Source of the DNA: an uncultured Bacteroidota bacterium
Lineage (GTDB): Bacteria; Bacteroidota; Bacteroidia; Chitinophagales; Chitinophagaceae
DNA: 64,000 bases
NCBI GenBank assembly: GCA_903835005.1
Contig: CAILLK010000073.1
Span: 62,001 to 126,000 of the forward strand
Direction: 5' to 3'
Under the pieces are notes generated by a model. That model was given only the letters and a program-made list of their open reading frames with translations. It was not told where the DNA came from and did not search any database. Shown piece after piece: positions 1 through 64,000 of the stretch; position 1 is the stretch's first letter; each line of letters begins with the position of its first letter. Both the position numbers and the translations under genes were made by a program.

Positions 1-17
1 GTCAAAATTCATCGTTT

Positions 18-317
18 ATGAAAAAAATCATTTATTTACTGTTAGCCCTCATAGTTCTGGGCACAGGTACGTATGCGCAGGATACCAAATCAGCCAAGGG
101 CAAACCAAAGAAAGAGGCTGCAAAACCAGCTAATCCGGCTAAAGATGTAGCTGCAAAACCAGCTGCAGCCACAGGTAAAAAGCTAAAAAAGGACGGCACT
201 CCGGATATGCGCCATAAAGAGAACAAGGAAGCAGCGAAGCCTGCCGGCAAACTGAAAAAAGACGGTACCCCTGATATGCGGCATAAAGCGAATAAAGAAG
301 CAGCCAAAAAGAAATAA
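18..317 (+). CDS. Small secreted Lys/Ala/Pro-rich repeat protein
   Basis: A 99-residue protein opening with a clear signal peptide (basic MKK, hydrophobic core, cleavage likely after the TYAQ at about residue 21). The mature part is almost only Lys, Ala, Pro and Gly. It holds two copies of a 14-residue motif, KLKKDGTPDMRHKxN, near residues 55-70 and 77-92, each followed by KEAAK. Small basic secreted proteins with a KKDGTPD-type motif are frequent in Bacteroidota but have no assigned function that I know of. The extreme basicity suggests a periplasmic or surface polyanion-binding role, which is only an inference. The start lies 17 bases from the window edge, so its promoter is not visible. 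Confidence 0.8.
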   Translation: MKKIIYLLLALIVLGTGTYAQDTKSAKGKPKKEAAKPANPAKDVAAKPAAATGKKLKKDGTPDMRHKENKEAAKPAGKLKKDGTPDMRHKANKEAAKKK

Positions 318-410
318 CCGGTAATTGAATTAGTTTATTTTCTCGTTTATGAGCCAGGCTGGTTTAATAAATAAACCATCCCGGCTTAATAAAAAGAACC
401 GATTTGTATT

Positions 411-1754
411 CTATTTCACCACAATAGCAGCAACCAGCTTTTCATTACTTACCAGGGCAGTAACAAAATAAAGACCGGGGCGGATATCAGGATTCATTTG
501 CGTTTTTATATTGGTTGTTGTTCGGTATTCTGATACCTTTTCGCCAGTGACATTTGTGATAATTATTGTTACTTTTTCATTTGCAGGTGCGGAAACAATG
601 CAGGTAAATTCACCAAATCCGGGATTAGGAAACAAGGAGAGTGAAGTATTTTGGGTGCTACTGTTTTTTACCTCAGTAGCTGCGTTTTTAATGCGCATTA
701 CTGTAGTTTTATCACCGTCTGTTGCATCCAGAAAAGCTACATAAGGATTACCACTGCCATCCAGGGCCATATTGAGATACCAGGCCCAGCCAGCCGAAAA
801 CCCTCGGATACCCACAGTGTCCCACGCTGCACCGTTATATTTCAATACGGTTGCTTTATGACCCGGAAGAATATCAACATAGGAAAGATAGGGATTACCG
901 GCATTATCAATGGCAATAGATGTCCAGTCAGCGTTGCCGGCAGGTGTACCCACCAATATCCAACTGGTTCCGTCAAACTTCTTCACCGTAGCACTGCCAT
1001 CATAACCATCTGTATAGGCAACATAGGGTGTGCCATCCGGGCCAAAGGCAATGGTGGTGTATTGTGTTTGCGCCACTGACGAAAAACCAGGGCTCCCAAC
1101 AGTTACCCAATTACTGCCGTTATACTTCATCACCGTAGCTTTCAGTCCATTTGCAAAATCCTGGTAGATCATCCAGGGCAGGCCACTGGTATCCAGCGCT
1201 ATTTTGTTGTATAGCGTATTGCCTGCCGAGAAGCCCGGAGCGCCCACATTAACCCAGTTTGTGCCATCAAATTTCATGACTATTGCCCCGTCGCCCAGAT
1301 AGCCCATGTATGGTGTGTTATTCTTGTCAATTGCCAATGAAACATATTGAGACACGTGTGCCGAAAAGCCAGGGCTGCCAATATTCACCCATGCAGCTCC
1401 ATTGAATTTCATAACACTGACCTTTCCACCGTTTGCCTGATCTGAAAAGGCTACATAAGGTATGCCTCCGGTGTCTATTGCTAAACTTATTGACGTAGCC
1501 GCTCCGGCTGAAAAACCCGGGCTGCCCACAACTACCCAATCTGTTCCGTTGAATTTCATTACAGTAGTTTTCTCACCGTTTGTTGAGTCCTCAAATGCCA
1601 CATATGCCGTGCCGCTGCGGTCAAGAGCAATAGTGATATAAAAAGATGGGCCAGGTGAAAAACCCTCACTGCCCAGATTGGTCCATGTTTGTGCCTGGCA
1701 TAAACCGGAAAGGAACAGGAATGAAAGAAAGAAGCAGAAAAAAAGATGTTTCAT
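411..1754 (-). CDS. T9SS-sorted secreted repeat protein, probable beta-propeller
   Basis: A 447-residue protein. I start it at the ATG at 1754 because that Met begins a signal peptide (MKHLFFCFFLSFLFLSG, cleavage after CQAQ); the longer frame to 1793 adds 13 unlikely residues. The body holds about seven copies of a 50-56 residue unit with a V-x-K-[FY]-[ND]-G-x-x-W core followed by a VGSPGFSAG-like loop, then an ALD-x-S-G-x-P-Y-[VM]-x-[YF] strand. This is the look of a beta-propeller. The last ~75 residues, from about SLFPNPGFGEF, form a T9SS type A sorting domain ending in KLVAAIVVK. The protein is therefore expected to be exported through the outer membrane and anchored or released. The ligand is unknown. 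It is transcribed away from the NHL pair that follows. Confidence 0.85.
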   Translation of the reverse strand: MKHLFFCFFLSFLFLSGLCQAQTWTNLGSEGFSPGPSFYITIALDRSGTAYVAFEDSTNGEKTTVMKFNGTDWVVVGSPGFSAGAATSISLAIDTGGIPYVAFSDQANGGKVSVMKFNGAAWVNIGSPGFSAHVSQYVSLAIDKNNTPYMGYLGDGAIVMKFDGTNWVNVGAPGFSAGNTLYNKIALDTSGLPWMIYQDFANGLKATVMKYNGSNWVTVGSPGFSSVAQTQYTTIAFGPDGTPYVAYTDGYDGSATVKKFDGTSWILVGTPAGNADWTSIAIDNAGNPYLSYVDILPGHKATVLKYNGAAWDTVGIRGFSAGWAWYLNMALDGSGNPYVAFLDATDGDKTTVMRIKNAATEVKNSSTQNTSLSLFPNPGFGEFTCIVSAPANEKVTIIITNVTGEKVSEYRTTTNIKTQMNPDIRPGLYFVTALVSNEKLVAAIVVK

Positions 1755-1989
1755 AACTGAGTTATTGGAAAGATGAAAAATAGTGCAATGCAAATTACGA
1801 CTTAAAAAAAACCAAGATGTATCAAAAATTTCTAAAAAAAATTTTATAAGGATGGACCGGATATTTATATGAATGAAACAGGAATAAATGGTGCTGAAGG
1901 AAGAAACGGCCTAATAATGAACGGATCGATATATTTATACCCAACGTTTGCCGATCTTTACTCGTCTATACTTCTAAACTTCATATTTT

Positions 1990-3357
1990 ATGAACCATTA
2001 TTACAAGATTTTTGCCTTATCAGCAGCTGTGGCTGGAATACTTACATTTTCAAACCCGTGCAGCTCACAGATAATGGTGCGTTTGGCCGGAACCGGATTT
2101 TGCGGCTTTTCGGGCGATGGCGGCAGCGCATTAAATGCGGAGATTTGTATGCCGTGGGGCCTGGCGGTTGATAACAGTGATAATACCTATATAGGTAACT
2201 GGAGTGAGAATGTAATACGTAAAGTATCTGCCACAGGCATAATCTCGACCTGGGCCGGAAGCGGCTCCATGTCTTTTTCGGGCGATGGTGGAAAGGCAGA
2301 TACCGCGGGGATTCCTGCACCATGGTATCTGTATTTCGACAAAAACCAAAACCTTTTTGTAAATGACGGCCAGGTAACTTACCGGAAAATTACCCCGGAA
2401 GGGATAATAACTACAGTGGCAGGCAGTGATACAGCTATGAATTACCAGGATGGAGTGCCGGCTACAAGCGTATTCCTGGGTGCAACATCCATGGTGGCTG
2501 ATCATGCAGGTAACCTGTATTTCGCAGTTGGTTCTTTTTATGCGCCGCCACCCGGCGATACGGCTCATTATTTTATCCGTAAGGTAACTACCGATGGTAT
2601 CATAAATACCTTAGCCGGCAATGGCTCATCCTCAGCAAGTGGTATTCCGGCTGTTAATGCACACATTGCTAATCCTATAGGCATGGTCATTGATGGCTCA
2701 GATAATATTTATTTTTCAACCGGATTTGCCATCAATAAAATTGATAAAAACGGCATCATCTCCTTGTATGCCGGTAATGGTACGGATTCAAGTGACGGAG
2801 CTACCATAAGTAATGCAGCTATCTTCCCAACAGCTATGGCCTTCAGCCCCGCCGGAGAACTCTATTTCTCAGAGGGATATAACAGCAGGATCAGGAAAAT
2901 ATCGACAGATGGTATTGTTACCACTGTTGTTGGCACAGGGGTTTCCGGTTACAGCGGAGACAGTGTAATTGCCCGTAATTCCCGCATTTTTACCGCAAAT
3001 GACCTGGCCTTCGATCAGAAAGGAAACCTTTACTTTGATGAGGAAGACGGAACGGAGCATTTTGCTATGGTATTTAAGGTGATACTGGAACCCGCAGCAG
3101 TGCCGCAAATTTCTAAAGCCGGAAACTATGTTATCAGCCCGAACCCATCGGCAGGAATTTTTAACTTCACTTCCAGCCAAACCATAGCAGATATAAAGAT
3201 TACTATCAGTAATTGCCTTGGCCGGACAGTTTATCAGAATTGGTCAGGAACGAATACAATTATCGACCTGAGTGCTGAGCCTGCAGGTATTTACTGTGCA
3301 AGAATAAGTGATGAGAAAGGATCAATACTGGAAACACGAAAACTGGTAAAACAATAA
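1990..3357 (+). CDS. NHL-repeat T9SS type A secreted protein (first of a tandem pair)
   Basis: A 455-residue protein with a signal peptide (MNHYYKIFALSAAVAGILTF, cleavage after CSSQ). Six NHL-type units follow, marked by the loops LAGTGFCGFSGDGG, WAGSGSMSFSGDGG, VAGSDTAMNYQDG, LAGNGSSSASG, YAGNGTDSSDG and VVGTGVSGYSGDS, each followed by an N-x-Y-[IF] strand and an IRK[IV] turn. Six NHL units normally close one six-bladed propeller. The C-terminus from about residue 375 (VISPNPSAGIFNF) is a T9SS type A sorting domain ending ETRKLVKQ. Its stop codon overlaps the start of the next gene (TAATG), so the two are co-transcribed and probably translationally coupled. The ligand is unknown. Confidence 0.88.
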   Translation: MNHYYKIFALSAAVAGILTFSNPCSSQIMVRLAGTGFCGFSGDGGSALNAEICMPWGLAVDNSDNTYIGNWSENVIRKVSATGIISTWAGSGSMSFSGDGGKADTAGIPAPWYLYFDKNQNLFVNDGQVTYRKITPEGIITTVAGSDTAMNYQDGVPATSVFLGATSMVADHAGNLYFAVGSFYAPPPGDTAHYFIRKVTTDGIINTLAGNGSSSASGIPAVNAHIANPIGMVIDGSDNIYFSTGFAINKIDKNGIISLYAGNGTDSSDGATISNAAIFPTAMAFSPAGELYFSEGYNSRIRKISTDGIVTTVVGTGVSGYSGDSVIARNSRIFTANDLAFDQKGNLYFDEEDGTEHFAMVFKVILEPAAVPQISKAGNYVISPNPSAGIFNFTSSQTIADIKITISNCLGRTVYQNWSGTNTIIDLSAEPAGIYCARISDEKGSILETRKLVKQ

Positions 3358-4679
3358 TGACAAAATTTTTGGGTTGCCTTATCAGAAATAGAGTAGCGAT
3401 TCTGTATGCAGCAATAATGCTGTTGTTCTCTGGTGAAGTGAAGGCACAGATAATCACCAGTTTGCTTCCTGGCCTCAATTATCCCAATTTTGAGGTGCCG
3501 GATAGCGCCCGAAACCTTTATGTAAGTGATGGAGGACAGATACGTATAATCAGTACAGCAGGTACCATCAGTGACTGGATAGGATCTAACAGCACCAGCG
3601 GATACAGCGGTGATGGGGGCCCAGCAACTGCAGCAATGATAAACGGTCCTCAGGGCATGGCATTTGATGGTGCTGGCAACTTCTATTTTGCAGACCAGGG
3701 TAATTCCTGCGTCCGTAAAGTAGTTGCTTCTGGTATTATATCTACTATTGCAGGTACCGGGGGGGCATCTGGATTTAGTGGCGATTTCGGACCTGCCAGC
3801 CAGGCTCAACTAAGTGGCCCTTCCTGTATCGTTCTGGATAAAAACGGCAACCTTTTTATCTCTGACCAGCATAACAACCGTATCCGTAAAGTGAATACAG
3901 CCGGCATCATAACAACAATTGCCGGGATAGATTCGGCCGGATTCAGCGGTGATGGCGGACCTGCAACCAACGCAGCAATTAATCAGCCGGTTGGCATTGC
4001 TGTTGATACTGCTGGTAATATCTTTTTTGCCGACAGCTACAACAGTCGGGTTAGGAAAATAAATGCGGCCGGAATTATCAGTACAATTGCTGGCTGCGAT
4101 ACCGGAGTTGATTATGGCGACAATATTGCAGCAACAACAGAATTATTGTCAGAGCCTATGGGTATTACTACCGATAATTTCGGCAACGTATTTATTGCCG
4201 ACCAGGGACATAATCAGGTTCGAAAAGTTGATCAGGCAGGTATTATCAAAAATGTTGCTGGTTTTGGAATCCAGGGTTTCAGTGGCGATGGCGGCCCGGC
4301 AATCTATGCCTTTCTTGCAGCGCCCAATGATGTGAAAACTGATACCGCAGGCGATATCTATATTGTTGACCAGTTCAATTTCCGCATAAGGTACATAGCC
4401 AATACACTTGCTGCACCAGAAGTTGATGTCGATAGCAGTGAAAATATTGTTTATCCCAATCCCGGCAACGGTCTATTTACAGTTAAGAGGTCATCGGGTG
4501 GTACTGAGCCTTTGCTGATAAGAATACTTAACGCAATTGGTCAGGTAGTTTATGAACAGGATATGGAAAAGTGCACCCTGCAAATTGATCTGAAATCAGC
4601 GCCCAATGGTATTTACTTTGTAATGATTACTGGGAGATCCGGAGCAGTACCGGAAACAAGGAAACTGGTAAAACAATAA
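3357..4679 (+). CDS. NHL-repeat T9SS type A secreted protein (second of a tandem pair)
   Basis: A 440-residue paralogue of the preceding gene, starting one base inside its stop codon. The N-terminus has a signal peptide with a hydrophobic stretch near residues 13-27, cleaved after VKAQ. Five clear NHL loops are visible (SNSTSGYSGDGG, GTGGASGFSGDFG, GIDSAGFSGDGG, GCDTGVDYGDN, GFGIQGFSGDGG). A more degenerate first unit could complete a six-bladed propeller. The T9SS sorting domain starts at about VYPNPGNGLFTV and ends ETRKLVKQ, the same last eight residues as its neighbour. The pair probably arose by tandem duplication. The NHL loops also match those in the giant gene at the end of the window. 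Exported surface protein; partner unknown. Confidence 0.88.
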   Translation: MTKFLGCLIRNRVAILYAAIMLLFSGEVKAQIITSLLPGLNYPNFEVPDSARNLYVSDGGQIRIISTAGTISDWIGSNSTSGYSGDGGPATAAMINGPQGMAFDGAGNFYFADQGNSCVRKVVASGIISTIAGTGGASGFSGDFGPASQAQLSGPSCIVLDKNGNLFISDQHNNRIRKVNTAGIITTIAGIDSAGFSGDGGPATNAAINQPVGIAVDTAGNIFFADSYNSRVRKINAAGIISTIAGCDTGVDYGDNIAATTELLSEPMGITTDNFGNVFIADQGHNQVRKVDQAGIIKNVAGFGIQGFSGDGGPAIYAFLAAPNDVKTDTAGDIYIVDQFNFRIRYIANTLAAPEVDVDSSENIVYPNPGNGLFTVKRSSGGTEPLLIRILNAIGQVVYEQDMEKCTLQIDLKSAPNGIYFVMITGRSGAVPETRKLVKQ

Positions 4680-4857
4680 AATTAAAATCATCCAATGTGC
4701 TAAGCTGTAAACGTGGATATTCTAATTGAAATGCCCATCGGTTTGTGCAATATAGCCGCATCTGTATATGAACCTATGGTAAAAGACCGATATTGATCAT
4801 AAATTAACCTCCATTACCAAAACCGGCGTCAGTTATACTCCTTAAACTTCTTAAGGG

Positions 4858-5490
4858 TTATTTTTTAGCCGTTCTCAGTATGCCTTGCTGGCAATTGAGT
4901 ATAAAGCCGGTTGACCAGGAAGTAAAATTATCTTTAACCCCGCCTTCAACAAAATAACTGATACTTAATGGTCCCTGAATATCCCATGAGTGCTCCAGCC
5001 CAATGCCGGCGTATGGAAGCGCTCCGCTGGGATATTCTGTAAATACAGCATAAACATCCCATTTTTTAGCCTGTTTTCCCCCCTCCCCGTTATTACCGAT
5101 CCTGAATTTATAACCCAGCCACTGGCCTACCGTATTGTCATTGAATGTGTAAAGGAAATAACCGTAAAAATTATCGTTTTCATATCCTGCATATAGCGAG
5201 AGAATATTGAATAGCTGCCAGGGGTTTTGAGTTGATATTGCGTTTTTATCAGTCTGGGCATAGTTCCAGTTACTGAACCCGAGGTTGAAATTGCCGTTGT
5301 TTTTTTTCAGCAAGTCACCTATGCAGCTGCAGCAACATTTGTTCCCATTGCAACTGTTCCCTTCACTATTGTTAGCTGTATATCCGGAAGATGAATAGGG
5401 TTGATTCATTGATTGAGACCAAAGACATGAAGTCCAGCAAAGAATACCAATTAATGTTATCAGATTTTTTATTGCAATGAATTTTCTCAT
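4858..5490 (-). CDS. Hypothetical exported protein with a cysteine cluster
   Basis: A 210-residue protein that I do not recognise. I place the start at the ATG at 5490, which begins an export signal (MRKFIAIKNLITLIGILCW); the frame extends to 5541 but those residues look untranslated. Soon after the signal there is a dense cysteine cluster, C-N-G-N-K-C-C-C-S-C. The rest is rich in aromatic residues and Gly (GYENDNFYGYFLYTFND, YAGIGLEHSWDI, SYFVEGGV), consistent with antiparallel beta strands and perhaps a small outer-membrane barrel. Whether the signal is type I or a lipoprotein signal is unclear, because a Cys lies near the cleavage region. It stands alone between convergent and divergent neighbours. 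Confidence 0.6.
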   Translation of the reverse strand: MRKFIAIKNLITLIGILCWTSCLWSQSMNQPYSSSGYTANNSEGNSCNGNKCCCSCIGDLLKKNNGNFNLGFSNWNYAQTDKNAISTQNPWQLFNILSLYAGYENDNFYGYFLYTFNDNTVGQWLGYKFRIGNNGEGGKQAKKWDVYAVFTEYPSGALPYAGIGLEHSWDIQGPLSISYFVEGGVKDNFTSWSTGFILNCQQGILRTAKK

Positions 5491-5811
5491 TTGCTTTTTT
5501 TGTAAAAATAGAGAACTAAGCGGACAAATTGAAAAGATCAAATCAAGCCATCCGCAAGTAAATAAATGAAGAAGCAGTGCTTGAAATAATTTAAACTCCT
5601 TGCAGTTTCATCATGGGTTAATATTGGGTTTCAAAGTGGCATAATAGTATATAAAATCAATTGTATAATACAAATAATCAAAAAGTACCTGCTAAAATTA
5701 GCTTGTATTGCTATGCTATAATGTTTGCTGTCTTTATTTTTATTCTTGGTATGAAAGATCAGTTTTATGTCAGCTAAGTATAACTCGGGAGAACTTTCAT
5801 TTATCTTTGCA
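5491..5811. other. Intergenic region, AT-rich
   Basis: Divergent intergenic stretch between the hypothetical exported protein and the amidotransferase. It holds the presumed promoters of both genes. Only the -7-like box next to the amidotransferase is convincing; no repeat or RNA gene was seen. Confidence 0.4.
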
Positions 5812-5819
5812 GTTATATT
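5812..5819 (+). promoter_or_regulatory. Bacteroidota -7 box (TATCTTTG) of the amidotransferase gene
   Basis: TATCTTTG matches the phylum's -7 consensus TAnnTTTG. No TTG is present 19 bases upstream, so the -33 element is weak or absent. Only 13 bases separate the box from the GTG start, so the 5' leader should be under about 10 nt. Confidence 0.5.
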
Positions 5820-5832
5820 TCCTGCATAACTT

Positions 5833-6534
5833 GTGACAATAGGCATATCATATACAGATTCGCATTACGAAAACTATCCGTTATGGATCAGGGATAATGA
5901 TCCTGCCATACGTATTATTCAATTATCTCCCGGAAATAAAGATGATCTCGGAAAATGCAATGGTATAGTCTTAAGCGGTGGTATAGATACCCATCCGCGG
6001 TTTTATAAAAATAAGAATCTTGATTACCCGAATGCGCCTCAGGAATTCAGTGAAGAACGGGATGAATTTGAACTGATGGTTTTCGGATATGCACTTGAAA
6101 AAAAGTTACCTGTGCTGGCCATTTGCCGGGGCATGCAGCTTGTGAATATTGCCCTGGGTGGCGATCTTATTCAGGATATTGAGGCCTCTGGAAAAAATGA
6201 CCACCGCAGGCATTGTGATAATGATGGAATACATGAAATAATGATAAGCAAAACCAGTTTACTGTTTGAGATAGTTGATAAAGACACCGGTGTCATTAAC
6301 AGCGCACACCATCAGGCTCTTAATAATATTGCACCAGACCTGGAAGTAAATGCCTGGTCGGCAGATGGCATAGCAGAAGGGGCAGAATGGAAAAATAAAA
6401 CCGGAAAACCATTTCTTTTGTGCGTTCAATGGCACCCGGAAAGGCTGGTTAAAACTCAGCCGGAAAATCCATTTGCAAATAAGATAAGAATAAAATTCCT
6501 GGAAGCAGTGAAGATTGGCTCCCGGAAAATCTAA
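5833..6534 (+). CDS. Class I glutamine amidotransferase, gamma-glutamyl-GABA hydrolase (PuuD) type
   Basis: A 233-residue peptidase C26/class I amidotransferase. The nucleophile elbow is LAICRGMQ with Cys98, and the remaining triad residues are in QWHPE (His201, Glu203). The early VLSGGIDTHP motif is typical of gamma-glutamyl-gamma-aminobutyrate hydrolases. The family hydrolyses gamma-glutamyl amide bonds in the cytoplasm, for example in putrescine degradation, but the substrate here is not fixed because no other polyamine gene is nearby. The start is GTG at 5833: a TAA lies two codons upstream in frame, so no earlier start is possible. It is a single gene, convergent with purC. Confidence 0.85.
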   Translation: MTIGISYTDSHYENYPLWIRDNDPAIRIIQLSPGNKDDLGKCNGIVLSGGIDTHPRFYKNKNLDYPNAPQEFSEERDEFELMVFGYALEKKLPVLAICRGMQLVNIALGGDLIQDIEASGKNDHRRHCDNDGIHEIMISKTSLLFEIVDKDTGVINSAHHQALNNIAPDLEVNAWSADGIAEGAEWKNKTGKPFLLCVQWHPERLVKTQPENPFANKIRIKFLEAVKIGSRKI

Positions 6535-6586
6535 CCCAGATCATTCAGGCAATCTTTGCAGGTTGCTGATAACTACTTAGTGCGCT

Positions 6587-6627
6587 GAAAGAAAAAGAGG
6601 TAATGCTCTCGCAAGCACCACCTCTTT
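6587..6627 (-). terminator. Rho-independent terminator of purC
   Basis: AAAGAGGT (6594-6601) pairs with ACCTCTTT (6620-6627), with a further TGCT/AGCA inner stem. On the minus strand it is followed by TTTTTCTTTC. It sits between two convergent stops and may serve both genes. Confidence 0.75.
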
Positions 6628-6650
6628 ACATTTAGTCAATGGGAATAAAA

Positions 6651-7568
6651 TCAGGAGAGCGCGTTTATTGCTTCCAGAAGTTTGCGTTCTTCTTCCGCAT
6701 GGTTTACATCGTGCTTTACAAATGTTTTCCCCGTTACCACTTCATACAGCTCAATATACCGCTCAGAGATCTGCCCTATTACTTCTTCGGTCATTTCCGG
6801 CACTTTCTGGCCTTCCAGCCCCTGGAAACCATTTTCCATCAGCCATTCCCGCACAAATTCTTTAGATAACTGGCGCTGCTGTTCTCCTTTCTTCTGGCGA
6901 TCTTCATAACCTTCCATGTAGAAATATCTTGAAGAATCCGGAGTATGGATTTCATCAATCAGGTAAATCTGGTTGCCGATTTTACCAAATTCATACTTTG
7001 TATCTACAAGTATAAGGCCGCGCTCACGGGCAATTTCCCTGCCCCGCTCAAATAAAGCAAGGGTATATTTCTCCAGTTGCTCATATTCTTCTTTCGAAAT
7101 CAGGCCGCTGCTTATAATTTCTTCGCGCGAGATATCTTCATCATGACCTTCATGCGCCTTGGTAGTAGGGGTAAGAATGGGTCTGGCAAAAAAATCATTT
7201 TCTTTCAGGCCGTCAGGCATTGGTACTCCGCATATTTCTCTTTTGCCGCTCTTGTATGTGCGCCAGGCATGGCCGGTCAGGTTTCCGCGCACAACCATTT
7301 CCACCGGATAAGTTTCGCATTTATAGCCTATAGTAGTATTCGGCAGCGGGGTCGAGATCATCCAGTTGGGAACAATATCTCTTGTTGCAGTAAGAAACTG
7401 TGCTGCAATCTGGTTAAGCACCTGCCCTTTATAGGGTATAGGTTTTGGCAACACAACATCAAATGCCGATATCCGGTCGCTCACTACCATTACCAAATAC
7501 TTATCGGCTATAGTATAAACATCACGTACTTTTCCTTTGTAAAAATTGGTTTGCCCTGGTAAGTTCAT
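6651..7568 (-). CDS. purC: Phosphoribosylaminoimidazole-succinocarboxamide synthase
   Basis: SAICAR synthase, 305 residues. It ligates CAIR and aspartate with ATP in de novo purine synthesis, in the cytoplasm. Family signatures visible are YKGKVRDVY near residue 10, [12 protein letters not shown] near 30-41, [15 protein letters not shown], and [12 protein letters not shown] in the C-terminal half. The length fits the bacterial/plant-like ~300-residue class rather than the ~240-residue form. The ATG at 7568 gives the expected N-terminus (NFYKGKVRD close to the start). It is monocistronic, with a -7 box at 7606-7613 and a terminator at 6587-6627. No other pur gene lies in the window. Confidence 0.97.
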
Positions 7569-7605
7569 AATAGCTGTTCTGTTTAGGTTTAATAATTTTG
7601 GAGTG

Positions 7606-7613
7606 CAAAGGTA
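7606..7613 (-). promoter_or_regulatory. -7 box (TACCTTTG) of purC
   Basis: TACCTTTG on the minus strand matches TAnnTTTG, 37 bases before the purC ATG. No clear -33 TTG was confirmed. Confidence 0.5.
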
Positions 7614-7693
7614 AGAGAATAGGATAATAAGTGTGCACTGTATAATTTACATTATGAAGGATCCTTATTCAGCTATTAGCAGATTAGATATAT

Positions 7694-7736
7694 AAAAAAT
7701 GCAGATGTCCCACGTTTCTCAGGCATGGGACATCTG
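7694..7736 (-). terminator. Rho-independent terminator of asnS
   Basis: An 11-bp perfect stem, CAGATGTCCCA (7702-7712) with TGGGACATCTG (7726-7736), is followed on the minus strand by six T residues (7694-7699). It starts just past the asnS stop. Confidence 0.85.
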
Positions 7737-7749
7737 GTACAATATAAAA

Positions 7750-9177
7750 CTAAAATTCAGCGTTCTTAGGCGTTCTCGGAAAAGGTATTACATCCCTGAT
7801 ATTGGTCATGCCGGTGATAAACTGCACCATGCGCTCAAAGCCAAGGCCGAAGCCAGCATGCGGCACAGTGCCGAAACGCCGGGTGTCGAGATACCAGTAC
7901 ATTTCTTCAGTTGGTATGTGCATCTCATTCATGCGCTGCATAAGCTTGTCAAGCCTTTCCTCTCTTTGAGATCCGCCTACTATCTCACCAATGCCTGGGG
8001 CCAGAATATCCATAGCGGCTACTGTTTTGCCATCATCGTTCTGGCGCATATAGAAGGCTTTGATATCCTTGGGGTAGCCGGTAACGATTACTGGTTTTTT
8101 GAAGTGTTTTTCTACCAGGTAGCGTTCGTGCTCGCTCTGCAGGTCTATACCCCAGCTCACATCATACTGGAATTTTTTCTTTTTGTATGCAGGTGAATCG
8201 ACGAGTATTTTAATTGCTTCAGTGTAGGTAATCCGTTCAAACTTGTTGTTAAGTACAAATTGCAGTTTCTCAATAAGGCCCAGTTCACTACGCTCATTCT
8301 GTGGTTTTTGTTTTTCCTCATCGGCAAGGCGGGTAGCCAGAAAGTCAAGGTCTTCCCGGTTATGCTCCAGACTGTAACTGATCACATATTTCAGCAGGTC
8401 TTCGGCAAGGTCCATGTTATCGTAAATATCATTAAAGGCTACCTCTGGTTCTATCATCCAGAACTCGGCAAGGTGACGGGGCGTATTGGAGTTTTCTGCA
8501 CGGAATGTTGGGCCAAAAGTATACACCTCACTGAAGGCCATAGCGCCCAGTTCGGCCTCAAGCTGGCCGCTTACTGTAAGGTTGGTAGCCCGGCCAAAGA
8601 AATCTTCTTTGAAGTTGATACTGCCATCTTCATTATGCGGGGCGTTATCAAAAGGAAGGGTGGTAACCTTGAACATCTCACCTGCGCCCTCTGCATCAGA
8701 TGCGGTAACTATAGGTGTATGGAGGTAAACAAAACCCCGGTCGTTGAAGAATTTGTGTATAGCAAAAGCTACGGCATGGCGCACCCTGAAAACACCGCCA
8801 AATGTATTGGTACGGAAACGAAGATGGGCTATCTCGCGCAGGTATTCCAGGCTGGGTCGGTTTTTGAGTTGCAGAGGAAATTGTTCCGGGTCGCACTCAC
8901 CAAGCACAGTCAGTTGCTCGGCCTTTATTTCCATTTTTTGACCCTGGCCCAGAGAGGCTACAACTATACCATCTACACTTATAGAGGCGCCGGTTGTGAT
9001 CTTTTTCACGAGGGCAGGATCGGTATCCAAACCAATTACCACCTGCAGATTGGCCATGCAGGAGCCATCATTGAGCGCAATAAACTGGTTGTTGCGGAAT
9101 GAGCGAACCCATCCTTTAACGTTAACAGGATAACTGAAAGTTTCGTTCTTTAAAATGTCTTTGATCTTGGTCCTCAT
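7750..9177 (-). CDS. asnS: Asparaginyl-tRNA synthetase
   Basis: Class IIb aminoacyl-tRNA synthetase, 475 residues from the chosen start, charging tRNA-Asn. The N-terminal OB-fold anticodon-binding domain covers about residues 10-100 ([20 protein letters not shown]). Class II motif 2 is in [18 protein letters not shown] and motif 3 in [16 protein letters not shown]. The ~45-residue segment between the OB fold and the catalytic core, and the AEFWMIEPE sequence, place it with AsnRS rather than AspRS. I start at the ATG at 9177 ([10 protein letters not shown]); the longer frame begins with TTG at 9195 and adds only six residues. It is monocistronic with its own terminator. Confidence 0.96.
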
Positions 9178-9369
9178 AATTAAAATTTCACCCAACCCCC
9201 TATGCTCCTGATGGAAGTACTTTATAATGTTAATTTCAGCTTAAAGCATCTGTTCTGCTTTATGGAGCCAGCAGAACAAGTTGCGAAATTAAGCCATGGT
9301 TTTCCAATATTGATAACTATTTTCACTTAACATTGTTAAGGAATTTAAATAAAGAGATAAGATAATTAT

Positions 9370-9750
9370 CTAATTTTTCGGGAAGAATAGGTATTTAATA
9401 GCCAGCAGCATTAACAACACACCAAAAATTCTTTTAAGCATTAATTCGCTCAGATTCAGCGCTACCTTGCTGCCAAAATAACTACCTGCAACAAATGCCA
9501 CTATAAGAATACCTGCCAGCCTCAGATCGACAAAGCCTGCCTTGTAATAATTAATTACTGCCAGCAAACCAATTGGGGGCAGCAACATGACCAGTGACGT
9601 GCCCTGGGCCATTTTTTGACTGATTCCAAACAGGAATACAAGGGCAGGGACAATAACAATACCACCACCAATACCTACCATACTGCTCAGTATGCCCGCT
9701 AAAAGGCCAAGTGCAAGCAAAAGGAGGATAGTTGTCATATTTAAATTCAT
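9370..9750 (-). CDS. TauE/SafE-family permease, half-size
   Basis: A 126-residue, very hydrophobic protein with about four membrane segments. It carries the family hallmark GIGGGIVIVPALVF near residues 26-39. TauE/SafE (DUF81) transporters normally have two such halves and ~250 residues and move sulfite, sulfoacetate or other organic anions. This one has a single half and a clean stop after KYLFFPKN, with a following AT-rich intergenic stretch and no second half in frame. Single-repeat members exist and probably work as dimers, so this may be functional rather than truncated. Met5 (9738) is an alternative start. The substrate is unknown. Confidence 0.82.
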   Translation of the reverse strand: MNLNMTTILLLLALGLLAGILSSMVGIGGGIVIVPALVFLFGISQKMAQGTSLVMLLPPIGLLAVINYYKAGFVDLRLAGILIVAFVAGSYFGSKVALNLSELMLKRIFGVLLMLLAIKYLFFPKN

Positions 9751-9799
9751 TTTTGTTTAGGCTGAAGTCTGAAGTAAAAGCGTGAAAAAAAATATTTTT

Positions 9800-9807
9800 C
9801 AAAAATA
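9800..9807 (-). promoter_or_regulatory. Possible -7 box (TATTTTTG) of the TauE-like gene
   Basis: Matches TAnnTTTG on the minus strand, 49 bases before the ATG, but lies in AT-rich sequence and lacks a -33 TTG at N19. Confidence 0.3.
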
Positions 9808-10004
9808 CAAAGGAAATGGTTCGGATTTACGTCTATGTATTTAAAGTATCTTTTTCGCTCATGGCCTACCTTTATTTTTTACAACGCTTAGCAATAATTC
9901 AGGACATTTCGGGTTATAAGGAATAATAAATAGTAACATAACACTAGATTTGCCTGCAATAAACGTTAAAACCCTATATTTGAAAATTAATTTTACTCCC
10001 AAAA

Positions 10005-10034
10005 TTGTTTTTTAGGGTGGTACCTATATCTTTG
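10005..10034 (+). promoter_or_regulatory. Promoter of the exbB-exbD-exbD-tonB operon
   Basis: TTG at 10005-10007, exactly 19 bases, then TATCTTTG at 10027-10034: a full match to the Bacteroidota -33/-7 consensus TTG-N19-TAnnTTTG. The predicted leader to the exbB ATG is about 55 nt. Confidence 0.8.
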
Positions 10035-10094
10035 CAAACGCACAAAAAGTTATTTCACTAATATTCATAAAACAAACCAACAAAAAACAGAGTT

Positions 10095-10940
10095 ATGGCA
10101 GATGTAAAAACAGCCGCAGCAAGACCATCAGCTACCCACGGAAGCAGTGCAGGTAAGCCAAAAAATTCAAGTAATTTTCTGTACAACTTAATTATCGTAG
10201 TGGCCTGCATTGTTGTGGGGTATGTTACCTGGAAGTTTGTATTGGGTGCAGACAGTAACTTCCTGGATAAGGAAAAACAAAAAGCTACAGGTGTGTTCGG
10301 TCTTATGTATCAGGGTGGATTCGTGGTACCTATTCTTCTTGCCACACTCTTCACACTGCTTTGCTTTGTGGTAGAGCGCGCCCTCACAATTTTCAAATCA
10401 AAGGGCAAAATGGATGCAGGCGAATTTGTGCGTAAAGTACAGTATCACCTGGCCAACAAGAATATTGATGCTGCCATTGCAGAGTGCGACAAACAGAGCG
10501 GTTCTGTAGGTAACGTTATGCGTTCAGGCCTGGTTAAGTATAAGGATATGACTACCAATCACGACCTGGATACTGAGCAGAAAGTGCTGAGCATTCAGAA
10601 AGAAATAGAAGAGGCTACTGCGCTTGAGCTGCCTATGTTGGAGAAGAATCTTGTGTTCCTTTCTACCATTTCTTCGTGTGCTACGCTGCTTGGTCTTTTC
10701 GGAACGGTATTGGGTATGATCCGGTCGTTCCAGTCAATGAATACTGCCGGTGCACCAGATGCTGCTGCCCTTGCGGGTGGTATCTCTGAGGCGCTTATCA
10801 ATACTGCACTTGGTATCAGCACTTCATTCATTGCCATCATTGCCTATAACTTTTATACCACTATTATTGATGGTATCACTTATGGTATTGATGAGAGCGG
10901 GTTTACACTTACTCAGAGCTTTGCTGCGAATTACAAATAG
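10095..10940 (+). CDS. exbB: MotA/TolQ/ExbB proton channel family protein
   Basis: Inner-membrane proton-channel subunit, 281 residues. With ExbD it uses the proton gradient to energise TonB. After a ~25-residue Ala/Ser-rich cytoplasmic start there is one membrane segment near residues 28-50, a second near 72-95, and the conserved C-terminal pair (FLSTISSCATLLGLFGTVLGMI at about 192-213 and a helix in the INTALGISTSFIAIIAYNFY region). The GLFGTVLGMIRSF sequence is the family signature. The Bacteroidota form has the extra N-terminal segment seen here. First gene of a four-gene operon; a long inverted repeat follows before exbD. Confidence 0.93.
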   Translation: MADVKTAAARPSATHGSSAGKPKNSSNFLYNLIIVVACIVVGYVTWKFVLGADSNFLDKEKQKATGVFGLMYQGGFVVPILLATLFTLLCFVVERALTIFKSKGKMDAGEFVRKVQYHLANKNIDAAIAECDKQSGSVGNVMRSGLVKYKDMTTNHDLDTEQKVLSIQKEIEEATALELPMLEKNLVFLSTISSCATLLGLFGTVLGMIRSFQSMNTAGAPDAAALAGGISEALINTALGISTSFIAIIAYNFYTTIIDGITYGIDESGFTLTQSFAANYK

Positions 10941-10951
10941 TCTTTAGTCCA

Positions 10952-10997
10952 AAGTCTTTAGTCTAAAGTCGGTTTATGAACTTTAGACTAAAGACTT
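10952..10997 (+). repeat. 18-bp perfect inverted repeat between exbB and exbD
   Basis: AAGTCTTTAGTCTAAAGT (10952-10969) and its exact reverse complement (10980-10997) flank a 10-base loop. The same GTCTTTAGTC word occurs once more just upstream (10940-10950), so the element is built from short TCTTTAGTC units. There is no T tract, so it is not a standard terminator. It could act as an mRNA-stabilising or processing hairpin between the first and second cistrons. Confidence 0.85.
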
Positions 10998-11090
10998 AAG
11001 ACTAAGTACTTGAAAAAAATATACGAAAAAGGTTTGTGGAATTTAATCTATTCCGGATCTTATTAGTTTAACAGTTGAAGAGATAATAAA

Positions 11091-11759
11091 ATGCCCCACG
11101 CAAAACTCCCAAGGAAAAGCACACATATTGACATGACTGCAATGTGTGATGTGGCTTTTCTGCTATTGACGTTCTTTATGCTGGCTACAAAGTTCAAGCC
11201 AGAGGAGCCGGTAGTAGTAAAAACGCCCTCTTCCATTTCTGATATTCAGTTGCCTGATGTGGACATTATGCTGCTGACAGTGGACACAAAAGGAAGGATA
11301 TTTTTCTCAATAGACAATAAGAATAAAAGGAAAGATCTTATAGAAGCGGTTAATTATGAAAAAGGTCTCAACCTTACTGAAGCAGAAAAGAATATGTTTG
11401 CTATTGATGCATCAGAAGGTATTCCATTCGGCCAGTTGAAATCTTATCTGGATGCATCGCCCGATGAAAGGAAAACCATGGAGACAAATGCGCCTGGTAT
11501 CCCGGTTGATACTTCGGTATATGCTCCGAATAATGACCTTGCGACATGGGTTAAGAATGCAAGAAATACCAACCCGAAGCTGCGTATTTGTATCAAGGCC
11601 GATGGTGATGCTTCCTACCCAAGTGTTCAGAAAATCATTAAAACTCTGGAAGGCTGGAAAATTTTTAAGTTTAACCTGATTACCAATCTGAAAGGCGTAC
11701 CTCCGGGTACTGCGGCAGCAGCTGAGGCTGCTGAAGCGGCGGCAGCAAAGAAAGGGTAG
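11091..11759 (+). CDS. exbD: ExbD/TolR biopolymer transport protein (first copy)
   Basis: A 222-residue ExbD-family protein with the usual topology: a short basic cytoplasmic N-terminus, a single membrane helix near residues 20-38 (DMTAMCDVAFLLLTFFML, with the conserved Asp that takes part in proton transfer), then a periplasmic domain. The C-terminal periplasmic part ends in an Ala-rich tail (TAAAAEAAEAAAAKKG). Two ExbD genes next to one exbB and one tonB are normal for Bacteroidota. Cotranscribed with exbB across a 150-base spacer that contains an inverted repeat. Confidence 0.92.
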   Translation: MPHAKLPRKSTHIDMTAMCDVAFLLLTFFMLATKFKPEEPVVVKTPSSISDIQLPDVDIMLLTVDTKGRIFFSIDNKNKRKDLIEAVNYEKGLNLTEAEKNMFAIDASEGIPFGQLKSYLDASPDERKTMETNAPGIPVDTSVYAPNNDLATWVKNARNTNPKLRICIKADGDASYPSVQKIIKTLEGWKIFKFNLITNLKGVPPGTAAAAEAAEAAAAKKG

Positions 11760-11830
11760 TTTTTATTATTGGTAATTTGCAGTTATTGAGAACTGATTTT
11801 TAAACATATAAAAGTAAAAAAACTTCTGAT

Positions 11831-12421
11831 ATGGCAGAATTGGATACCTCGGGCGGGGGGCATAAAAAGGGCCCCGGCGTCAAAAAAGGTAAAAAACTGA
11901 GTACAAGAATTGATCTTACCCCCATGGTGGATCTTGGGTTTCTGTTGATAACATTCTTCATGTTTACCACAACACTGGCAAAGCCCAAAACCATGGAGAT
12001 AAACATGCCCTACAAGGATCCGAATATGAAGGAGGAGGAGCAGAACAAGATCAAGGAAAGCGTTGCCCTCACTGTTTTGCTGAGCAAAAACCATAAGCTG
12101 TACTATTACGAAGGCATGGCTACCGATCCTACCAAGCCACCGGATCTGCATGGTACTACATTTGCTGCCAAAGACGGAATAAGAGACGAGATTATAAAGA
12201 AAAAGAAGGAAGTAGATGCCATGAAGGCATCGGGCGCCCTCGGTCCGAAAGATGCGATGACCGTGCTGATAAAGCCGGATACCACCAGCACTTACAGCGA
12301 TCTGGTAAATATGCTGGATGAAATGAACATCAATGATATAAGGGTATATGCCATTATTGATATTACGGATGTGGACCAGAATTTTATCCATGAAACAGAA
12401 GTAGCCAATGGAATTAAGTAA
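11831..12421 (+). CDS. exbD: ExbD/TolR biopolymer transport protein (second copy)
   Basis: The second ExbD-family protein of the operon, 196 residues. The cytoplasmic N-terminus is longer and Gly/Lys-rich, then a single helix near residues 33-53 begins with the conserved STRIDLTPMVDLGFLLITFF, containing the channel Asp. The periplasmic domain follows. It is clearly distinct from the first copy, suggesting a heteromeric ExbD pair in one complex. It lies 71 bases after the first exbD and 51 bases before tonB, on the same transcript. Confidence 0.92.
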   Translation: MAELDTSGGGHKKGPGVKKGKKLSTRIDLTPMVDLGFLLITFFMFTTTLAKPKTMEINMPYKDPNMKEEEQNKIKESVALTVLLSKNHKLYYYEGMATDPTKPPDLHGTTFAAKDGIRDEIIKKKKEVDAMKASGALGPKDAMTVLIKPDTTSTYSDLVNMLDEMNINDIRVYAIIDITDVDQNFIHETEVANGIK

Positions 12422-12472
12422 ACAATTTACAGTTTACATTTAGCAGCAGGCAGTTAAAGAAAAAACAGTACG

Positions 12473-13264
12473 ATGGAAATAAATAAGATACTCTTAAGCG
12501 ACTATATCGACATCATATTTGAAGGCCGTAATAAAAATTATGGAGGATATGAGTTGCGCAAAAACTACCCCAAAAGGATCACTTATTCCTTGCTGGTTCT
12601 GGCGGGCATTGCCCTTTTTGCCGCTACTTATGTTATTATTAATATGAATGCCGGTAAAGAAAAGAAGGTTGTATTGGTGGCTAAGCAGGTAACACTGGCT
12701 GAACCGCCGCCAATTGACCCTAAGAAGCCACCACCACCCCCTCCTCCTCCCCCGCCACCACCGGTGAAACCAACAGTTAAGTTTACACCTCCGGTAATCA
12801 AGAAGGATGAAGAAGTAAAGGAGGAAGAAGTTCCGCCGCCACAGAAAGAAATTACAGCTTCAGGTATCAAGGATGAAAAAGGGGACCCGAACGGTATTGA
12901 TCCGGGTATTGTAGATAAAGGCCCGGGAACTGGGGTAGTAGCACCACCACCTCCTCCCGCTATCTTTAATTATGTGGAGCAGATGCCAACAACCGATTAT
13001 GATATCCATGCATACCTTGGCAAAAACACGCATTATCCCGATGCCGCCAAAGAAGCTAATATAGATGGGCGCGTAATTGTGAAATTCGTAGTTAATGAGG
13101 ATGGTAATGTATCGGATGTGCAGATAGTAAGAGGTATAGGCGGCGGTTGTGATGAAGAAGCAAAACGTGTGGTGCAATCAATGCCTAAATGGAAGCCCGG
13201 TAAGCAGAATGGTAAACCCGTAAAGGTTTATTTTACACTCCCGATTGTTTTCAAACTCGAGTAG
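12473..13264 (+). CDS. tonB: TonB family energy transducer
   Basis: A 263-residue TonB. There is a cytoplasmic N-terminus typical of Bacteroidota (DIIFEGRNKNYGGYELRKNY), then one membrane helix at about residues 36-57. The periplasmic linker includes an uninterrupted polyproline run near residues 84-98. The C-terminal TonB domain lies at about 175-263 (YPDAAKEANIDGRVIVKFVV... VYFTLPIVFKLE). It passes ExbB/ExbD energy to outer-membrane TonB-dependent receptors, none of which lies in the window. Last gene of the operon, followed by a good terminator. Confidence 0.94.
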   Translation: MEINKILLSDYIDIIFEGRNKNYGGYELRKNYPKRITYSLLVLAGIALFAATYVIINMNAGKEKKVVLVAKQVTLAEPPPIDPKKPPPPPPPPPPPPVKPTVKFTPPVIKKDEEVKEEEVPPPQKEITASGIKDEKGDPNGIDPGIVDKGPGTGVVAPPPPPAIFNYVEQMPTTDYDIHAYLGKNTHYPDAAKEANIDGRVIVKFVVNEDGNVSDVQIVRGIGGGCDEEAKRVVQSMPKWKPGKQNGKPVKVYFTLPIVFKLE

Positions 13265-13288
13265 AAAAACAAGCCGATAATTTTTTTA

Positions 13289-13313
13289 AGAGGCTGCAAG
13301 TGCAGCCTTTTTT
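13289..13313 (+). terminator. Terminator of the exb-ton operon
   Basis: GGCTGCA (13292-13298) pairs with TGCAGCC (13301-13307) and is followed by six T residues. It lies 25 bases past the tonB stop. Confidence 0.9.
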
Positions 13314-13378
13314 ATTGTTTAGACCGGGGAACCAGTGGGTTATTTTGAGGGATCTGTAAACGATGAGGTTGCAAATTA

Positions 13379-13408
13379 TTGTCATTACAGCTATAAACCT
13401 TAATTTTG
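13379..13408 (+). promoter_or_regulatory. Promoter with full -33/-7 match, 4 nt before an ATG
   Basis: TTG at 13379-13381, exactly 19 bases, then TAATTTTG at 13401-13408. The ATG of the lipoprotein gene is at 13413, so transcription should begin at or beside the start codon (a leaderless mRNA). Confidence 0.7.
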
Positions 13409-13412
13409 TTTG

Positions 13413-14147
13413 ATGAAAATCAGGTACACAGCCTTTATATTTCTTATATTATTCTGTTGCTGCCATAAAAGCAATAATAATAAGCCAGTTGCTTTTTCTT
13501 TCTCCACCACTTATGATTCTGTAATCACCACCTATGCCAATACAAGCTTTCTCTACTCAGTAAGTCTGAATGTGCTTACCGGCAGTATTACCGGCAATCA
13601 GGTTACCTATTCTGTTTCCGGTTTACCAACAGGTGTTACCGATTCACCGGCTAGTTTTATTACAAGTAATCTGCTGGGAGGTGGGTTTAATTTCAAAGTT
13701 GGCAATGTAGCTCCGGGGAGTTACCAGCTCGACCTGGAAAGCAACTGCACAGCTACAGGTATTAAGCATCACAATGTTATCCTCAAAATACTCCCCCTGC
13801 CCGATTATTCAACTACGCTTGCCGGTACATATCCTGGCTCACATAACTACTGCCAGCCAGCCGACACACTCTATTCATTCTTATCAGTGGTAGATACTAT
13901 ATCCGGCACGCCCTATACAATTACTATAAGCAATGTAAAGGTTTATGATACTACCCTAATGATTACTGCTTTACTTTCCGGTGGAATAACAATACCCCTT
14001 CAAAGAATCGGATCCTATACAACTTGGGGTGCAGGTACCTATACGCACGATAATGCTCCTTACAACATTTTGTATGCGCTTGCCATTTACGATACTATAG
14101 TAAATGGCCTAGATACACAGACATGCCTTATTCACATTCAGCATTAG
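13413..14147 (+). CDS. Hypothetical lipoprotein
   Basis: A 244-residue protein with a lipoprotein signal: MKIRYTAFIFLILFCCC then HKSNNNK, with Cys residues at the expected lipobox. The upstream codon at 13410 is TTG, so the ATG at 13413 is preferred. The mature part is Ser/Thr-rich and beta-strand-like (VTYSVSGLPTGVTDSPASF, a pattern seen in immunoglobulin-like or putative-Ig segments). I recognise no family. It is convergent with the next gene and the two stop codons overlap. Confidence 0.65.
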   Translation: MKIRYTAFIFLILFCCCHKSNNNKPVAFSFSTTYDSVITTYANTSFLYSVSLNVLTGSITGNQVTYSVSGLPTGVTDSPASFITSNLLGGGFNFKVGNVAPGSYQLDLESNCTATGIKHHNVILKILPLPDYSTTLAGTYPGSHNYCQPADTLYSFLSVVDTISGTPYTITISNVKVYDTTLMITALLSGGITIPLQRIGSYTTWGAGTYTHDNAPYNILYALAIYDTIVNGLDTQTCLIHIQH

Positions 14148-14578
14148 TGCTGTTTTGTGTACAAATTCCATACTACAGGGGTAACGGACGTATCCCTCAG
14201 TGTCATCACTTCGGCTGATAGGGTATCTAAATGCTGTATGGCCTGGCCGGTTATAGAGCCGGGAAAGTATAATTTGAGATAAGTATTATCATTGATAAGC
14301 GCCCAGCTGAAAGAACTAATATTACTGCCTGATGAGGTAACCTGCCCTGTGCCATCGCTGCTGAACTGATAAACGTGTGTACTGTCATAAAATGTAGCAG
14401 CAAGCAGTTCATTATTATCTATTATACCATTTCCGTTTGAGTCTATTGCAATCCGGGTTATCCGCCAGTTGCCGGTAAGGTCATTTTGCTGAACAGATGA
14501 AGACTCGCTTTTTTTGCAGGAGAAAAGGAAAGATACTAAAATGCAGGCTAAGGATATTGCTGAACGGTATTGCTTCAT
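14144..14578 (-). CDS. Hypothetical lipoprotein, lipocalin-like
   Basis: A 144-residue lipoprotein. The start is set at the ATG at 14578 (MKQYRSAISLACILVSFLFSC), which gives a standard lipobox LFSC|KKSES; the frame extends ten residues further without merit. The mature sequence begins LTGNWRITRIAID and contains short beta strands (YQFSSDGTGQVT, FSWALINDNTYLKLYF), resembling the small lipocalin-like lipoproteins common in Bacteroidota. It may be surface- or periplasm-exposed. No enzymatic motif is visible. Its TAA overlaps the TAG of the convergent gene by two bases. Confidence 0.7.
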   Translation of the reverse strand: MKQYRSAISLACILVSFLFSCKKSESSSVQQNDLTGNWRITRIAIDSNGNGIIDNNELLAATFYDSTHVYQFSSDGTGQVTSSGSNISSFSWALINDNTYLKLYFPGSITGQAIQHLDTLSAEVMTLRDTSVTPVVWNLYTKQH

Positions 14579-14659
14579 TATCGGAATTTGTAAGCAAATA
14601 TAAGCCACATTAGCGGCAGTAAAGTTTTAGCAGACAAATTCAGGAGCGAACAGAAGGCA

Positions 14660-15148
14660 TTAAACCGGTTGATTATTCTTACGCAAAAGGACATTAGCTG
14701 TAGCCACAATGCCTTCTTCGCGACCAATAAAGCTTAGTTGTTCGGTAGTAGTGGCCTTGATAGAAATATCTTCCACAGATATATTCAGTATTCCGGCAAT
14801 GACCTCCCTCATTTCATCAACATACTTCCTGATTTTTGGGGCCTGTAATAATATAGTACTATCTATATTCACCAATGAATAGCCCCGCTCACAAACCAGC
14901 TGGTAGGAGCGCTGCAGCAATACTTTACTGTCTATACCTTTGTAAGCGGCATCGGTGTCGGGAAAGTGCTGGCCGATATCGCCCAGGCTAAGCGCTCCCA
15001 GCAGCGCATCGCAAATGGCATGTAGCAGCACATCGGCATCTGAGTGCCCCAGGGCCCCCTTACTATGAGGAATATGAATTCCCCCGAGCCAGAATTCCCG
15101 GCCCTCAACCAATTTATGAAAATCTATTCCCTGACCTATACGATACAT
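14660..15148 (-). CDS. ispF: 2-C-methyl-D-erythritol 2,4-cyclodiphosphate synthase
   Basis: IspF, 162 residues, which forms MEcPP from CDP-ME 2-phosphate in the non-mevalonate isoprenoid pathway. Metal-binding residues are visible: Asp9 and His11 in GQGIDFHK and His43 in GHSDADVLLHA. The C-terminal ATTTEQLSFIGREEGI motif is also characteristic. Length and start match the family. It lies 34 bases after hutU on the same strand and may be read through from it. No other MEP-pathway gene is in the window. Confidence 0.96.
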   Translation of the reverse strand: MYRIGQGIDFHKLVEGREFWLGGIHIPHSKGALGHSDADVLLHAICDALLGALSLGDIGQHFPDTDAAYKGIDSKVLLQRSYQLVCERGYSLVNIDSTILLQAPKIRKYVDEMREVIAGILNISVEDISIKATTTEQLSFIGREEGIVATANVLLRKNNQPV

Positions 15149-15159
15149 AAAACCCCAAA

Positions 15160-15171
15160 CCCCTAAAGGGG
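15160..15171. repeat. Short palindrome CCCCTAAAGGGG
   Basis: An imperfect 12-base palindrome in the hutU-ispF gap. The same 12 bases recur at 38513-38524, so it is a small dispersed intergenic repeat. Confidence 0.5.
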
Positions 15172-15182
15172 CATTTACAATA

Positions 15183-16841
15183 TTATAACATTAACCCGTA
15201 CTTTTTACCTGTCTGTTTTGCTATTTCATATCCCGCATCAGCATGCCTTATCACACCCATTGCAGGATCATTAAATAATACCCTCTTTAATCTTTCCTCG
15301 GCATCATCAGTGCCATCTGCAACAATCACCATGCCGGCATGAAGCGAATAACCCATACCTACACCACCCCCATGATGAAACGATACCCAGCTTGCGCCAC
15401 CTGCAGTATTGATCAGTGCATTGAGTATGGGCCAGTCGGCTACAGCATCGCTGCCATCTTTCATGGCTTCTGTTTCGCGGTTGGGACTGGCAACAGATCC
15501 AGTGTCCAGGTGGTCGCGGCCTATTACTATCGGGGCTTTCACCTTGCCGGTACGCACCAGTTCGTTGAACATCAGTCCTGCTTTTTCCCTTTCGCCCATA
15601 CCGAGCCAGCATATTCGTGCCGGCAGTCCCTGGAAAGCAATGCGCTCCCTTGCCATGATGAGCCAGCGGTGCAGGCCCTTATTCTCCGGAAAGAGCTCCA
15701 TCAGCGCTTTATCGGTAGTGTAGATATCTTCAGGGTCGCCGCTCAGCGCCACCCAGCGGAAAGGTCCTTTGCCTTCGCAAAACAGCGGACGTATGTAGGC
15801 AGGCACAAAACCCGGAAAATCGAAAGCATTTTCCACACCCCGCTTATCGTGTGCCTGGCCGCGCAGGTTATTACCATAGTCGAATGTTATAGCGCCCCGC
15901 TTTTGCAATTCCAGCATCTGGCGCACATGCCTGGCCATAGTATCGAGTGAGCGGCTGATATATTCCTGTGGGTTACTGCTGCGCAATACATTGGCCTCGG
16001 CCACACTCAACCCTTCAGGGAAGTAGCCTATCAGCTCATCGTGTGCAGATGTCTGATCGGTAAGAGTATCAGGGGTTATATTACGGTCTATAAGCCTTTG
16101 CAGCAGATCCACCACATTACAGCATACTCCTATCGATATGCGCTCATTGTTGTGTTTAGCTTCCAGTGCCCAGTCTATGCTTTCATCTATGTTATGCGTC
16201 CACTTATCCAGGTAGCGGGTATCTATGCGTTTTTTAATGCGCCACTCTTCCATTTCGGCAGCAAGGCATACCCCCTCATTCATGGTTATGGCCAGTGGCT
16301 GAGCGCCACCCATGCCACCAAGTCCGGCCGTAACATTCAGTTTGCCCTTCAGTGAGCCATCATAATTCATATTGGACAGCGAGAGGTAGGTTTCGTAAGT
16401 GCCCTGCACAATGCCCTGGGAGCCTATATATATCCAGCTGCCGGCAGTCATTTGGCCATACATCATCAGGCCCTTGGCTTCCAGCTCCCGGAATACTTCC
16501 CAGTTGGCCCATTTGCCTACAAGGTTGCTGTTGGTGATGAGCACCCTGGGTGCATTCTTATGCGAGCGAAGTACTCCGACTGGTTTTCCGCTCTGCACCA
16601 TCAGTGTTTCATCTTCCTCCAGGTTTCTGAGGCATTCCAGTATTTTATCAAAACATTCCCAGTTGCGTGCAGCTTTGCCATTGCCGCCATACACTACCAG
16701 GTCATCGGGCCGCTCGGCTACTTCAGGGTCCAGGTTATTCTGAATCATGCGGTAGGCTGCTTCTGTAACCCAGTTTTTGCAGGTAAGCTGTGTGCCTCGG
16801 GGGGCATGAATGGTGCGGCGGCCTGTGATAATTTCTGACAT
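15183..16841 (-). CDS. hutU: Urocanate hydratase
   Basis: Urocanase, 552 residues, converting urocanate to imidazolone propionate in histidine degradation, with tightly bound NAD+. I begin at the ATG at 16841 ([16 protein letters not shown]), because HAPRGT is the conserved start of the family; the frame extends 13 further residues. Family motifs visible include [30 protein letters not shown] near the dinucleotide-binding region, SGDPEDIY and [12 protein letters not shown]. No hutH, hutI or hutG is adjacent, so the rest of the pathway must lie elsewhere or be absent. A -7 box is at 16878-16885. Confidence 0.96.
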
Positions 16842-16877
16842 TAGTAAGTGTTTTAAAAATCTCTGAGATCGAAGCCT

Positions 16878-16885
16878 CAAAATTA
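16878..16885 (-). promoter_or_regulatory. -7 box (TAATTTTG) of hutU
   Basis: Matches TAnnTTTG on the minus strand, 36 bases upstream of the chosen hutU ATG, which supports that start. Confidence 0.45.
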
Positions 16886-17231
16886 CAGTTCAGAAAGAAG
16901 ATTTATGCTATTAAATTGTCCCGGGTTAAAATGAATTTTACAGCTATACGTCTGGATTTTACTTCTACAAGGAATTTTTTCTGGCGTTCCGGGAACTTTA
17001 ATTTAGTACGCCTGGCATTTAAAAAACACAATGTATCTTTTCCATATTTCGAAATAAGGCAAATTATTTGTAAATTGTTGAAGCTAAAAACTGGCAATCA
17101 TAAGTCATATTCTGCTCTTTGTATAAATAAAATAGGTATTTAAAGGATATTTGGTTCATAAAATATGTGTTTTACTCATATTAAAGCATATTTTTTCTCT
17201 TTTTTTAGTTTTTTTAACCGAAAATGAATTT
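16886..17231. other. AT-rich intergenic region between hutU and the DUF4783 gene
   Basis: Strongly AT-rich with no convincing ORF or RNA. It leads into two sigma-54-like motifs at its right-hand end. Confidence 0.4.
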
Positions 17232-17248
17232 TTGGCTTGATTTTTGCT
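17232..17248 (+). promoter_or_regulatory. Sigma-54-like -24/-12 promoter motif, copy 1
   Basis: TTGGCTTGATTTTTGCT has the invariant GG (17234-17235) and GC (17246-17247) separated by exactly ten bases. It matches TGGCACGRNNNTTGCW except for TT in place of AC. Transcription would begin near 17260. Confidence 0.5.
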
Positions 17249-17319
17249 GTATTAAATAGGCTACTTGTAGTCGGAAAAAATTATTAGTTATTTTGTAATA
17301 ATCTTTGCAAAAAAAAATT

Positions 17320-17336
17320 TTTGGCTTGATTTTTGT
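17320..17336 (+). promoter_or_regulatory. Sigma-54-like promoter motif, copy 2
   Basis: A near-exact copy of the upstream motif (ATTTTTGGCTTGATTTTTG is shared) with GG at 17323-17324 and GT instead of GC ten bases later. The shared 19-mer makes this a direct repeat 89 bases apart. Confidence 0.4.
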
Positions 17337-17375
17337 AGTATTTTTACTGATCAAATGGGCATGTGTGTTAGCGTT

Positions 17376-17780
17376 ATGAATAACTTTATTAAAAAATTAG
17401 CATTATTAGTAAACTTTACATTGGTGTTTTTTACGGTTCAAGCTCAAAACAGCGGTTCTCCACTCGAAGATATGGTGAATGCGTTTAAAAATGACCGTGT
17501 AGCCGATATGGATAAGTATTTTGATAGCTTTGTGCCTATCACTATTAATAATGTACAGGCTAATTACAGCCACAATCAGGCAGATATTGTCCTGAAGGAT
17601 TTCTTTGAGAAAAACAGCCCAAGAGACTTTACCGTAATGGAAAATGGCTCACCCGATAATACTTCCAAATTTCTTATCGCATATTTTACAACTTCAACCG
17701 GAGTTAAATACAATGTATATATTTTGATGCGGTTGAAGGGCACATTTATAATCCAGGATTTCAAAATGAACAAGGAGTAA
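17376..17780 (+). CDS. DUF4783 family exported protein
   Basis: A 134-residue protein. The start is placed at the ATG at 17376, which opens a signal peptide (MNNFIKKLALLVNFTLVFF, cleavage after VQAQ); an ATG at 17355 would add seven residues. The mature part fits the DUF4783 pattern of Bacteroidota, a lumazine-binding/NTF2-like fold: DKYFDSFVPITI, then QADIVLKDFFEKNSPRDF, then a strand ending KGTFIIQDFKMNKE. Members are periplasmic and of unknown function. It is monocistronic, preceded by two sigma-54-like motifs, which would make it inducible rather than constitutive. Confidence 0.8.
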   Translation: MNNFIKKLALLVNFTLVFFTVQAQNSGSPLEDMVNAFKNDRVADMDKYFDSFVPITINNVQANYSHNQADIVLKDFFEKNSPRDFTVMENGSPDNTSKFLIAYFTTSTGVKYNVYILMRLKGTFIIQDFKMNKE

Positions 17781-18030
17781 CTAGTTTGCTGTCTTCTTTT
17801 ATTTTTATCTTGATATTTTGATCATGAGCTTATTCAGGCTGCAGTACATAAATTTTATTTCCAGTACTGACAACAAAATTCCTTACCAGTAGATCCAGGT
17901 AAGTCTGCCGTACTTGTTTTATTACCAATGAATTCGGGATTAACAGACTTTAATCCTTTACCACTTACATGTATAAAAATATTTTCACATAAATTGATTG
18001 GCTTACAATATACTTATATCTGTGCTAAAA
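17781..18030. other. Intergenic region downstream of the DUF4783 gene
   Basis: AT-rich with no ORF or RNA recognised. It ends in a long bidirectional hairpin at 18031-18068. The stretch from 18069 to 18248 is likewise empty. Confidence 0.4.
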
Positions 18031-18068
18031 ATAAAAACAGGTTAGTAAAACTACTAACCTGTTTTTAT
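18031..18068. terminator. Bidirectional terminator, 17-bp stem
   Basis: ATAAAAACAGGTTAGTA (18031-18047) and its exact complement (18052-18068) flank the loop AAAC. A and T tracts at the stem base give U-runs on either strand, so it can end both convergent transcripts. Confidence 0.85.
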
Positions 18069-18248
18069 GAATAACTTTACCGGTATATGAGTAATAAGGT
18101 GAAAGATTGGTAATCAAATATTTATAGGGGCCAGCCACCGGTAATATTTTATAGTGTTTATGGTTGGCTACCGAAAAATCAGCGCACTACTTAAGAAGAC
18201 AGTCTATAGTTCAGAAAGGTTGGGTATAATTTGCAATAAAAGAAAGTA

Positions 18249-19151
18249 TTACAGCTGCTGAAAAGCTAAGCCAAAGAATTTCCATGTTTTAGTACTTTCA
18301 TATAAATGCTGCATCGGGTTTTCTGCTGGTGCTTTTGAACCACCCCTACTGCCCCCGCCACGGCCACCGCCATGCATAGAGCTGTTGCTTCCTGCGCCAC
18401 CCATGCCGTTATTCATTCCGCCGCCATTTCCTGCCCCGTTATCTCCGCCGCCCTTAGATTCCTGTTTCTTAAATGCTTTTACACTGAAGCAAACACTTAT
18501 GTGCTTACCTGCATCCGTTGCGGTAATCGTTTCTTTGTTATAAATAGCTTTAAAGGGAATAACCGCTTCCCACACCAGTTCTTTATATTCATCTATACTC
18601 ATTCTTACCATAATTCCGCAAGGAGTTGTCTGCTTTGCCATATACCCCCCGTTGCAATGAATAAACCCATCCAGTGATAATTGGTTAGCATCAAGGGCGC
18701 TCTTACTTATTTTTTTCTCCATCTGTTTGTTCTCATATGCATCCATGCTTCCCTTACTCTGCCCGAAATCTTTTTTAGATATTTCCAGAGGTTCCAGGTC
18801 ATTCTGTAACGGGAAATTGATATTAAAATCAGGGTTCTTACCACCTCCTGTATCTATAGATACGGTCAGGCCCTGCTTCAGAATTTTGATCTGAGTCATC
18901 TCATCACCGGTTTCCATTGTAATATAAAGGTTCTCTTTATCGTTAGAGGTTGCATAAGCTACTTTTGCTTTGGCATCATAGTTGGGATATGGAGAAGGCC
19001 AGTCTTTGCTGTCGCCATCAATTATTATTGGCTGGCTTTGCCAGGTTCCGGGTAATGCTGCCTGAGCCTTTTTTGAATGCCGCGAACTGCCACATGAAAT
19101 CAGAAAAAGTACCAGAAAAATAAAGCAAACAGTATTATATGTGTAGCGCAT
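18249..19151 (-). CDS. Lipoprotein with CBM9-like domain and Gly-rich tail
   Basis: A 300-residue lipoprotein beginning at the ATG at 19151 (MRYTYNTVCFIFLVLFLISC, lipobox LISC|GSS). Residues ~37-220 resemble the carbohydrate-binding family 9-like domain: IIIDGDSKDWPSPYPNYD, then AYATSNDKENLYITMETGD, SIDTGGGKNPDF, and a late AVIPFKAIYN strand. These domains are often found on outer-membrane lipoproteins of Bacteroidota. It is followed by a Gly/Asn/Met-rich low-complexity linker (~235-280) and a short C-terminal segment. Binding specificity is not predictable. Convergent with the DUF4783 gene. Confidence 0.72.
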   Translation of the reverse strand: MRYTYNTVCFIFLVLFLISCGSSRHSKKAQAALPGTWQSQPIIIDGDSKDWPSPYPNYDAKAKVAYATSNDKENLYITMETGDEMTQIKILKQGLTVSIDTGGGKNPDFNINFPLQNDLEPLEISKKDFGQSKGSMDAYENKQMEKKISKSALDANQLSLDGFIHCNGGYMAKQTTPCGIMVRMSIDEYKELVWEAVIPFKAIYNKETITATDAGKHISVCFSVKAFKKQESKGGGDNGAGNGGGMNNGMGGAGSNSSMHGGGRGGGSRGGSKAPAENPMQHLYESTKTWKFFGLAFQQL

Positions 19152-19363
19152 AAAGACGGAAAAGGGCAAAGAAAGGGAGTTTTGAGGAATTATTCCCATT
19201 ATAAAAGATAAATATACCTTAATATTTTTGGTAGATTACCAACGAAATTCTCAAAATATGCGTCTATAGAATCAGAGTTTATTTTTTTAATAAAAATAAT
19301 TATTACCTTACGTTATAATTATCATAAACAATTAGGTTTTATTAGCCTGATACGTTTCATTAT

Positions 19364-22036
19364 ATGAGAAAGCTGTCTTTTTACCCTGTATACCTGTTAT
19401 TTCTTCTTCTGCTTTCTGTAGAGGCCAGATCGCAGATTACCATTGTGCCCGGAGCTACAGCCGCTGTGCTGGCAAACAAGCTGGTAGGCTCAGGCGTAAC
19501 CATTTTATCGCCTACATTAACCTGTGATCCTGTTGCAAACGGCACCTTTTCAGGTACATCGTCCCTTAGCTTCGACAGCGGGATAATATTGTGTAATGGT
19601 ACTGCAATTCAGGCGGCTAATCCGGCTACTTTTTTCGCAAGTACCGCGCTGGGCACTCCCGGCGATGCAATGCTTTCGGCTCTGTGCGGCCAGCCAACAA
19701 ATGATGCCTGTATTCTTGAATTTGATTTCCGGCCTTTAGGCGATACAATTAAGTTTGATTACGTATTCGGATCAGAGGAATACACTGATTATGTATGTAC
19801 CGAGTTTAATGATGTTTTCGGGTTTTTTATTTCAGGTCCCGGCTTTGGTGCAACTACCAATATTGCTCTTGTACCGGGCACTACAATTCCTGTATGTATC
19901 AACAGTGTAAACTGTGGCGTAGGAGTTGGCTTCGGAACAATTGCTACCTGCAATGCAATGGGCCCGGGCTCTCCTTTTTGTGCTTATTATGTGGCTAATC
20001 TCACTCTGGGAGGCACTACAATCTGTTATGACGGATTAACTACTACTCTTACTGCAATTGCCCATGTTACCCCCTGCGATACCTACCATCTGAAAATGGG
20101 CGTAGCCGATGCCGTTGATGATGTACTGGATTCTGGCGTGTTCTTAAAAGCAGGAAGCCTTTCATCTACCAATATCGTGTTCAGCGCTCTTGGAATTAAT
20201 CCTACTGATACAGCATTCGGTACACCCTATTGCATCAGGGGCTGCAAAGACGGGGCATTCATTTTTCACAATACAGGTTCACTTGCCGATTCAATTACCA
20301 TTCATTACGTGATTGGAGGTTCCGCAATTAACGGAATTGATTATACCACTATAGCCGATAGTGTAATAATTCCCGCACACGACTCTACCGATACTGTATT
20401 TATTCATGGACTGCTGATACCACCTACCGGACCTAAAACTGTAGAATTATACATCCTTTCTCCTTATAGCTGTGGCGGTGTTCCAACAATTGTTGACAGC
20501 ATGGAAATAACCATTCTTGATTCATTTTTTGTGCAGATCATTACTCCCGATACAGCCATTTGCACAGGGCAGAATGTTGTGATCAATGCAATAGGTGATC
20601 CAACTTTACAATACACATGGTCGCCCGCGGCAACACTTAGCAGCACTACCATACTGAGCCCTACTGCCACACCTGCAGTAACTACTACCTATACGGTTTC
20701 GGCAGTATTCCCTGGCTCGGGATGTGCACCGTCAAAAGGACAGATTACCATACAGGTAGTTTTTCCTCCTTCGCTTAATGCTGGCCCGCCAATTCAATCT
20801 ATTTGTATGGGTTCACCGCTTCAGATAGGTGTTGTAGCTACGCCCCCTGGCAGTTACACTTACAGCTGGTTACCGGCTACTTACCTCAACAATCCTGCTA
20901 TAGCCAATCCGATTGTTACTCCTGGTGTTGTGGCTGATGCGGAATATTATGTCACAGTTACCACAGTATTGGCCAACTGCCCGACTACCGATTCATTCCT
21001 GCTGCATGTGTTACCCAATGATTTCAGCCTGTTCAACCCTGATACAGGTATTTGTTATCCTCCCGGTACCTACCAGGTCCGTGCAAGTGGCGATACGGAA
21101 TTTAAATACCTCTGGACGCCAGTGAACGGAGTATCAAATCCCGACACGCTTTCACCCGCTCTTACCCCGCCGGGTACCATTACTTATTCTGTTATTGCTT
21201 CCTATCCCGGTTGCCCGAATATGGTTCATGTAGTAACCTTCAGTATCGAAAATCCGATTGTAAATATACTTACAACAGATACCACATTCTGTGTTGGTTC
21301 AACAGTTACTCTTCCTGTAGTAGTTACTCCTGCTGATTCGCCGTATTCAATAACATGGACACCAACGGTTAACCTCATTGATCCCACAGTATTGGATGTT
21401 TCCTTCTTTTCACCCACTGCCGGGTCTTACAAATATTTCCTTACCATTACCAGCGGGTTAGGATGTACGAGTACTGACAGTGTTATCCTCAATACCAGTC
21501 CACCTGTTAGTATGGCTATCACGCCCGGAAATGTTACTATTAATTATGGCGATCCGCTGCAGCTCAATGCAATAAATATGTCGTCGCCTGGTACAGGGCA
21601 GTTGATTTACTTCTGGAGCCCGGATAATGGAACGCTGGATAATCCGAATATCAATGATCCTGTGGCCAGGCCGCTGGTGCCAACTACCTATACCGTAATA
21701 GGAATGAACACCTACGGTTGCCGCGATACTTTATCCGAAACTGTTTCAATTGCTTATGGAGTAGAATGCCTGCCTTCTGCCTTTACACCAAACGGTGATC
21801 ATCTAAACGATGTATTCAGGCTGTGTAATGTACATTACCAGAAGCTGGTTGAATTCAGTGTATTTAACCGGTGGGGGCAGTTGGTTTACCACAATACCAC
21901 CGATCCTATGCAAGGCTGGGATGGTACCTTCAATGGCGTTCCGCAAGAATTGGGTGTTTATAATTACCTGATCATACTTGCCGAACCTGATGGAACCAAC
22001 AAAACCTATAAAGGTGAGGTAACGCTGATACGATAG
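19364..22036 (+). CDS. Choice-of-anchor L / T9SS type B secreted protein
   Basis: An 890-residue secreted protein with signal peptide (cleavage after ARSQ). Residues ~25-270 are a choice-of-anchor L type domain: AANKLVGSGVTI-like start, LSFDSGIILCNGTA, FDYVFGSEEYTDYV and FGFFISGPGF are its hallmarks. Repeated PKD/Ig-like modules follow, each with an IC/FC-x-G opening and a TWTP/SWLP core (for example YTWSPAATLSS, YSWLPATYLNN, YLWTPVNGVSN). The last ~85 residues (CLPSAFTPNGDHLNDVFR ... YKGEVTLIR) are a gliding-motility-associated type B sorting domain. Such proteins are exported by T9SS and are often large adhesins. It stands alone, with a strong hairpin after the stop. Confidence 0.9.
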   Translation: MRKLSFYPVYLLFLLLLSVEARSQITIVPGATAAVLANKLVGSGVTILSPTLTCDPVANGTFSGTSSLSFDSGIILCNGTAIQAANPATFFASTALGTPGDAMLSALCGQPTNDACILEFDFRPLGDTIKFDYVFGSEEYTDYVCTEFNDVFGFFISGPGFGATTNIALVPGTTIPVCINSVNCGVGVGFGTIATCNAMGPGSPFCAYYVANLTLGGTTICYDGLTTTLTAIAHVTPCDTYHLKMGVADAVDDVLDSGVFLKAGSLSSTNIVFSALGINPTDTAFGTPYCIRGCKDGAFIFHNTGSLADSITIHYVIGGSAINGIDYTTIADSVIIPAHDSTDTVFIHGLLIPPTGPKTVELYILSPYSCGGVPTIVDSMEITILDSFFVQIITPDTAICTGQNVVINAIGDPTLQYTWSPAATLSSTTILSPTATPAVTTTYTVSAVFPGSGCAPSKGQITIQVVFPPSLNAGPPIQSICMGSPLQIGVVATPPGSYTYSWLPATYLNNPAIANPIVTPGVVADAEYYVTVTTVLANCPTTDSFLLHVLPNDFSLFNPDTGICYPPGTYQVRASGDTEFKYLWTPVNGVSNPDTLSPALTPPGTITYSVIASYPGCPNMVHVVTFSIENPIVNILTTDTTFCVGSTVTLPVVVTPADSPYSITWTPTVNLIDPTVLDVSFFSPTAGSYKYFLTITSGLGCTSTDSVILNTSPPVSMAITPGNVTINYGDPLQLNAINMSSPGTGQLIYFWSPDNGTLDNPNINDPVARPLVPTTYTVIGMNTYGCRDTLSETVSIAYGVECLPSAFTPNGDHLNDVFRLCNVHYQKLVEFSVFNRWGQLVYHNTTDPMQGWDGTFNGVPQELGVYNYLIILAEPDGTNKTYKGEVTLIR

Positions 22037-22055
22037 GAAAATAAAGATGATTTTT

Positions 22056-22095
22056 ATAACAGAACAGCGCCGGTATTCCGGCGCTGTTCTGTTAT
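22056..22095 (+). terminator. 18-bp perfect hairpin after the type B secreted protein
   Basis: ATAACAGAACAGCGCCGG (22056-22073) pairs with its exact complement (22078-22095) across a TATT loop. There is no T tract on the + strand, so it may stabilise the 3' end or terminate by another route. Confidence 0.7.
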
Positions 22096-22299
22096 GGACA
22101 CCTACTATTTGGAATCCGGCATTTATTAAATAATAAAGGCGATGGGTGTATATCGGGAAGGCAAATAAAAGTGAAAGGCGAGATGGGTGGGAATAGAAAA
22201 TTTATTTATTATATCAGGTAATTTTTCTGCCCCTACTCAAAATTTCACTTTAACCAGATTAACGGTTTTCACTCAATCTTTAGTACGGAACTTATGCCA

Positions 22300-22582
22300 T
22301 TAATATTCCAAAGGTTCCATACTGGTATGCCGGATAGCCATAACCTTAATTTCTGTTGGCAAAACACACTAAACTAGCCTGTATCGGTGCTGTTCAAGTG
22401 CCCTTTAGGTGCCATCATAGTTACGCTTGTTCCTGTCTGACGCATGTTTCACTCGATAGGGTAACAAAGCGATGCAGGAAGTGAAAATATCGTTTCTTAC
22501 TTTTAAGGCATTTTGTGGAGAATCCTTTTTAAGGTAGTTATAAGCTTACCTGAGCTGGGACAAAGCAAAATTCTCTGTTCAC
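22300..22582 (-). pseudogene. RelE/ParE-family toxin pseudogene
   Basis: A decayed toxin directly after the antitoxin (GTG at 22582, one base past the antitoxin stop). Frame 1 gives the start V/M-NREFCFVPAQ. A shift then leads to AYNYLKKDSPQNALKVRND, followed by the HRYRLV core and the C-terminal EIKVMAIRHTSMEPLEY, all typical of ParE/RelE toxins. In-frame stops interrupt it before AYNY (TAA, probably from Gln), after NYDGT (TAA) and after HRYRLV (TAG, probably from Tyr). The span is 283 bases, i.e. 94 codons plus one base, consistent with one net frameshift. Three stops and a frameshift indicate real decay rather than one sequencing error. Confidence 0.82.
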
Positions 22583-22583
22583 T

Positions 22584-22898
22584 TTAATGCCGTTCCTTCC
22601 ACGTTTCAGCGTGTCTAATGGCATCTCCAAGAGTGGTAAACTCCCCTGCATCTGTCCGTACTTCCGCTGCTTCAAGTTCCCTGTTATATTCTTCTATAGT
22701 GACTCGCTTTGTTGGTGCTTCCTTGCTTTTTACAAAACCTTTATTAAAAGTAAGGATTAACTGCTTTTCTTCTTTTACAAGTAATGGCAAGTATTGCTGT
22801 AACTGGTTATCTAATGTCTTGGTGATCAAAACAATCTTTGTATAACAAAGTTGGGTATTTTCTTTATATTGTCTTACTATAGGCACTTTCCGCCTCAT
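22584..22898 (-). CDS. Antitoxin of a type II toxin-antitoxin locus
   Basis: The open frame has 104 residues, but the recognisable part starts near residue 24. It comprises QLQQYLPLLVKEEKQLIL, then RVTIEEYNRELEAAEVRTDAGEFTTLGDA, the pattern of a Bacteroidota antitoxin paired with RelE/ParE toxins. Homologues are about 75-80 residues, so the true start may be the TTG at 22829, with a -7-like CAACTTTG just upstream, rather than the ATG at 22898. The frame is intact to its TAA at 22584-22586, although the partner toxin is broken. It may survive as an orphan antitoxin or regulator. It is divergent from icmF. Confidence 0.7.
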   Translation of the reverse strand: MRRKVPIVRQYKENTQLCYTKIVLITKTLDNQLQQYLPLLVKEEKQLILTFNKGFVKSKEAPTKRVTIEEYNRELEAAEVRTDAGEFTTLGDAIRHAETWKERH

Positions 22899-22921
22899 TC
22901 CTTCTTTACCCCCAGTTTTCG

Positions 22922-22929
22922 TAACTTTG
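22922..22929 (+). promoter_or_regulatory. -7 box (TAACTTTG) of icmF
   Basis: TAnnTTTG match 28 bases before the icmF ATG. No TTG was found at N19. Confidence 0.5.
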
Positions 22930-22957
22930 CATCCTCTTATTAATTAATATCCGGAAT

Positions 22958-25900
22958 ATGTCTTATTCTCTGAAGAACAAAGTAAGGATGGTAACTGCGG
23001 CTTCCCTTTTCGACGGCCATGATGCTTCTATCAATATTATGCGGCGTATTATGCAGGCAAGCGGTGCTGAGGTCATTCACCTGGGGCACGACCGGAGTGT
23101 GCAGGAAGTTGTAGACTGCGCTATACAGGAGGATGCCAATGCTATTGCCATTACCAGCTATCAGGGTGGGCATGTGGAGTATTTCAAGTACATGTATGAC
23201 CTGCTTCAAAAAGCGGGTTGCGGACATATAAAAATATTCGGTGGCGGCGGCGGTGTGATTCTGCCAACCGAGATTAAGGAACTGGAAGATTATGGCATCA
23301 CCCGGATATATTCACCCGATGATGGTCGTTCTATGGGTTTGCAGGGTATGATAGACGACCTGCTGGAACAAAGCGATTATCCGATGGGTAATCAACTCAA
23401 TGGCGAACCGGGGCATCTTGTTGAGAAAGATGTGAAGTCGATAGCCCGGCTTATATCGGCAGCGGAGAATTACTATGATCTTCCCGAAACAAGAGCTGCA
23501 ATTAAAAAGGTTACAGAACAGGCAGCTGCATCTAAAACCCCTGTGCTGGGAATAACCGGTACGGGCGGGGCAGGAAAGAGTTCGCTGGTTGATGAGCTGG
23601 TACGCAGGTTCCTGATCGATTTTAAAGACAAATACATTGGTATCATCTCTGTGGACCCTACCAAGCGTAAGACAGGTGGGGCATTGCTGGGCGATAGAAT
23701 CAGAATGAATGCCATCCGCAACGAGAGGGTATATATGCGTTCCATGGCTACCCGGCAGAGCAACCTTTCGCTATCCGGGCATGTACAGGATGCTGTAAAT
23801 ATTCTGAAAGCCGCAAAGTATGACCTCATTATTCTCGAGACTTCAGGCATAGGGCAAAGCGATACCATGATCACCGAGCATTGCGACATGAGTATGTATG
23901 TGATGACGCCTGAATTCGGCGCAGCAAGCCAGCTGGAAAAGATTGACATGCTCGACTTTGCCGATATAGTGGTGATCAACAAATTCGACAAACGGGGTGC
24001 CATGGACGCCCTGCGCGATGTGAAGAAGCAATACCAGCGCAACCACAAACTGTTTGATAAAGCAGCAGATGAAATGCCTGTGTATGGCACCATAGCTTCG
24101 CAGTTCAATGATCCGGGCACAAATACTATGTACAAGACCATGATGGATCTGCTGGAACACAAGACCGGCACGCCTCTTCATTCGCAGTACAAGATAACCG
24201 ATGAGATGAGTGAAAAGATATTCATCATTCCGCCCGCCCGTACCCGCTACCTGAGCGAGATCGCAGAGAACAACCGGAAGTATGACCAATGGACGAAAAC
24301 GCAGAGTGGCGTGGCACAGAAATTGTTCTCAATAAACAATACTATCGGTACACTGAGGGCCTCAAAAATTGAAGATAAAGACAGGCTGATAAAAACACTG
24401 CAGGAAGTATATGCAACGGTAGAACTGGACCTGGACCCGAAGAACAAACACCTGCTGGAAAACTGGGAGGCAAGGAAAAAGCAGTACACTGGCGACTTCT
24501 ACAGCTACAAGGTAAGAGATAAGGAGCTGAAGATAAAGACCCATACCGAATCATTGTCGCATATGCAGATATCTAAGGTGGCCGTGCCGCGGTTTGAGGC
24601 ATGGGGCGAGATACTGCAATGGGCGCTGGCTGAAAATTTCCCTGGTGAGTTTCCGTATGCTGCTGGTATCTATCCATTCAAGCGGGAAGGCGAGGATCCT
24701 GCACGCATGTTTGCCGGTGAAGGTGGGCCGGAGCGTACCAACAAGCGTTTCCACTATGTGTCACGCGGACTGCCGGCCAAAAGGCTGAGTACTGCCTTCG
24801 ACAGTGTGACGCTATATGGGCAGGATCCCGACCACAGGCCGGATATTTATGGTAAAGTAGGCAACTCTGGTGTAAGTGTGTGCTGCCTCGATGATGCCAA
24901 GAAACTATACAGCGGCTTCAACCTTGCTGACCCTAAGACTTCAGTCTCAATGACCATCAACGGACCTGCTCCTACCATCACTGCCTTCTTTATGAATGCT
25001 GCAATCGACCAGCAGTGCGAATTGTATATTAAAGCGAATGGACTTGAGGAAGAGGTGAATGCTAAAATCGATGGTATTTATAAGCAAAAAGGTATACCCC
25101 GTCCGTATTATAATACGGTTGAGGGGCCTATGCCCGATACAAATGATGGCCTTGGCCTGATGTTGCTGGGGGTTACGGGCGACCAGGTATTGCCTGTAGA
25201 TGTGTATGCCAAAATCAAAACCGATACCCTTATGGCTGTACGTGGCACAGTGCAGGCCGATATTCTTAAGGAAGACCAGGCTCAGAACACCTGCATCTTC
25301 TCTACCGAGTTTTCGCTCCGCGTAATGGGCGATGTGCAGCAGTATTTCATTGATAAAAAAGTTAGGAATTTTTATTCAGTATCTATAAGTGGCTACCATA
25401 TTGCAGAGGCAGGTGCCAATCCCATTTCGCAGCTGGCATTTACTATCTCCAACGGATTTACGTTTGTAGAGTACTACCTGAGCCGGGGTATGCATATAGA
25501 TGATTTCGCACCCAATCTCTCGTTCTTCTTCAGCAATGGTATTGACCCGGAATACAGCGTGATAGGACGGGTAGCGCGTCGCATTTGGGCCAAAGCCATG
25601 AAGCTGAAATACGGTGGCAATGAGCGCTCACAGATGCTCAAATACCATATCCAGACATCAGGCCGCTCGCTTCATGCACAGGAGATAGATTTTAACGATA
25701 TCCGCACAACCTTGCAGGCGCTGTATGCTATTTACGACAACTGCAATTCGCTGCACACCAATGCCTACGATGAGGCCATAACAACACCTACCGAAGAGAG
25801 TGTGCGAAGGGCTATGGCTATTCAACTGATCATCAACAAAGAACTTGGCCTTGCCAAAAATGAAAACCCGCTGCAAGGTTCCTTTATCATAGAAGAACTG

Positions 25901-26341
25901 ACCGACCTGGTTGAGGAGGCCGTACTGGCAGAATTCGATCGGATTTCTGAACGGGGTGGAGTACTCGGTGCAATGGAAACCATGTACCAGCGCGGTAAGA
26001 TTCAGGAAGAAAGCCTGTACTATGAAACCCTGAAACATACCGGTGAATTCCCAATTATAGGTGTTAATACTTTCCTGAGTTCTAAAGGATCGCCAACGGT
26101 TATTCCAGCCGAAGTGATCCGGTCAACAACTGAAGAAAAAGAGTTCCAGATACAAACAGTGCAAAACCTCTGGAAACGCAGTGAAGATAAGAGCGCTCAT
26201 ATGCTCCATGAGTTGCAGCAAAAAGCCATTCACAACAAAAATATCTTTGAGGAACTGATGGAAACCGTGAAGTATTGTTCCCTTGGGCAGATCACCAGGG
26301 CCTTGTTTGAAGTAGGTGGGCAATACAGGCGGAATATGTGA
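22958..26341 (+). CDS. icmF: Fused isobutyryl-CoA mutase (IcmF)
   Basis: A 1,127-residue B12 enzyme with the IcmF order of domains. The cobalamin-binding domain is at ~8-140, with FDGHD (His21 as lower cobalt ligand) and [12 protein letters not shown] MeaB-like GTPase chaperone domain follows at ~160-430, with P-loop GTGGAGKSS near 199-207. The (beta/alpha)8 mutase body runs from ~560 to the end, opening [20 protein letters not shown]. IcmF interconverts isobutyryl-CoA and n-butyryl-CoA (or related pivalyl/isovaleryl substrates), with the G-domain gating cofactor loading. The [17 protein letters not shown] segment is of IcmF type, unlike the PYPTMY segment of methylmalonyl-CoA mutase. Monocistronic; it lies next to the toxin-antitoxin remnant. 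Confidence 0.93.
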
Positions 26342-26530
26342 TAAATTATTTAAATAAATTTCAGTAACTGCCTGAATAACAAATATACTGATGAATGGTC
26401 CTGCTGATTTGCCAATAATATTATACTGCTGCATATTATTATGAAGGATATGCAGTGGATTTCCCTGAAAGTATGAATCTGCATTACTTGTACATTTGAG
26501 GACTTTTATGTTTTTGGCAACTGGGTCATA

Positions 26531-27511
26531 TTACGATATGTCATTGCAATTATTATATAAGTGTATAATATTATCGCTTATATATTCCATGTCTGCAATA
26601 GTATATCTGTGATCAACCGGTAAGGTCAGCATTTTATCTGGCATTTCCTTTTCAAATTCAAATCCTTCAACTCCTCTTGTCTGGGTATCTCTCCAAAAGG
26701 TAGGGATATAAATACCTTTTTCAGTAAAGTGTGCTCTGTTTATGATTTTATCCAAAAGTAAGGGATAATACATAGGCGCCTCATAAGTGCATGTTGTAGT
26801 CTTAAATCTGTTGATATTTTTTAGTCGGCAATGCAGGTAATCATAATTGGATCGCCTAATACTAATTACAGCATCATAATTAATTCCCGAAAGCAGGTAT
26901 TCGCTCAGCTTCGACATCCGCGCTATCCCCAACCCAGCAAGCACTTCATTATTCTGAAAAGTAATGTATCCTTCATTTACATGCCCGTTGAACCGCTCTA
27001 ATAAGTGATCAGTAATATAATTTTCATTCTGCTCATCCACCTTTGGCAATTCCTTGTTGTCAGGGCAGTATAAATAAGACCCGTCGGGTACACCGAAGAA
27101 TTTCCGGCTAGAATTAAAGTACCATGAAATGCCATTACCCTTCATAAAAAAGGCCTGGGTACAATCCACAATCAGCTTATCTCTGTATAATTCAGATAAG
27201 CGTTTCACAGTATCGCCCTTCAGGTCAGAGTAATTAATATACAAATAATATTCATTTTCTTTAAGCTCAATTTCATGTAGTGGCTCTAAATGTTCATTTA
27301 TGCCATAGAATTGATACCGGATATTTGTAACCAGAAAAGGCTCCAATAATGAATCGCAGGTATAAAAAGGGATATGCACAACTGCGGGTTTAAGGCAGGT
27401 AAGAATATGCTCAAGTGATGAGCGGCCACTTTTCAAAATATGCTGAGTATCATGATAATGATGGCATCCTTTACTTAATTCCAGTCCAAAATAACCGCCT
27501 ATTGGTGTCAT
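26531..27511 (-). CDS. DegT/DnrJ-like PLP-dependent enzyme, divergent
   Basis: A 326-residue protein, distantly like the DegT/DnrJ/EryC1 aminotransferases. A DCTQAFF motif (Asp116, Gln119) stands where the family has its cofactor-binding D...Q, and SRKFFGVPDGSYLY supplies a candidate PLP lysine (Lys137). It is shorter than the ~370-residue sugar aminotransferases and lacks their other signatures, so the reaction is open. It may act on a nucleotide sugar or be a non-catalytic relative. Its ATG overlaps the wbqC stop by four bases (ATGA), so it is translationally coupled to that gene. It ends the polysaccharide operon. Confidence 0.7.
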   Translation of the reverse strand: MTPIGGYFGLELSKGCHHYHDTQHILKSGRSSLEHILTCLKPAVVHIPFYTCDSLLEPFLVTNIRYQFYGINEHLEPLHEIELKENEYYLYINYSDLKGDTVKRLSELYRDKLIVDCTQAFFMKGNGISWYFNSSRKFFGVPDGSYLYCPDNKELPKVDEQNENYITDHLLERFNGHVNEGYITFQNNEVLAGLGIARMSKLSEYLLSGINYDAVISIRRSNYDYLHCRLKNINRFKTTTCTYEAPMYYPLLLDKIINRAHFTEKGIYIPTFWRDTQTRGVEGFEFEKEMPDKMLTLPVDHRYTIADMEYISDNIIHLYNNCNDIS

Positions 27512-28215
27512 GATATGGTATAATCGTTGAGCATTTCCTTTACAGTTTCGGGTGCATTAAACATCAGTATGTCTATAACAGATAATCCCGGCTCAAAAGT
27601 ACTTCTCCGCTGACTATATTCTTTTAATTGTGGATGAATAAAACTCAGCTTAATGTTACTTTTTTCAAATTTTGCTTTATCAAACAGTGCTATTCCTCCG
27701 GGTGGATTAATATACTCACTGGCTTCACACTGCTCACTGATTCTTAAAGCCCATTCACCTGCATCATGAACATTCGAATAATCAAATCCCCTCTCCGAGG
27801 ATATTTTGATGTCGAAATCAATCCCAATATAGTTGAAAACATTTTTAATAAAAAATCCATTCACATATGCCACATTCGTTTCTGATACAGCAAAGCATTC
27901 CTCCAGCAACTTTTTTACCGGATTGTAAAAAGGAGATTTTTTTTTGTAATGTTCAGTTTGCCTTATTATTTTTTCCTTCCACTCATACCCTTCTTTAATT
28001 TTTATATCCCTTATCAGGTCATCCCTGCCATGATCAGCCAATGGCATAATGACATATTGATGGCCCTCTGCTGGTTTCAATATTCTGTTCCTGTTGATCC
28101 AGCCATGACGGATATACTGCACATCATCAAATAATATAAAATGATCTACCGCGTTAATTAATTGAAAATAGCCGATGTAAGGGAAAAAATAAGGTTGCAT
28201 TATTGCTATCTTCAT
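27508..28215 (-). CDS. WbqC-like family protein
   Basis: A 235-residue WbqC-family protein. I start at the ATG at 28215, giving MKIAIMQPYFFPYIGYFQL; the longer frame starts with TTG at 28224. The conserved N-terminal MQPYFFPYIGYFQLI, then DDVQYIRHGWINRNRI, and the late SVIDILMFN are the family hallmarks. WbqC proteins occur in O-antigen and capsule clusters; their exact activity is not settled, though a role in amino-sugar acylation or glycine transfer has been suggested. It is cotranscribed with the PLP enzyme downstream and probably with fdtB upstream (about 110 bases). Confidence 0.88.
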   Translation of the reverse strand: MKIAIMQPYFFPYIGYFQLINAVDHFILFDDVQYIRHGWINRNRILKPAEGHQYVIMPLADHGRDDLIRDIKIKEGYEWKEKIIRQTEHYKKKSPFYNPVKKLLEECFAVSETNVAYVNGFFIKNVFNYIGIDFDIKISSERGFDYSNVHDAGEWALRISEQCEASEYINPPGGIALFDKAKFEKSNIKLSFIHPQLKEYSQRRSTFEPGLSVIDILMFNAPETVKEMLNDYTIS

Positions 28216-28323
28216 TTTCTTCAATTATTTAAAAGATTAGTCACCTTCCTGTTTTAAAAATAAGCTGATCCAGTTTATAATTTTCTGACAATCAGTGCGG
28301 GAAACAAGATTGTAAGTGCGAGC

Positions 28324-29430
28324 TTACTGTTTAAAGAAATATTTTATATTATTTATTATTTCATGCATATCACTTTCCTGCAGGCCGGGATACAAAGGCA
28401 GGCTTAAGCAGGTCTCTGCAATGAGTTCCGCATTCGGGAATGCACCTTTATTATAACCAAGTTCGTAATAGGCATTCTGAAGATGAGGAGGAACCGGATA
28501 ATGAATCAAAGTCCCGATTTCTTTGCTATTAAGATATTCTTGCAATTCATTTCTTCTGCTTGTTCTTATACTATAGATATGGTAAACATGGGTAGCATTT
28601 ACTGCTGTAACCGGTAGAATTAAATCTGATATACCTTTCAGTTCCTGATCATATATAGCAGCCAGCCGTTTACGTTCCTCATTCCAAAGGTTCAGGTGTT
28701 TCAGTTTTACAGACAGCAATGCCGCCTGTAGCTCATCAAGCCTTGAATTCATACCCTTTTCGATATTATAGTATTTCTTTTCCGAACCATAATTTCTAAG
28801 CATCCGGGCCCGCTTATCAAGGTCTGTATCATCGGTGGTTATAGCGCCTCCGTCTCCATACGCACCCAGGTTTTTTCCCGGGTAGTAGCTGGTCGCATTA
28901 ATATTCCCGAAGCTTCCGGTGAGTTTGCCATTATATGTTGCCCCCTGCGATTGTGCATTGTCTTCAATAACATATAAGCAGTGTTTATGAGCTATTCGCA
29001 TTAGGGCATCCATTTCACAAGCCTGGCCATATAAATGTACAGGCATTATAGCTTTAGTGTGGGGTGTTATTTTTTCCTCTATAAGGTCCGGATTTATATT
29101 GTATGTATTTATCCTTGGTTCAACCGGTATGGGCGTTGCCCCAACGCTGGATACCGCCAGCCAGGTTGCTATATAAGTATTTGAAGGTACGATCACCTCA
29201 TCACCCTGACCGATTTTGAGTACTTTCAAGGAAAGGATCAGGGCATCCAGGCCGTTTGCCACGCCAATGCAGTATTGTGTTTTATTGAATAATGCGTATG
29301 ACTGTTCAAAACTTTTTACAGACTCACCGAGAATGTACCATTTTGAATCTATGATCTTTTCAAAAGCCGGCGTAAGTTCGCTTCTTACATCGGTATTTAT
29401 TTTTTCAAACGAAAGATATGGTATGCTCAT
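28324..29430 (-). CDS. fdtB: dTDP-3-oxo-6-deoxyhexose 3-aminotransferase (FdtB/QdtB type)
   Basis: A 368-residue DegT/DnrJ/EryC1 sugar aminotransferase. The PLP lysine is Lys186 in YYPGKNLGAYGDGG. Further signatures are IEDNAQSQGATYNGK and the C-terminal HYPVPPHLQ. With the neighbouring cupin isomerase and acyltransferase it fits the route to dTDP-3-amino-3,6-dideoxy-hexose (Fuc3N or Qui3N). The precise sugar cannot be told without the stereochemistry of the isomerase step. Its ATG overlaps the stop of the acyltransferase (ATGA), so the two are tightly coupled. Product: a nucleotide sugar for surface glycan. Confidence 0.88.
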   Translation of the reverse strand: MSIPYLSFEKINTDVRSELTPAFEKIIDSKWYILGESVKSFEQSYALFNKTQYCIGVANGLDALILSLKVLKIGQGDEVIVPSNTYIATWLAVSSVGATPIPVEPRINTYNINPDLIEEKITPHTKAIMPVHLYGQACEMDALMRIAHKHCLYVIEDNAQSQGATYNGKLTGSFGNINATSYYPGKNLGAYGDGGAITTDDTDLDKRARMLRNYGSEKKYYNIEKGMNSRLDELQAALLSVKLKHLNLWNEERKRLAAIYDQELKGISDLILPVTAVNATHVYHIYSIRTSRRNELQEYLNSKEIGTLIHYPVPPHLQNAYYELGYNKGAFPNAELIAETCLSLPLYPGLQESDMHEIINNIKYFFKQ

Positions 29431-29987
29431 ATTTTAGTTAGTAAGCCATTTTCAAGTATGTAAATAATTCCGTCTTCAGATGTCCATTTGTTTTTATTTC
29501 CAGGTATTAGTTTTTGTCCTTTTTCATCCACCCATCCTTTTATTTTCGCAGGGTTACCGTACACCAGAGCATGGTCGGGTACATTACGGGTAATGACCGA
29601 ACCAATGCCACTCATAGCATACTTACCTATCTTAATTCCTGCCAGGACCGTTGAATTGGCGCCTAAACTGGCACCCTTCATAATTATAGTTTTCACAGAT
29701 TCACCATATTGTTTGCTGCGCGGACGTATATCATTTGTGAATACTACATTAGGTCCCAAAAAAACATCATCTCCTATCGAAATACCATCCCACAGGTATA
29801 TGCCACATTTAATGGTTACATTGTTTCCTATACTAACACCATCCTCTATATAGCAGTGATCGCATATATTACAGTTGGTCCCTATGGAAACGTTTTTCAG
29901 AATGTGCACAAAAGCCCATATCCTGGTATCAGCCCCTATATTTTCGGTATCTACTATTGAGGAAGGGTGCTTGTAGTAATTGCTCAT
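29427..29987 (-). CDS. fdtC: Left-handed beta-helix sugar N-acyltransferase (FdtC type)
   Basis: A 186-residue hexapeptide-repeat acyltransferase. The repeats are visible from ~20 to ~130 (IGADTRIWAFVHILKNVSIG, IGNNVTIKCGIYLWDGISIG, VFLGPNVVF, ASLGANSTVLAGIKIGKYAM). The C-terminal DHALVYGNPAKIKGWV is a standard ending of this fold. It would N-acylate the 3-amino sugar made by its neighbours, completing Fuc3NAc or Qui3NAc. Length and context match FdtC/WxcM-type enzymes. Four-base overlap with fdtB; 74 bases after the glycosyltransferase. Confidence 0.85.
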   Translation of the reverse strand: MSNYYKHPSSIVDTENIGADTRIWAFVHILKNVSIGTNCNICDHCYIEDGVSIGNNVTIKCGIYLWDGISIGDDVFLGPNVVFTNDIRPRSKQYGESVKTIIMKGASLGANSTVLAGIKIGKYAMSGIGSVITRNVPDHALVYGNPAKIKGWVDEKGQKLIPGNKNKWTSEDGIIYILENGLLTKI

Positions 29988-30061
29988 TTATCCGATATTT
30001 ACCATTGATTTTGCGCTGGGCAAGAAATTATGACTTTATTTTGCTATTACAAATGGCTGTT

Positions 30062-31006
30062 TTAATCCACAATATCATTCGGCTTTTTTTTAATTATATA
30101 TCCAGGCCTGTTTTTCACCTCTTCATATATTCTATAGATATATTCAGATATAATCCCAAGGCTTAACATAATTAAGCCTGAGAAGAAAGAAATTGCTAAA
30201 ATAATACTTGTCCAGCCTTTTACATCTACTTTCCAGTAGTTATTATTGCCGAACAGTTTTATATATAAGTAAAAAATAATTATTAAAAACGCCAGTAGAG
30301 ACACTGTTAGACCAACGTAAGTAATTAACTTTATTGGAAATGTTGATGTAGAAAAAAACCAGTCTTTTGCCAGCTTCACTTTTTTCTTAAACGTCCATCT
30401 TGATTTTGCAGCTTTGCTTATAAATCTTACATAGGGCACATATAACGGGTTGTAGCCCAGGCGTAGCAATTCAGTGAAGGTAGTAGTATTAATAGGGTGT
30501 ATTCGTTCATTAATAATGTCAATAATCTCTCTGTCTATGAAAAATGAATCTAAACCCTGTGCCGGAAAGCTAAAGTCTGAAACGGCAGATATTATTTTAT
30601 AAAATAATTGTGCAAATTGCTTTGTTAGCCAGGGGTCAGTTCTTTGTGTTCGGTAAGGGAAAATGATTTTATGGCCTTTTTGCCACTCCCTGTACATGTC
30701 TGTTACACTTTCATAAGGAGTCTGCTCATCATCCATTATCATAGTAGCACAATCGCCCTTAGACATCTTGAGACCCGCCATAATAGAATAATGGGAAGTA
30801 TAATTTCTACTTAATTCATAAGCTCTGACATTACTGTATTTTTTCTCAAGGGTTAAGGCAATTTCATAAGATCCGTCAAGAGATCCGTCATCTACAATGA
30901 TCAATTCATATGGAATGGAAGAGGCTACCAACACTTGATCAAGCTTATCTCTTGCAACTATAAGTCGCTCTTTTGATTTATAAGATAGCAGTATTACTGA
31001 TAACAT
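30062..31006 (-). CDS. Family 2 glycosyltransferase with two C-terminal membrane helices
   Basis: A 314-residue GT2 enzyme. The nucleotide-binding region is near YELIIVDDGSLDGSYEIA (~34-51) and the DXD-type metal motif is in MIMDDEQTP (~88-96). From ~225 two hydrophobic helices follow (LITYVGLTVSLLAFLIIIFY and TSIILAISFFSGLIMLSLGI), the topology of GtrB/DPM1-like polyprenyl-phosphate sugar transferases. It probably loads a sugar onto undecaprenyl phosphate or adds it to a lipid-linked glycan at the inner membrane. Sits between fdtA and fdtC in the same operon. Confidence 0.88.
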   Translation of the reverse strand: MLSVILLSYKSKERLIVARDKLDQVLVASSIPYELIIVDDGSLDGSYEIALTLEKKYSNVRAYELSRNYTSHYSIMAGLKMSKGDCATMIMDDEQTPYESVTDMYREWQKGHKIIFPYRTQRTDPWLTKQFAQLFYKIISAVSDFSFPAQGLDSFFIDREIIDIINERIHPINTTTFTELLRLGYNPLYVPYVRFISKAAKSRWTFKKKVKLAKDWFFSTSTFPIKLITYVGLTVSLLAFLIIIFYLYIKLFGNNNYWKVDVKGWTSIILAISFFSGLIMLSLGIISEYIYRIYEEVKNRPGYIIKKKPNDIVD

Positions 31007-31180
31007 ATCATTTGTTTTAACGAGCTGGGATTTACTTAGGCTTAATTATGTTAATTCTAACCCAAATACTCAATTTCCATAATTAATTGCCATTCCGAAG
31101 GAATATCCCGAGCTATTTAAAGTGAAATAAAATAATACATTTCGAAATATTATTTTGAAAGGAACTGCAAATCGGATACT

Positions 31181-31612
31181 TTAATGGCTTTCCATTTTTC
31201 CCCAGATCCTCTTAAAATCGTCATAATCCCGAATATAATCATTTTGATTAAATTCGGTGGAGGCAAATACCATCTGAACTGCTGAATGAGAATATTGCAT
31301 TGTAAGCCACACACATGATGGGATATACAAACCTATATTAGGCTTATCCAAGACAAATGTATTAATTTCGCCATATCCATTTTCTGTTGTTACAATTATT
31401 CGTCCACTTACTGCAACAATAATTTCCTGTGTTTTATAATGGGAATGCCTTCCTCTAACTATACTTTCCGGAGTAAAGTAGGTCCAGAAAACCCTTTTTA
31501 TTTCAAATGGAAGGGAATCATTTAGCTGAGTAACTGAAATATAACCAATAGATGAATCTCCTATTTGTGGAAAATCGATAATGTATGGTGATTTCTTGCT
31601 TGGATCAATCAT
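31181..31612 (-). CDS. fdtA: dTDP-4-oxo-6-deoxyglucose 3,4-ketoisomerase (FdtA/QdtA type)
   Basis: A 143-residue cupin. I begin at the ATG at 31612 (MIDPSKKSPYIIDFPQIGD), because the family begins at this point; the longer frame to 31708 starts with TTG and adds unrelated sequence. The cupin is marked by RVFWTYFTPESIVRGRHSHY with the HSH catalytic histidines, then EIIVAVSGRIIVTTENG and IPSCVWLTMQY. It shifts the keto group from C4 to C3 of dTDP-4-oxo-6-deoxyglucose, the first committed step to 3-amino sugars. Whether the product has galacto (FdtA) or gluco (QdtA) configuration cannot be read from the sequence. Confidence 0.85.
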   Translation of the reverse strand: MIDPSKKSPYIIDFPQIGDSSIGYISVTQLNDSLPFEIKRVFWTYFTPESIVRGRHSHYKTQEIIVAVSGRIIVTTENGYGEINTFVLDKPNIGLYIPSCVWLTMQYSHSAVQMVFASTEFNQNDYIRDYDDFKRIWGKMESH

Positions 31613-31826
31613 AAAATGAACAGTAGTTACTGTTGAAGTATAATATAAATATAATTTACATAATCCGACTAATGCACCATAGGATATTTTTATTTTCGTA
31701 ATTTGCAATTACATTGTGCAAATATAACGCGAAAAATTTGAAAAAGCACATAATAATTGTGGTGATTATTCTCCGCTTTCAATTACTTATATTCCGGCTG
31801 AAAGAGCGAGCCAACTGGAAATAAGT

Positions 31827-31856
31827 TTGTAGGGCAAACTATATGTTTTACTTTTG
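31827..31856 (+). promoter_or_regulatory. Promoter of the YfhO-like gene
   Basis: TTG at 31827-31829, exactly 19 bases, TACTTTTG at 31849-31856: a full Bacteroidota promoter match. The leader is about 30 nt. Confidence 0.75.
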
Positions 31857-31887
31857 ATCATCAATATAAGCTTAAATTTCCGGAAAG

Positions 31888-34410
31888 ATGAATGCACAAA
31901 CAAACATTAAATATTTATTGCTAAATTATATGTTTGTGATTGTACCAATTCTTATAATTACCTCCTTATTACTTTTTAAGGGCTTTAAGGAACGAATATG
32001 GATGAAAGCTATTCTGTCAAATTATCATAAAAGTGCTTTCACTGTATTATTTGCAATTATTTTAATCATTAGTTTCGTTGTTTTCAAAGATTACCTGCTG
32101 TTTAGAAATGCATATTTATTCTGTGACATTAATGGAGATAGTTATGTGTCTCAATACCCGAAATTTGTGAATACGCTTGATTATTTTAATACTTACGGAT
32201 TACCAAAATGGTCATTCAAAATAGGTATGGGCCAAAATTTATGGCCGTTTACATTTTTAGATGATCCTGTTATGCTTTTGAATTGTGTGGCAGGCAAAAA
32301 AAACATACCACTTCTTATCATTTATATTGATGTGCTGGAAATTGTCATCTCTGGCTTAATTATTTTCAAATACTTGAAATTGTTGAATTTGTCTGATTTT
32401 ACTTGCATTATTGGTGGTTTATTGTATTCATTTTGTGGATTTATAACTGTCGGGAGTCCATTCTTTATTTTTACTTTCCAGGCAGTAAATTTTTCTCTCT
32501 TTTTATTGGGTTTTGAATTACTGTTCAATAAGAATAAGCCATATTTATTTTCTATAGCTGTTTGTTTTGCAAGCATATCTGGTTTATTTAATTTGCTTTC
32601 TTATGGTATTTTCCTTTTTGCGTATACTATTTTTCGCCAGTTACAGTCAGATAAATATAATGTTTCGAGGCTCAGTAGTTTATATTTCCGAATGATTGTT
32701 TCAGGAGCTATTGGAATTTTGCTTTCTGGTCCGTTCATGTTTCAGCATATAGTTCAGATGCTTAACAGCCCGAGAGGTTCCGGGCTGATATCTTATACAA
32801 AAAAGCTGATATCATCACCTGTATTTGCATTTGCAGATAAATTACAGATGGGGACAAGTCTCATGCGATTTTTTTCGAATGATCTGCTTGGAAGTGGAGA
32901 TGGTTTTAAAGGATGGTTCAATTATGTCGAGGCGCCAATGTTTTATTGTGGTATTCCATGTCTTCTTTTACTGCCTCAGGTATTTACTTTTCTCAGCAAA
33001 AGATCACGGATAATATTTATTTTATTCCTTTCTATGTGGGTTATACCAATTATTTTCCCCTATTTCAGGTATGCATTCTGGCTGTTTGCGGGCGATTATT
33101 ACCGGATTTTTGCTTTATTTATTGCAGTAATATTCATATTATATTCCCTCAATGCACTTGAATATATTTTTTATAAAAAGAAAATCAATCGGCTCTTACT
33201 TTTTATTACTTCTTCCATATTAATATTGTTCCTTTGTTTCCCGGTACTAGTTGGAAATGCGATAATTAATAATAAGATCAGGATATTTGTTGTTATTGTT
33301 ATTATTATTTATACAATTGTACTTTCACTTGCCGGCAGGGATAAAAATATACCTTATTTAAAAGGATGTTTACTTATAACACTATTCTTTGAGTTATGTT
33401 TTACAGTCAATATTACTGTAAATACCCGTGGCGCTATTTCAGTAAAGTCGCTGAATTCTAAAGATCACATAACTAATTATAGTAGCTCCTACAATGACTA
33501 TTCGCTTGATGCTGTGAATTATATAAAATCAAGAGATGATAATTTCTTTCGGATTGACCGGACCTGTGATTCTTCTGACATGATGAATTTCAGTCAGATA
33601 CAGGGTTTTAATGGTACCTCATCTTACAATTCCTTTAATCAGATGTATTATGTGAAATACCTGATGCTGATGGGAATAGTGAGCAAGAACAATGAAGCGA
33701 GTTCCCGATGGATAACAGGTTTAGCTAATATTCCTATTTTAGAATCGGAAAACAATGTAAAATATTTTCTTCAAACAAAAACTGATCGTAAAAACTTATC
33801 ACCCATTTGGGATTCAATAGCGATAATCGGTGATATTAAAATTTTCAAAAATAATTTTTTGTTTCCGTTTGGGTATACTTATGATAAATATGTAAAAGAA
33901 AGTAGTTTTGAAACTATTGAACCAAAACAAAAGATGCAGATAACAATGAATGCTTTTGTGATAAGCGATAAAGATACAGGCAAAGTAACTACTATGAAAG
34001 AATATATGCTGCAAGATACTTTGGTCGCGGTGTTTGACTCATTGAGCTACTATGACAGCAGAAGGAAGTTGAGTGAAGATACCTTGAAAATTACCGCATT
34101 CAATGATAATTATATATCCGGAACAATTGCAGTGGCCAAGGATAAAATGATGTATCTGTCGGTTCCTTACGATATAGGCTGGCATCTGAAAGTAGATGGG
34201 AAAGAAACCAATAAAATAGAGATAAACGGAGGCATGACGGGCGTTTTGCTGAATAAAGGGGCGCATACCGTGGAAATGGCCTACAAACTGCCTTACTGGA
34301 ACGCAGGGCTAATAATGAGCTTTAGTGGGTTAGTATTGTTTGCAGGGCCGTGGATTTACCGGCGACGCAGAAATGCCGAAAAAAATCAGGAAAAGACGAT
34401 TGCTGCTTAA
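31888..34410 (+). CDS. YfhO family membrane protein
   Basis: An 840-residue polytopic membrane protein of the YfhO family. About 12 to 14 hydrophobic segments fill residues ~10-520, with the family motif GDSYVSQYPKF and a WSFKIGMGQNLWPF loop early on. A soluble domain follows (~530-790), then a final helix (LIMSFSGLVLFAGPWIY). YfhO proteins are GT-C-like membrane glycosyltransferases involved in decorating cell-wall polymers such as teichoic acids in Firmicutes; in Bacteroidota they sit in polysaccharide loci as here. It is divergent from the fdtA operon. Codon use is AT-rich compared with its neighbours. Confidence 0.85.
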   Translation: MNAQTNIKYLLLNYMFVIVPILIITSLLLFKGFKERIWMKAILSNYHKSAFTVLFAIILIISFVVFKDYLLFRNAYLFCDINGDSYVSQYPKFVNTLDYFNTYGLPKWSFKIGMGQNLWPFTFLDDPVMLLNCVAGKKNIPLLIIYIDVLEIVISGLIIFKYLKLLNLSDFTCIIGGLLYSFCGFITVGSPFFIFTFQAVNFSLFLLGFELLFNKNKPYLFSIAVCFASISGLFNLLSYGIFLFAYTIFRQLQSDKYNVSRLSSLYFRMIVSGAIGILLSGPFMFQHIVQMLNSPRGSGLISYTKKLISSPVFAFADKLQMGTSLMRFFSNDLLGSGDGFKGWFNYVEAPMFYCGIPCLLLLPQVFTFLSKRSRIIFILFLSMWVIPIIFPYFRYAFWLFAGDYYRIFALFIAVIFILYSLNALEYIFYKKKINRLLLFITSSILILFLCFPVLVGNAIINNKIRIFVVIVIIIYTIVLSLAGRDKNIPYLKGCLLITLFFELCFTVNITVNTRGAISVKSLNSKDHITNYSSSYNDYSLDAVNYIKSRDDNFFRIDRTCDSSDMMNFSQIQGFNGTSSYNSFNQMYYVKYLMLMGIVSKNNEASSRWITGLANIPILESENNVKYFLQTKTDRKNLSPIWDSIAIIGDIKIFKNNFLFPFGYTYDKYVKESSFETIEPKQKMQITMNAFVISDKDTGKVTTMKEYMLQDTLVAVFDSLSYYDSRRKLSEDTLKITAFNDNYISGTIAVAKDKMMYLSVPYDIGWHLKVDGKETNKIEINGGMTGVLLNKGAHTVEMAYKLPYWNAGLIMSFSGLVLFAGPWIYRRRRNAEKNQEKTIAA

Positions 34411-34451
34411 ACATAGGACACCGGTTTAAAGCCTGATTTTATTGGTGCAAT

Positions 34452-35186
34452 TCAGATAGAAATACAGATATCCATCCTGAAATTGGAGACCGGTAACTGC
34501 TGGTTGGTGATTTCACAGTTTAAACCAAGCTCATCACAAATTCTTTTTATGTCCTGAGGTTGCCACCATGTTCCCAATCCGTCATTGGTCAGATCGCCCT
34601 TTGCCTGCAGGTTGGCATAAAACTGCTTGCGCTCGGGTGTGTTATAATAGTTCCATTTCAGCTCATCGTTAGGTACACCTCTTACCAGAAATTTAAAATG
34701 AGGAGAAACCGACTTTATGCAGAATACCAATTCTTTAAAATCATTTGGCGGAAAATAAGCCAGTGCATCATTCATAAGGTACTTAGATGGGATGATACCA
34801 GGTAAAAAAGTTCCGTATGATTTCATGAAATCAACTGCGCCCGAACAGTGATAACTGATGTTATCAGCCTTTTTATACTTATTAGCTGTTTCTATAATGC
34901 TTTTAGAAAAATCTACGCCTGTTATTTGCTTTACACTGTCCCTTAGTTCATAAGTAAATAGTCCGTTGCCGCAGCAAAGGTCTACCAATATATCACCGGC
35001 ATCAAGGTCTAGCCCTGTTTTAATAAGAGCTATGATCCTGTCGAAAATTTCCTGTGTTACCCGTTTCCGGTTTTCAGTTCTTGCCACCTGCAGAAAAAGA
35101 TCGTCTTCGTTTTGCACCGCCTCTTTACCATAACGGTTGAAAAGAAATTTATCCCAGTAATCCTGCCAGTTATCAAAATATTCCAT
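34452..35186 (-). CDS. SAM-dependent class I methyltransferase (copy 1 of a tandem pair)
   Basis: A 244-residue Rossmann-fold methyltransferase. The SAM motif I is VDLCCGNGLFTYEL (near residue 70), with a following VDFSKSII acidic strand and CSGAVDFM in the region of motif II. It is about half identical by eye to the next gene (shared WNYYNTPER/WNFYNTEER, NDGLGTWW/NDGMGRWW and FRMDI endings), so the two arose by tandem duplication. Substrate unknown; its position behind a Wzt-like ATPase suggests a role in modifying or capping a polysaccharide. It ends the operon. Confidence 0.85.
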   Translation of the reverse strand: MEYFDNWQDYWDKFLFNRYGKEAVQNEDDLFLQVARTENRKRVTQEIFDRIIALIKTGLDLDAGDILVDLCCGNGLFTYELRDSVKQITGVDFSKSIIETANKYKKADNISYHCSGAVDFMKSYGTFLPGIIPSKYLMNDALAYFPPNDFKELVFCIKSVSPHFKFLVRGVPNDELKWNYYNTPERKQFYANLQAKGDLTNDGLGTWWQPQDIKRICDELGLNCEITNQQLPVSNFRMDICISI

Positions 35187-35203
35187 ATGCTATCTTCGCT
35201 TAT

Positions 35204-35929
35204 TTAGTCGCGGCTTAATTTTATATCCATTCTGAAGCCGGTTAACTGCTGCTCTGAGTTCCAGAATTCACTTTTAAGATTCAATTCCTGGCATATAGCA
35301 GCAATTTCTTCCGGATGCCACCATCTGCCCATCCCGTCATTGGTGAAATTTCCGTCAGACATATTATGGAGGTATTTTTTTCTGCGCTCTTCGGTATTAT
35401 AAAAATTCCATTTTAGTTTATCATTAGGTACTCCCTTCAGATAAAACAAAAATGGCTGGCCCGCAGTTATATCCATTATCAGCAATAAAATTCTTTTCAG
35501 GTCATCTGGAGTAAAATAAGCCAGAGCATTGCTCATTAAGTATTTAGTAGGCGCTGCAGCAACAGTGTCTTTTATATACACCAGAAAATCAAAAACATTA
35601 TTGCAGATATATGTGATATTGGACGCTGACTTAAATTCTTTTGCTGCCCTTATCAGATGAGCCGCAAAATCTGTAGCATATATATGCTTTACCCTGTCCT
35701 TAAGCACAAAGGTAATCAGGCCATTGCCGCAGCAAAGCTCAGCCAGTATATCAGAGCTATTCAGGGCAAGCGCATCCGAAATACTATCACATATTTCGTC
35801 AAAGGCTTCTTTTTCAATAGGCTTTTTATCAACTGTTAACCCAACCTGGAAGAACAGATCCTCTTCATTAGCAGCCTCTTTATTCCGCCATTCCTGCCAG
35901 AATTGTTCCCAGTTAAGAAATGAATTCAT
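35204..35929 (-). CDS. SAM-dependent class I methyltransferase (copy 2 of a tandem pair)
   Basis: A 241-residue paralogue of the downstream methyltransferase, 17 bases apart. SAM motif I is AELCCGNGLITFVL, followed by ATDFAAHLI. The pattern KYLMSNALAYFTPDDLK is shared with KYLMNDALAYFPPNDFK in the other copy. It lies 69 bases after the ABC ATPase gene on the same strand. In some O-antigen systems a methyltransferase caps the chain and the Wzt C-terminal domain recognises the cap; that model fits the gene order but is not proven here. Confidence 0.85.
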   Translation of the reverse strand: MNSFLNWEQFWQEWRNKEAANEEDLFFQVGLTVDKKPIEKEAFDEICDSISDALALNSSDILAELCCGNGLITFVLKDRVKHIYATDFAAHLIRAAKEFKSASNITYICNNVFDFLVYIKDTVAAAPTKYLMSNALAYFTPDDLKRILLLIMDITAGQPFLFYLKGVPNDKLKWNFYNTEERRKKYLHNMSDGNFTNDGMGRWWHPEEIAAICQELNLKSEFWNSEQQLTGFRMDIKLSRD

Positions 35930-35998
35930 TGATTAGTTTTATGTATTTAGATTTAATGCCATGACACCTAGCTTTCCTTAATAGATAGTTGCAGCCTT

Positions 35999-37258
35999 TT
36001 ATACCAGGGAAAACTCCAGGTTGGGCCTCACAGCTCCTTCCCACTTACCAAACCAGTTGCCCTCCCGCTCAAATTCAACTACTTCAAAAGTAAGCAGGTC
36101 TGCTATATTAAACAAGTGCGGCCCCATATCCTTCACAAATATCAGGTTGATATTGTAAATACCATCATTGAGCAGTTTTCCCGGGATCCGCAGCCTGCTC
36201 ACATGCCTGCCCGCACTGAGTGGTTTGGATGGGGTAGCTACATTAAAAATACAATAACCGCCGGCTGTATTGAGGTGCAGGCTGAGGTTGAGGTTGGTAT
36301 TTTTATGCAGCTGAAACTCAAATTCTATATCTATGGGGGTGTTTACGGTTATTACATCTGTTTCGCCGTTTTCAAGTATTATTATTTCTGCCCTCAGCAA
36401 TTGCACCGCTCCATTTCCGGGTGCTTCTTCCAGGCTATCCCAGTTGCGGCTGTGGCAGTTGTTTATTTCCCGGCTCAGGTAGTTGTTGATCACCCTGTCG
36501 GTGCGACCCATTTCTACCATGCGGCCCTGCTTAAGGTATATGGCGGTTTTGCACAGGCTCTGCACAGCCTGCATATTATGGCTCACAAAAATGATGGTGC
36601 GGCCATGCCCGGCCACATCGCCCAGTTTGCCCAGGCACTTCTTCTGAAAGTCGGCATCGCCTACCGCCAGCACCTCATCTACTATAAGTATTTCCGGCTC
36701 CAGGTGGGCAGCCACTGCAAATGCCAGCCGCACATACATACCAGAGCTGTACCTTTTCACCGGGGTATCTATATACATAGCTACGCCCGCAAAATCTACT
36801 ATCTCCTCAAAATTCCGGGTTATCTCTTTTTTGGTCATGCCCAGTATGGCGCCGTTCATGAAGATGTTTTCCCTGCCTGTCAGTTCGGGATGGAAACCGG
36901 TACCCACCTCGAGCAGCGATGCTATCCGGCCCTTAACCTTTATTTCCCCTTTAGTAGGCGCCGTAACCCGGCTCAGTATTTTGAGCAGGGTGCTCTTGCC
37001 GGCGCCGTTCTTACCGATAATACCCAATGTATCGCCCTGCTCTACCTGGAAACCAATATCCTGCAGCGCCCAGGCATAATCGCTGGTGCCCTTTTGGGTG
37101 CGGTCGTTCTCCATGCCTATTTTCAGGTACGGGTCTTCCTTGCCCCTGGCGCGTGCCCACCAGCGCTTCAGGTCGTGGCTAAGAGTGCCTGTGCCTACCT
37201 GCCCGAGGCGGTACAGTTTGCTCACCCCTTCCGCCTTAATAACCACAGGTCTGCTCAT
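35999..37258 (-). CDS. ABC transporter ATP-binding protein, Wzt type (polysaccharide export)
   Basis: A 419-residue ATPase. Walker A is GKNGAGKST (82-90), the signature is YSSGMYVRLAFAVAA, and Walker B is ILIVDEVLAVGD. The region after ~270 forms an extra beta-rich domain like the Wzt C-terminal carbohydrate-binding domain (EFEFQLHKNTNLNLSLHLN, GRHVSRLRIPGKLLNDGIYNINL). Wzt partners the Wzm permease to move lipid-linked O-antigen or teichoic-type polymers across the inner membrane. No Wzm lies in the window; the upstream 1.6 kb is gene-poor. First gene of an operon with the two methyltransferases. Confidence 0.88.
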   Translation of the reverse strand: MSRPVVIKAEGVSKLYRLGQVGTGTLSHDLKRWWARARGKEDPYLKIGMENDRTQKGTSDYAWALQDIGFQVEQGDTLGIIGKNGAGKSTLLKILSRVTAPTKGEIKVKGRIASLLEVGTGFHPELTGRENIFMNGAILGMTKKEITRNFEEIVDFAGVAMYIDTPVKRYSSGMYVRLAFAVAAHLEPEILIVDEVLAVGDADFQKKCLGKLGDVAGHGRTIIFVSHNMQAVQSLCKTAIYLKQGRMVEMGRTDRVINNYLSREINNCHSRNWDSLEEAPGNGAVQLLRAEIIILENGETDVITVNTPIDIEFEFQLHKNTNLNLSLHLNTAGGYCIFNVATPSKPLSAGRHVSRLRIPGKLLNDGIYNINLIFVKDMGPHLFNIADLLTFEVVEFEREGNWFGKWEGAVRPNLEFSLV

Positions 37259-37506
37259 GCTGATGAATGTAATAAAGTGGTAAAAATACGATAAAAATAG
37301 AGAAGGTTGAAAACGGGATTGGGTATGATTAATGATCTGCTATAAACTGGACCTTATTGAGCCTTCCGCCTTCGGCAGGAGATCAGCCCGGGCCGCTTCC
37401 CGGCAACCTTGATAAAAGGGGAGGACTTTAGGAGGGTGGCATTGTAAAAATATGGAAATTGTATAATATAAAAATATAATAATGTTTTTAATTTATTTGT
37501 TGAGAA
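37259..37506. other. Gene-poor region upstream of the Wzt-like gene
   Basis: No ORF is supported. It includes a GC-rich patch at 37367-37440 with possible small stems (CCGCCTTCGGCAGG; GCCCGGGCCGCTTCCCGGC) and an AT-rich run at 37440-37500. Confidence 0.4.
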
Positions 37507-37848
37507 TTTTGTTGGGTTATCACATTCTCCTAAAGCGACGCAATGGGATAATGGTAGGTGCTGAAACCCTTGCTGGTGGATAATATAATACAAATTACGA
37601 TTATCTCATCTTATCCTATTATTTGTGAAATTGGGAATTAAGTAACCTAATTTCAGTTCGGAGTTTATTAACAAGATTATCAATTGATTCTACCAATTAC
37701 CCATTTTGCCATCAATACATGCGATGCCTTCAGCATCGGCGAAACTCATAGAATGGCTACTATAGACATTTAATCCCTTCAGGATTACTATCGTACCAAT
37801 AAAATTGAGCATCATAGAACCTATTAAGACAGCAAACTCACGTTAACC
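37507..37848. repeat. Diverged tandem repeat, copy 1 (~340 bp)
   Basis: Copy 1 of a duplicated unit. It shares with copy 2 the blocks TTCTCCTAAAG-GACG, ATGGGATAATG, CTTGCTGGTGG and TACGATTATCTCATC near its start, and CTTCAGGATTAC and AACTCACGTTAA at its end. The end blocks are closely conserved and the middle ~110 bases differ. Read on the minus strand, both copies contain a similar peptide (IGTIVILKGLNVY here), so it may be the remains of a coding repeat or a dispersed intergenic element. Confidence 0.75.
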
Positions 37849-37918
37849 TCGCTACTGAATGTCTGGTCCCTGATGCATTACTTCAACCCTGAAAAAAAGC
37901 AGCATCCGGAAAAAGGCA

Positions 37919-38269
37919 TTTTGTTTGGTTATCGCGTTCTCCTAAAGAGACGTGATGGGATAATGATAAACGCTGAAAACCTTGCTGGTGGCTGATATAA
38001 CTAAATATACGATTATCTCATCTTATCCTATTAATTGTGACATCAACGACATAATACCATCAGCGCTGACGAAGCGGTACTGACCGCATTACTATACTTT
38101 ACTTCTTCCTGGAAAATAGTGCAGCCGCCCGCTGAAGCTACTGCGACACGTGCTGCAAAGGCAAAACTCCCAGATTGATTATTATAAAAATTTAATCCAT
38201 TCAGGATTACAAGCGAACCAATAACAATGCGCATCAAAGAAAGTATTAAGCTATCGAACTCACGTTAAA
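37919..38269. repeat. Diverged tandem repeat, copy 2 (~350 bp)
   Basis: Second copy of the unit, 70 bases after the first, with the same start and end blocks. Its minus strand keeps a 64-codon open frame (38043-38237) with IGSLVILNGLNFY, matching the copy 1 peptide, but the C-terminal parts differ. I do not regard that frame as a gene. Confidence 0.75.
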
Positions 38270-38349
38270 ATGGCCATGCGGGAACAAAGTTCATTCTGAT
38301 ATCTGGATTGGCAAAAAAGAGTTTTAATGATAGTACGCTTTTCGCACTG

Positions 38350-38373
38350 TCATGTACCGTATACGGTACATGA
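38350..38373. promoter_or_regulatory. 24-base perfect palindrome
   Basis: TCATGTACCGTA followed directly by its exact reverse complement. With no loop it looks like a dimeric protein-binding site rather than an RNA hairpin. No gene lies within 450 bases. Confidence 0.5.
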
Positions 38374-38856
38374 TGTAAGTTTTTTCGGGGCTAATAGGTT
38401 GAAGTTTAATGGGGTATAGGTTAGAAGTACCTTGCGTTTTTTGCAACTGCCAAAATGGGTGATTTATGTAATGGGTTTTTGGAGATATTATAGAGGAAGT
38501 TAATACCCCCGGCCCCTAAAGGGGAGTACGCTGGAACTGGATTCTCAACTTCAATGCTTTGCTGGTCTTAAGGAAAATTAAAACGTGATCTGATTTTCAT
38601 TCTGTAATGGTTTTTGAGACACGGCTGCGATATTTCAAGATTTCAGCATTTGGGCCTGGAAGGGTCACTGGGACACCTGGCTATGACTGAAGGATAAAAA
38701 GACAAGGAAATCTATTTTAAATAGTTAGTTAGATTGGAAATAAAATCTATAAAAAAGTATGTTCTTACAAAAAGATTAACTAATTTTATTATTGAAATCA
38801 ATTTTGATTAAATCTGATTACTCATAAGTTTTTAATTTTCTTTTCATTTAAAGTAT
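38374..38856. other. Gene-free AT-rich region
   Basis: No supported ORF. It contains the dispersed palindrome CCCCTAAAGGGG at 38513-38524, also found at 15160. Confidence 0.4.
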
Positions 38857-38985
38857 ATGTTGGAAAATTTCACTTCAGATAGAATAAGAATTGAACGATA
38901 CGGGTTGCCCTCTGGTTTTTATTATTACCAATTGCGCAATAACAATAATATAATAGCCAATGGCAAAATGATTATCCAGTCATAA
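38857..38985 (+). pseudogene. Remnant of a T9SS sorting domain
   Basis: A 42-codon frame whose last ~35 residues (RIRIERYGLPSGFYYYQL ... GKMIIQS) match the C-terminal end of the next gene (RIRIDRNDLPSGFYYYQL ... GKFIIK). Only the end of a T9SS type A domain is present, with no signal peptide or upstream gene. It is best read as the surviving 3' end of a deleted paralogue, 28 bases before the intact gene. Confidence 0.75.
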
Positions 38986-39013
38986 GAAATTAATAATATA
39001 TAAATATATATGT

Positions 39014-40009
39014 ATGAAACATCTGCTTATTTTTTCTCTGATCCTATTTACACACCCATTTTTGTATGCTCAGAATCTTGTACCGAATTACAGCTTTGAA
39101 CAGGCAGATTCGTGCCCAATATATCTTAATGATAGAAACTTTGAATATTCATTAGGTTGTGTTGGTTGGGGGCAAGCTAATACTAATACAAGTGATTATT
39201 ATAACGCTTGTGATACATATGCAATATCAATTGGTATGCTTAAACCTATTGTGAGTGTCCCGTATAATATTTGGGGCTTTCAACCTGCATTTGATGGAGT
39301 TGCATATACTGGCATCTGTATGTATGATTCCACTCTTAATTATTATAAGGAATATCTAATATCAAATATCCCAACATTGGAAATTGATACTGTATATAAA
39401 GTGATTATACATGTGTCATTGGCTGATAGTTCGCAGTTTGCTACCGATGCATTTGGTGTTTTATTTACTACATACGGTAGTCCCAATCAATACAATAACC
39501 AAACAATAAATATAGAACCTCAAATAGATTATTCAAACTATGGTGTAATTTCTGATACAGTTAATTGGAAAACATTAGCTGGTACATTTATTGCTGATTC
39601 TGAGTATAAAAATATAATAATAGGTGGATTTAAAAATTATTCAAAAATGAATATTCTGGATATCAACAATGCGCATAAAACTACTGCTAATGCAGCCTAC
39701 TATTTTGTAGACGATATTATTGTAGAAAAACTTTCAACTACAGGTATTTCATTTTTAAATAAAAAAAATAGTACTAAAATTTATCCTAATCCATTTTTTG
39801 ACCATGCAACCCTCTTATTTAATAACGAAGATCATACATATTATACATTAAATATCTTAAATTTAGATGGTAAAATTGTTCAACACAAAGATAATATCAA
39901 TTTAGATAGAATAAGAATTGATAGGAATGATTTGCCCTCTGGTTTTTATTATTACCAGCTTTATAGTTCAAATAATATAGTTGCAAATGGCAAATTTATT
40001 ATCAAATAG
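39014..40009 (+). CDS. T9SS type A secreted protein with an NLVPNYSFE-type N-terminus
   Basis: A 331-residue secreted protein with signal peptide (cleavage after LYAQ). The mature start NLVPNYSFEQADSCP is shared by a large group of Bacteroidota surface proteins, usually with a galactose-binding-like fold. The central region is beta-rich. The C-terminal domain from about IYPNPFFDHATLLF to GKFIIK is a T9SS type A sorting signal. It is more AT-rich than the average of the window. It is followed after 34 bases by a sorting-domain-only protein and preceded by a fragment of its own C-terminus, so this locus has undergone duplication. Confidence 0.85.
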   Translation: MKHLLIFSLILFTHPFLYAQNLVPNYSFEQADSCPIYLNDRNFEYSLGCVGWGQANTNTSDYYNACDTYAISIGMLKPIVSVPYNIWGFQPAFDGVAYTGICMYDSTLNYYKEYLISNIPTLEIDTVYKVIIHVSLADSSQFATDAFGVLFTTYGSPNQYNNQTINIEPQIDYSNYGVISDTVNWKTLAGTFIADSEYKNIIIGGFKNYSKMNILDINNAHKTTANAAYYFVDDIIVEKLSTTGISFLNKKNSTKIYPNPFFDHATLLFNNEDHTYYTLNILNLDGKIVQHKDNINLDRIRIDRNDLPSGFYYYQLYSSNNIVANGKFIIK

Positions 40010-40043
40010 TTTTTTATTTTTTCATCATATAAAACTTCAAACA

Positions 40044-40325
40044 ATGAACACTTACAAAAGGTTATTCAGATTTTCGATAACACATCTCGCAGTTTGTCTT
40101 GGCATAATTTCAAGCATAGTTTTAAGCAATGCCCATATATTGGCTCAGACGCCAGAGGCAATAATAGTACAGATTGAGGATATAAGCGGAAGGTTATTAA
40201 TATCCCAACCCCTACAATCAGGCACCAACACAATTGAAATGAATGCATTGGTACCGGGTATGTATCTGTACCGGATACTGGAAGGCAATATGGTAACTAT
40301 GATAGGTAAGATTGCCAAAGATTAG
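40044..40325 (+). CDS. Signal peptide plus T9SS sorting domain only
   Basis: A 93-residue protein starting at the ATG at 40044. It has an N-terminal signal (hydrophobic FSITHLAVCLGIISSIVL, cleavage after ILAQ), then directly a T9SS type A-like domain: IIVQIEDISGRLLISQPLQS, then IEMNALVPGMYLYRILEGN and a final MIGKIAKD. There is no cargo domain between signal and sorting domain. It could be a true mini-protein or the product of a deletion that removed the middle of a larger gene. It has its own strong terminator. Confidence 0.65.
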   Translation: MNTYKRLFRFSITHLAVCLGIISSIVLSNAHILAQTPEAIIVQIEDISGRLLISQPLQSGTNTIEMNALVPGMYLYRILEGNMVTMIGKIAKD

Positions 40326-40380
40326 CATAGAAAGGTGTTTACAACTTTCTGCGAGGCAATGCCTTTCATTTTATTATTTT

Positions 40381-40430
40381 ATCGAAATACGATGAGACGC
40401 AATTTTTTCGTCTCATCGTATTTCGATTTT
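40381..40430 (+). terminator. Terminator with a 19-bp perfect stem
   Basis: ATCGAAATACGATGAGACG (40381-40399) pairs exactly with 40409-40427 and runs into a T tract. It ends the transcript of the 93-residue T9SS protein. Confidence 0.88.
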
Positions 40431-40636
40431 TATAGATTAATTGGCTGCTCAATAAAGAGCTATAGCACAAGCGTGCCATGGCCACTAAAGCTCAACAGAT
40501 GCAATAAGGCCGGACAACCCTCTTCTTATACCCCACTAAATGTGTATAGAATGTAAGCGCCGAAAATAGTAGTTGTTTCGCACCGCGGGAGGTGCGGGAG
40601 AACAATGGAAGATGCGGGATAACTGTGGCGGTGCGG

Positions 40637-40676
40637 GGCACAAAATAAAGATCCCGCCCGAGAAGGCAGGATCTTT
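40637..40676 (-). terminator. Terminator of rpsL-rpsG
   Basis: AAAGATCC (40647-40654) and GGATCTTT (40669-40676) form the outer stem, with a GCC/GGC inner stem; TTTATTTTG follows on the minus strand. It ends the ribosomal transcript 25 bases after rpsG. Confidence 0.8.
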
Positions 40677-40701
40677 GGTATATATTGAAATGATAGTGAG
40701 G

Positions 40702-41169
40702 TTACACTTTGAAATGCGAAAATGCCTTGTTGGCTTCGGCCATACGGTGGGTATCTTCTTTCTTTTTGAAAGCGCCGCCTTCGCCTTTGGCTGCTGCAAC
40801 TATCTCGTTGGCCAGTTTGTCGGCGATGGTTTTACCATTCCGGTCGCGGGAGTAACGGATGAGCCATTTCATGCTCAGTGATATTTTGCGGTCGGGGCGA
40901 ACCTCAGAAGGAATCTGGAAGGTAGCGCCACCTATACGGCGGCTGCGCACTTCGACAGCAGGGGTTACATTGTTCAAAGCGCGTTTCCACACTTCGTAAC
41001 CTTCTTCGTTGTTCATTTTGGTCACCTTATCGAGTGCGTCGTAGAATGCGCCCAATACCACGGTTTTGTTGCCGCCTATCATCAGGCAGTTTACGAAACG
41101 GGTTACGTTCTTATCGTTGAACTTTGGGTCCGGGGCTAACGGAAGTTTCTTTGCTTGTGCCTTTCTCAT
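40702..41169 (-). CDS. rpsG: 30S ribosomal protein S7
   Basis: Ribosomal protein uS7, 155 residues, the primary binder of the 3' major domain of 16S rRNA. Signatures are [32 protein letters not shown], and [18 protein letters not shown] ... [11 protein letters not shown]. Length is as expected. It follows rpsL with 31 bases between. In many bacteria fusA and tuf follow, but here a terminator ends the transcript. Confidence 0.98.
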
Positions 41170-41200
41170 TTAAATGAGGCTATATTAATTAGTTATAAAA

Positions 41201-41617
41201 TTATTTTTTCTTGGCTGGCGCTGCGCCTTTGGCTGCACCTGCTTTTACTTTTTCTTTTTTGGTACCATATTTACTACGGCTCTTCTTACGGTCTTTAACA
41301 CCGGCAGTATCGAGGGCTCCGCGAACGATGTGGTAACGCACACCCGGAAGATCCTTAACACGACCACCGCGGATAAGCACTATTGAGTGCTCCTGGAGGT
41401 TGTGGCCTTCGCCGGGGATGTATGCAATTACCTCTACCTTATTGGTAAGGCGCACTTTGGCAACTTTACGGAGGGCAGAGTTTGGTTTCTTTGGCGTTGT
41501 GGTATAAACGCGGGTACAAACACCGCGACGCTGCGGGCAGGAATCCAGTGCACGGCTCTTTGATTTGGCCCTGATCACTTCACGTCCTTTACGTACTAAT
41601 TGTTGTATTGTAGGCAT
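41201..41617 (-). CDS. rpsL: 30S ribosomal protein S12
   Basis: Ribosomal protein uS12, 138 residues, part of the decoding centre. It opens [15 protein letters not shown] and has the core [19 protein letters not shown] and [16 protein letters not shown]. The lysines in KKPNSA and RVKDLPG are those of a streptomycin-sensitive wild type. The C-terminus carries an extra Lys/Ala tail ([14 protein letters not shown]), common in Bacteroidota. First gene of the operon, with a -7 box just upstream. Confidence 0.98.
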
Positions 41618-41649
41618 GCTAAATGCTATGTAATTTTTTAAACGGAGCG

Positions 41650-41657
41650 CAAAGATA
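41650..41657 (-). promoter_or_regulatory. -7 box (TATCTTTG) of rpsL-rpsG
   Basis: Full match to TAnnTTTG on the minus strand, 32 bases before the rpsL ATG. Confidence 0.6.
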
Positions 41658-41755
41658 GGGGAATAATTTAAAAGTAAAAACTAAAAATGCAAAAAAGTTT
41701 TTATCAGGCGAGGAAATTATTTCTACAGCATTGTGAATAAAGGACAAATTTTATG

Positions 41756-41793
41756 AAAAACCTCCGGCCCGATGCCGGGTTGCGGAGGTTTTT
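41756..41793. terminator. Bidirectional terminator-like hairpin
   Basis: Stem AAAAACCTCCG (41756-41766) with CGGAGGTTTTT (41783-41793), plus an inner CCCG/CGGG stem and T runs on both strands. Confidence 0.7.
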
Positions 41794-41974
41794 GGGTGGA
41801 TTTTCCTGTTTCCCGGATTTCTGATCTCCTTTTGTTTGTGGTCTTTTGTTTGAGTTAAAGGCGGGTGAGGAGATGAAGATGCGATGAAACAGGAATTGCG
41901 TTATGGTATAGAAATTTAATTTAAGGCTTTAGGTTCCTTTGAAAATGTTATGACCTAAGTGCTTAACCTAATTT

Positions 41975-42017
41975 CTTTGTTACCGCCACGTTTAAGTAAA
42001 AAACGTGGCGGGCAAAG
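41975..42017 (-). terminator. Hairpin downstream of the lectin gene
   Basis: CCGCCACGTTT (41983-41993) pairs with AAACGTGGCGG (42001-42011), with an outer CTTTG/CAAAG stem. It lacks a T tract on the minus strand, so it may be a 3'-end stabiliser. Confidence 0.55.
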
Positions 42018-42087
42018 AGCTTTTTAAATTGAGGAAAATATCCTGCTATATTGAAAACAGATTTTTATACTGCCTGCACTGAAGGGA

Positions 42088-42873
42088 TTAACATTGAGGT
42101 TCCAGCACAATTGAAATTTCTCCCTCACCAATGTATTGGGTTTTTCCGGTGAGCGGGCTAGCTGAGACATTCAGCAGTTCAGCACGCTGCTCATCGCGGC
42201 CACCTATGAGCCAAAGGCCGGCATTGTGCCAAGGAGCTTTATCACCACCCCAGCGATTTTCAACTGAGTAAGTGTTGCCCATAATATAGGTGCACTTTAC
42301 GGCAATAGGGCCTTCGTGCTGGTAAACCATGCTGCCGGTAAAAGTTTTTCCCTTATCACTTGATTTAATATCGAGCGACTCTACAGCCTGTGTGGAACGG
42401 GAGCTTACAACCATAACGCCGCCATCATGCCATGGCTCGTTTACACCACCCCAGCGGGCAATTGTCCTGTTGCTATCCTGCAGGCCAGCTTTACCTAAGA
42501 ATGCTATAGGGCCTTCACCTTTATAAGTGCAAGTACCAGATAATATCTTGCCACCATCGGTGGATTTAACATTCAGCGCAATACATGGCTGGCCAACACG
42601 CTGACCGATAACCCATGATCCACCTTTATGACCATCTGTGCCGCCCCATGAATACTCAACCTGATAACTGAATCCAATAATGTGCTGAGCCTTAAAGCCA
42701 ATCTGACCTTCGCCTGCATAGGTGACGTGTCCTTCGAATGATTTACCATCGTTTTTTGATGTAATATCAATTTCAATGATTCCCTGGCCGCAACGGTCGC
42801 CTAATACCCAAAGGCCGCCTGGATGAAATGGCTTGTCTTCCCCGCCCCAACGATTTTCAACTGAATAGTTCAT
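42088..42873 (-). CDS. OAA-family high-mannose lectin, four repeats
   Basis: A 261-residue protein made of four tandem ~65-residue repeats of the Oscillatoria agardhii agglutinin (OAA)/MBHA/BOA family. Each repeat has WGG (9-11, 76-78, 141-143, 208-210), then an R in a G-x-R or S-S-R turn (27, 92, 159, 226), and an EG-x-I/EGPI turn (Glu 55, 120, 187, 250). These are the positions that form the oligomannose pocket in OAA. Four repeats make it most like the Burkholderia agglutinin BOA or the Myxococcus haemagglutinin. There is no signal peptide, as in the known members, so it is cytoplasmic unless released. Biological role unknown; it stands alone. Confidence 0.88.
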   Translation of the reverse strand: MNYSVENRWGGEDKPFHPGGLWVLGDRCGQGIIEIDITSKNDGKSFEGHVTYAGEGQIGFKAQHIIGFSYQVEYSWGGTDGHKGGSWVIGQRVGQPCIALNVKSTDGGKILSGTCTYKGEGPIAFLGKAGLQDSNRTIARWGGVNEPWHDGGVMVVSSRSTQAVESLDIKSSDKGKTFTGSMVYQHEGPIAVKCTYIMGNTYSVENRWGGDKAPWHNAGLWLIGGRDEQRAELLNVSASPLTGKTQYIGEGEISIVLEPQC

Positions 42874-43326
42874 AAAATAAATTTGTTTGAATTAAGTTCT
42901 CCTACTCTTTTTAAGGCTTTTCGGATTCCCCCTCCCGCTTTGAGCGCCTGTGCGGGGCAGGCCCTGTTTTTTTGAGTGGTTTTGCTGGTCTCCACTGTTT
43001 GCGCAAACTTCTTATAACGATGGGCCTTTTGCCCAGGTTGATCTTTTTTGGATTTATTCCTGCTTTATTTTTTCCATCGGATGGTAATATCATAAACTTA
43101 AGAATACCACCTCTGTATTACGCCCTTACAGGGCTTTGTCAAATTATTATACTATCGAGGGGCTTCACCCCTCGCTGTTGTATTGTTCCCCTTCAGGGCT
43201 ATCAAAGAACCAGAGTTAATGGCATTGGTTCCGGGGTAATTTTCTTTTTTCCCTTTTCGCTGATGCAAACATACTATAGCCGGCAGGGCAGGAAAAGCAT
43301 AAAGTAGCCAACGGCTGGAATGAGGC
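42874..43326. other. Intergenic region with short hairpins
   Basis: No supported gene. A stem CGAGGGG / CCCCTCG (43156-43174, loop CTTCA) lies among TTACAGGGCT- and CCTTCAGGGCT-like words, the look of small dispersed intergenic palindromes. A G-rich, low-complexity GGCGGGAATG stretch leads into the first LytTR-like repeat pair. Confidence 0.45.
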
Positions 43327-43356
43327 GGGAATGGCGGAATTGGGGTAGTGAACGGC
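43327..43356 (-). promoter_or_regulatory. Reverse-oriented LytTR-like repeat pair
   Basis: GGGAATGGC (43327-43335) and GTGAACGGC (43348-43356) are 21 bases apart. On the minus strand they read GCCGTTCAC and GCCATTCCC, the same 9-mer and period as the pair upstream of the second paralogue. Confidence 0.4.
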
Positions 43357-43460
43357 GGGAATGATAAAGAGAATTAAAGCTCTGAATCCTGTTATTGCCT
43401 ATTTATCAGGCTTTTGTAAAAACAAATATGTTATTTTGAATCCGGGATTCAAGGCGATTT

Positions 43461-43490
43461 ACCATTTACGGAATCATTTCCGCCGCTTGT
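43461..43490 (+). promoter_or_regulatory. LytTR-like direct repeats upstream of the first paralogue
   Basis: ACCATTTAC (43461-43469) and GCCGCTTGT (43482-43490) lie 21 bases apart with a 12-base spacer. They occupy the same place relative to the -7 box (62 bases) as the perfect pair at 44980-45009, but the words are more diverged. Confidence 0.45.
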
Positions 43491-43543
43491 TCGCCGGTGC
43501 TGCACTTGACTACTTTATGCTTTTTATGGGTTCACCGGCAATG

Positions 43544-43551
43544 TAGGTTTG
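43544..43551 (+). promoter_or_regulatory. -7 box (TAGGTTTG) of the first paralogue
   Basis: Matches TAnnTTTG, 20 bases before the ATG. The preceding ~40 bases (TACTTTATGCTTTTTATGGG) are conserved upstream of the second paralogue. Confidence 0.6.
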
Positions 43552-43571
43552 CAGCATAAAAACAAACAGCA

Positions 43572-43988
43572 ATGAAATCACTCAGCATTATTTTCCTGGC
43601 TATTGCAGCCAGCTTTTCACAGGTAAAAGGACAGCAGGCATTTAAAAATGCAGCAATAGCGAGGGTTAACAATCATTACCGCATTACTTACTCGGTGCCT
43701 TCGGAGGCAAATATCTATCAATATCGCATAGAGGCGGGCAATGATACTACTGATATGGAGGTAACAGGTGTTGTAAAGCCTGCAGGCAACAGTGTAACCG
43801 AGCGCAGCTACAGTTATGATGTTTATGAGGGTGCCTACAGGTATTACAGGGTAGCTGCAATAAGCATGGGCAGCAAGCTGAAATACTCTGATATACTCAG
43901 TATACCTGCTGCAGAGCCCAAACAGACACCTGAAAATGAGCAGGCCAAGCCAGTGGAAACGAATATACTTGCCAGCGGAAACCGGTAA
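43572..43988 (+). CDS. Small secreted protein, paralogue A flanking a LytTR regulator
   Basis: A 138-residue secreted protein with signal peptide (MKSLSIIFLAIAASFSQVKG, cleavage after KGQ). The mature part is beta-rich with an FnIII-like feel: NIYQYRIEAGNDTTDMEVTG, then a late YRYYRVAAISMGS strand. The tail is Pro/Glu/Lys-rich and unstructured (AAEPKQTPENEQAKPVE). It is a close paralogue of the gene at 45091 (shared QQAFKNAAI, NIYQYRIEAGND, YYRVAA). No family is known to me. The LytTR regulator follows 102 bases downstream on the same strand. Probably surface or periplasmic. Confidence 0.8.
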   Translation: MKSLSIIFLAIAASFSQVKGQQAFKNAAIARVNNHYRITYSVPSEANIYQYRIEAGNDTTDMEVTGVVKPAGNSVTERSYSYDVYEGAYRYYRVAAISMGSKLKYSDILSIPAAEPKQTPENEQAKPVETNILASGNR

Positions 43989-44090
43989 AAACTTTCCTAT
44001 TCGGCGATAAATGTATATGAATAAATTATTCACTAAACCCTAACTTAAACCTGTTATCACCCGTTGCTGAAAAGAAATTATCTTTAGGCG

Positions 44091-44849
44091 ATGGAAACCA
44101 AGCATATAAGCGCTATTATAGTAGATGATGATGAGTTTTGCTGCTTTCAGTTGCAGGACCTGATAAAAAAGTACTCGCTTGGAATAAACGTCGTGGCAGT
44201 TTGCTTTTCGGGTGCAGAAGGGCTGGTGAAAATAGCAGAACTGAAGCCGGACCTAATATTCCTTGATGTGGAGATGCCGGGAATGAACGGGTTTGAGATG
44301 ATCAGGAAACTGCCTGCGGGCAACTTTGAGATTATATTTACTACCAGCCACGACCATTATGCCATCAGGGCCATACGCTTCTCGGCACTTGATTACCTGG
44401 TGAAACCCATTGACCCTAATGTGCTGCAAGAGGCCATAAGCCGCCTGAAGGATAAGCTGCAGACCAAAACCACCGAGGAACCCCGCCCACTGGAAATAAT
44501 GGGCATACCCGCCGAGAAAAAGCTGAACAACCTGGCAGTGCCCACCATGGAGGGCCTGCTTTTTGTGGGCCTGCAGGATATAGTGCGCTGCGAAAGTGAT
44601 GATAAATACACCAAAATATATACAGCCGATAAGAAAATGATTATGGCCAGCCGAACCATGGGCGAATTTGAAACCATACTGGAGCCACATGGCTTCTTCA
44701 GGATTCACAAATCGTACCTTATAAACCTGAAGCACCTGAAGAAATACCTGCGCGGCGATGGTGGCCAAGTGGTGATGACCGATGGCTCGACACTGGATGT
44801 GAGCAGGAGGAAGAAGGATGAGCTGATGGCGCTGGTGGGGCAGTTTTAA
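44091..44849 (+). CDS. LytTR family response regulator
   Basis: A 252-residue regulator. The receiver domain (1-~125) has the acidic pocket VDDDE (12-15), the phosphoacceptor Asp59 in LIFLDVEMPGMNGFEM, and the conserved Lys in DYLVKPI. A linker leads to a LytTR DNA-binding domain (~150-250; MEGLLFVGLQDIVRCESDDKY ... FFRIHKSYLINLKHLKKY). LytTR proteins bind pairs of 9-bp direct repeats with 12-13 bp spacing; such pairs occur upstream of both flanking paralogues. No LytS-type kinase is adjacent; the hybrid kinase at 47216 is the nearest. It probably controls the flanking secreted proteins. Confidence 0.92.
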   Translation: METKHISAIIVDDDEFCCFQLQDLIKKYSLGINVVAVCFSGAEGLVKIAELKPDLIFLDVEMPGMNGFEMIRKLPAGNFEIIFTTSHDHYAIRAIRFSALDYLVKPIDPNVLQEAISRLKDKLQTKTTEEPRPLEIMGIPAEKKLNNLAVPTMEGLLFVGLQDIVRCESDDKYTKIYTADKKMIMASRTMGEFETILEPHGFFRIHKSYLINLKHLKKYLRGDGGQVVMTDGSTLDVSRRKKDELMALVGQF

Positions 44850-44979
44850 GGGGCATAAAATATCTACCTGTCATATTTATAAGGCCATCAAGGATTATTT
44901 TCAGATAAATTATTTGTTCTTCCGGATTCAAAATACGGAATAAAAGGTTTCTGATTCTGTTTCTCCCAGATTTTCTGCC

Positions 44980-45009
44980 GCCGTTCACGGAATCATTTTC
45001 GCCGTTCAC
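44980..45009 (+). promoter_or_regulatory. Perfect LytTR-type direct repeats GCCGTTCAC-N12-GCCGTTCAC
   Basis: Two identical 9-mers (44980-44988 and 45001-45009) with a 12-base spacer, period 21. They fit seven of nine positions of the published LytTR consensus [TA][AC][CA]GTTN[AG][TG]. They lie 53 bases before the -7 box and 82 bases upstream of the ATG of paralogue B. Confidence 0.65.
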
Positions 45010-45062
45010 TCCTCAAAATTGCCATAGGCTACTTTGTGCTTTTTATGGGCTTCCGGGCATGG

Positions 45063-45070
45063 TACGTTTG
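45063..45070 (+). promoter_or_regulatory. -7 box (TACGTTTG) of paralogue B
   Basis: Matches TAnnTTTG, 20 bases before the ATG at 45091, the same distance as for paralogue A. TACTTTGTGCTTTTTATGGG upstream is shared with paralogue A. Confidence 0.6.
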
Positions 45071-45090
45071 TATCTCAAAAACGGAAACTA

Positions 45091-45504
45091 ATGAAATCGC
45101 TTAGCATCATTATCCTGGCCATAGCAGCCAGCTACACACAGGCAAACGGACAGCAGGCATTTAAAAATGCAGCCATACAGCAAACAGAGAACCACTATGT
45201 GTTGAGCTTCTCGGTACCCTCTGAAACTAATATATACCAGTACCGCATAGAGGCAGGCAACGACAGCACCCAAATGGAAGTAACTGGCGTGTTAAAGCCC
45301 AAGGGCAACAGCGTAATGGAGCGCTGCTACCGGTATGAGACATTTGATACCGGCTATAAATATTACCGGGTAGCGGCAGTGGGCATGGGCAGCCAGCTCA
45401 CGTACTCAGCTATGCTTAGCCGCCCCCTAGTGGATACGAAGCAGGAGCAAATGCCGAGTGCGCCAAAGCATTGCGAGACTAACGCGGTGGCAAGGGGGAA
45501 TTAA
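45091..45504 (+). CDS. Small secreted protein, paralogue B flanking a LytTR regulator
   Basis: A 137-residue protein, begun at the ATG at 45091 (MKSLSIIILAIAASYTQANG) because this copies the start of paralogue A; the longer frame to 45034 is not conserved. The signal peptide is cleaved near ANGQ. The mature part keeps NIYQYRIEAGNDSTQMEVTG and YKYYRVAAVGMGS and has a more degenerate tail. It differs from A in extra cysteines (MERCYRY, KHCETNA). It follows the LytTR gene by 241 bases and has its own promoter and perfect operator-like repeats. Function unknown. Confidence 0.82.
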   Translation: MKSLSIIILAIAASYTQANGQQAFKNAAIQQTENHYVLSFSVPSETNIYQYRIEAGNDSTQMEVTGVLKPKGNSVMERCYRYETFDTGYKYYRVAAVGMGSQLTYSAMLSRPLVDTKQEQMPSAPKHCETNAVARGN

Positions 45505-45844
45505 TCTTTGCTAAATAAACTTATAAGCTTGAACAATTTTAGAAAATTAAAAAATACTCTTCAGCATTCCAGCATTTAGCATTATTATCTGATTAATCCA
45601 AGATTTTACAGTTAATCCAATTAACGTTATAATATATTGATTATCAATGTTATTTGGTATAAAATTTCTACTGCATATCAGCTGTTTTTTTAAATACCAT
45701 TGAAAATCAATGAGTTAACTCGACAACCAGGTGTTTAACTGCAAAATCTGGGTTAATAATTCAAATTTATGCCATCATTTCACAATATTAATAACAATTT
45801 CTCCAAATGGTCTAGTATAGACCAATATTGAATAAAATACATAA
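45505..45844. other. Gene-free AT-rich region
   Basis: No ORF, hairpin or repeat recognised. Confidence 0.4.
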
Positions 45845-47113
45845 TTAATTGTTGTTATAATTAAGAATAATAGGTAAAGTCACCACACAATCAAGTATAT
45901 TATTACTTATTTGACCTGATATATATGTCCCGATCATCGGAGCCATGTACCACGGCTGACCTGATGATGTATTTATTGTTGATGGGAAACTTGATAGAGT
46001 TATAGATGTAAGATTCTCAGTAAGGCTATAAAAAAGGGAATTCAATAAGGTATCTGCCGGATCACCAGAGGGAGGATAAGTAACACCCTGAATAGGTACT
46101 GAGCCGATAGGTAATAAACCACCCCAATTGAGGCTGCTGAAATATTCTGTAGCGGTTTGAGCATTAAATAAACTGTTCCAATAATTATAGGGGCTGTTTA
46201 CACATTGTAAAATTCCCCCAGTAGGGTTTGGCCCCTGTGGTGGATTGCCATTAAGACTGACCGTATCGAAATCAAGAACAATTACCGCCGCAATCTGAGC
46301 TGGAGGAGTAGGTGCCACAGTTTGAGAAGCGCAAACGGCTGAAATATTAACAGGGAATGACATCCCATTAACCGGATACTGCGTAATACATAAAATATTG
46401 CCTGTATATTGACTTTGTGCATTTTCAGAATTGGATTCAGCATAACTACCATTATTATTTGCTCCTAAAGTAACAAAACCAGGGACAGTATTATTGGCCA
46501 TAGATGGCATTGTAGCCGAAGGCATTACTACCTGAACGTTTCTCAAAATGATTACAAAATCGGATAGTGTTGATCCATTCATGTTTGGCATCCCGCTAAT
46601 TAAGTCTGGCGTAATGTATTGAGCTGAAGTACAGCCCGGCCATAATTCATTGGCTATTTCATTATCACCAGAATTAAAAGATAATTGAACCATAAACATC
46701 TGTTGTGGGGTTGTCTGCACGTTCACAAACATTCCTGCCATAAAACTGGCTGATATGTATTGATTACTACTACCTGTGGGGTATATGCCGTTGTTATTAT
46801 ATACAGTAGTAAGTAATTGAATAGCAGCAGAATTAAGACTTATGGCAATAGAAGAATTAAAAGTAACCGGGTTGCCCGCAGGAATGGTAATGGGGGTTTG
46901 TGATAAAACAAATATAGATACAGGCACTGATAAACCTGAACACGCCGCTTTAGAAACATTGCAGATACCGGTCCCAGCGTTGCAACCACCTCCTATTGTG
47001 GGCGTACCGAAATTGAGAAATGCGGTAGACCCACTTAGATCACCGCCGAGTTGCAATTTCCCGAGTACATTCTTGGGATTACTTGTGTTTGGATTACCTG
47101 AATTGTGTTCCAT
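45845..47113 (-). CDS. Hypothetical Asn/Ser/Gly-rich protein
   Basis: A 422-residue protein that I do not recognise. There is no signal peptide; it starts MEHNSGNPNTSNPKNVLGKL. The sequence is unusually rich in Asn, Ser, Pro and Thr, with long stretches such as FVTLGANNNGSYAESNSENA, and has few charged residues. Five Cys lie near residues 44-60 and around CITQYPVN. Such composition suggests a surface or structural protein exported by a non-classical route. The ATG at 47113 has no good alternative. It is divergent from the histidine kinase gene, which it may be regulated with. Confidence 0.65.
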   Translation of the reverse strand: MEHNSGNPNTSNPKNVLGKLQLGGDLSGSTAFLNFGTPTIGGGCNAGTGICNVSKAACSGLSVPVSIFVLSQTPITIPAGNPVTFNSSIAISLNSAAIQLLTTVYNNNGIYPTGSSNQYISASFMAGMFVNVQTTPQQMFMVQLSFNSGDNEIANELWPGCTSAQYITPDLISGMPNMNGSTLSDFVIILRNVQVVMPSATMPSMANNTVPGFVTLGANNNGSYAESNSENAQSQYTGNILCITQYPVNGMSFPVNISAVCASQTVAPTPPAQIAAVIVLDFDTVSLNGNPPQGPNPTGGILQCVNSPYNYWNSLFNAQTATEYFSSLNWGGLLPIGSVPIQGVTYPPSGDPADTLLNSLFYSLTENLTSITLSSFPSTINTSSGQPWYMAPMIGTYISGQISNNILDCVVTLPIILNYNNN

Positions 47114-47215
47114 AAATTGTTTGATTTTGATTAATAAAAGTTTTTTAGCTAGTAAACCTAATTTTTATTGTCTGTATTTCATAATTTTTTCTTATTTTTC
47201 TAAAAAAATTATTTC

Positions 47216-50215
47216 GTGAATTTACTAAAATTTAATTGCTGTGTTCTCAGCTTTATAATAATTGCTACTTTGCCATATAGTTCATCTGCTCAAAAAGATG
47301 ATAATGAAATTGACACCTTAAAAAGGGCATTAAGGATAGCGACAGGAGATGAGCAACGAATTAAACTCTTATTGGAGTTATCAATAAACATCAATTGCAA
47401 GGATAGCCTACAAAAAATGGCATATGCAGCGCAGGCATTGGATATTGCTACTAAAAACAACACTTTTCAGGGCATAATTAATTCATCTGTTGTATTAGGT
47501 GATGTATTTAAGTATTGTTATCGCAATAAAGAAAGAGCCTTCGAAAATTATATGAATAGTGCTGAGGTCGCAAAAAAAATCCACGATACATTAAATGAAG
47601 TAGAGGCGTATAACCATATTGGGCTATTATACAAGGAAGGCACCGATTATATAAAGGCAATTCAATTTTTTAATCTTGCGCTTTCTTTGAATCCTGCTAA
47701 AGATGTTGCCAGCAGCTTATTTTGCAATATGGGCGTAATCTATAGTGAGGTTTCTGATTATACGAAAGCTATGGATTGTTTTGAGAAAGCTTATGATATA
47801 CAAAACAGGGCTATTAAAACGAAAAAGAACCCTAAAATTCAAGATTCATTAATGATTTCCGGATTGCATTTGGGTTTGGGCGATCTTTACAGAGCCATGC
47901 ATAATTACAGCAAGGCAATTGATCAATATGAACTTGCTTTAAAAATGGCATGTGGCATAGAAATTATGGAACTGCGTGCCTTAACAGGCAAAGGTAATAC
48001 CTTTTACGAAGAAGGAAATTATGGGATTGCCACAAAGCAATATTTGACAGCATTATCTCTTAACAAACAACCACAAGCGCAAACTATTGTTCTTTTTCAA
48101 AAGCTTGCAAGTAGTTATCTTAAACAAGGATCATTAACTCAATCTCTTGTATACGCTGAAAAAGCACTTTCTACTGGAACAGAGCAGAAAGCGGAACCTC
48201 TGCTGACAGTGACATATATAATATTGGCAAAAATAAAGGTACAATTGAAACAAAATAATGTAGCAATAGATTACCTTAGAAAAGCTATTGCCAAAGCAAG
48301 AACCATGCACCTCGCCCAAGAAGAAGAAGATGCATGGCAGGAACTAAATAATATATATGAACAAACAAAGAATAAGTCGGAGGCCTACGATGCCTTTAAA
48401 CATTATATAACCCTTCGCGATTCGATATATAGTAAAAATAAAGAAAATGAATTTATTAAGTTAGACCTCAATGCTGGCTTTGCTCGTAAAGAATATTCTG
48501 ACAGCATTTCCCACGCAAAAGACCTTGCCATAAAAGAAAGCGAAAACAGGCGCCAAAAAGCATTTACCTATGGTGGCTTCACCGGCCTCGCCCTTGTAAT
48601 ACTCCTCGCCTTCTTCATCTTCCGAAACTACAGCCAGCAAAAGAAAGCCAATGTGGTTATACAGGCCGAGAAGGAAAATGCGGAGCAGCAACGGCAGCGG
48701 GCAGAGCGAAGTGAGGCGTTTAAGCAGCAGTTTCTGGCCAATATGAGCCATGAAATACGCACACCTATGAATGCCGTAATGGGTATGACCAGCCTGGCAC
48801 TGGATACGGGTATGCCGGAAAAGCAGAAAATGTATCTGGAGGGGATCAAGAAATCATCAGATAATCTGCTGCATATAATTAATGATATCCTCGACCTCAG
48901 CAAGATAGAAGCGGGCAAGATGGAGCTGGAAGAAATCGACTTTTCGCTGGCTGCAACGGTGGACCATGTGAAGCAGGTGCTAAGCTACCGGGCCGAGGAG
49001 AAGGGGCTGCAACTGATCACCTACATAGACCCGGCGTTGCCCGATGTGGTGACAGGCGACCCGGTGAGGCTGGGGCAGGCGCTGCTGAACCTGGCAGGCA
49101 ATGGTATAAAATTTACGGAACAGGGCAGCGTGAGTATAAAAGTGAAGAAGGTGGCTGAAGGGGTGCGGTTTTCGGTAACCGATACGGGCATAGGGATACC
49201 GAAGGATAAACTGGAACTGGTGTTTGAAAAGTTCTCACAGGCCAATAGCAGCGATACCCGCAAGTATGGCGGCACAGGGCTGGGGCTAAGCATCAGTCAG
49301 CAACTGGTGGAGCTGATGGGCGGGCATATACATATAGAAAGTGAGGAGGGATCGGGTACCACTTTTTCGTTTATCCTGAACCTGCCTCATGGTTCGGCAG
49401 AAAGACTGAAACAGCGGTTGGCAGCAGAGGAAGATGTGGATGGCAGTGCACTGGATGGCCTGAGCATACTGGTAGTGGATGATAATGAGTATAACCGCAT
49501 AGTGGCTCGGGACACGCTGGAAGCAAAGGCAAAGGTAAAAATTGATGCCGTGGGCAGCGCTAAAGAAGGCCTGGCGCTGCTGCAGCAAAAACACTTTGAT
49601 ATGGTGCTGATGGATGTGCAGATGCCCGTAATGAACGGCTTTGATGCCACCCGCCACATAAGGGAGCAAATGGAAGGGCCGGTAAAGGATATAGCGGTGA
49701 TAGCCCTTACCGCATCGGTGCTGCGCACGGACCTGGATAAATGCAAGGCCGCGGGGATGAACGCTTATGTATCGAAGCCTTTTAAGGCCAGCCAGCTTAT
49801 AGGTGCGATAGCTGAGGTATTGGGGTTGAGTGGCGGAGCTAAAAAGCCTGTGCCAGCTATAGTAAAGGAAGTAGTTGCAGGTGGAATAACCGACCTCACT
49901 TACCTGACCAACTACTGTGAAGGTGATAAGGAGCGGATAGCGGGCTACATAAACATGTACCTGAAGGCAGCGGCGGGATTTGAAGAAAAAGCCAGGGCTG
50001 CCATTGCCTCACCTGACCCTGAAGATGCTGCTGCACTGGCCCATGCCTTTAAACCCAAGTGGACGATGATGGGCATGGCCCTGTGCGTGGATCTGGGTCA
50101 GAAGGTGGAGTTTATGAGCAAGGAGGCAGGTAATGAGGAGCATATTAAAAATGCATTGTTAAGACTTACAGAATACAACCGGCAATCGGTGATGGAACTG
50201 GAAAGTTTTGTTTAG
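47216..50215 (+). CDS. Hybrid TPR sensor histidine kinase with receiver and HPt domains
   Basis: A 999-residue protein starting with GTG at 47216 and a signal peptide (NLLKFNCCVLSFIIIATLPY). A periplasmic TPR region fills ~30-420, a membrane helix lies near 448-468, then a coiled coil and the HisKA box FLANMSHEIRTPMNAVMG (His511). The ATPase domain follows (NGIKFTEQGS; DTGIGIP; GGTGLGLSISQQLV). A receiver domain has SILVVDDNEYNR (~750) and phospho-Asp in MVLMDVQMPVMNG (~799). The final HPt domain carries AHAFKPKWTMMG (His ~942), so a complete phosphorelay sits in one chain. The sensed signal is unknown. It is followed by a single-domain regulator, probably its partner. Confidence 0.92.
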   Translation: MNLLKFNCCVLSFIIIATLPYSSSAQKDDNEIDTLKRALRIATGDEQRIKLLLELSININCKDSLQKMAYAAQALDIATKNNTFQGIINSSVVLGDVFKYCYRNKERAFENYMNSAEVAKKIHDTLNEVEAYNHIGLLYKEGTDYIKAIQFFNLALSLNPAKDVASSLFCNMGVIYSEVSDYTKAMDCFEKAYDIQNRAIKTKKNPKIQDSLMISGLHLGLGDLYRAMHNYSKAIDQYELALKMACGIEIMELRALTGKGNTFYEEGNYGIATKQYLTALSLNKQPQAQTIVLFQKLASSYLKQGSLTQSLVYAEKALSTGTEQKAEPLLTVTYIILAKIKVQLKQNNVAIDYLRKAIAKARTMHLAQEEEDAWQELNNIYEQTKNKSEAYDAFKHYITLRDSIYSKNKENEFIKLDLNAGFARKEYSDSISHAKDLAIKESENRRQKAFTYGGFTGLALVILLAFFIFRNYSQQKKANVVIQAEKENAEQQRQRAERSEAFKQQFLANMSHEIRTPMNAVMGMTSLALDTGMPEKQKMYLEGIKKSSDNLLHIINDILDLSKIEAGKMELEEIDFSLAATVDHVKQVLSYRAEEKGLQLITYIDPALPDVVTGDPVRLGQALLNLAGNGIKFTEQGSVSIKVKKVAEGVRFSVTDTGIGIPKDKLELVFEKFSQANSSDTRKYGGTGLGLSISQQLVELMGGHIHIESEEGSGTTFSFILNLPHGSAERLKQRLAAEEDVDGSALDGLSILVVDDNEYNRIVARDTLEAKAKVKIDAVGSAKEGLALLQQKHFDMVLMDVQMPVMNGFDATRHIREQMEGPVKDIAVIALTASVLRTDLDKCKAAGMNAYVSKPFKASQLIGAIAEVLGLSGGAKKPVPAIVKEVVAGGITDLTYLTNYCEGDKERIAGYINMYLKAAAGFEEKARAAIASPDPEDAAALAHAFKPKWTMMGMALCVDLGQKVEFMSKEAGNEEHIKNALLRLTEYNRQSVMELESFV

Positions 50216-50267
50216 ATTTGTTATGGATAAAATCCATATCCAGTGGTAACTGAATAAATTTACAATT

Positions 50268-50648
50268 ATGCACACCAAGCTGATTAAAAAGATATTTGTT
50301 GTAGATGATGATAAACTGAGCGCATGCCTGCTTAAGGACCAGCTTACCAGTAAATTTCCGCATGATGTACACCTGTTTGACAACGGAGAAGATTGCCTGA
50401 AGCACCTTGCGGAGCAGCCGGACATTGTAATACTTGATTTTAATCTCAACTCGGAATTTAAAGATGCGGCCAATGGGCTGCGGATACTGGAAGCTATAAA
50501 GAAAACAGACTTCGGGATAAGGGTTATTATGCTATCGGGCCAGGATGACTATGGCACAGCGCTGATAAGTATTACCAAGGGCGCGGAGGAATATGTGCTG
50601 AAAAGCAAGGAAGCATTTGAGGAGATTGAGGCTCTTTGTAATCAGTAA
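50268..50648 (+). CDS. Single-domain CheY-like response regulator
   Basis: A 126-residue receiver domain with no output domain. The acidic pair is in FVVDDDKLSA (13-15), the phospho-Asp in DIVILDFNLNSEF (near 61), and the Thr/Ser-Lys positions follow (VIMLSGQDD; EYVLKSKEAF). It lies 52 bases after the hybrid kinase, whose HPt domain can pass phosphate to such a protein. It may act by protein-protein interaction or as a phosphate sink. A terminator follows. Confidence 0.92.
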   Translation: MHTKLIKKIFVVDDDKLSACLLKDQLTSKFPHDVHLFDNGEDCLKHLAEQPDIVILDFNLNSEFKDAANGLRILEAIKKTDFGIRVIMLSGQDDYGTALISITKGAEEYVLKSKEAFEEIEALCNQ

Positions 50649-50668
50649 GAGATTAGATTGCCAGCAAT

Positions 50669-50703
50669 AAAAAAGCCCTGCACATCAGTACAGGGCTTTC
50701 TAA
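50669..50703. terminator. Bidirectional terminator between two convergent genes
   Basis: AAAGCCCTG (50672-50680) pairs with CAGGGCTTT (50691-50699), flanked by an A run and T residues. Confidence 0.85.
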
Positions 50704-50724
50704 TATTTGAGGGTACTGAATTAA

Positions 50725-51321
50725 TTACAGTTTTCTTCCGGCTACTACTTTGGCTTTATCGTCAACTTTGTAGGTCTGGTTTTTGCGCACCACGATTTTT
50801 GCTTCGGCCGCGTTGCTGCAACTGCCGCACTGCACCTGGTAAGTATTGCCATCATACATAACATCGACCATACCCTGGTGCCAGTTGGTGCCAACCAGAA
50901 TAAAATTGTTGTTGCCATAAAGAGCGCCGAATTCCAGGGTTTTGCCTGCAACGTCGAAACTGATCTTCAGGTTGTCGCCATCTACTTTTTCGCAAACACC
51001 CGGAGTAAATGCAGGAATAACGAGTTCCTTAACATCCTGGTCATTGTTGAAAAGAATGATACCACCTTTAACAGTGCCTTTTTCATTGCTCTGGAGGCGC
51101 CTCAATACCAGTTTCTGATCAACGTAAAACTGAATCTTGGTAATATCTATATTATCATGCTCCAGACGCTCTTTCAGCAATTTGGAGAAGGTGAGATAAG
51201 TTGTATCGTTTTTATGCTCATCGGGCTTGGAGGCAAATGCATGATGATGGCAGCCTGTATTGACAAACAGGCAAAGCACCAGACTCACCGAAGACATCAG
51301 AACAAGTATTGTTTTTTTCAT
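50725..51321 (-). CDS. Hypothetical lipoprotein
   Basis: A 198-residue protein. The start is placed at the ATG at 51321 (MKKTILVLMSSVSLVLCLF), three codons into the longest frame. It has a lipoprotein signal ending in VNTGC|HHH, with the three histidines right after the lipid-anchored Cys. The mature domain is beta-rich (KIQFYVDQKLVLRRL, GGIILFNNDQ, VMYDGNTYQVQCG), with a C-terminal QCGSC pair that could form a disulfide. I recognise no family. It is convergent with the response regulator. Confidence 0.68.
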   Translation of the reverse strand: MKKTILVLMSSVSLVLCLFVNTGCHHHAFASKPDEHKNDTTYLTFSKLLKERLEHDNIDITKIQFYVDQKLVLRRLQSNEKGTVKGGIILFNNDQDVKELVIPAFTPGVCEKVDGDNLKISFDVAGKTLEFGALYGNNNFILVGTNWHQGMVDVMYDGNTYQVQCGSCSNAAEAKIVVRKNQTYKVDDKAKVVAGRKL

Positions 51322-51866
51322 AAACGGCATTTTAATGATTGTTTTAAAAATTGCTTACTTTAATTGTATGCTTTAATTTCAATTTAAAAACCGGCATTAC
51401 CGATAAAAAAAGTATAACGGCAAGCTGTAATTATAATCTGTTTGCAGCGAACAAAAAGACGATTTTGAACGCAAGATAAATCTTTAAGTTTAAAAACAAA
51501 GGGTTTGGGTATTATTTTAGCCTCATTTCTATGTTTTAATTATTCTGATACAGAAGCAAAAAACACGATAAGAAGCAATATCTATTTCAGCTAACAGGGC
51601 CATAAAGAGATAATATCTTTGAAGCCCCAGTATAATAGGGAGCACAAGATAATAACAAACAGGATAAAACCAAAGGTTTTAGGAGATGATCTTTAAAAAT
51701 CGGGATAAATTATTCTGCAGTGGAATGAAGAGGGTGTAACAGGAAGGGTAAACATGCCGATGCAACTATTTTTTCGTTGAAATTTGCATTTTACAGAAAA
51801 TTATCCCTATCATTGTATGGTTTTTCTGTTAGAACCTCAAATATCGTAAAATAAATTGCCTTTTTT
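51322..51866. other. Divergent intergenic region
   Basis: Between the lipoprotein and the T9SS protein. AT-rich, with no ORF, RNA or clear promoter match seen. Confidence 0.35.
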
Positions 51867-53168
51867 ATGAAAAGAAAGATGCTACTCTTAGTACTTGCAT
51901 TTCCAGTTATTTATTGCCAGAATGTTCATGCCCAGACGGGATCCAGGCTTATCGGGATGACCCACCTGGTGAATGGCGGATCTTCCTATACACCTGTGGA
52001 TTCAACTGATTATGTATATTCAGGAAACAGGGGTGGTGATCTTAAGCACACCCTCAAGTATGATAATTCGACAGTTTGGGATTACCTGGGCGACACAGCG
52101 TACAGTAATGCTAATATGATTCAGCAGACCTATGATGTAAATAATAACCTGCTGACCAGTACTTCTTCCTTCTGGAGCGGCACTGCCTGGACACTGCTTA
52201 CCAAAAATCTATATTTATATAACACTGCCGGAAAGGATAGTTTGATGATACAGCAGTCTTGGGGCGGTACTTCATGGGTACCAGTTTCTCAGGATGCTTA
52301 TTACTATGTGGGTGGTAAACTGGTTGAAGATCAATACCAGGCATGGAACGGCCTTACGCTTACTTTTACACCTACTACGCAGAAGAATTATTATTACGAT
52401 CCGGTATCGGGAAACAAAATCAATGAAACTGATCTGGATGTAACATCCGGCCCACTGAATACAACACAATACCTATATACTTATTCTGGTACCAACCAAT
52501 TGCTGACAACTACTACCAGCACATGGAACGGTTCGGCATGGGTTCCGTCATCAATGAGTACCAATACTTATGATACAACGGGAAATCTGACAAATGTGCT
52601 TAACCAGACGTATAGTAGCTCTACTTCAACCTGGGTAAATGTTAATCTGAATAATTACAGCGGCTTTATTGGCTCAACCAATAATCCAACAATGGATACT
52701 TACCAGACCTGGGATACAGCAGCAGGCGGTTCGTGGACCAATGTAAGGCAGTATATGTATGCTTACAATTCCTATAACCAGATGACCAACTCAACAGGTG
52801 TGTCTTGGAATATCATTGGAATTTTTGAGCCAGCTCTTGGAGATCCAATGACCAATTATTATTATGAAACTTACAGTACCAGCAGCACTGCCGCGGTAAA
52901 TACTGTAAAAGCAGAGTTGGATAATGCAGCGGTTTATCCGGTTCCTGCAAACAATTCTCTTCATATTAACCTTAACTGGAGCACGCCACAGACAGCTACT
53001 ATTGCCATTTATGATATGACTGGCAAGGTGGTTAACGAATGGAAATCGGATTATGGCACACAGTATTTCAGCTCAGTATCTGTGAACGTTTTGCCGGCAG
53101 GAACTTATTTTGTAAAAATCAACGGAGCAAACAGCCAGATTGTAAAGCAGTTTGTAGTAGCTCATTAA
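51867..53168 (+). CDS. T9SS type A secreted repeat protein
   Basis: A 433-residue secreted protein with signal peptide (cleavage after VHAQ). The body carries ~45-residue repeats with a W-x-G/N-x-x-W core (FWSGTAWTLLTKNLYLYN, SWGGTSWVPVSQDAYYY, TWNGSAWVPSSMSTNTYD). The alternating pattern suggests a beta-rich repeat surface, related in style to RHS/YD-like or WGXXGW repeats. The last ~75 residues from VYPVPANNSLHINL form the type A sorting domain, ending QIVKQFVVAH. Monocistronic with a terminator; ligand unknown. Confidence 0.85.
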   Translation: MKRKMLLLVLAFPVIYCQNVHAQTGSRLIGMTHLVNGGSSYTPVDSTDYVYSGNRGGDLKHTLKYDNSTVWDYLGDTAYSNANMIQQTYDVNNNLLTSTSSFWSGTAWTLLTKNLYLYNTAGKDSLMIQQSWGGTSWVPVSQDAYYYVGGKLVEDQYQAWNGLTLTFTPTTQKNYYYDPVSGNKINETDLDVTSGPLNTTQYLYTYSGTNQLLTTTTSTWNGSAWVPSSMSTNTYDTTGNLTNVLNQTYSSSTSTWVNVNLNNYSGFIGSTNNPTMDTYQTWDTAAGGSWTNVRQYMYAYNSYNQMTNSTGVSWNIIGIFEPALGDPMTNYYYETYSTSSTAAVNTVKAELDNAAVYPVPANNSLHINLNWSTPQTATIAIYDMTGKVVNEWKSDYGTQYFSSVSVNVLPAGTYFVKINGANSQIVKQFVVAH

Positions 53169-53188
53169 TCTACTTTGAATTAGAATAT

Positions 53189-53219
53189 TTAAAAAAGCGT
53201 CCTGATGGGCGCTTTTTTT
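53189..53219 (+). terminator. Terminator of the T9SS repeat protein
   Basis: AAAAAAGCGTCC pairs with GGGCGCTTTTTTT (one T-G wobble) across a TGAT loop; the T tract lies on the plus strand. Confidence 0.85.
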
Positions 53220-53363
53220 ATTAATTGCCAGCAGAGCTGTTGAAGCGTAGTGTCTTTACTATATAACGTTTGCTAATAGTTTGCCTACGTGTCCCACAAC
53301 TGAAGAAGGTGTGGGATGTAATGAAGCTGTGGTATACTTAATGCAGGTATGAGACTCTTATAT

Positions 53364-53371
53364 TATCTTTG
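53364..53371 (+). promoter_or_regulatory. -7 box (TATCTTTG) of murI, 4 nt before the ATG
   Basis: Full TAnnTTTG match ending 4 bases before the murI ATG. The mRNA should be leaderless or nearly so. No TTG is present at N19. Confidence 0.55.
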
Positions 53372-53375
53372 AGGC

Positions 53376-54215
53376 ATGGTAACCAATGCTCCGATTGGAA
53401 TTTTTGATTCAGGTTATGGCGGGCTGACGGTCTTCCGGTCAATAGCAGATTTGCTGCCGGGATATGATTATGTGTACCTGGGCGATAATGCGCGGGCGCC
53501 CTATGGCAACAGGTCGTTTGACAGCGTGCACCAGTATACGCTGGAATGTGTGCAATGGTTTTTCGGGCAGGGATGCCCGCTGGTGATACTGGCATGCAAT
53601 ACTGCTTCTGCAAAGGCTTTGCGCACTATACAGCAGCGCGACCTTCCCGGCCTTGGGGCAGACAAGCGGGTATTGGGGGTGATACGGCCTACCGCGGAGG
53701 TAATAGGGAATTATACACAAACGAAATCGGTAGGAGTTCTGGGTACTAAGGGTACTATTACTTCCGGATCGTATGAGATTGAAATACATCATTTTTTTCC
53801 GGAAATAAAGGTCCATCAACTGGCCTGCCCAATGTGGGTGCCCCTGATAGAAAACGGGGAATACAACGGTCCGGGGGCTGATTATTTTGTAAAGAAATAC
53901 CTGGATGAACTGCTATCCGCATCACCTGATCTGGATACTCTTCTTCTTGCGTGTACTCACTATCCATTGCTTATGGATAAGATCAGGAAATTCCTGCCTG
54001 AAAACATCCAGGTTGTATCTCAAGGGCCTATAGTGGCGAACAGCCTGGCTGTTTACCTTGAGCGCCATCCGGAAATGGAGCAAAAGCTAACAAAAAAAGG
54101 GAGGAAGCAGTTTTTTACTACCGATGATACCTCAGATTTTGATATGCACGGAGGGGTATTTTTTGGGGAAAGCGTAAAATCAGTGCATGTACCTTTAGGA
54201 GTCGGCAAGTTATGA
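53376..54215 (+). CDS. murI: Glutamate racemase
   Basis: MurI, 279 residues, making D-glutamate for peptidoglycan. It opens PIGIFDSGYGGLTVFRSI with the conserved Asp11 and Ser. The two catalytic cysteines are Cys74 in LACNTASAKA and Cys193 in LLACTHYPLL, followed by His195. The ATG at 53376 is the only reasonable start, since IGIFDSG sits close to the N-terminus of the family. It is monocistronic, between two T9SS genes. Confidence 0.96.
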   Translation: MVTNAPIGIFDSGYGGLTVFRSIADLLPGYDYVYLGDNARAPYGNRSFDSVHQYTLECVQWFFGQGCPLVILACNTASAKALRTIQQRDLPGLGADKRVLGVIRPTAEVIGNYTQTKSVGVLGTKGTITSGSYEIEIHHFFPEIKVHQLACPMWVPLIENGEYNGPGADYFVKKYLDELLSASPDLDTLLLACTHYPLLMDKIRKFLPENIQVVSQGPIVANSLAVYLERHPEMEQKLTKKGRKQFFTTDDTSDFDMHGGVFFGESVKSVHVPLGVGKL

Positions 54216-54354
54216 ATATAATAACGAGCACAATGAATGCAAAAAATTATATGTATATAAGCAATGTATGGTATTAATTTAGTGGTTTAATGGCTTTTTT
54301 TTTGTGAATAAATAAATATTTGATTTACTTTTATCCTTTTCCAATATCCGGTTT

Positions 54355-57300
54355 ATGTCCAATTTCTACAAGAAACTCCTCCTGGTAAGTTCCGCAGTTA
54401 TTTTTAGTTTGCAATCCATTGCCAGCCCTGATATAAAAAATACGCCACAGCAAAAAGCGCCACTTGCTTTTATTGAGAACAAAGGGCAGGTGAGAGACCA
54501 GGCGCTGAATGCCCGTCCCGATATTCAATTCCAGCTGAAAGCGGCCGGCGGGCTGAGCATATTTATAGGCAACGGGGCGATTCATTATCAGTTCAGCAAG
54601 GCAGATAAAGAAATAGTACAGCCATCGAAAGAGGACAGGATGAAGCCAGGATTTGTGCCAGAGCAAACTACATATACCATGGACCGGATGGATGTGGAAC
54701 TGGTGGGAGCAAACAAAAATGCGCAAGTGATAGCTGACCAGAAACAGGCCTATTATGAAAATTATTTTACAGACTGGAGTGGTGGAAAATATGCTACTGT
54801 AGCTGCTTACAACAAGATTACCTACAAAGACATTTACCCGAATATAGACTGGGTATTGTATACTAATAACGGCACACTGGAGCATGAGTTTATTGTGCAC
54901 CAGGGTGGAAAGGTGAGTGATATACAACTGAAATACGGTGGTGCAAAGGAACTGAATATTAAGGCTGATGGAAGCCTTAGTACTACTACACCACAGGGCA
55001 CAATTACAGAGAAGGCGCCGGATACCTACCAGAAAGATGGGAAGAAGGTAAGTAGTGCATTTTTACTAACAAATAATGTACTGAGTTATGCTATCGGAGA
55101 TTATAACGGAGATCTTATTATAGACCCTACGCTTGGCTGGGCAACTTATTATGGAGGCGCCGGCAACGATATTGGAAATTCGGTCGCTACTGATGGCTCA
55201 GGAAATGTATATATTACAGGATACACAAACAGCACATCAGGAATAGCCACAAGCGGAGCTTATGCAACGACTTATGTAGCTGGCAGCAGCGAAAATGCAT
55301 TTTTAGCAAAATTCAATAATTCCGGAGTTATTCAATGGGCAACCTATTATGGTGGTCTCGGAGATGATGAAGGCGCAGGTGTGGCCACAGACGGAGCCGG
55401 CAATGTTTATATGGCTGGTAAAACCAACAGTAGTACTGCTATTGCCACATCCGGGGCGTACCAAACCACCCCTGGTGGCGGATACGACGGGTTTTTAGTT
55501 AAATTCAGCAGTGCAGGCGCGCTTCAGTGGGGTACCTATTTTGGAGGTAGTGCCACCGACGTAGTCTATTCAGTATCTACTGATGGCTCAGGGAATATTT
55601 ATATTACCGGTAACGCAGCCAGCTCATCGGGAATAGCGACGACGGGAGCTTATTCAACCACATTAGATGGTATTGACGATGCGTTTTTAGCAAAATTCAA
55701 CAGCTCTGGAGTTATTCAGTGGGCTACCTATTTCGGAGGTAATAACAGTGATGTTGGTTACAACCTGGCAACCGACGCTTCAGGGAACAGTTATATAGCA
55801 GGAGCTACAGCAAGCACTACAGGGCTGGCAACCTCCGGGGCTTATCAAACAACCTATGGCGGAACTGAGGACGCATTTTTAGCAAAATTCAATACATCAG
55901 GGATATTACAATGGGCTACTTATTACGGAGGGTCAAACTTAGAATATGGTATGGGCGCTGCAACTGACGGCAGCGGGTATGTTTACCTGACAGGCTATAC
56001 CCACAGCACAAGTGCAATTGCTACGTCCGGAGCTTATCAAACTGTATTCGGAGGTATTGAAGACGGGTATTTAGCAAAATTCGATGGCTCGGGAGCAATG
56101 CAATGGGCTACCTATTATGGTGGCAGTCTTCAAGATGAGAGTTATGCAGTGGCGACTGATGGTGCTGGAAATGTATATATGGCCGGCAGCACCTACAGCA
56201 CCTCAGCGATTGCAACTTCTGGCGCCTACCAGACAACTTTTACCGGCTCTAATGATGCGTATTTTGCCGAATTCAACAGTGCAGGCGTAGTGCAGTATGC
56301 TACCTATTTCGGTGGAAATGCCGGGACCGGGTCGCTTGGAATAGCGCTTGACCCAACTGGAGGAATTTTCATAACCGGCCTTACAACAAGTTCGTCGGGG
56401 ATCGCTACATCAGGCGCTTACCAGACTACACTTGCAGGAGCTCCTGATGTTTTTTTAGTAAAATTTGGCACATGTACACCAATGCCTACTGCTGCCGCCA
56501 TTACCGGCCCAACAACTCTCTGCCCCGGCAGTACAATAACACTGAGTGATGCAACCGGCAGCGGCACCTGGAGCAGCGGAAATACTTCAATAGCTACTGT
56601 GGGAACTTCAGGAATAGTAACCGGAGTGGCAGTGGGTAATGCAGTTATTTCTTATGCTGTCAGCAATAGTTGCGGAACTGCGAATGCGGTAGCGCTGGTG
56701 ACTGTGGGGCAGGAATTAATCAGTACTGTTGCGGGGAATGGAATCTCTGGTTTTTCAGGTAATGGAGGAGCGGCTACCGCCGCTAAGATTAATCAGCCTA
56801 TTTATATCACAACTGACGCTTCGGGTAATTTGTATATAGCAGACTATGAGAATAACGACGTAAGAAAGGTAACCACGGCCGGCATTATCAGTACTATTGC
56901 CGGTAATGAGATTAACGGCTTCAATTCCGACAATATACCTGCCACAAATGCAGAGTTGAATAACCCAACTGACGTGGCCATAGATGCTGCGGGCAACATC
57001 TATATTGCCGACTTTGGCAACAACAGAGTGAGAAAGGTTGATCTGACCGGAATTATCACTACACTTGCCGGAGGTAGCACGCCCGGTTACACCGGAGATG
57101 GCGGGCCTGCCACTGCTGCAGAGCTAAATGGCCCGCGTAGTCTTGCTATAGATGGTTCCGGCAACCTGTATATCGGAGATGTATCCAATTATGTGGTACG
57201 AAAGGTGAATCTGTCATCCGGCATCATCTCTACAGTAGCCGGAAATCACACCGCCGGATATTCCGGTGACGGATTACCCGCGACGAGCGCAGCTTTGGGC

Positions 57301-60300
57301 AATGTGCCCGCAATCACCGTAGATGCTGCAGGCGATATTTTCATTGCCAACAATAGTTTCAGTACCGTGCGAGAAGTGAACAGTTCCGGTATTATTTCTA
57401 CAATAGCCGGAAACTTAACATCGGGGTTTGCAGGTGATGGCGGGGCGGCAGCTACGGCCACACTAAATGACCCAAGTGACCTTGCTGTGGATGCTGCCGG
57501 AAACATATATATCCTCGACTTTGGCAATAGCCGAATCAGGAGGATAGACCAGAATGGCATTATCAACACGATTATCGGTAATGGATCAACCGCTTTTAAC
57601 GGGAATGGCATACCGGCTACAGCGGCTGCTATCTCTCCTGTGGGAGTATGTGTAGATAACAACTACAATATTTTCATTTCTGATATTTCCAATAAACGTA
57701 TCCGGAAAGTTTCGCCGGCACCGTCGGCTATATCGGGTTCCTCGTATGTGGTCTGCCAGGGAAGTTCAATTAATCTGACAGATGCTTACTCGGGTGGTAC
57801 ATGGACGAGCAGTAATCCTTCCATAGCAAGTGTGGGGACATCATCTGGTTTAGTTACCGGGAATACAGTAGGTACGGCTACTATAACCTATACTAATTCT
57901 TTTGGCTGCGGTGTACCATTTGTAACTCAGACAGTAACCGTGAATGCGAGCTCGGGCGTTATTTCCGGCCCAACAACAGTTTGCCCCGGCAATACCATTA
58001 CATTAACCGATGCCTCAGGCGGTGGTACCTGGAGCAGTGCAAGTCCATCTATAGCTACAGTGGGTACATCAGGTGTAGTAACCGGAGTAGCAGCGGGTAA
58101 TGTGGTAATATCTTATTCCGTTAGTGGCGGATGCAGTGCGAGTGCACTGGCCATGATCAATGTGGGAAATGAAATCATCAACACTATTGCAGGAAATGGA
58201 ACTGCAGGATTTGGCGGAGATAATGGCATTGATACATTCTCAATAATGAATACACCTGAATGGATGACTACTGATAGTGTAGGTAATATTTATTTTGCTG
58301 ATTGGGGAAATAACCGCATCAGGAAAATAACCGCGTCAACAAATATCATCACTACTATTGCTGGTACAGGCGCTTCGGGATATACAGGTGATGGTGCCGC
58401 TGCTACAGCCGCAACACTCAAGAATCCTCATGCTGTTGTAATGGATAAAACCGGTAATTTTTATATAGCAGACGACAATTTAGTTATAAGGAAAATTAAT
58501 ACTTCCGGAGTAATATCAACTTATGCCGGTACCGGTTCTTCCGGTTACACCGGCGACGGCGGGCTGGCTGTTTCCGCAAAAATGACTAACCCCTTTGGCC
58601 TGGCCCTGAATGCAGCCGGTGACTTGTTTATTGTGGATGGTAATAATCACGCAATTAGAAAAGTGACATTTTCTACGGGAATAATTACAACAGTTGCCGG
58701 GACAGGAACCGCAGGTTTCACTGGTGATGGCATTCCGGCTACTACATCACAACTATATTATCCTGAGGCTGTTGCCATTGATAATTCAGGAAATCTTTTT
58801 ATCGCTGATAAGGGTAATAACCGTATCCGGATGGTTTCTGCATCCGGGACTATTTCGACATTTGCCGGCGGCCCCACTGCTGGCTATGCCGGTGACGGAG
58901 GCCAGGCCACTTCAGCAGAATTAAACCTGCCGAATGGCCTGGTTTTTGACAGGGCCGGTGATCTTTTTATTTCTGATGGTGGAAATCATGTAATACGAAT
59001 GGTAACTCCTGCAAACGTTATTAACACAATCGCCGGCAATGGATCATCAGGTTATGCTGGTGACAAGGGACCTGCAACTGGTGCAATGTTTATTCAGCCC
59101 AAGGGAGTGGCCGTTGATACCAGCGGGAATATTTATATCTCGGACCAAAATGCGAATGTTATCAGGAAAGTGGCACCTGCTGGTTCATCAATAACAGGTA
59201 CCTCCTCATTATGCCAGGGAGTACCGGTAACTTTTACCGATCAGACCCCAGGTGGCACATGGACAAGCAGTAATCCGGCAGTAGTAACCGTTGGCAGCGC
59301 TACCGGATATGTTAACGGAGTGGCAGCAGGAACTGCGACGATCACTTATAATATAGCCACTGGTTGTGGCAGCCCTTATGTTACCATGGCAGTTACAGTT
59401 TCACCTACTGCCTCTGTGGTTGCTGGTCCATCAACTGTATGCCCCGGTAATACCATCACATTAACTGATGCCACCGGTGGTGGCACATGGAGCAGCAGTA
59501 ATCCTGCTGTTGCGACAGTAACAGGCGGGGTTGTAACGGGTGTTGGAACAGGGAATACCATTATTTCCTATACTGTTACAAACAGTTGCGGCACAACCAA
59601 CGGCCTTGCCGTAATTGCTGTTGGCACCGAGCAGATCAGTACCTATGCAGGTACGGGATTCTCTGGTTTTGGCGCTGATGGCGGATCTGCTACTTCTACA
59701 GCCATGACCACCCCGATCCATACTGCCATGGATGCATCGGGCAATATTTATTACAGTGATTATACCAATAACCGTGTGCGTAAGATAAGTACTTCAGGCA
59801 TTGTTACAACAGTTGCAGGTAATGGTACGCCCGGCTACAGTGGCGATGGTACGCCTGCAACAACAGCCGCGATCCATAATCCGGCAGGTATTGCGATTGA
59901 TGCATCGGGCAATCTTTTTATAACAGATTACCTGGGTTATGAGATCCGTAAGGTGAATACATCGGGCATTATCTCAACGGTTGCAGGCACAGGCGCTGCG
60001 GGCTATGGGGCAGATGGTATTGCGGCAACCTCAAGCGCCATTAATCACTGCTGGGGTGTAACCACCGATGCGACAGGGAATGTTTATTTTTCAGACCGGT
60101 ATAATCATGTTATCCGCAAGGTGAATACAGCCGGTATTATTTCTACCATTGCAGGAACAGGTACCCTTGGATACAGCGGAGATGGCGGGCCTGCAACTGC
60201 GGCCAAACTGGACGAGCCGCTTGATCTTTTATTTGATCAATCAGGTAACCTGTTATTTACTGAGGGAGCCAATAACATTGTGCGCAAGATAGCGCCTGAC

Positions 60301-63300
60301 GGAACTATATCGACCCTTGCAGGCAATGGGACAGCGGGCTTTGGCGGAGACGGCAGCCCGGCTACCTCAGCAACAGTTGAGTTTAATGTGCCAGTTGGTA
60401 TTTGCCTTGATGCAGCCGGAAATATTTATATCAGCGATTATTCCAATAACCGGGTGCGCAGGATAAGCGCCTCTACATCAATCATCTCTACGATTGCCGG
60501 AACGGGTGCAGCCGGATATAATGGTGATGGAATTGCGCCAACAACAGCCACATTGAAAAATCCGCAGGGTGTGGCCATTTACGGCACAAATGACCTTTAT
60601 ATCTGTGATGCAAATAATTACCGTATCCGTAAAATCGACCCTGTTGGTGCAACGGTTGCCGCCATCACAGGGGCCTCAACGGTCTGCCAGGGCGCGACCA
60701 CACCGCTGGCCGATGTAACAACGGGCGGGGTATGGAGCAGCAGCTCACCAGGGGTTGCATCAGTAGGTACCGGAGGTATTGTAACGGGGAACTCGGGCGG
60801 GACAGCCAATATTTCGTATACAGTAACCTACACCTGCGGAACGTTGTACGTGATACATCCGGTAACTGTAAATCCGTCACCGGCAGTTCCGGCAGCTATT
60901 ACAGGGCCAACGACCATCTGCAACGGCTCAACAGTAACGCTCAATGATGTTACTTCAGGAGGTGCATGGACCAGTGTAACGACAACTGTAGCCACAGTGC
61001 CAACGGGTGCAGGTAATGTAACGGGTATATCCTTAGGCACATCAGTCATCAGTTATACCATATCCAATTCGTGCGGCAGCAATGCAGCCACCGTAAATGT
61101 AACGGTAGTGGCAGCGCCGGGGCCAATAACGGGCACACTTAGCGCCTGCGTAGGGTCAACCTCGTTACTTGCCGATGGCGGCGGCGGCGTATGGACAAGC
61201 AGCGCACCGGCCACAGCCTCGGTGGCAGCGGGCTCCGGGCTGGTAACAGGTAATGCACCGGGAACAGCCACAATAACGTATACACTCAGCGGAGTATGCA
61301 CAGCCACAGCGATCTTTACTGTAAATGCAAATCCGTCGGCGATAACACCACCCGGCGCAGTAACCATGTGCGTTGGCGGTACAGCGAGCCTTGGGGACCT
61401 TACATCCGGCGGAGTATGGAGCAGCGCAGCACCAGGAACGGCAACCGTAGGCACATCGGGTATTGTAACCGGCGTAGCGGCAGGAACGGTAAATATATTA
61501 TACACTACAGGTTTAGGTTGTTCGGCCACAAAATCAGTAACGGTGCTAACTACACCTGCAGCATTATCGCCGGCAAGCGCCACAGTATGTGTTGGCAGTA
61601 CAGCAACCTTTACTGAGAGTGTTGTCGGCGGCGCATGGAGCAGCGTGGCACCAGGCACAGCCAGTATAGCAGGCGGTGTAGTAACCGGAGTTGCAGCAGG
61701 AACAACCTCAATCTCTTATACCATAGGCACCTGCGCGGTGGGCGCGCCGGTAACAGTGAATGCCAATCCGGCAGCTATAACACCACCGGGAGCAGTGAAC
61801 ATATGTGTAGGTGCAACCGCCTCACTAGGCGATGTAACCGCCGGCGGCACGTGGAGCAGTGCATCGCCAGGCACAGCAACGGTAGGCACCTCCGGCACAG
61901 TAACCGGAGTAGCAGCAGGCACAACAAACATTTTATACACAACAGGAGCCGGTTGCTCAGCCACGAAATCAATAACCGTACTGAGCACGCCAACGGCATT
62001 GGCGCCCGCCAGTGCAACAGTATGCACAGGCAATACAGTAGCCTTTACCGAAACAGTAGCGGGTGGAATATGGAGCAGCAGCAACGGAGCAGTAGCCAGT
62101 GTATCGGCAGGTCTTGTTACGGGTCTTACAGTGGGTACGACCAATATCTCGTACACAATCGGCACGTGCGCGGCAGGAGCACCTGTTACGGTTAACCTGT
62201 CGCCAAGTGCGGGAGTAATAGTCGGCCCCGCTACATTGTGTACCGGATCGCCGGTTACCTATACCGATGCATCACCGGGCGGCACGTGGAGCAGCAGTAA
62301 CCCTGGAGTAGCTACGATTGGTACATCGGGTCTTGCCAGCGGGATTACACCCGGAACAGTTACATTGAGCTATGCAGTTACAAACGGTTGCGGAACCGCC
62401 ACGGCCACACAGGTGGTAACGGTAACTTCCTCGGCCAGCGCAGGAACAATTGTCGGGGCAACAACCGTATGTGCCGGAACATTTACCATACTGGTGGATA
62501 CGACAACAGGCGGCACATGGAGTGCCACAAACAGTAATGCCACAATTACAGCAACAGGTTTACTGACCGGCATAATACCCGGAACAGACACCATTAAGTA
62601 TTCGGTTACCAATGCCTGCGGCACAGTATCAGCCACAGATGTTGTGACCATAGGCCCGTTGCTGAGTGCGGGAATTATTTCGGGACTATCATTTGTGTGT
62701 GTCGGATCCTCCGTCACCTTGACAGATGCGACGGGAGCAGGTATATGGAGCGCCAGCAATTCATCTGCTTCAGTAGCAGGCGGTATTGTAACAGGTGTTA
62801 GCGCTGGTGTGGACACAATCATGTACACAGTCTCCGCCAGTTGCGGATCGGCTGTTGCAACGCAGGTAGTAACAGTAGTACCCATACCAGCAGCCGGTAC
62901 TATAACCGGGCCGGTTATAGTATGCGCAGGCTCTATTACTACTTATACCGATGCCGCTCCGGGTGGTGTATGGGGAATCACCAATGCTGATGCCACAATA
63001 TCAGGGGCGGGTATAGTTACAGCCCTGACGACAGGGACCGACACAATAACTTATATAGTAACCAATCTTTGCGGAACAGCGGAGGCTGAAGCAGCAGTAT
63101 CCATTGGCGCGGCTATTTCTGCCGGTACCATTTCCGGGCCTGGCGCAGTATGTGCGGGCGCTGCAATATCATTGACTGATCCGGCCTCAGGTGGCATATG
63201 GAGCACCAGCAATGGCCATGCAACAATCATAGCGGGAACTGTAACCGGTGTATCGGCTGGCACAGATACAATATATTACACTGTAACAGGCAGTTGCGGC

Positions 63301-64000
63301 TCAGTGAGCGCCTCAGCTTCCATTGTGGTTAATCCGCTGCCATCGGCAGGTACTGTTACCGGGCCATCTACATTATGCATTGGCACACCAGCCACGTATA
63401 CCGATGCAGCACCCGGAGGTACCTGGAGTGTGAGCAACAGCCATGCAGGAATTACAGGCGGAGGCCTGGCAACGCCATTAACAACAGGACCAGATACAGT
63501 ATACTACTCAGTTACCAACAGTTGCGGAACGGTAAGCGCCAGCGAAACGGTTACCGTAATGGGAGCGCTGTCGGCAGGAACTATTACTGGCTCGGGAGCT
63601 GTATGCACGGGCACAACAATAACCTTGACAGACGGCACACCGGGAGGCACCTGGAGTGCCAGCAATGGCAATGCCACAGTGAGCGCAGGTGTGGTAAACG
63701 GAATAACCGCTGGAGTTGATACAATCTCATATACGGTTACGGGCAGTTGCGGATCGGTATCGGCCACGAAAACAGTATCGGTTGAATCTGCACCAGCAGC
63801 AGGAAGCATAACAGGACCATCGAATGTATGCCTGGGATCACCGGTTACGCTTACTGATGTAGCAACGGGCGGGGCGTGGAGTGCCTCCAACCCGACAGCC
63901 ACAGTAAGTACAGCAGGTTTGGTTACCGCTATCACACCAGGAACAGATACGATCAGCTATACGGTAACGAATGCATGCGGATCGGCTGCTGCAACTCTTG
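54355..64000 (+). CDS. Giant secreted SBBP/NHL/Ig-like repeat protein (3' end beyond window)
   Basis: The ATG at 54355 opens a frame that stays open to the window edge (3,215 codons and one base); I checked the frame at 56461, 58201, 60001, 61501, 62521 and 63961. It starts with a signal peptide (MSNFYKKLLLVSSAVIFSLQ). Residues ~30-230 form the N-terminal domain that often precedes SBBP repeats (APLAFIENKGQVRDQ, ITYKDIYPNIDWVLY). Seven SBBP repeats with TY[YF]GG cores follow (~260-700), then a single Ig-like unit (~703-785). Three blocks of six NHL units (~786-1122, 1271-1608, 1758-2098) are separated by pairs of Ig-like repeats. At least fifteen more Ig-like repeats with a GG-x-W core run to the end. 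A T9SS sorting signal would be expected at the missing C-terminus. Confidence 0.93.
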   Translation, partial: MSNFYKKLLLVSSAVIFSLQSIASPDIKNTPQQKAPLAFIENKGQVRDQALNARPDIQFQLKAAGGLSIFIGNGAIHYQFSKADKEIVQPSKEDRMKPGFVPEQTTYTMDRMDVELVGANKNAQVIADQKQAYYENYFTDWSGGKYATVAAYNKITYKDIYPNIDWVLYTNNGTLEHEFIVHQGGKVSDIQLKYGGAKELNIKADGSLSTTTPQGTITEKAPDTYQKDGKKVSSAFLLTNNVLSYAIGDYNGDLIIDPTLGWATYYGGAGNDIGNSVATDGSGNVYITGYTNSTSGIATSGAYATTYVAGSSENAFLAKFNNSGVIQWATYYGGLGDDEGAGVATDGAGNVYMAGKTNSSTAIATSGAYQTTPGGGYDGFLVKFSSAGALQWGTYFGGSATDVVYSVSTDGSGNIYITGNAASSSGIATTGAYSTTLDGIDDAFLAKFNSSGVIQWATYFGGNNSDVGYNLATDASGNSYIAGATASTTGLATSGAYQTTYGGTEDAFLAKFNTSGILQWATYYGGSNLEYGMGAATDGSGYVYLTGYTHSTSAIATSGAYQTVFGGIEDGYLAKFDGSGAMQWATYYGGSLQDESYAVATDGAGNVYMAGSTYSTSAIATSGAYQTTFTGSNDAYFAEFNSAGVVQYATYFGGNAGTGSLGIALDPTGGIFITGLTTSSSGIATSGAYQTTLAGAPDVFLVKFGTCTPMPTAAAITGPTTLCPGSTITLSDATGSGTWSSGNTSIATVGTSGIVTGVAVGNAVISYAVSNSCGTANAVALVTVGQELISTVAGNGISGFSGNGGAATAAKINQPIYITTDASGNLYIADYENNDVRKVTTAGIISTIAGNEINGFNSDNIPATNAELNNPTDVAIDAAGNIYIADFGNNRVRKVDLTGIITTLAGGSTPGYTGDGGPATAAELNGPRSLAIDGSGNLYIGDVSNYVVRKVNLSSGIISTVAGNHTAGYSGDGLPATSAALGNVPAITVDAAGDIFIANNSFSTVREVNSSGIISTIAGNLTSGFAGDGGAAATATLNDPSDLAVDAAGNIYILDFGNSRIRRIDQNGIINTIIGNGSTAFNGNGIPATAAAISPVGVCVDNNYNIFISDISNKRIRKVSPAPSAISGSSYVVCQGSSINLTDAYSGGTWTSSNPSIASVGTSSGLVTGNTVGTATITYTNSFGCGVPFVTQTVTVNASSGVISGPTTVCPGNTITLTDASGGGTWSSASPSIATVGTSGVVTGVAAGNVVISYSVSGGCSASALAMINVGNEIINTIAGNGTAGFGGDNGIDTFSIMNTPEWMTTDSVGNIYFADWGNNRIRKITASTNIITTIAGTGASGYTGDGAAATAATLKNPHAVVMDKTGNFYIADDNLVIRKINTSGVISTYAGTGSSGYTGDGGLAVSAKMTNPFGLALNAAGDLFIVDGNNHAIRKVTFSTGIITTVAGTGTAGFTGDGIPATTSQLYYPEAVAIDNSGNLFIADKGNNRIRMVSASGTISTFAGGPTAGYAGDGGQATSAELNLPNGLVFDRAGDLFISDGGNHVIRMVTPANVINTIAGNGSSGYAGDKGPATGAMFIQPKGVAVDTSGNIYISDQNANVIRKVAPAGSSITGTSSLCQGVPVTFTDQTPGGTWTSSNPAVVTVGSATGYVNGVAAGTATITYNIATGCGSPYVTMAVTVSPTASVVAGPSTVCPGNTITLTDATGGGTWSSSNPAVATVTGGVVTGVGTGNTIISYTVTNSCGTTNGLAVIAVGTEQISTYAGTGFSGFGADGGSATSTAMTTPIHTAMDASGNIYYSDYTNNRVRKISTSGIVTTVAGNGTPGYSGDGTPATTAAIHNPAGIAIDASGNLFITDYLGYEIRKVNTSGIISTVAGTGAAGYGADGIAATSSAINHCWGVTTDATGNVYFSDRYNHVIRKVNTAGIISTIAGTGTLGYSGDGGPATAAKLDEPLDLLFDQSGNLLFTEGANNIVRKIAPDGTISTLAGNGTAGFGGDGSPATSATVEFNVPVGICLDAAGNIYISDYSNNRVRRISASTSIISTIAGTGAAGYNGDGIAPTTATLKNPQGVAIYGTNDLYICDANNYRIRKIDPVGATVAAITGASTVCQGATTPLADVTTGGVWSSSSPGVASVGTGGIVTGNSGGTANISYTVTYTCGTLYVIHPVTVNPSPAVPAAITGPTTICNGSTVTLNDVTSGGAWTSVTTTVATVPTGAGNVTGISLGTSVISYTISNSCGSNAATVNVTVVAAPGPITGTLSACVGSTSLLADGGGGVWTSSAPATASVAAGSGLVTGNAPGTATITYTLSGVCTATAIFTVNANPSAITPPGAVTMCVGGTASLGDLTSGGVWSSAAPGTATVGTSGIVTGVAAGTVNILYTTGLGCSATKSVTVLTTPAALSPASATVCVGSTATFTESVVGGAWSSVAPGTASIAGGVVTGVAAGTTSISYTIGTCAVGAPVTVNANPAAITPPGAVNICVGATASLGDVTAGGTWSSASPGTATVGTSGTVTGVAAGTTNILYTTGAGCSATKSITVLSTPTALAPASATVCTGNTVAFTETVAGGIWSSSNGAVASVSAGLVTGLTVGTTNISYTIGTCAAGAPVTVNLSPSAGVIVGPATLCTGSPVTYTDASPGGTWSSSNPGVATIGTSGLASGITPGTVTLSYAVTNGCGTATATQVVTVTSSASAGTIVGATTVCAGTFTILVDTTTGGTWSATNSNATITATGLLTGIIPGTDTIKYSVTNACGTVSATDVVTIGPLLSAGIISGLSFVCVGSSVTLTDATGAGIWSASNSSASVAGGIVTGVSAGVDTIMYTVSASCGSAVATQVVTVVPIPAAGTITGPVIVCAGSITTYTDAAPGGVWGITNADATISGAGIVTALTTGTDTITYIVTNLCGTAEAEAAVSIGAAISAGTISGPGAVCAGAAISLTDPASGGIWSTSNGHATIIAGTVTGVSAGTDTIYYTVTGSCGSVSASASIVVNPLPSAGTVTGPSTLCIGTPATYTDAAPGGTWSVSNSHAGITGGGLATPLTTGPDTVYYSVTNSCGTVSASETVTVMGALSAGTITGSGAVCTGTTITLTDGTPGGTWSASNGNATVSAGVVNGITAGVDTISYTVTGSCGSVSATKTVSVESAPAAGSITGPSNVCLGSPVTLTDVATGGAWSASNPTATVSTAGLVTAITPGTDTISYTVTNACGSAAATL
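56713..60650 (+). repeat. Three ~1.46-kb super-repeats (six NHL units plus two Ig-like units)
   Basis: NHL blocks begin at 56713, 58168 and 59629, 1,455 and 1,461 bases apart. Each block has six units of the pattern AG[NT]G-x-[SA]G[FY]-x-G[DN]G followed by IRK[IV]. The first two are followed by two Ig-like units; after the third the Ig-like array takes over. Confidence 0.85.
60655..64000 (+). repeat. Tandem Ig-like (BIg2-type) array, ~227-bp units
   Basis: About fifteen units, each with a [VT]C-x-G opening, a GG-x-W-[ST] core, a [TS]-G-[LVI]-V-[TN]-G turn and a Y-[TA]-[VI]-[TS] strand ending in a CG. Spacing between successive GG-x-W cores is mostly 215-235 bases. The array continues beyond the window. 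Confidence 0.88.

Follow-up and report, generated by a model that had tools for sequence, protein, structure and literature searches.

Three LytTR-type direct repeats make up the operators of CoxC and RcoM1, two sensor-LytTR fusion proteins that bind 8-bp repeats (TTNNNGCN for CoxC; TTCNNGCA for RcoM1, with spacers of 12-13 bp), according to the sections of PMC11347149 drawn on here. For SilA and AgrA, the corresponding sections of PMC2766830 describe 9-10 bp direct repeats that are separated by an 11-12 bp spacer and located upstream of the promoter. In the so-called LytTR Regulatory Systems, repeats are mostly 12 bp apart, with a minority at 11 or 13 bp, and show a strong bias to a position 10 bp upstream of the -35 element; these systems are autoregulated and include a membrane inhibitor as partner (PMC6193735, in the excerpts covered).

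How does a LytTR locus from the Bacteroidota compare? We analysed a window of 64,000 nucleotides (contig CAILLK010000073.1, positions 62,001 to 126,000) from an uncultured member of the Chitinophagaceae, whose genome comprises 5.9 Mb in 163 contigs. As in the CoxC and RcoM1 operators, three direct repeats are present, yet they are 9-mers of other sequence, are spaced by 12 and 11 bases, neighbour a REC-LytTR response regulator and precede several unrelated targets; this comparison extends as far as the source sections cited above. With that precedent, the operator is a variant rather than new in kind. The SilA and AgrA operators, as described there, have two repeats instead of three, and phylum and targets differ. 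With the LytTR Regulatory Systems, in the form given by the same excerpts, the locus shares a LytTR regulator, direct repeats 10 bp upstream of a promoter element and, by prediction, autoregulation. To our knowledge, however, the regulators of those systems have no receiver domain, whereas the one studied here does, and its neighbours are two small secreted proteins and a hybrid kinase, which places the locus outside that class.

Results

A response regulator between two paralogous secreted proteins

The regulator matches the Pfam families Response_reg (2.8e-22) and LytTR (4.1e-20), both beyond the curated cut-offs, and joins a receiver domain to a LytTR DNA-binding domain, the domain make-up of AlgR/AgrA/LytR-type proteins. 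Homologues with 67-94% identity are encoded in seven further genomes of the genus. The order A-regulator-B and the positions of the three genes, as proposed in a preliminary description of this DNA, agree with the sequence (Table 1), and so does the proposal that duplicated promoter-gene modules flank the regulator: A and B are paralogous and their upstream regions can be aligned.

Table 1. Features of the window. Positions count from its first nucleotide; signal-peptide and promoter calls were made by eye.
Feature	Position	Strand	Details
OAA-family lectin, 261 aa	42088..42873	-	PF17882, E 9.6e-51; no signal peptide by eye
DUF805b RNA (RF02914) in lectin leader	42899..42934	-	35.3 bits, E 6.0e-8
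Conserved lectin-gene leader	42899..43049	-	common to both C117 promoters and L037 (alignment)
Leftward promoter	43266..43296	-	TTTT 43296-43293; TATGTTTG 43273-43266
Leftward operator	43307..43356	-	R1 43356-43348, R2 43335-43327, R3 43315-43307; model R1 E 5.5e-22
Operator of A	43461..43510	+	R1 43461-43469, R2 43482-43490, R3 43502-43510; model R1 E 1.5e-17
Promoter of A	43521..43551	+	TTTT 43521-43524; TAGGTTTG 43544-43551
A, small secreted protein, 138 aa	43572..43988	+	signal peptide by eye
REC-LytTR response regulator, 252 aa	44091..44849	+	Pfam Response_reg and LytTR
Operator of B	44980..45029	+	R1 44980-44988, R2 45001-45009, R3 45021-45029; model R1 E 1.0e-20
Promoter of B	45040..45070	+	-33-like TTTT 45040-45043; -7 TACGTTTG 45063-45070
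B, paralogue of A, 137 aa	45091..45504	+	63% identity to A
TPR-HisKA-HATPase-REC hybrid kinase	47216..50215	+	Pfam; HPt-like end by eye; putative partner of the regulator
Receiver-only protein adjoining the kinase	50268..50648	+	homologues follow the kinase in L041 (67%) and L046 (64%)

Neither A nor B matches a Pfam family above cut-off or an NCBIfam model, the best hit of an A/B profile in the PDB has an E value of only 0.26, and the two are the sole family members detected genome-wide (E<=1e-3). An A homologue adjoins the regulator at five loci of related genomes (L037-L041), the first of which also has B. Across the wider family, relatives of the B protein occur in 82 of 195 genomes, mostly as segments of long proteins judging from the listed open-frame lengths. 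Five short B relatives (L008-L012) were left out of the regulon, as visual inspection of 320 upstream bases showed no copy of the operator; in three of the five, the regulator context is a different one.

In three genomes (G169, G171 and G050), a B relative of 31-37% identity, devoid of the regulon operator, is divergent from a series of ORFs that by eye encode a lipoprotein, a membrane protein, a sensor kinase and a NarL-type response regulator; the latter resembles the regulator of the window in its receiver (28-30%). Four such B-like promoter regions have another repeat in common, namely a GTGTTTTCAC-like stretch followed by GTGYTAATAC. This NarL-type context suggests that the A/B family of secreted proteins accompanies two-component genes of different types.

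A third repeat and a promoter complete the operator

Two identical 9-mers with a 12-base spacer upstream of B (44980-45009) and a diverged pair upstream of A (43461-43490) had been noticed previously, and both were found as described; the distance from pair to -7 box is indeed equal at the two genes, with 53 bases in between. Three copies of the 9-mer GCCGTTCAC are present in the window, compared with an expectation of 0.28 (two of 100 shuffles reach three), and the exact pair GCCGTTCAC-N12-GCCGTTCAC has a single occurrence in the 5.9 Mb genome. When up to three mismatches were allowed, the pair pattern gave five genome matches compared with 14 for a reversed-pattern control, so the loosened pair is by itself not significant. 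Scanning for the two-repeat pattern was therefore discarded as too weak a regulon finder, and a model of the full promoter was used instead.

Overlooked so far was a third 9-mer that follows each pair (R3 in Table 1). The reverse pair at 43327-43356, formerly taken as an element further upstream of A, is present but constitutes R1 and R2 of a third, leftward promoter. From A, B, the site on the reverse strand and the loci of relatives taken together, the layout R1-N12-R2-N11-R3-TAC-N7-TTTT-N19-TAnnTTTG emerges, with ACCGTTCAC, GCACTTCAC and GCCGTTGGC as consensus of R1, R2 and R3, respectively, and 10 bp between the end of R3 and the -33 element. We take TTTT-N19-TAnnTTTG to be a Bacteroidota-type -33/-7 promoter. 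The 9-mers start 21 and 20 bp apart, and from the sequence all three are predicted to lie on one face of the helix. Individual copies deviate, R2 being poor in the operator of A and R3 lacking its TT core in that of B. The proposal that LytTR-type direct repeats serve as operator of the A and B modules is supported, the repeats being conserved in regulator-bearing genomes, but they number three instead of forming a pair.

Six operator-promoters precede largely unrelated genes

A sequence-only model built from 13 sites, including sites beside the regulator in relatives (model R1), matches the genome six times at E values from 1.4e-23 to 1.9e-15, the next match being at 0.66; as 150 of 1963 first-look candidates were scored, six is perhaps a lower bound. 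The matches precede B, A, the leftward lectin gene, two genes of contig C117 and one of C44. The preliminary idea of a two-target regulon is not supported: there are at least six operator-promoters, of which the window contains three, and the genes behind four of them are unrelated to A and B. A genome-wide search for similar sites had been suggested as a check, with pairs unrelated to this gene family to count as refutation. Formally this outcome applies, as none of the other sites lies at an A/B homologue; their number is small, however, and together they make up a coherent set of promoters, so that the regulon is extended and not abolished.

PF17882 matches the lectin in four stretches (170.4 bits against a cut-off of 20), that is, as tandem OAA domains, and its PDB hits include BOA (4gk9, 1.9e-128) and MBHA (4fbr, 1.1e-88). 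Like BOA and the myxobacterial hemagglutinin, it is an OAA-family protein with four matched repeats; unlike them, it is placed under a LytTR-type promoter. A search of titles and abstracts of the open-access literature found no OAA lectin under LytTR control in Bacteroidetes. The C44 operator leads to a class-3 lipase gene (PF01764, 1.8e-12), while the two C117 genes are orphans, whose products (86 and 490 aa) gave no NCBIfam match and, above cut-off, no Pfam match.

Operators in related genomes

At E<=1.1e-7, model R1 (117 candidates scored per genome) gives 23 strong operators in nine genomes of the genus. The nearest relative, G213, whose regulator is 94% identical, has seven, which precede A, B, a 119-aa gene family (two operators), a 227-aa protein, a class-3 lipase and, in the place taken by the lectin promoter in the window, a 97-aa orphan. 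The remaining strong matches away from A-family loci are G218:C66, G200:C87, G208:C97 and, both followed by a gene for a ~331-aa protein, G216:C659 and G218:C73. The geometry is nearly fixed: the distance between R1 and the -7 box amounts to 83 bases in 20 of the 23 operators, 82 in two and 84 in one.

Could the similarity among these sites be mostly due to cassettes (promoter plus gene, or promoter plus leader) that were duplicated recently, reflecting descent instead of a bound operator? The paralogy of A and B, with their alignable upstream DNA, and the promoter plus leader common to the lectin and both C117 genes would fit this explanation. Across 22 distinct operators (L092, with an extra base in its second spacer, was excluded from this profile only), the mean information content amounts to 1.14, 1.16 and 1.23 bits for R1, R2 and R3, to 1.79 for TTTT, 1.29 for the -7 box and 1.09 for the 10 bases that follow R3; the two inter-repeat spacers have 0.85 and 0.59 bits. 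The repeats are thus conserved while the 30 bases upstream (0.12 bits) and the 19-base -33/-7 spacer (0.26 bits) are not. A similar profile is reproduced by the 13 non-A/B targets alone, the A/B group accounting for nine sites (including L104, whose A-family gene is the second ORF), and targets across genomes include unrelated proteins. We therefore regard mere descent as highly improbable and favour a bound operator as the more probable reading.

Operator and regulator co-occur in the genus

Because model R1 included regulator-adjoining sites of relatives, a second model (R2) was built solely from the six sites of the genome itself. Eight of 35 genus genomes, own included, encode a regulator homologue (E<1e-100, identity at or above about 66-67%). 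With 114 candidates scored per genome, R2 matches at E<=1e-4 occur in seven of these eight but in only one of the 27 genomes that lack the homologue (Fisher 9e-6, or 3.5e-5 without the own genome, relatedness within the genus being ignored); the matches in G214 and G199 are partial (3.7e-5 and 8.4e-5). G208, 65% complete, is strong with R1 (1.1e-7) and reaches 0.0039 with R2. Family-wide, with strict filters and 14 candidates scored per genome, at least three of 294 genomes matched at E<=1e-4: the own one, G079 and, partially, G188.

Alternatively, the operator might serve another regulator encoded elsewhere, of LytTR type or unrelated, and the local one would be just a neighbour or target. 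In G218 (98% complete), two operators are present (E 7.1e-13 and 2.2e-11), but the top LytTR match there has 34% identity; a second relative of the regulator, with 41% identity, is encoded in the own genome at C48 and is an alternative candidate binder; and G079, from another genus, harbours three weaker operators (E 2.2e-9 to 2.2e-6), one of which by eye precedes a lipase-like ORF. Against this, 33 of the 35 genus genomes are concordant (seven with both, 26 with neither), and in seven genomes (the own one, G213, G221, G200, G216, G214 and G199) the operator lies immediately upstream of an A-family gene that directly precedes the regulator. On balance, we consider a different binder unlikely and retain the local regulator as the preferred one.

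The second exception, G205, encodes a 69% homologue and gives no operator-model match. Its regulator locus contains a two-repeat site on the minus strand (L042, 3738) with matching promoter spacing, and no ORF of at least 60 aa is listed behind it.

DUF805b-type RNA in the leaders of distal targets

The leader of the lectin gene contains a putative DUF805b RNA, which scores just below the gathering cut-off of 35.6 bits and was missing from a gathering-threshold scan of the window. The two C117 leaders score above it (40.6 and 38.6 bits) and the C44 leader below (29.5 bits). A DUF805b-type element (RF02914) lies, in this genome, in the leader of the lectin and of the three other distal targets. 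At least 19 DUF805b matches were found in the genome (E<=1e-3; 150 of 2723 candidates scored), 11 of them over the cut-off. Only four of the 19 are located behind an operator, which rules out that DUF805b is invariably so placed. Conversely, all nine non-A/B targets found in the own genome (four) and in G213 (five of seven operators) have a DUF805b-type leader. Outside the own genome, assignments rest on Rfam for two L037 copies and otherwise on pattern or eye; of the operator-linked copies in G213, one was called by Rfam. The DUF805b pattern is absent from the leaders of nine regulator-adjoining A-family promoters and of five other targets. In an alignment of 15 leaders from both genomes, three of the seven predicted pairs over both stems show compensatory changes, and an additional hairpin upstream of DUF805b is suggested.

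A candidate kinase partner

A hybrid kinase is encoded 2.4 kb beyond the regulator. Related kinase sequence is found near the regulator in L037 (38% over 537 aa), L039 (44%) and L041 (42%); L038 has a kinase fragment at its contig end, and in L046 a kinase precedes a partial regulator match (residues 16-128). L040 and L042 gave no kinase match beyond receiver similarity. That the kinase of the nearest relative is 38% identical, as compared with 94% for the regulator, weakens the link between the two.

Discussion

What might this system do? The operator architecture, its near-fixed geometry, the six genomic copies and the conservation together with the regulator are established at the level of DNA sequence. 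Our main reading, to which we assign a probability of roughly three in four, is that the REC-LytTR regulator activates a small regulon via a tripartite operator, 10 bp from whose end the -33 element begins. Phosphorylation of the regulator would come from the linked TPR hybrid kinase, and this local protein, rather than another LytTR protein, would bind the three repeats and activate the promoters. Several observations count against this reading: the exceptions G218 and G205, the second regulator relative at C48, the deviating repeats at A and B, the partial R2 matches in G214 and G199, the non-independence of genomes from one genus and the low kinase identity in the nearest relative. In addition, the first spacer is nearly as conserved as the repeats, which is more than would be expected of bare LytTR half-sites.

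Repression is the other conceivable output, since CoxC acts as a repressor from three direct repeats (PMC11347149, in the sections covered). The CoxC repeats overlap the -35 box according to the same sections, whereas here R3 stops 10 bp short of the -33 element, a position that the excerpts of PMC6193735 give for LytTR-activated promoters. A CoxC-like repressor is on these grounds distinctly improbable, and activation remains our favoured output.

From the leftward promoter, the lectin gene would be transcribed through a ~385-nt leader holding the DUF805b RNA, and read-through from A may feed back on the regulator gene. A -7-like TATCTTTA stands just before the regulator start, with similar sequences in relatives (by eye), suggesting a basal promoter of its own in addition to read-through from A. 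More tentatively, and with the odds rather against it, the system may represent two-layer control, wherein the LytTR regulator, through its three-repeat operator, switches on lectins, lipases and small orphan proteins that are dispersed and for the most part lack signal peptides, with DUF805b elements adding a layer within the messages.

We found no paper on the DUF805b RNA and none on LytTR in Chitinophaga in the open-access literature, nor, in the portions of it covered, the combination of a REC-LytTR regulator and a three-repeat operator with DUF805b leaders and with OAA lectins and lipases as targets. What was suspected to be a two-gene case now becomes a defined regulon that is open to testing, and its operator has a precise consensus. 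The data suggest that a REC-LytTR response regulator, too, has an operator of three repeats, the known three-repeat cases in the sources considered being sensor-LytTR fusions. They further tie an OAA-family lectin, class-3 lipases and the DUF805b leader to apparently one two-component signal in Bacteroidota that are known here mainly from metagenome assemblies. If true, the two-layer module would provide a biological context for DUF805b RNAs and a dedicated signalling input for OAA-type lectins of the Bacteroidota.

Discussion

Within 200 bases upstream of 4 of the 19 DUF805b loci found in the own genome lies an inverted TACCGTTnATCAACGGT-like repeat, of which the control stretches scanned contained none; this motif perhaps points to a second regulator of DUF805b genes. 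In two further places, adjoining genes form runs in which each gene has one DUF805b leader of its own, and several of these genes are lectin-like by eye (jacalin-like, ricin-type, bulb-lectin-like).

The leader of the lectin gene in the window is ~150 bases longer than those of the two C117 orphan genes, and that of the nearest relative is likewise long. The additional stretch contains hairpins such as CGAGGGGTGAAGCCCCTCG. A 13-mer taken from it occurs once in the window, so calling it a repeat element would be guesswork.

The interval that separates the regulator from B in the nearest relative contains a degenerate C-terminal piece of the regulator gene and what looks by eye like a toxin-antitoxin pair. 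This content may be left over from the duplication in which A and B arose.

One two-repeat site, whose promoter spacing is that of the three-repeat operator, is divergent from a regulator homologue (69%) at a locus without an A-family gene, and is possibly a reduced operator. Elsewhere, an operator with a weaker score (E 2.3e-9) stands in front of a further ORF that by eye resembles a response regulator, and a second A-family gene comes after this ORF.

Coordinates and contigs of the features discussed
Feature	Locus (source)	Position	Strand
Inverted repeat at DUF805b locus	L058	C141	
Inverted repeat at DUF805b locus	L070	C120	
Inverted repeat at DUF805b locus	L071	C69	
Inverted repeat at DUF805b locus	L072	C132	
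Gene run	L087	C124:7000-17000	
Gene run	L086	C117:33000-41000	
Region with the additional lectin-leader stretch	window	43050-43250	minus
Regulator gene piece	L037 (G213)	5319-5451	
Region with the regulator gene piece and the toxin-antitoxin-like pair	L037 (G213)	4821-5451	
Two-repeat site	L042 (G205)	3738-3640	minus
Weaker operator	L104 (G200)	C87	

B-like genes also occur in genomes without the three-repeat operator. In three of these (G169, G171 and G050; loci L170, L171 and L172), such a gene is divergent from a run encoding, by eye, a lipoprotein, a membrane protein, a kinase and a NarL-type regulator. Upstream of four B-like genes (L008-L011), the promoter regions have GTGTTTTCAC-like and GTGYTAATAC repeats in common, and at three of these genes the distance between the two is 23 bp. 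This repeat system differs from the three-repeat operator, although the genes belong to the same family.
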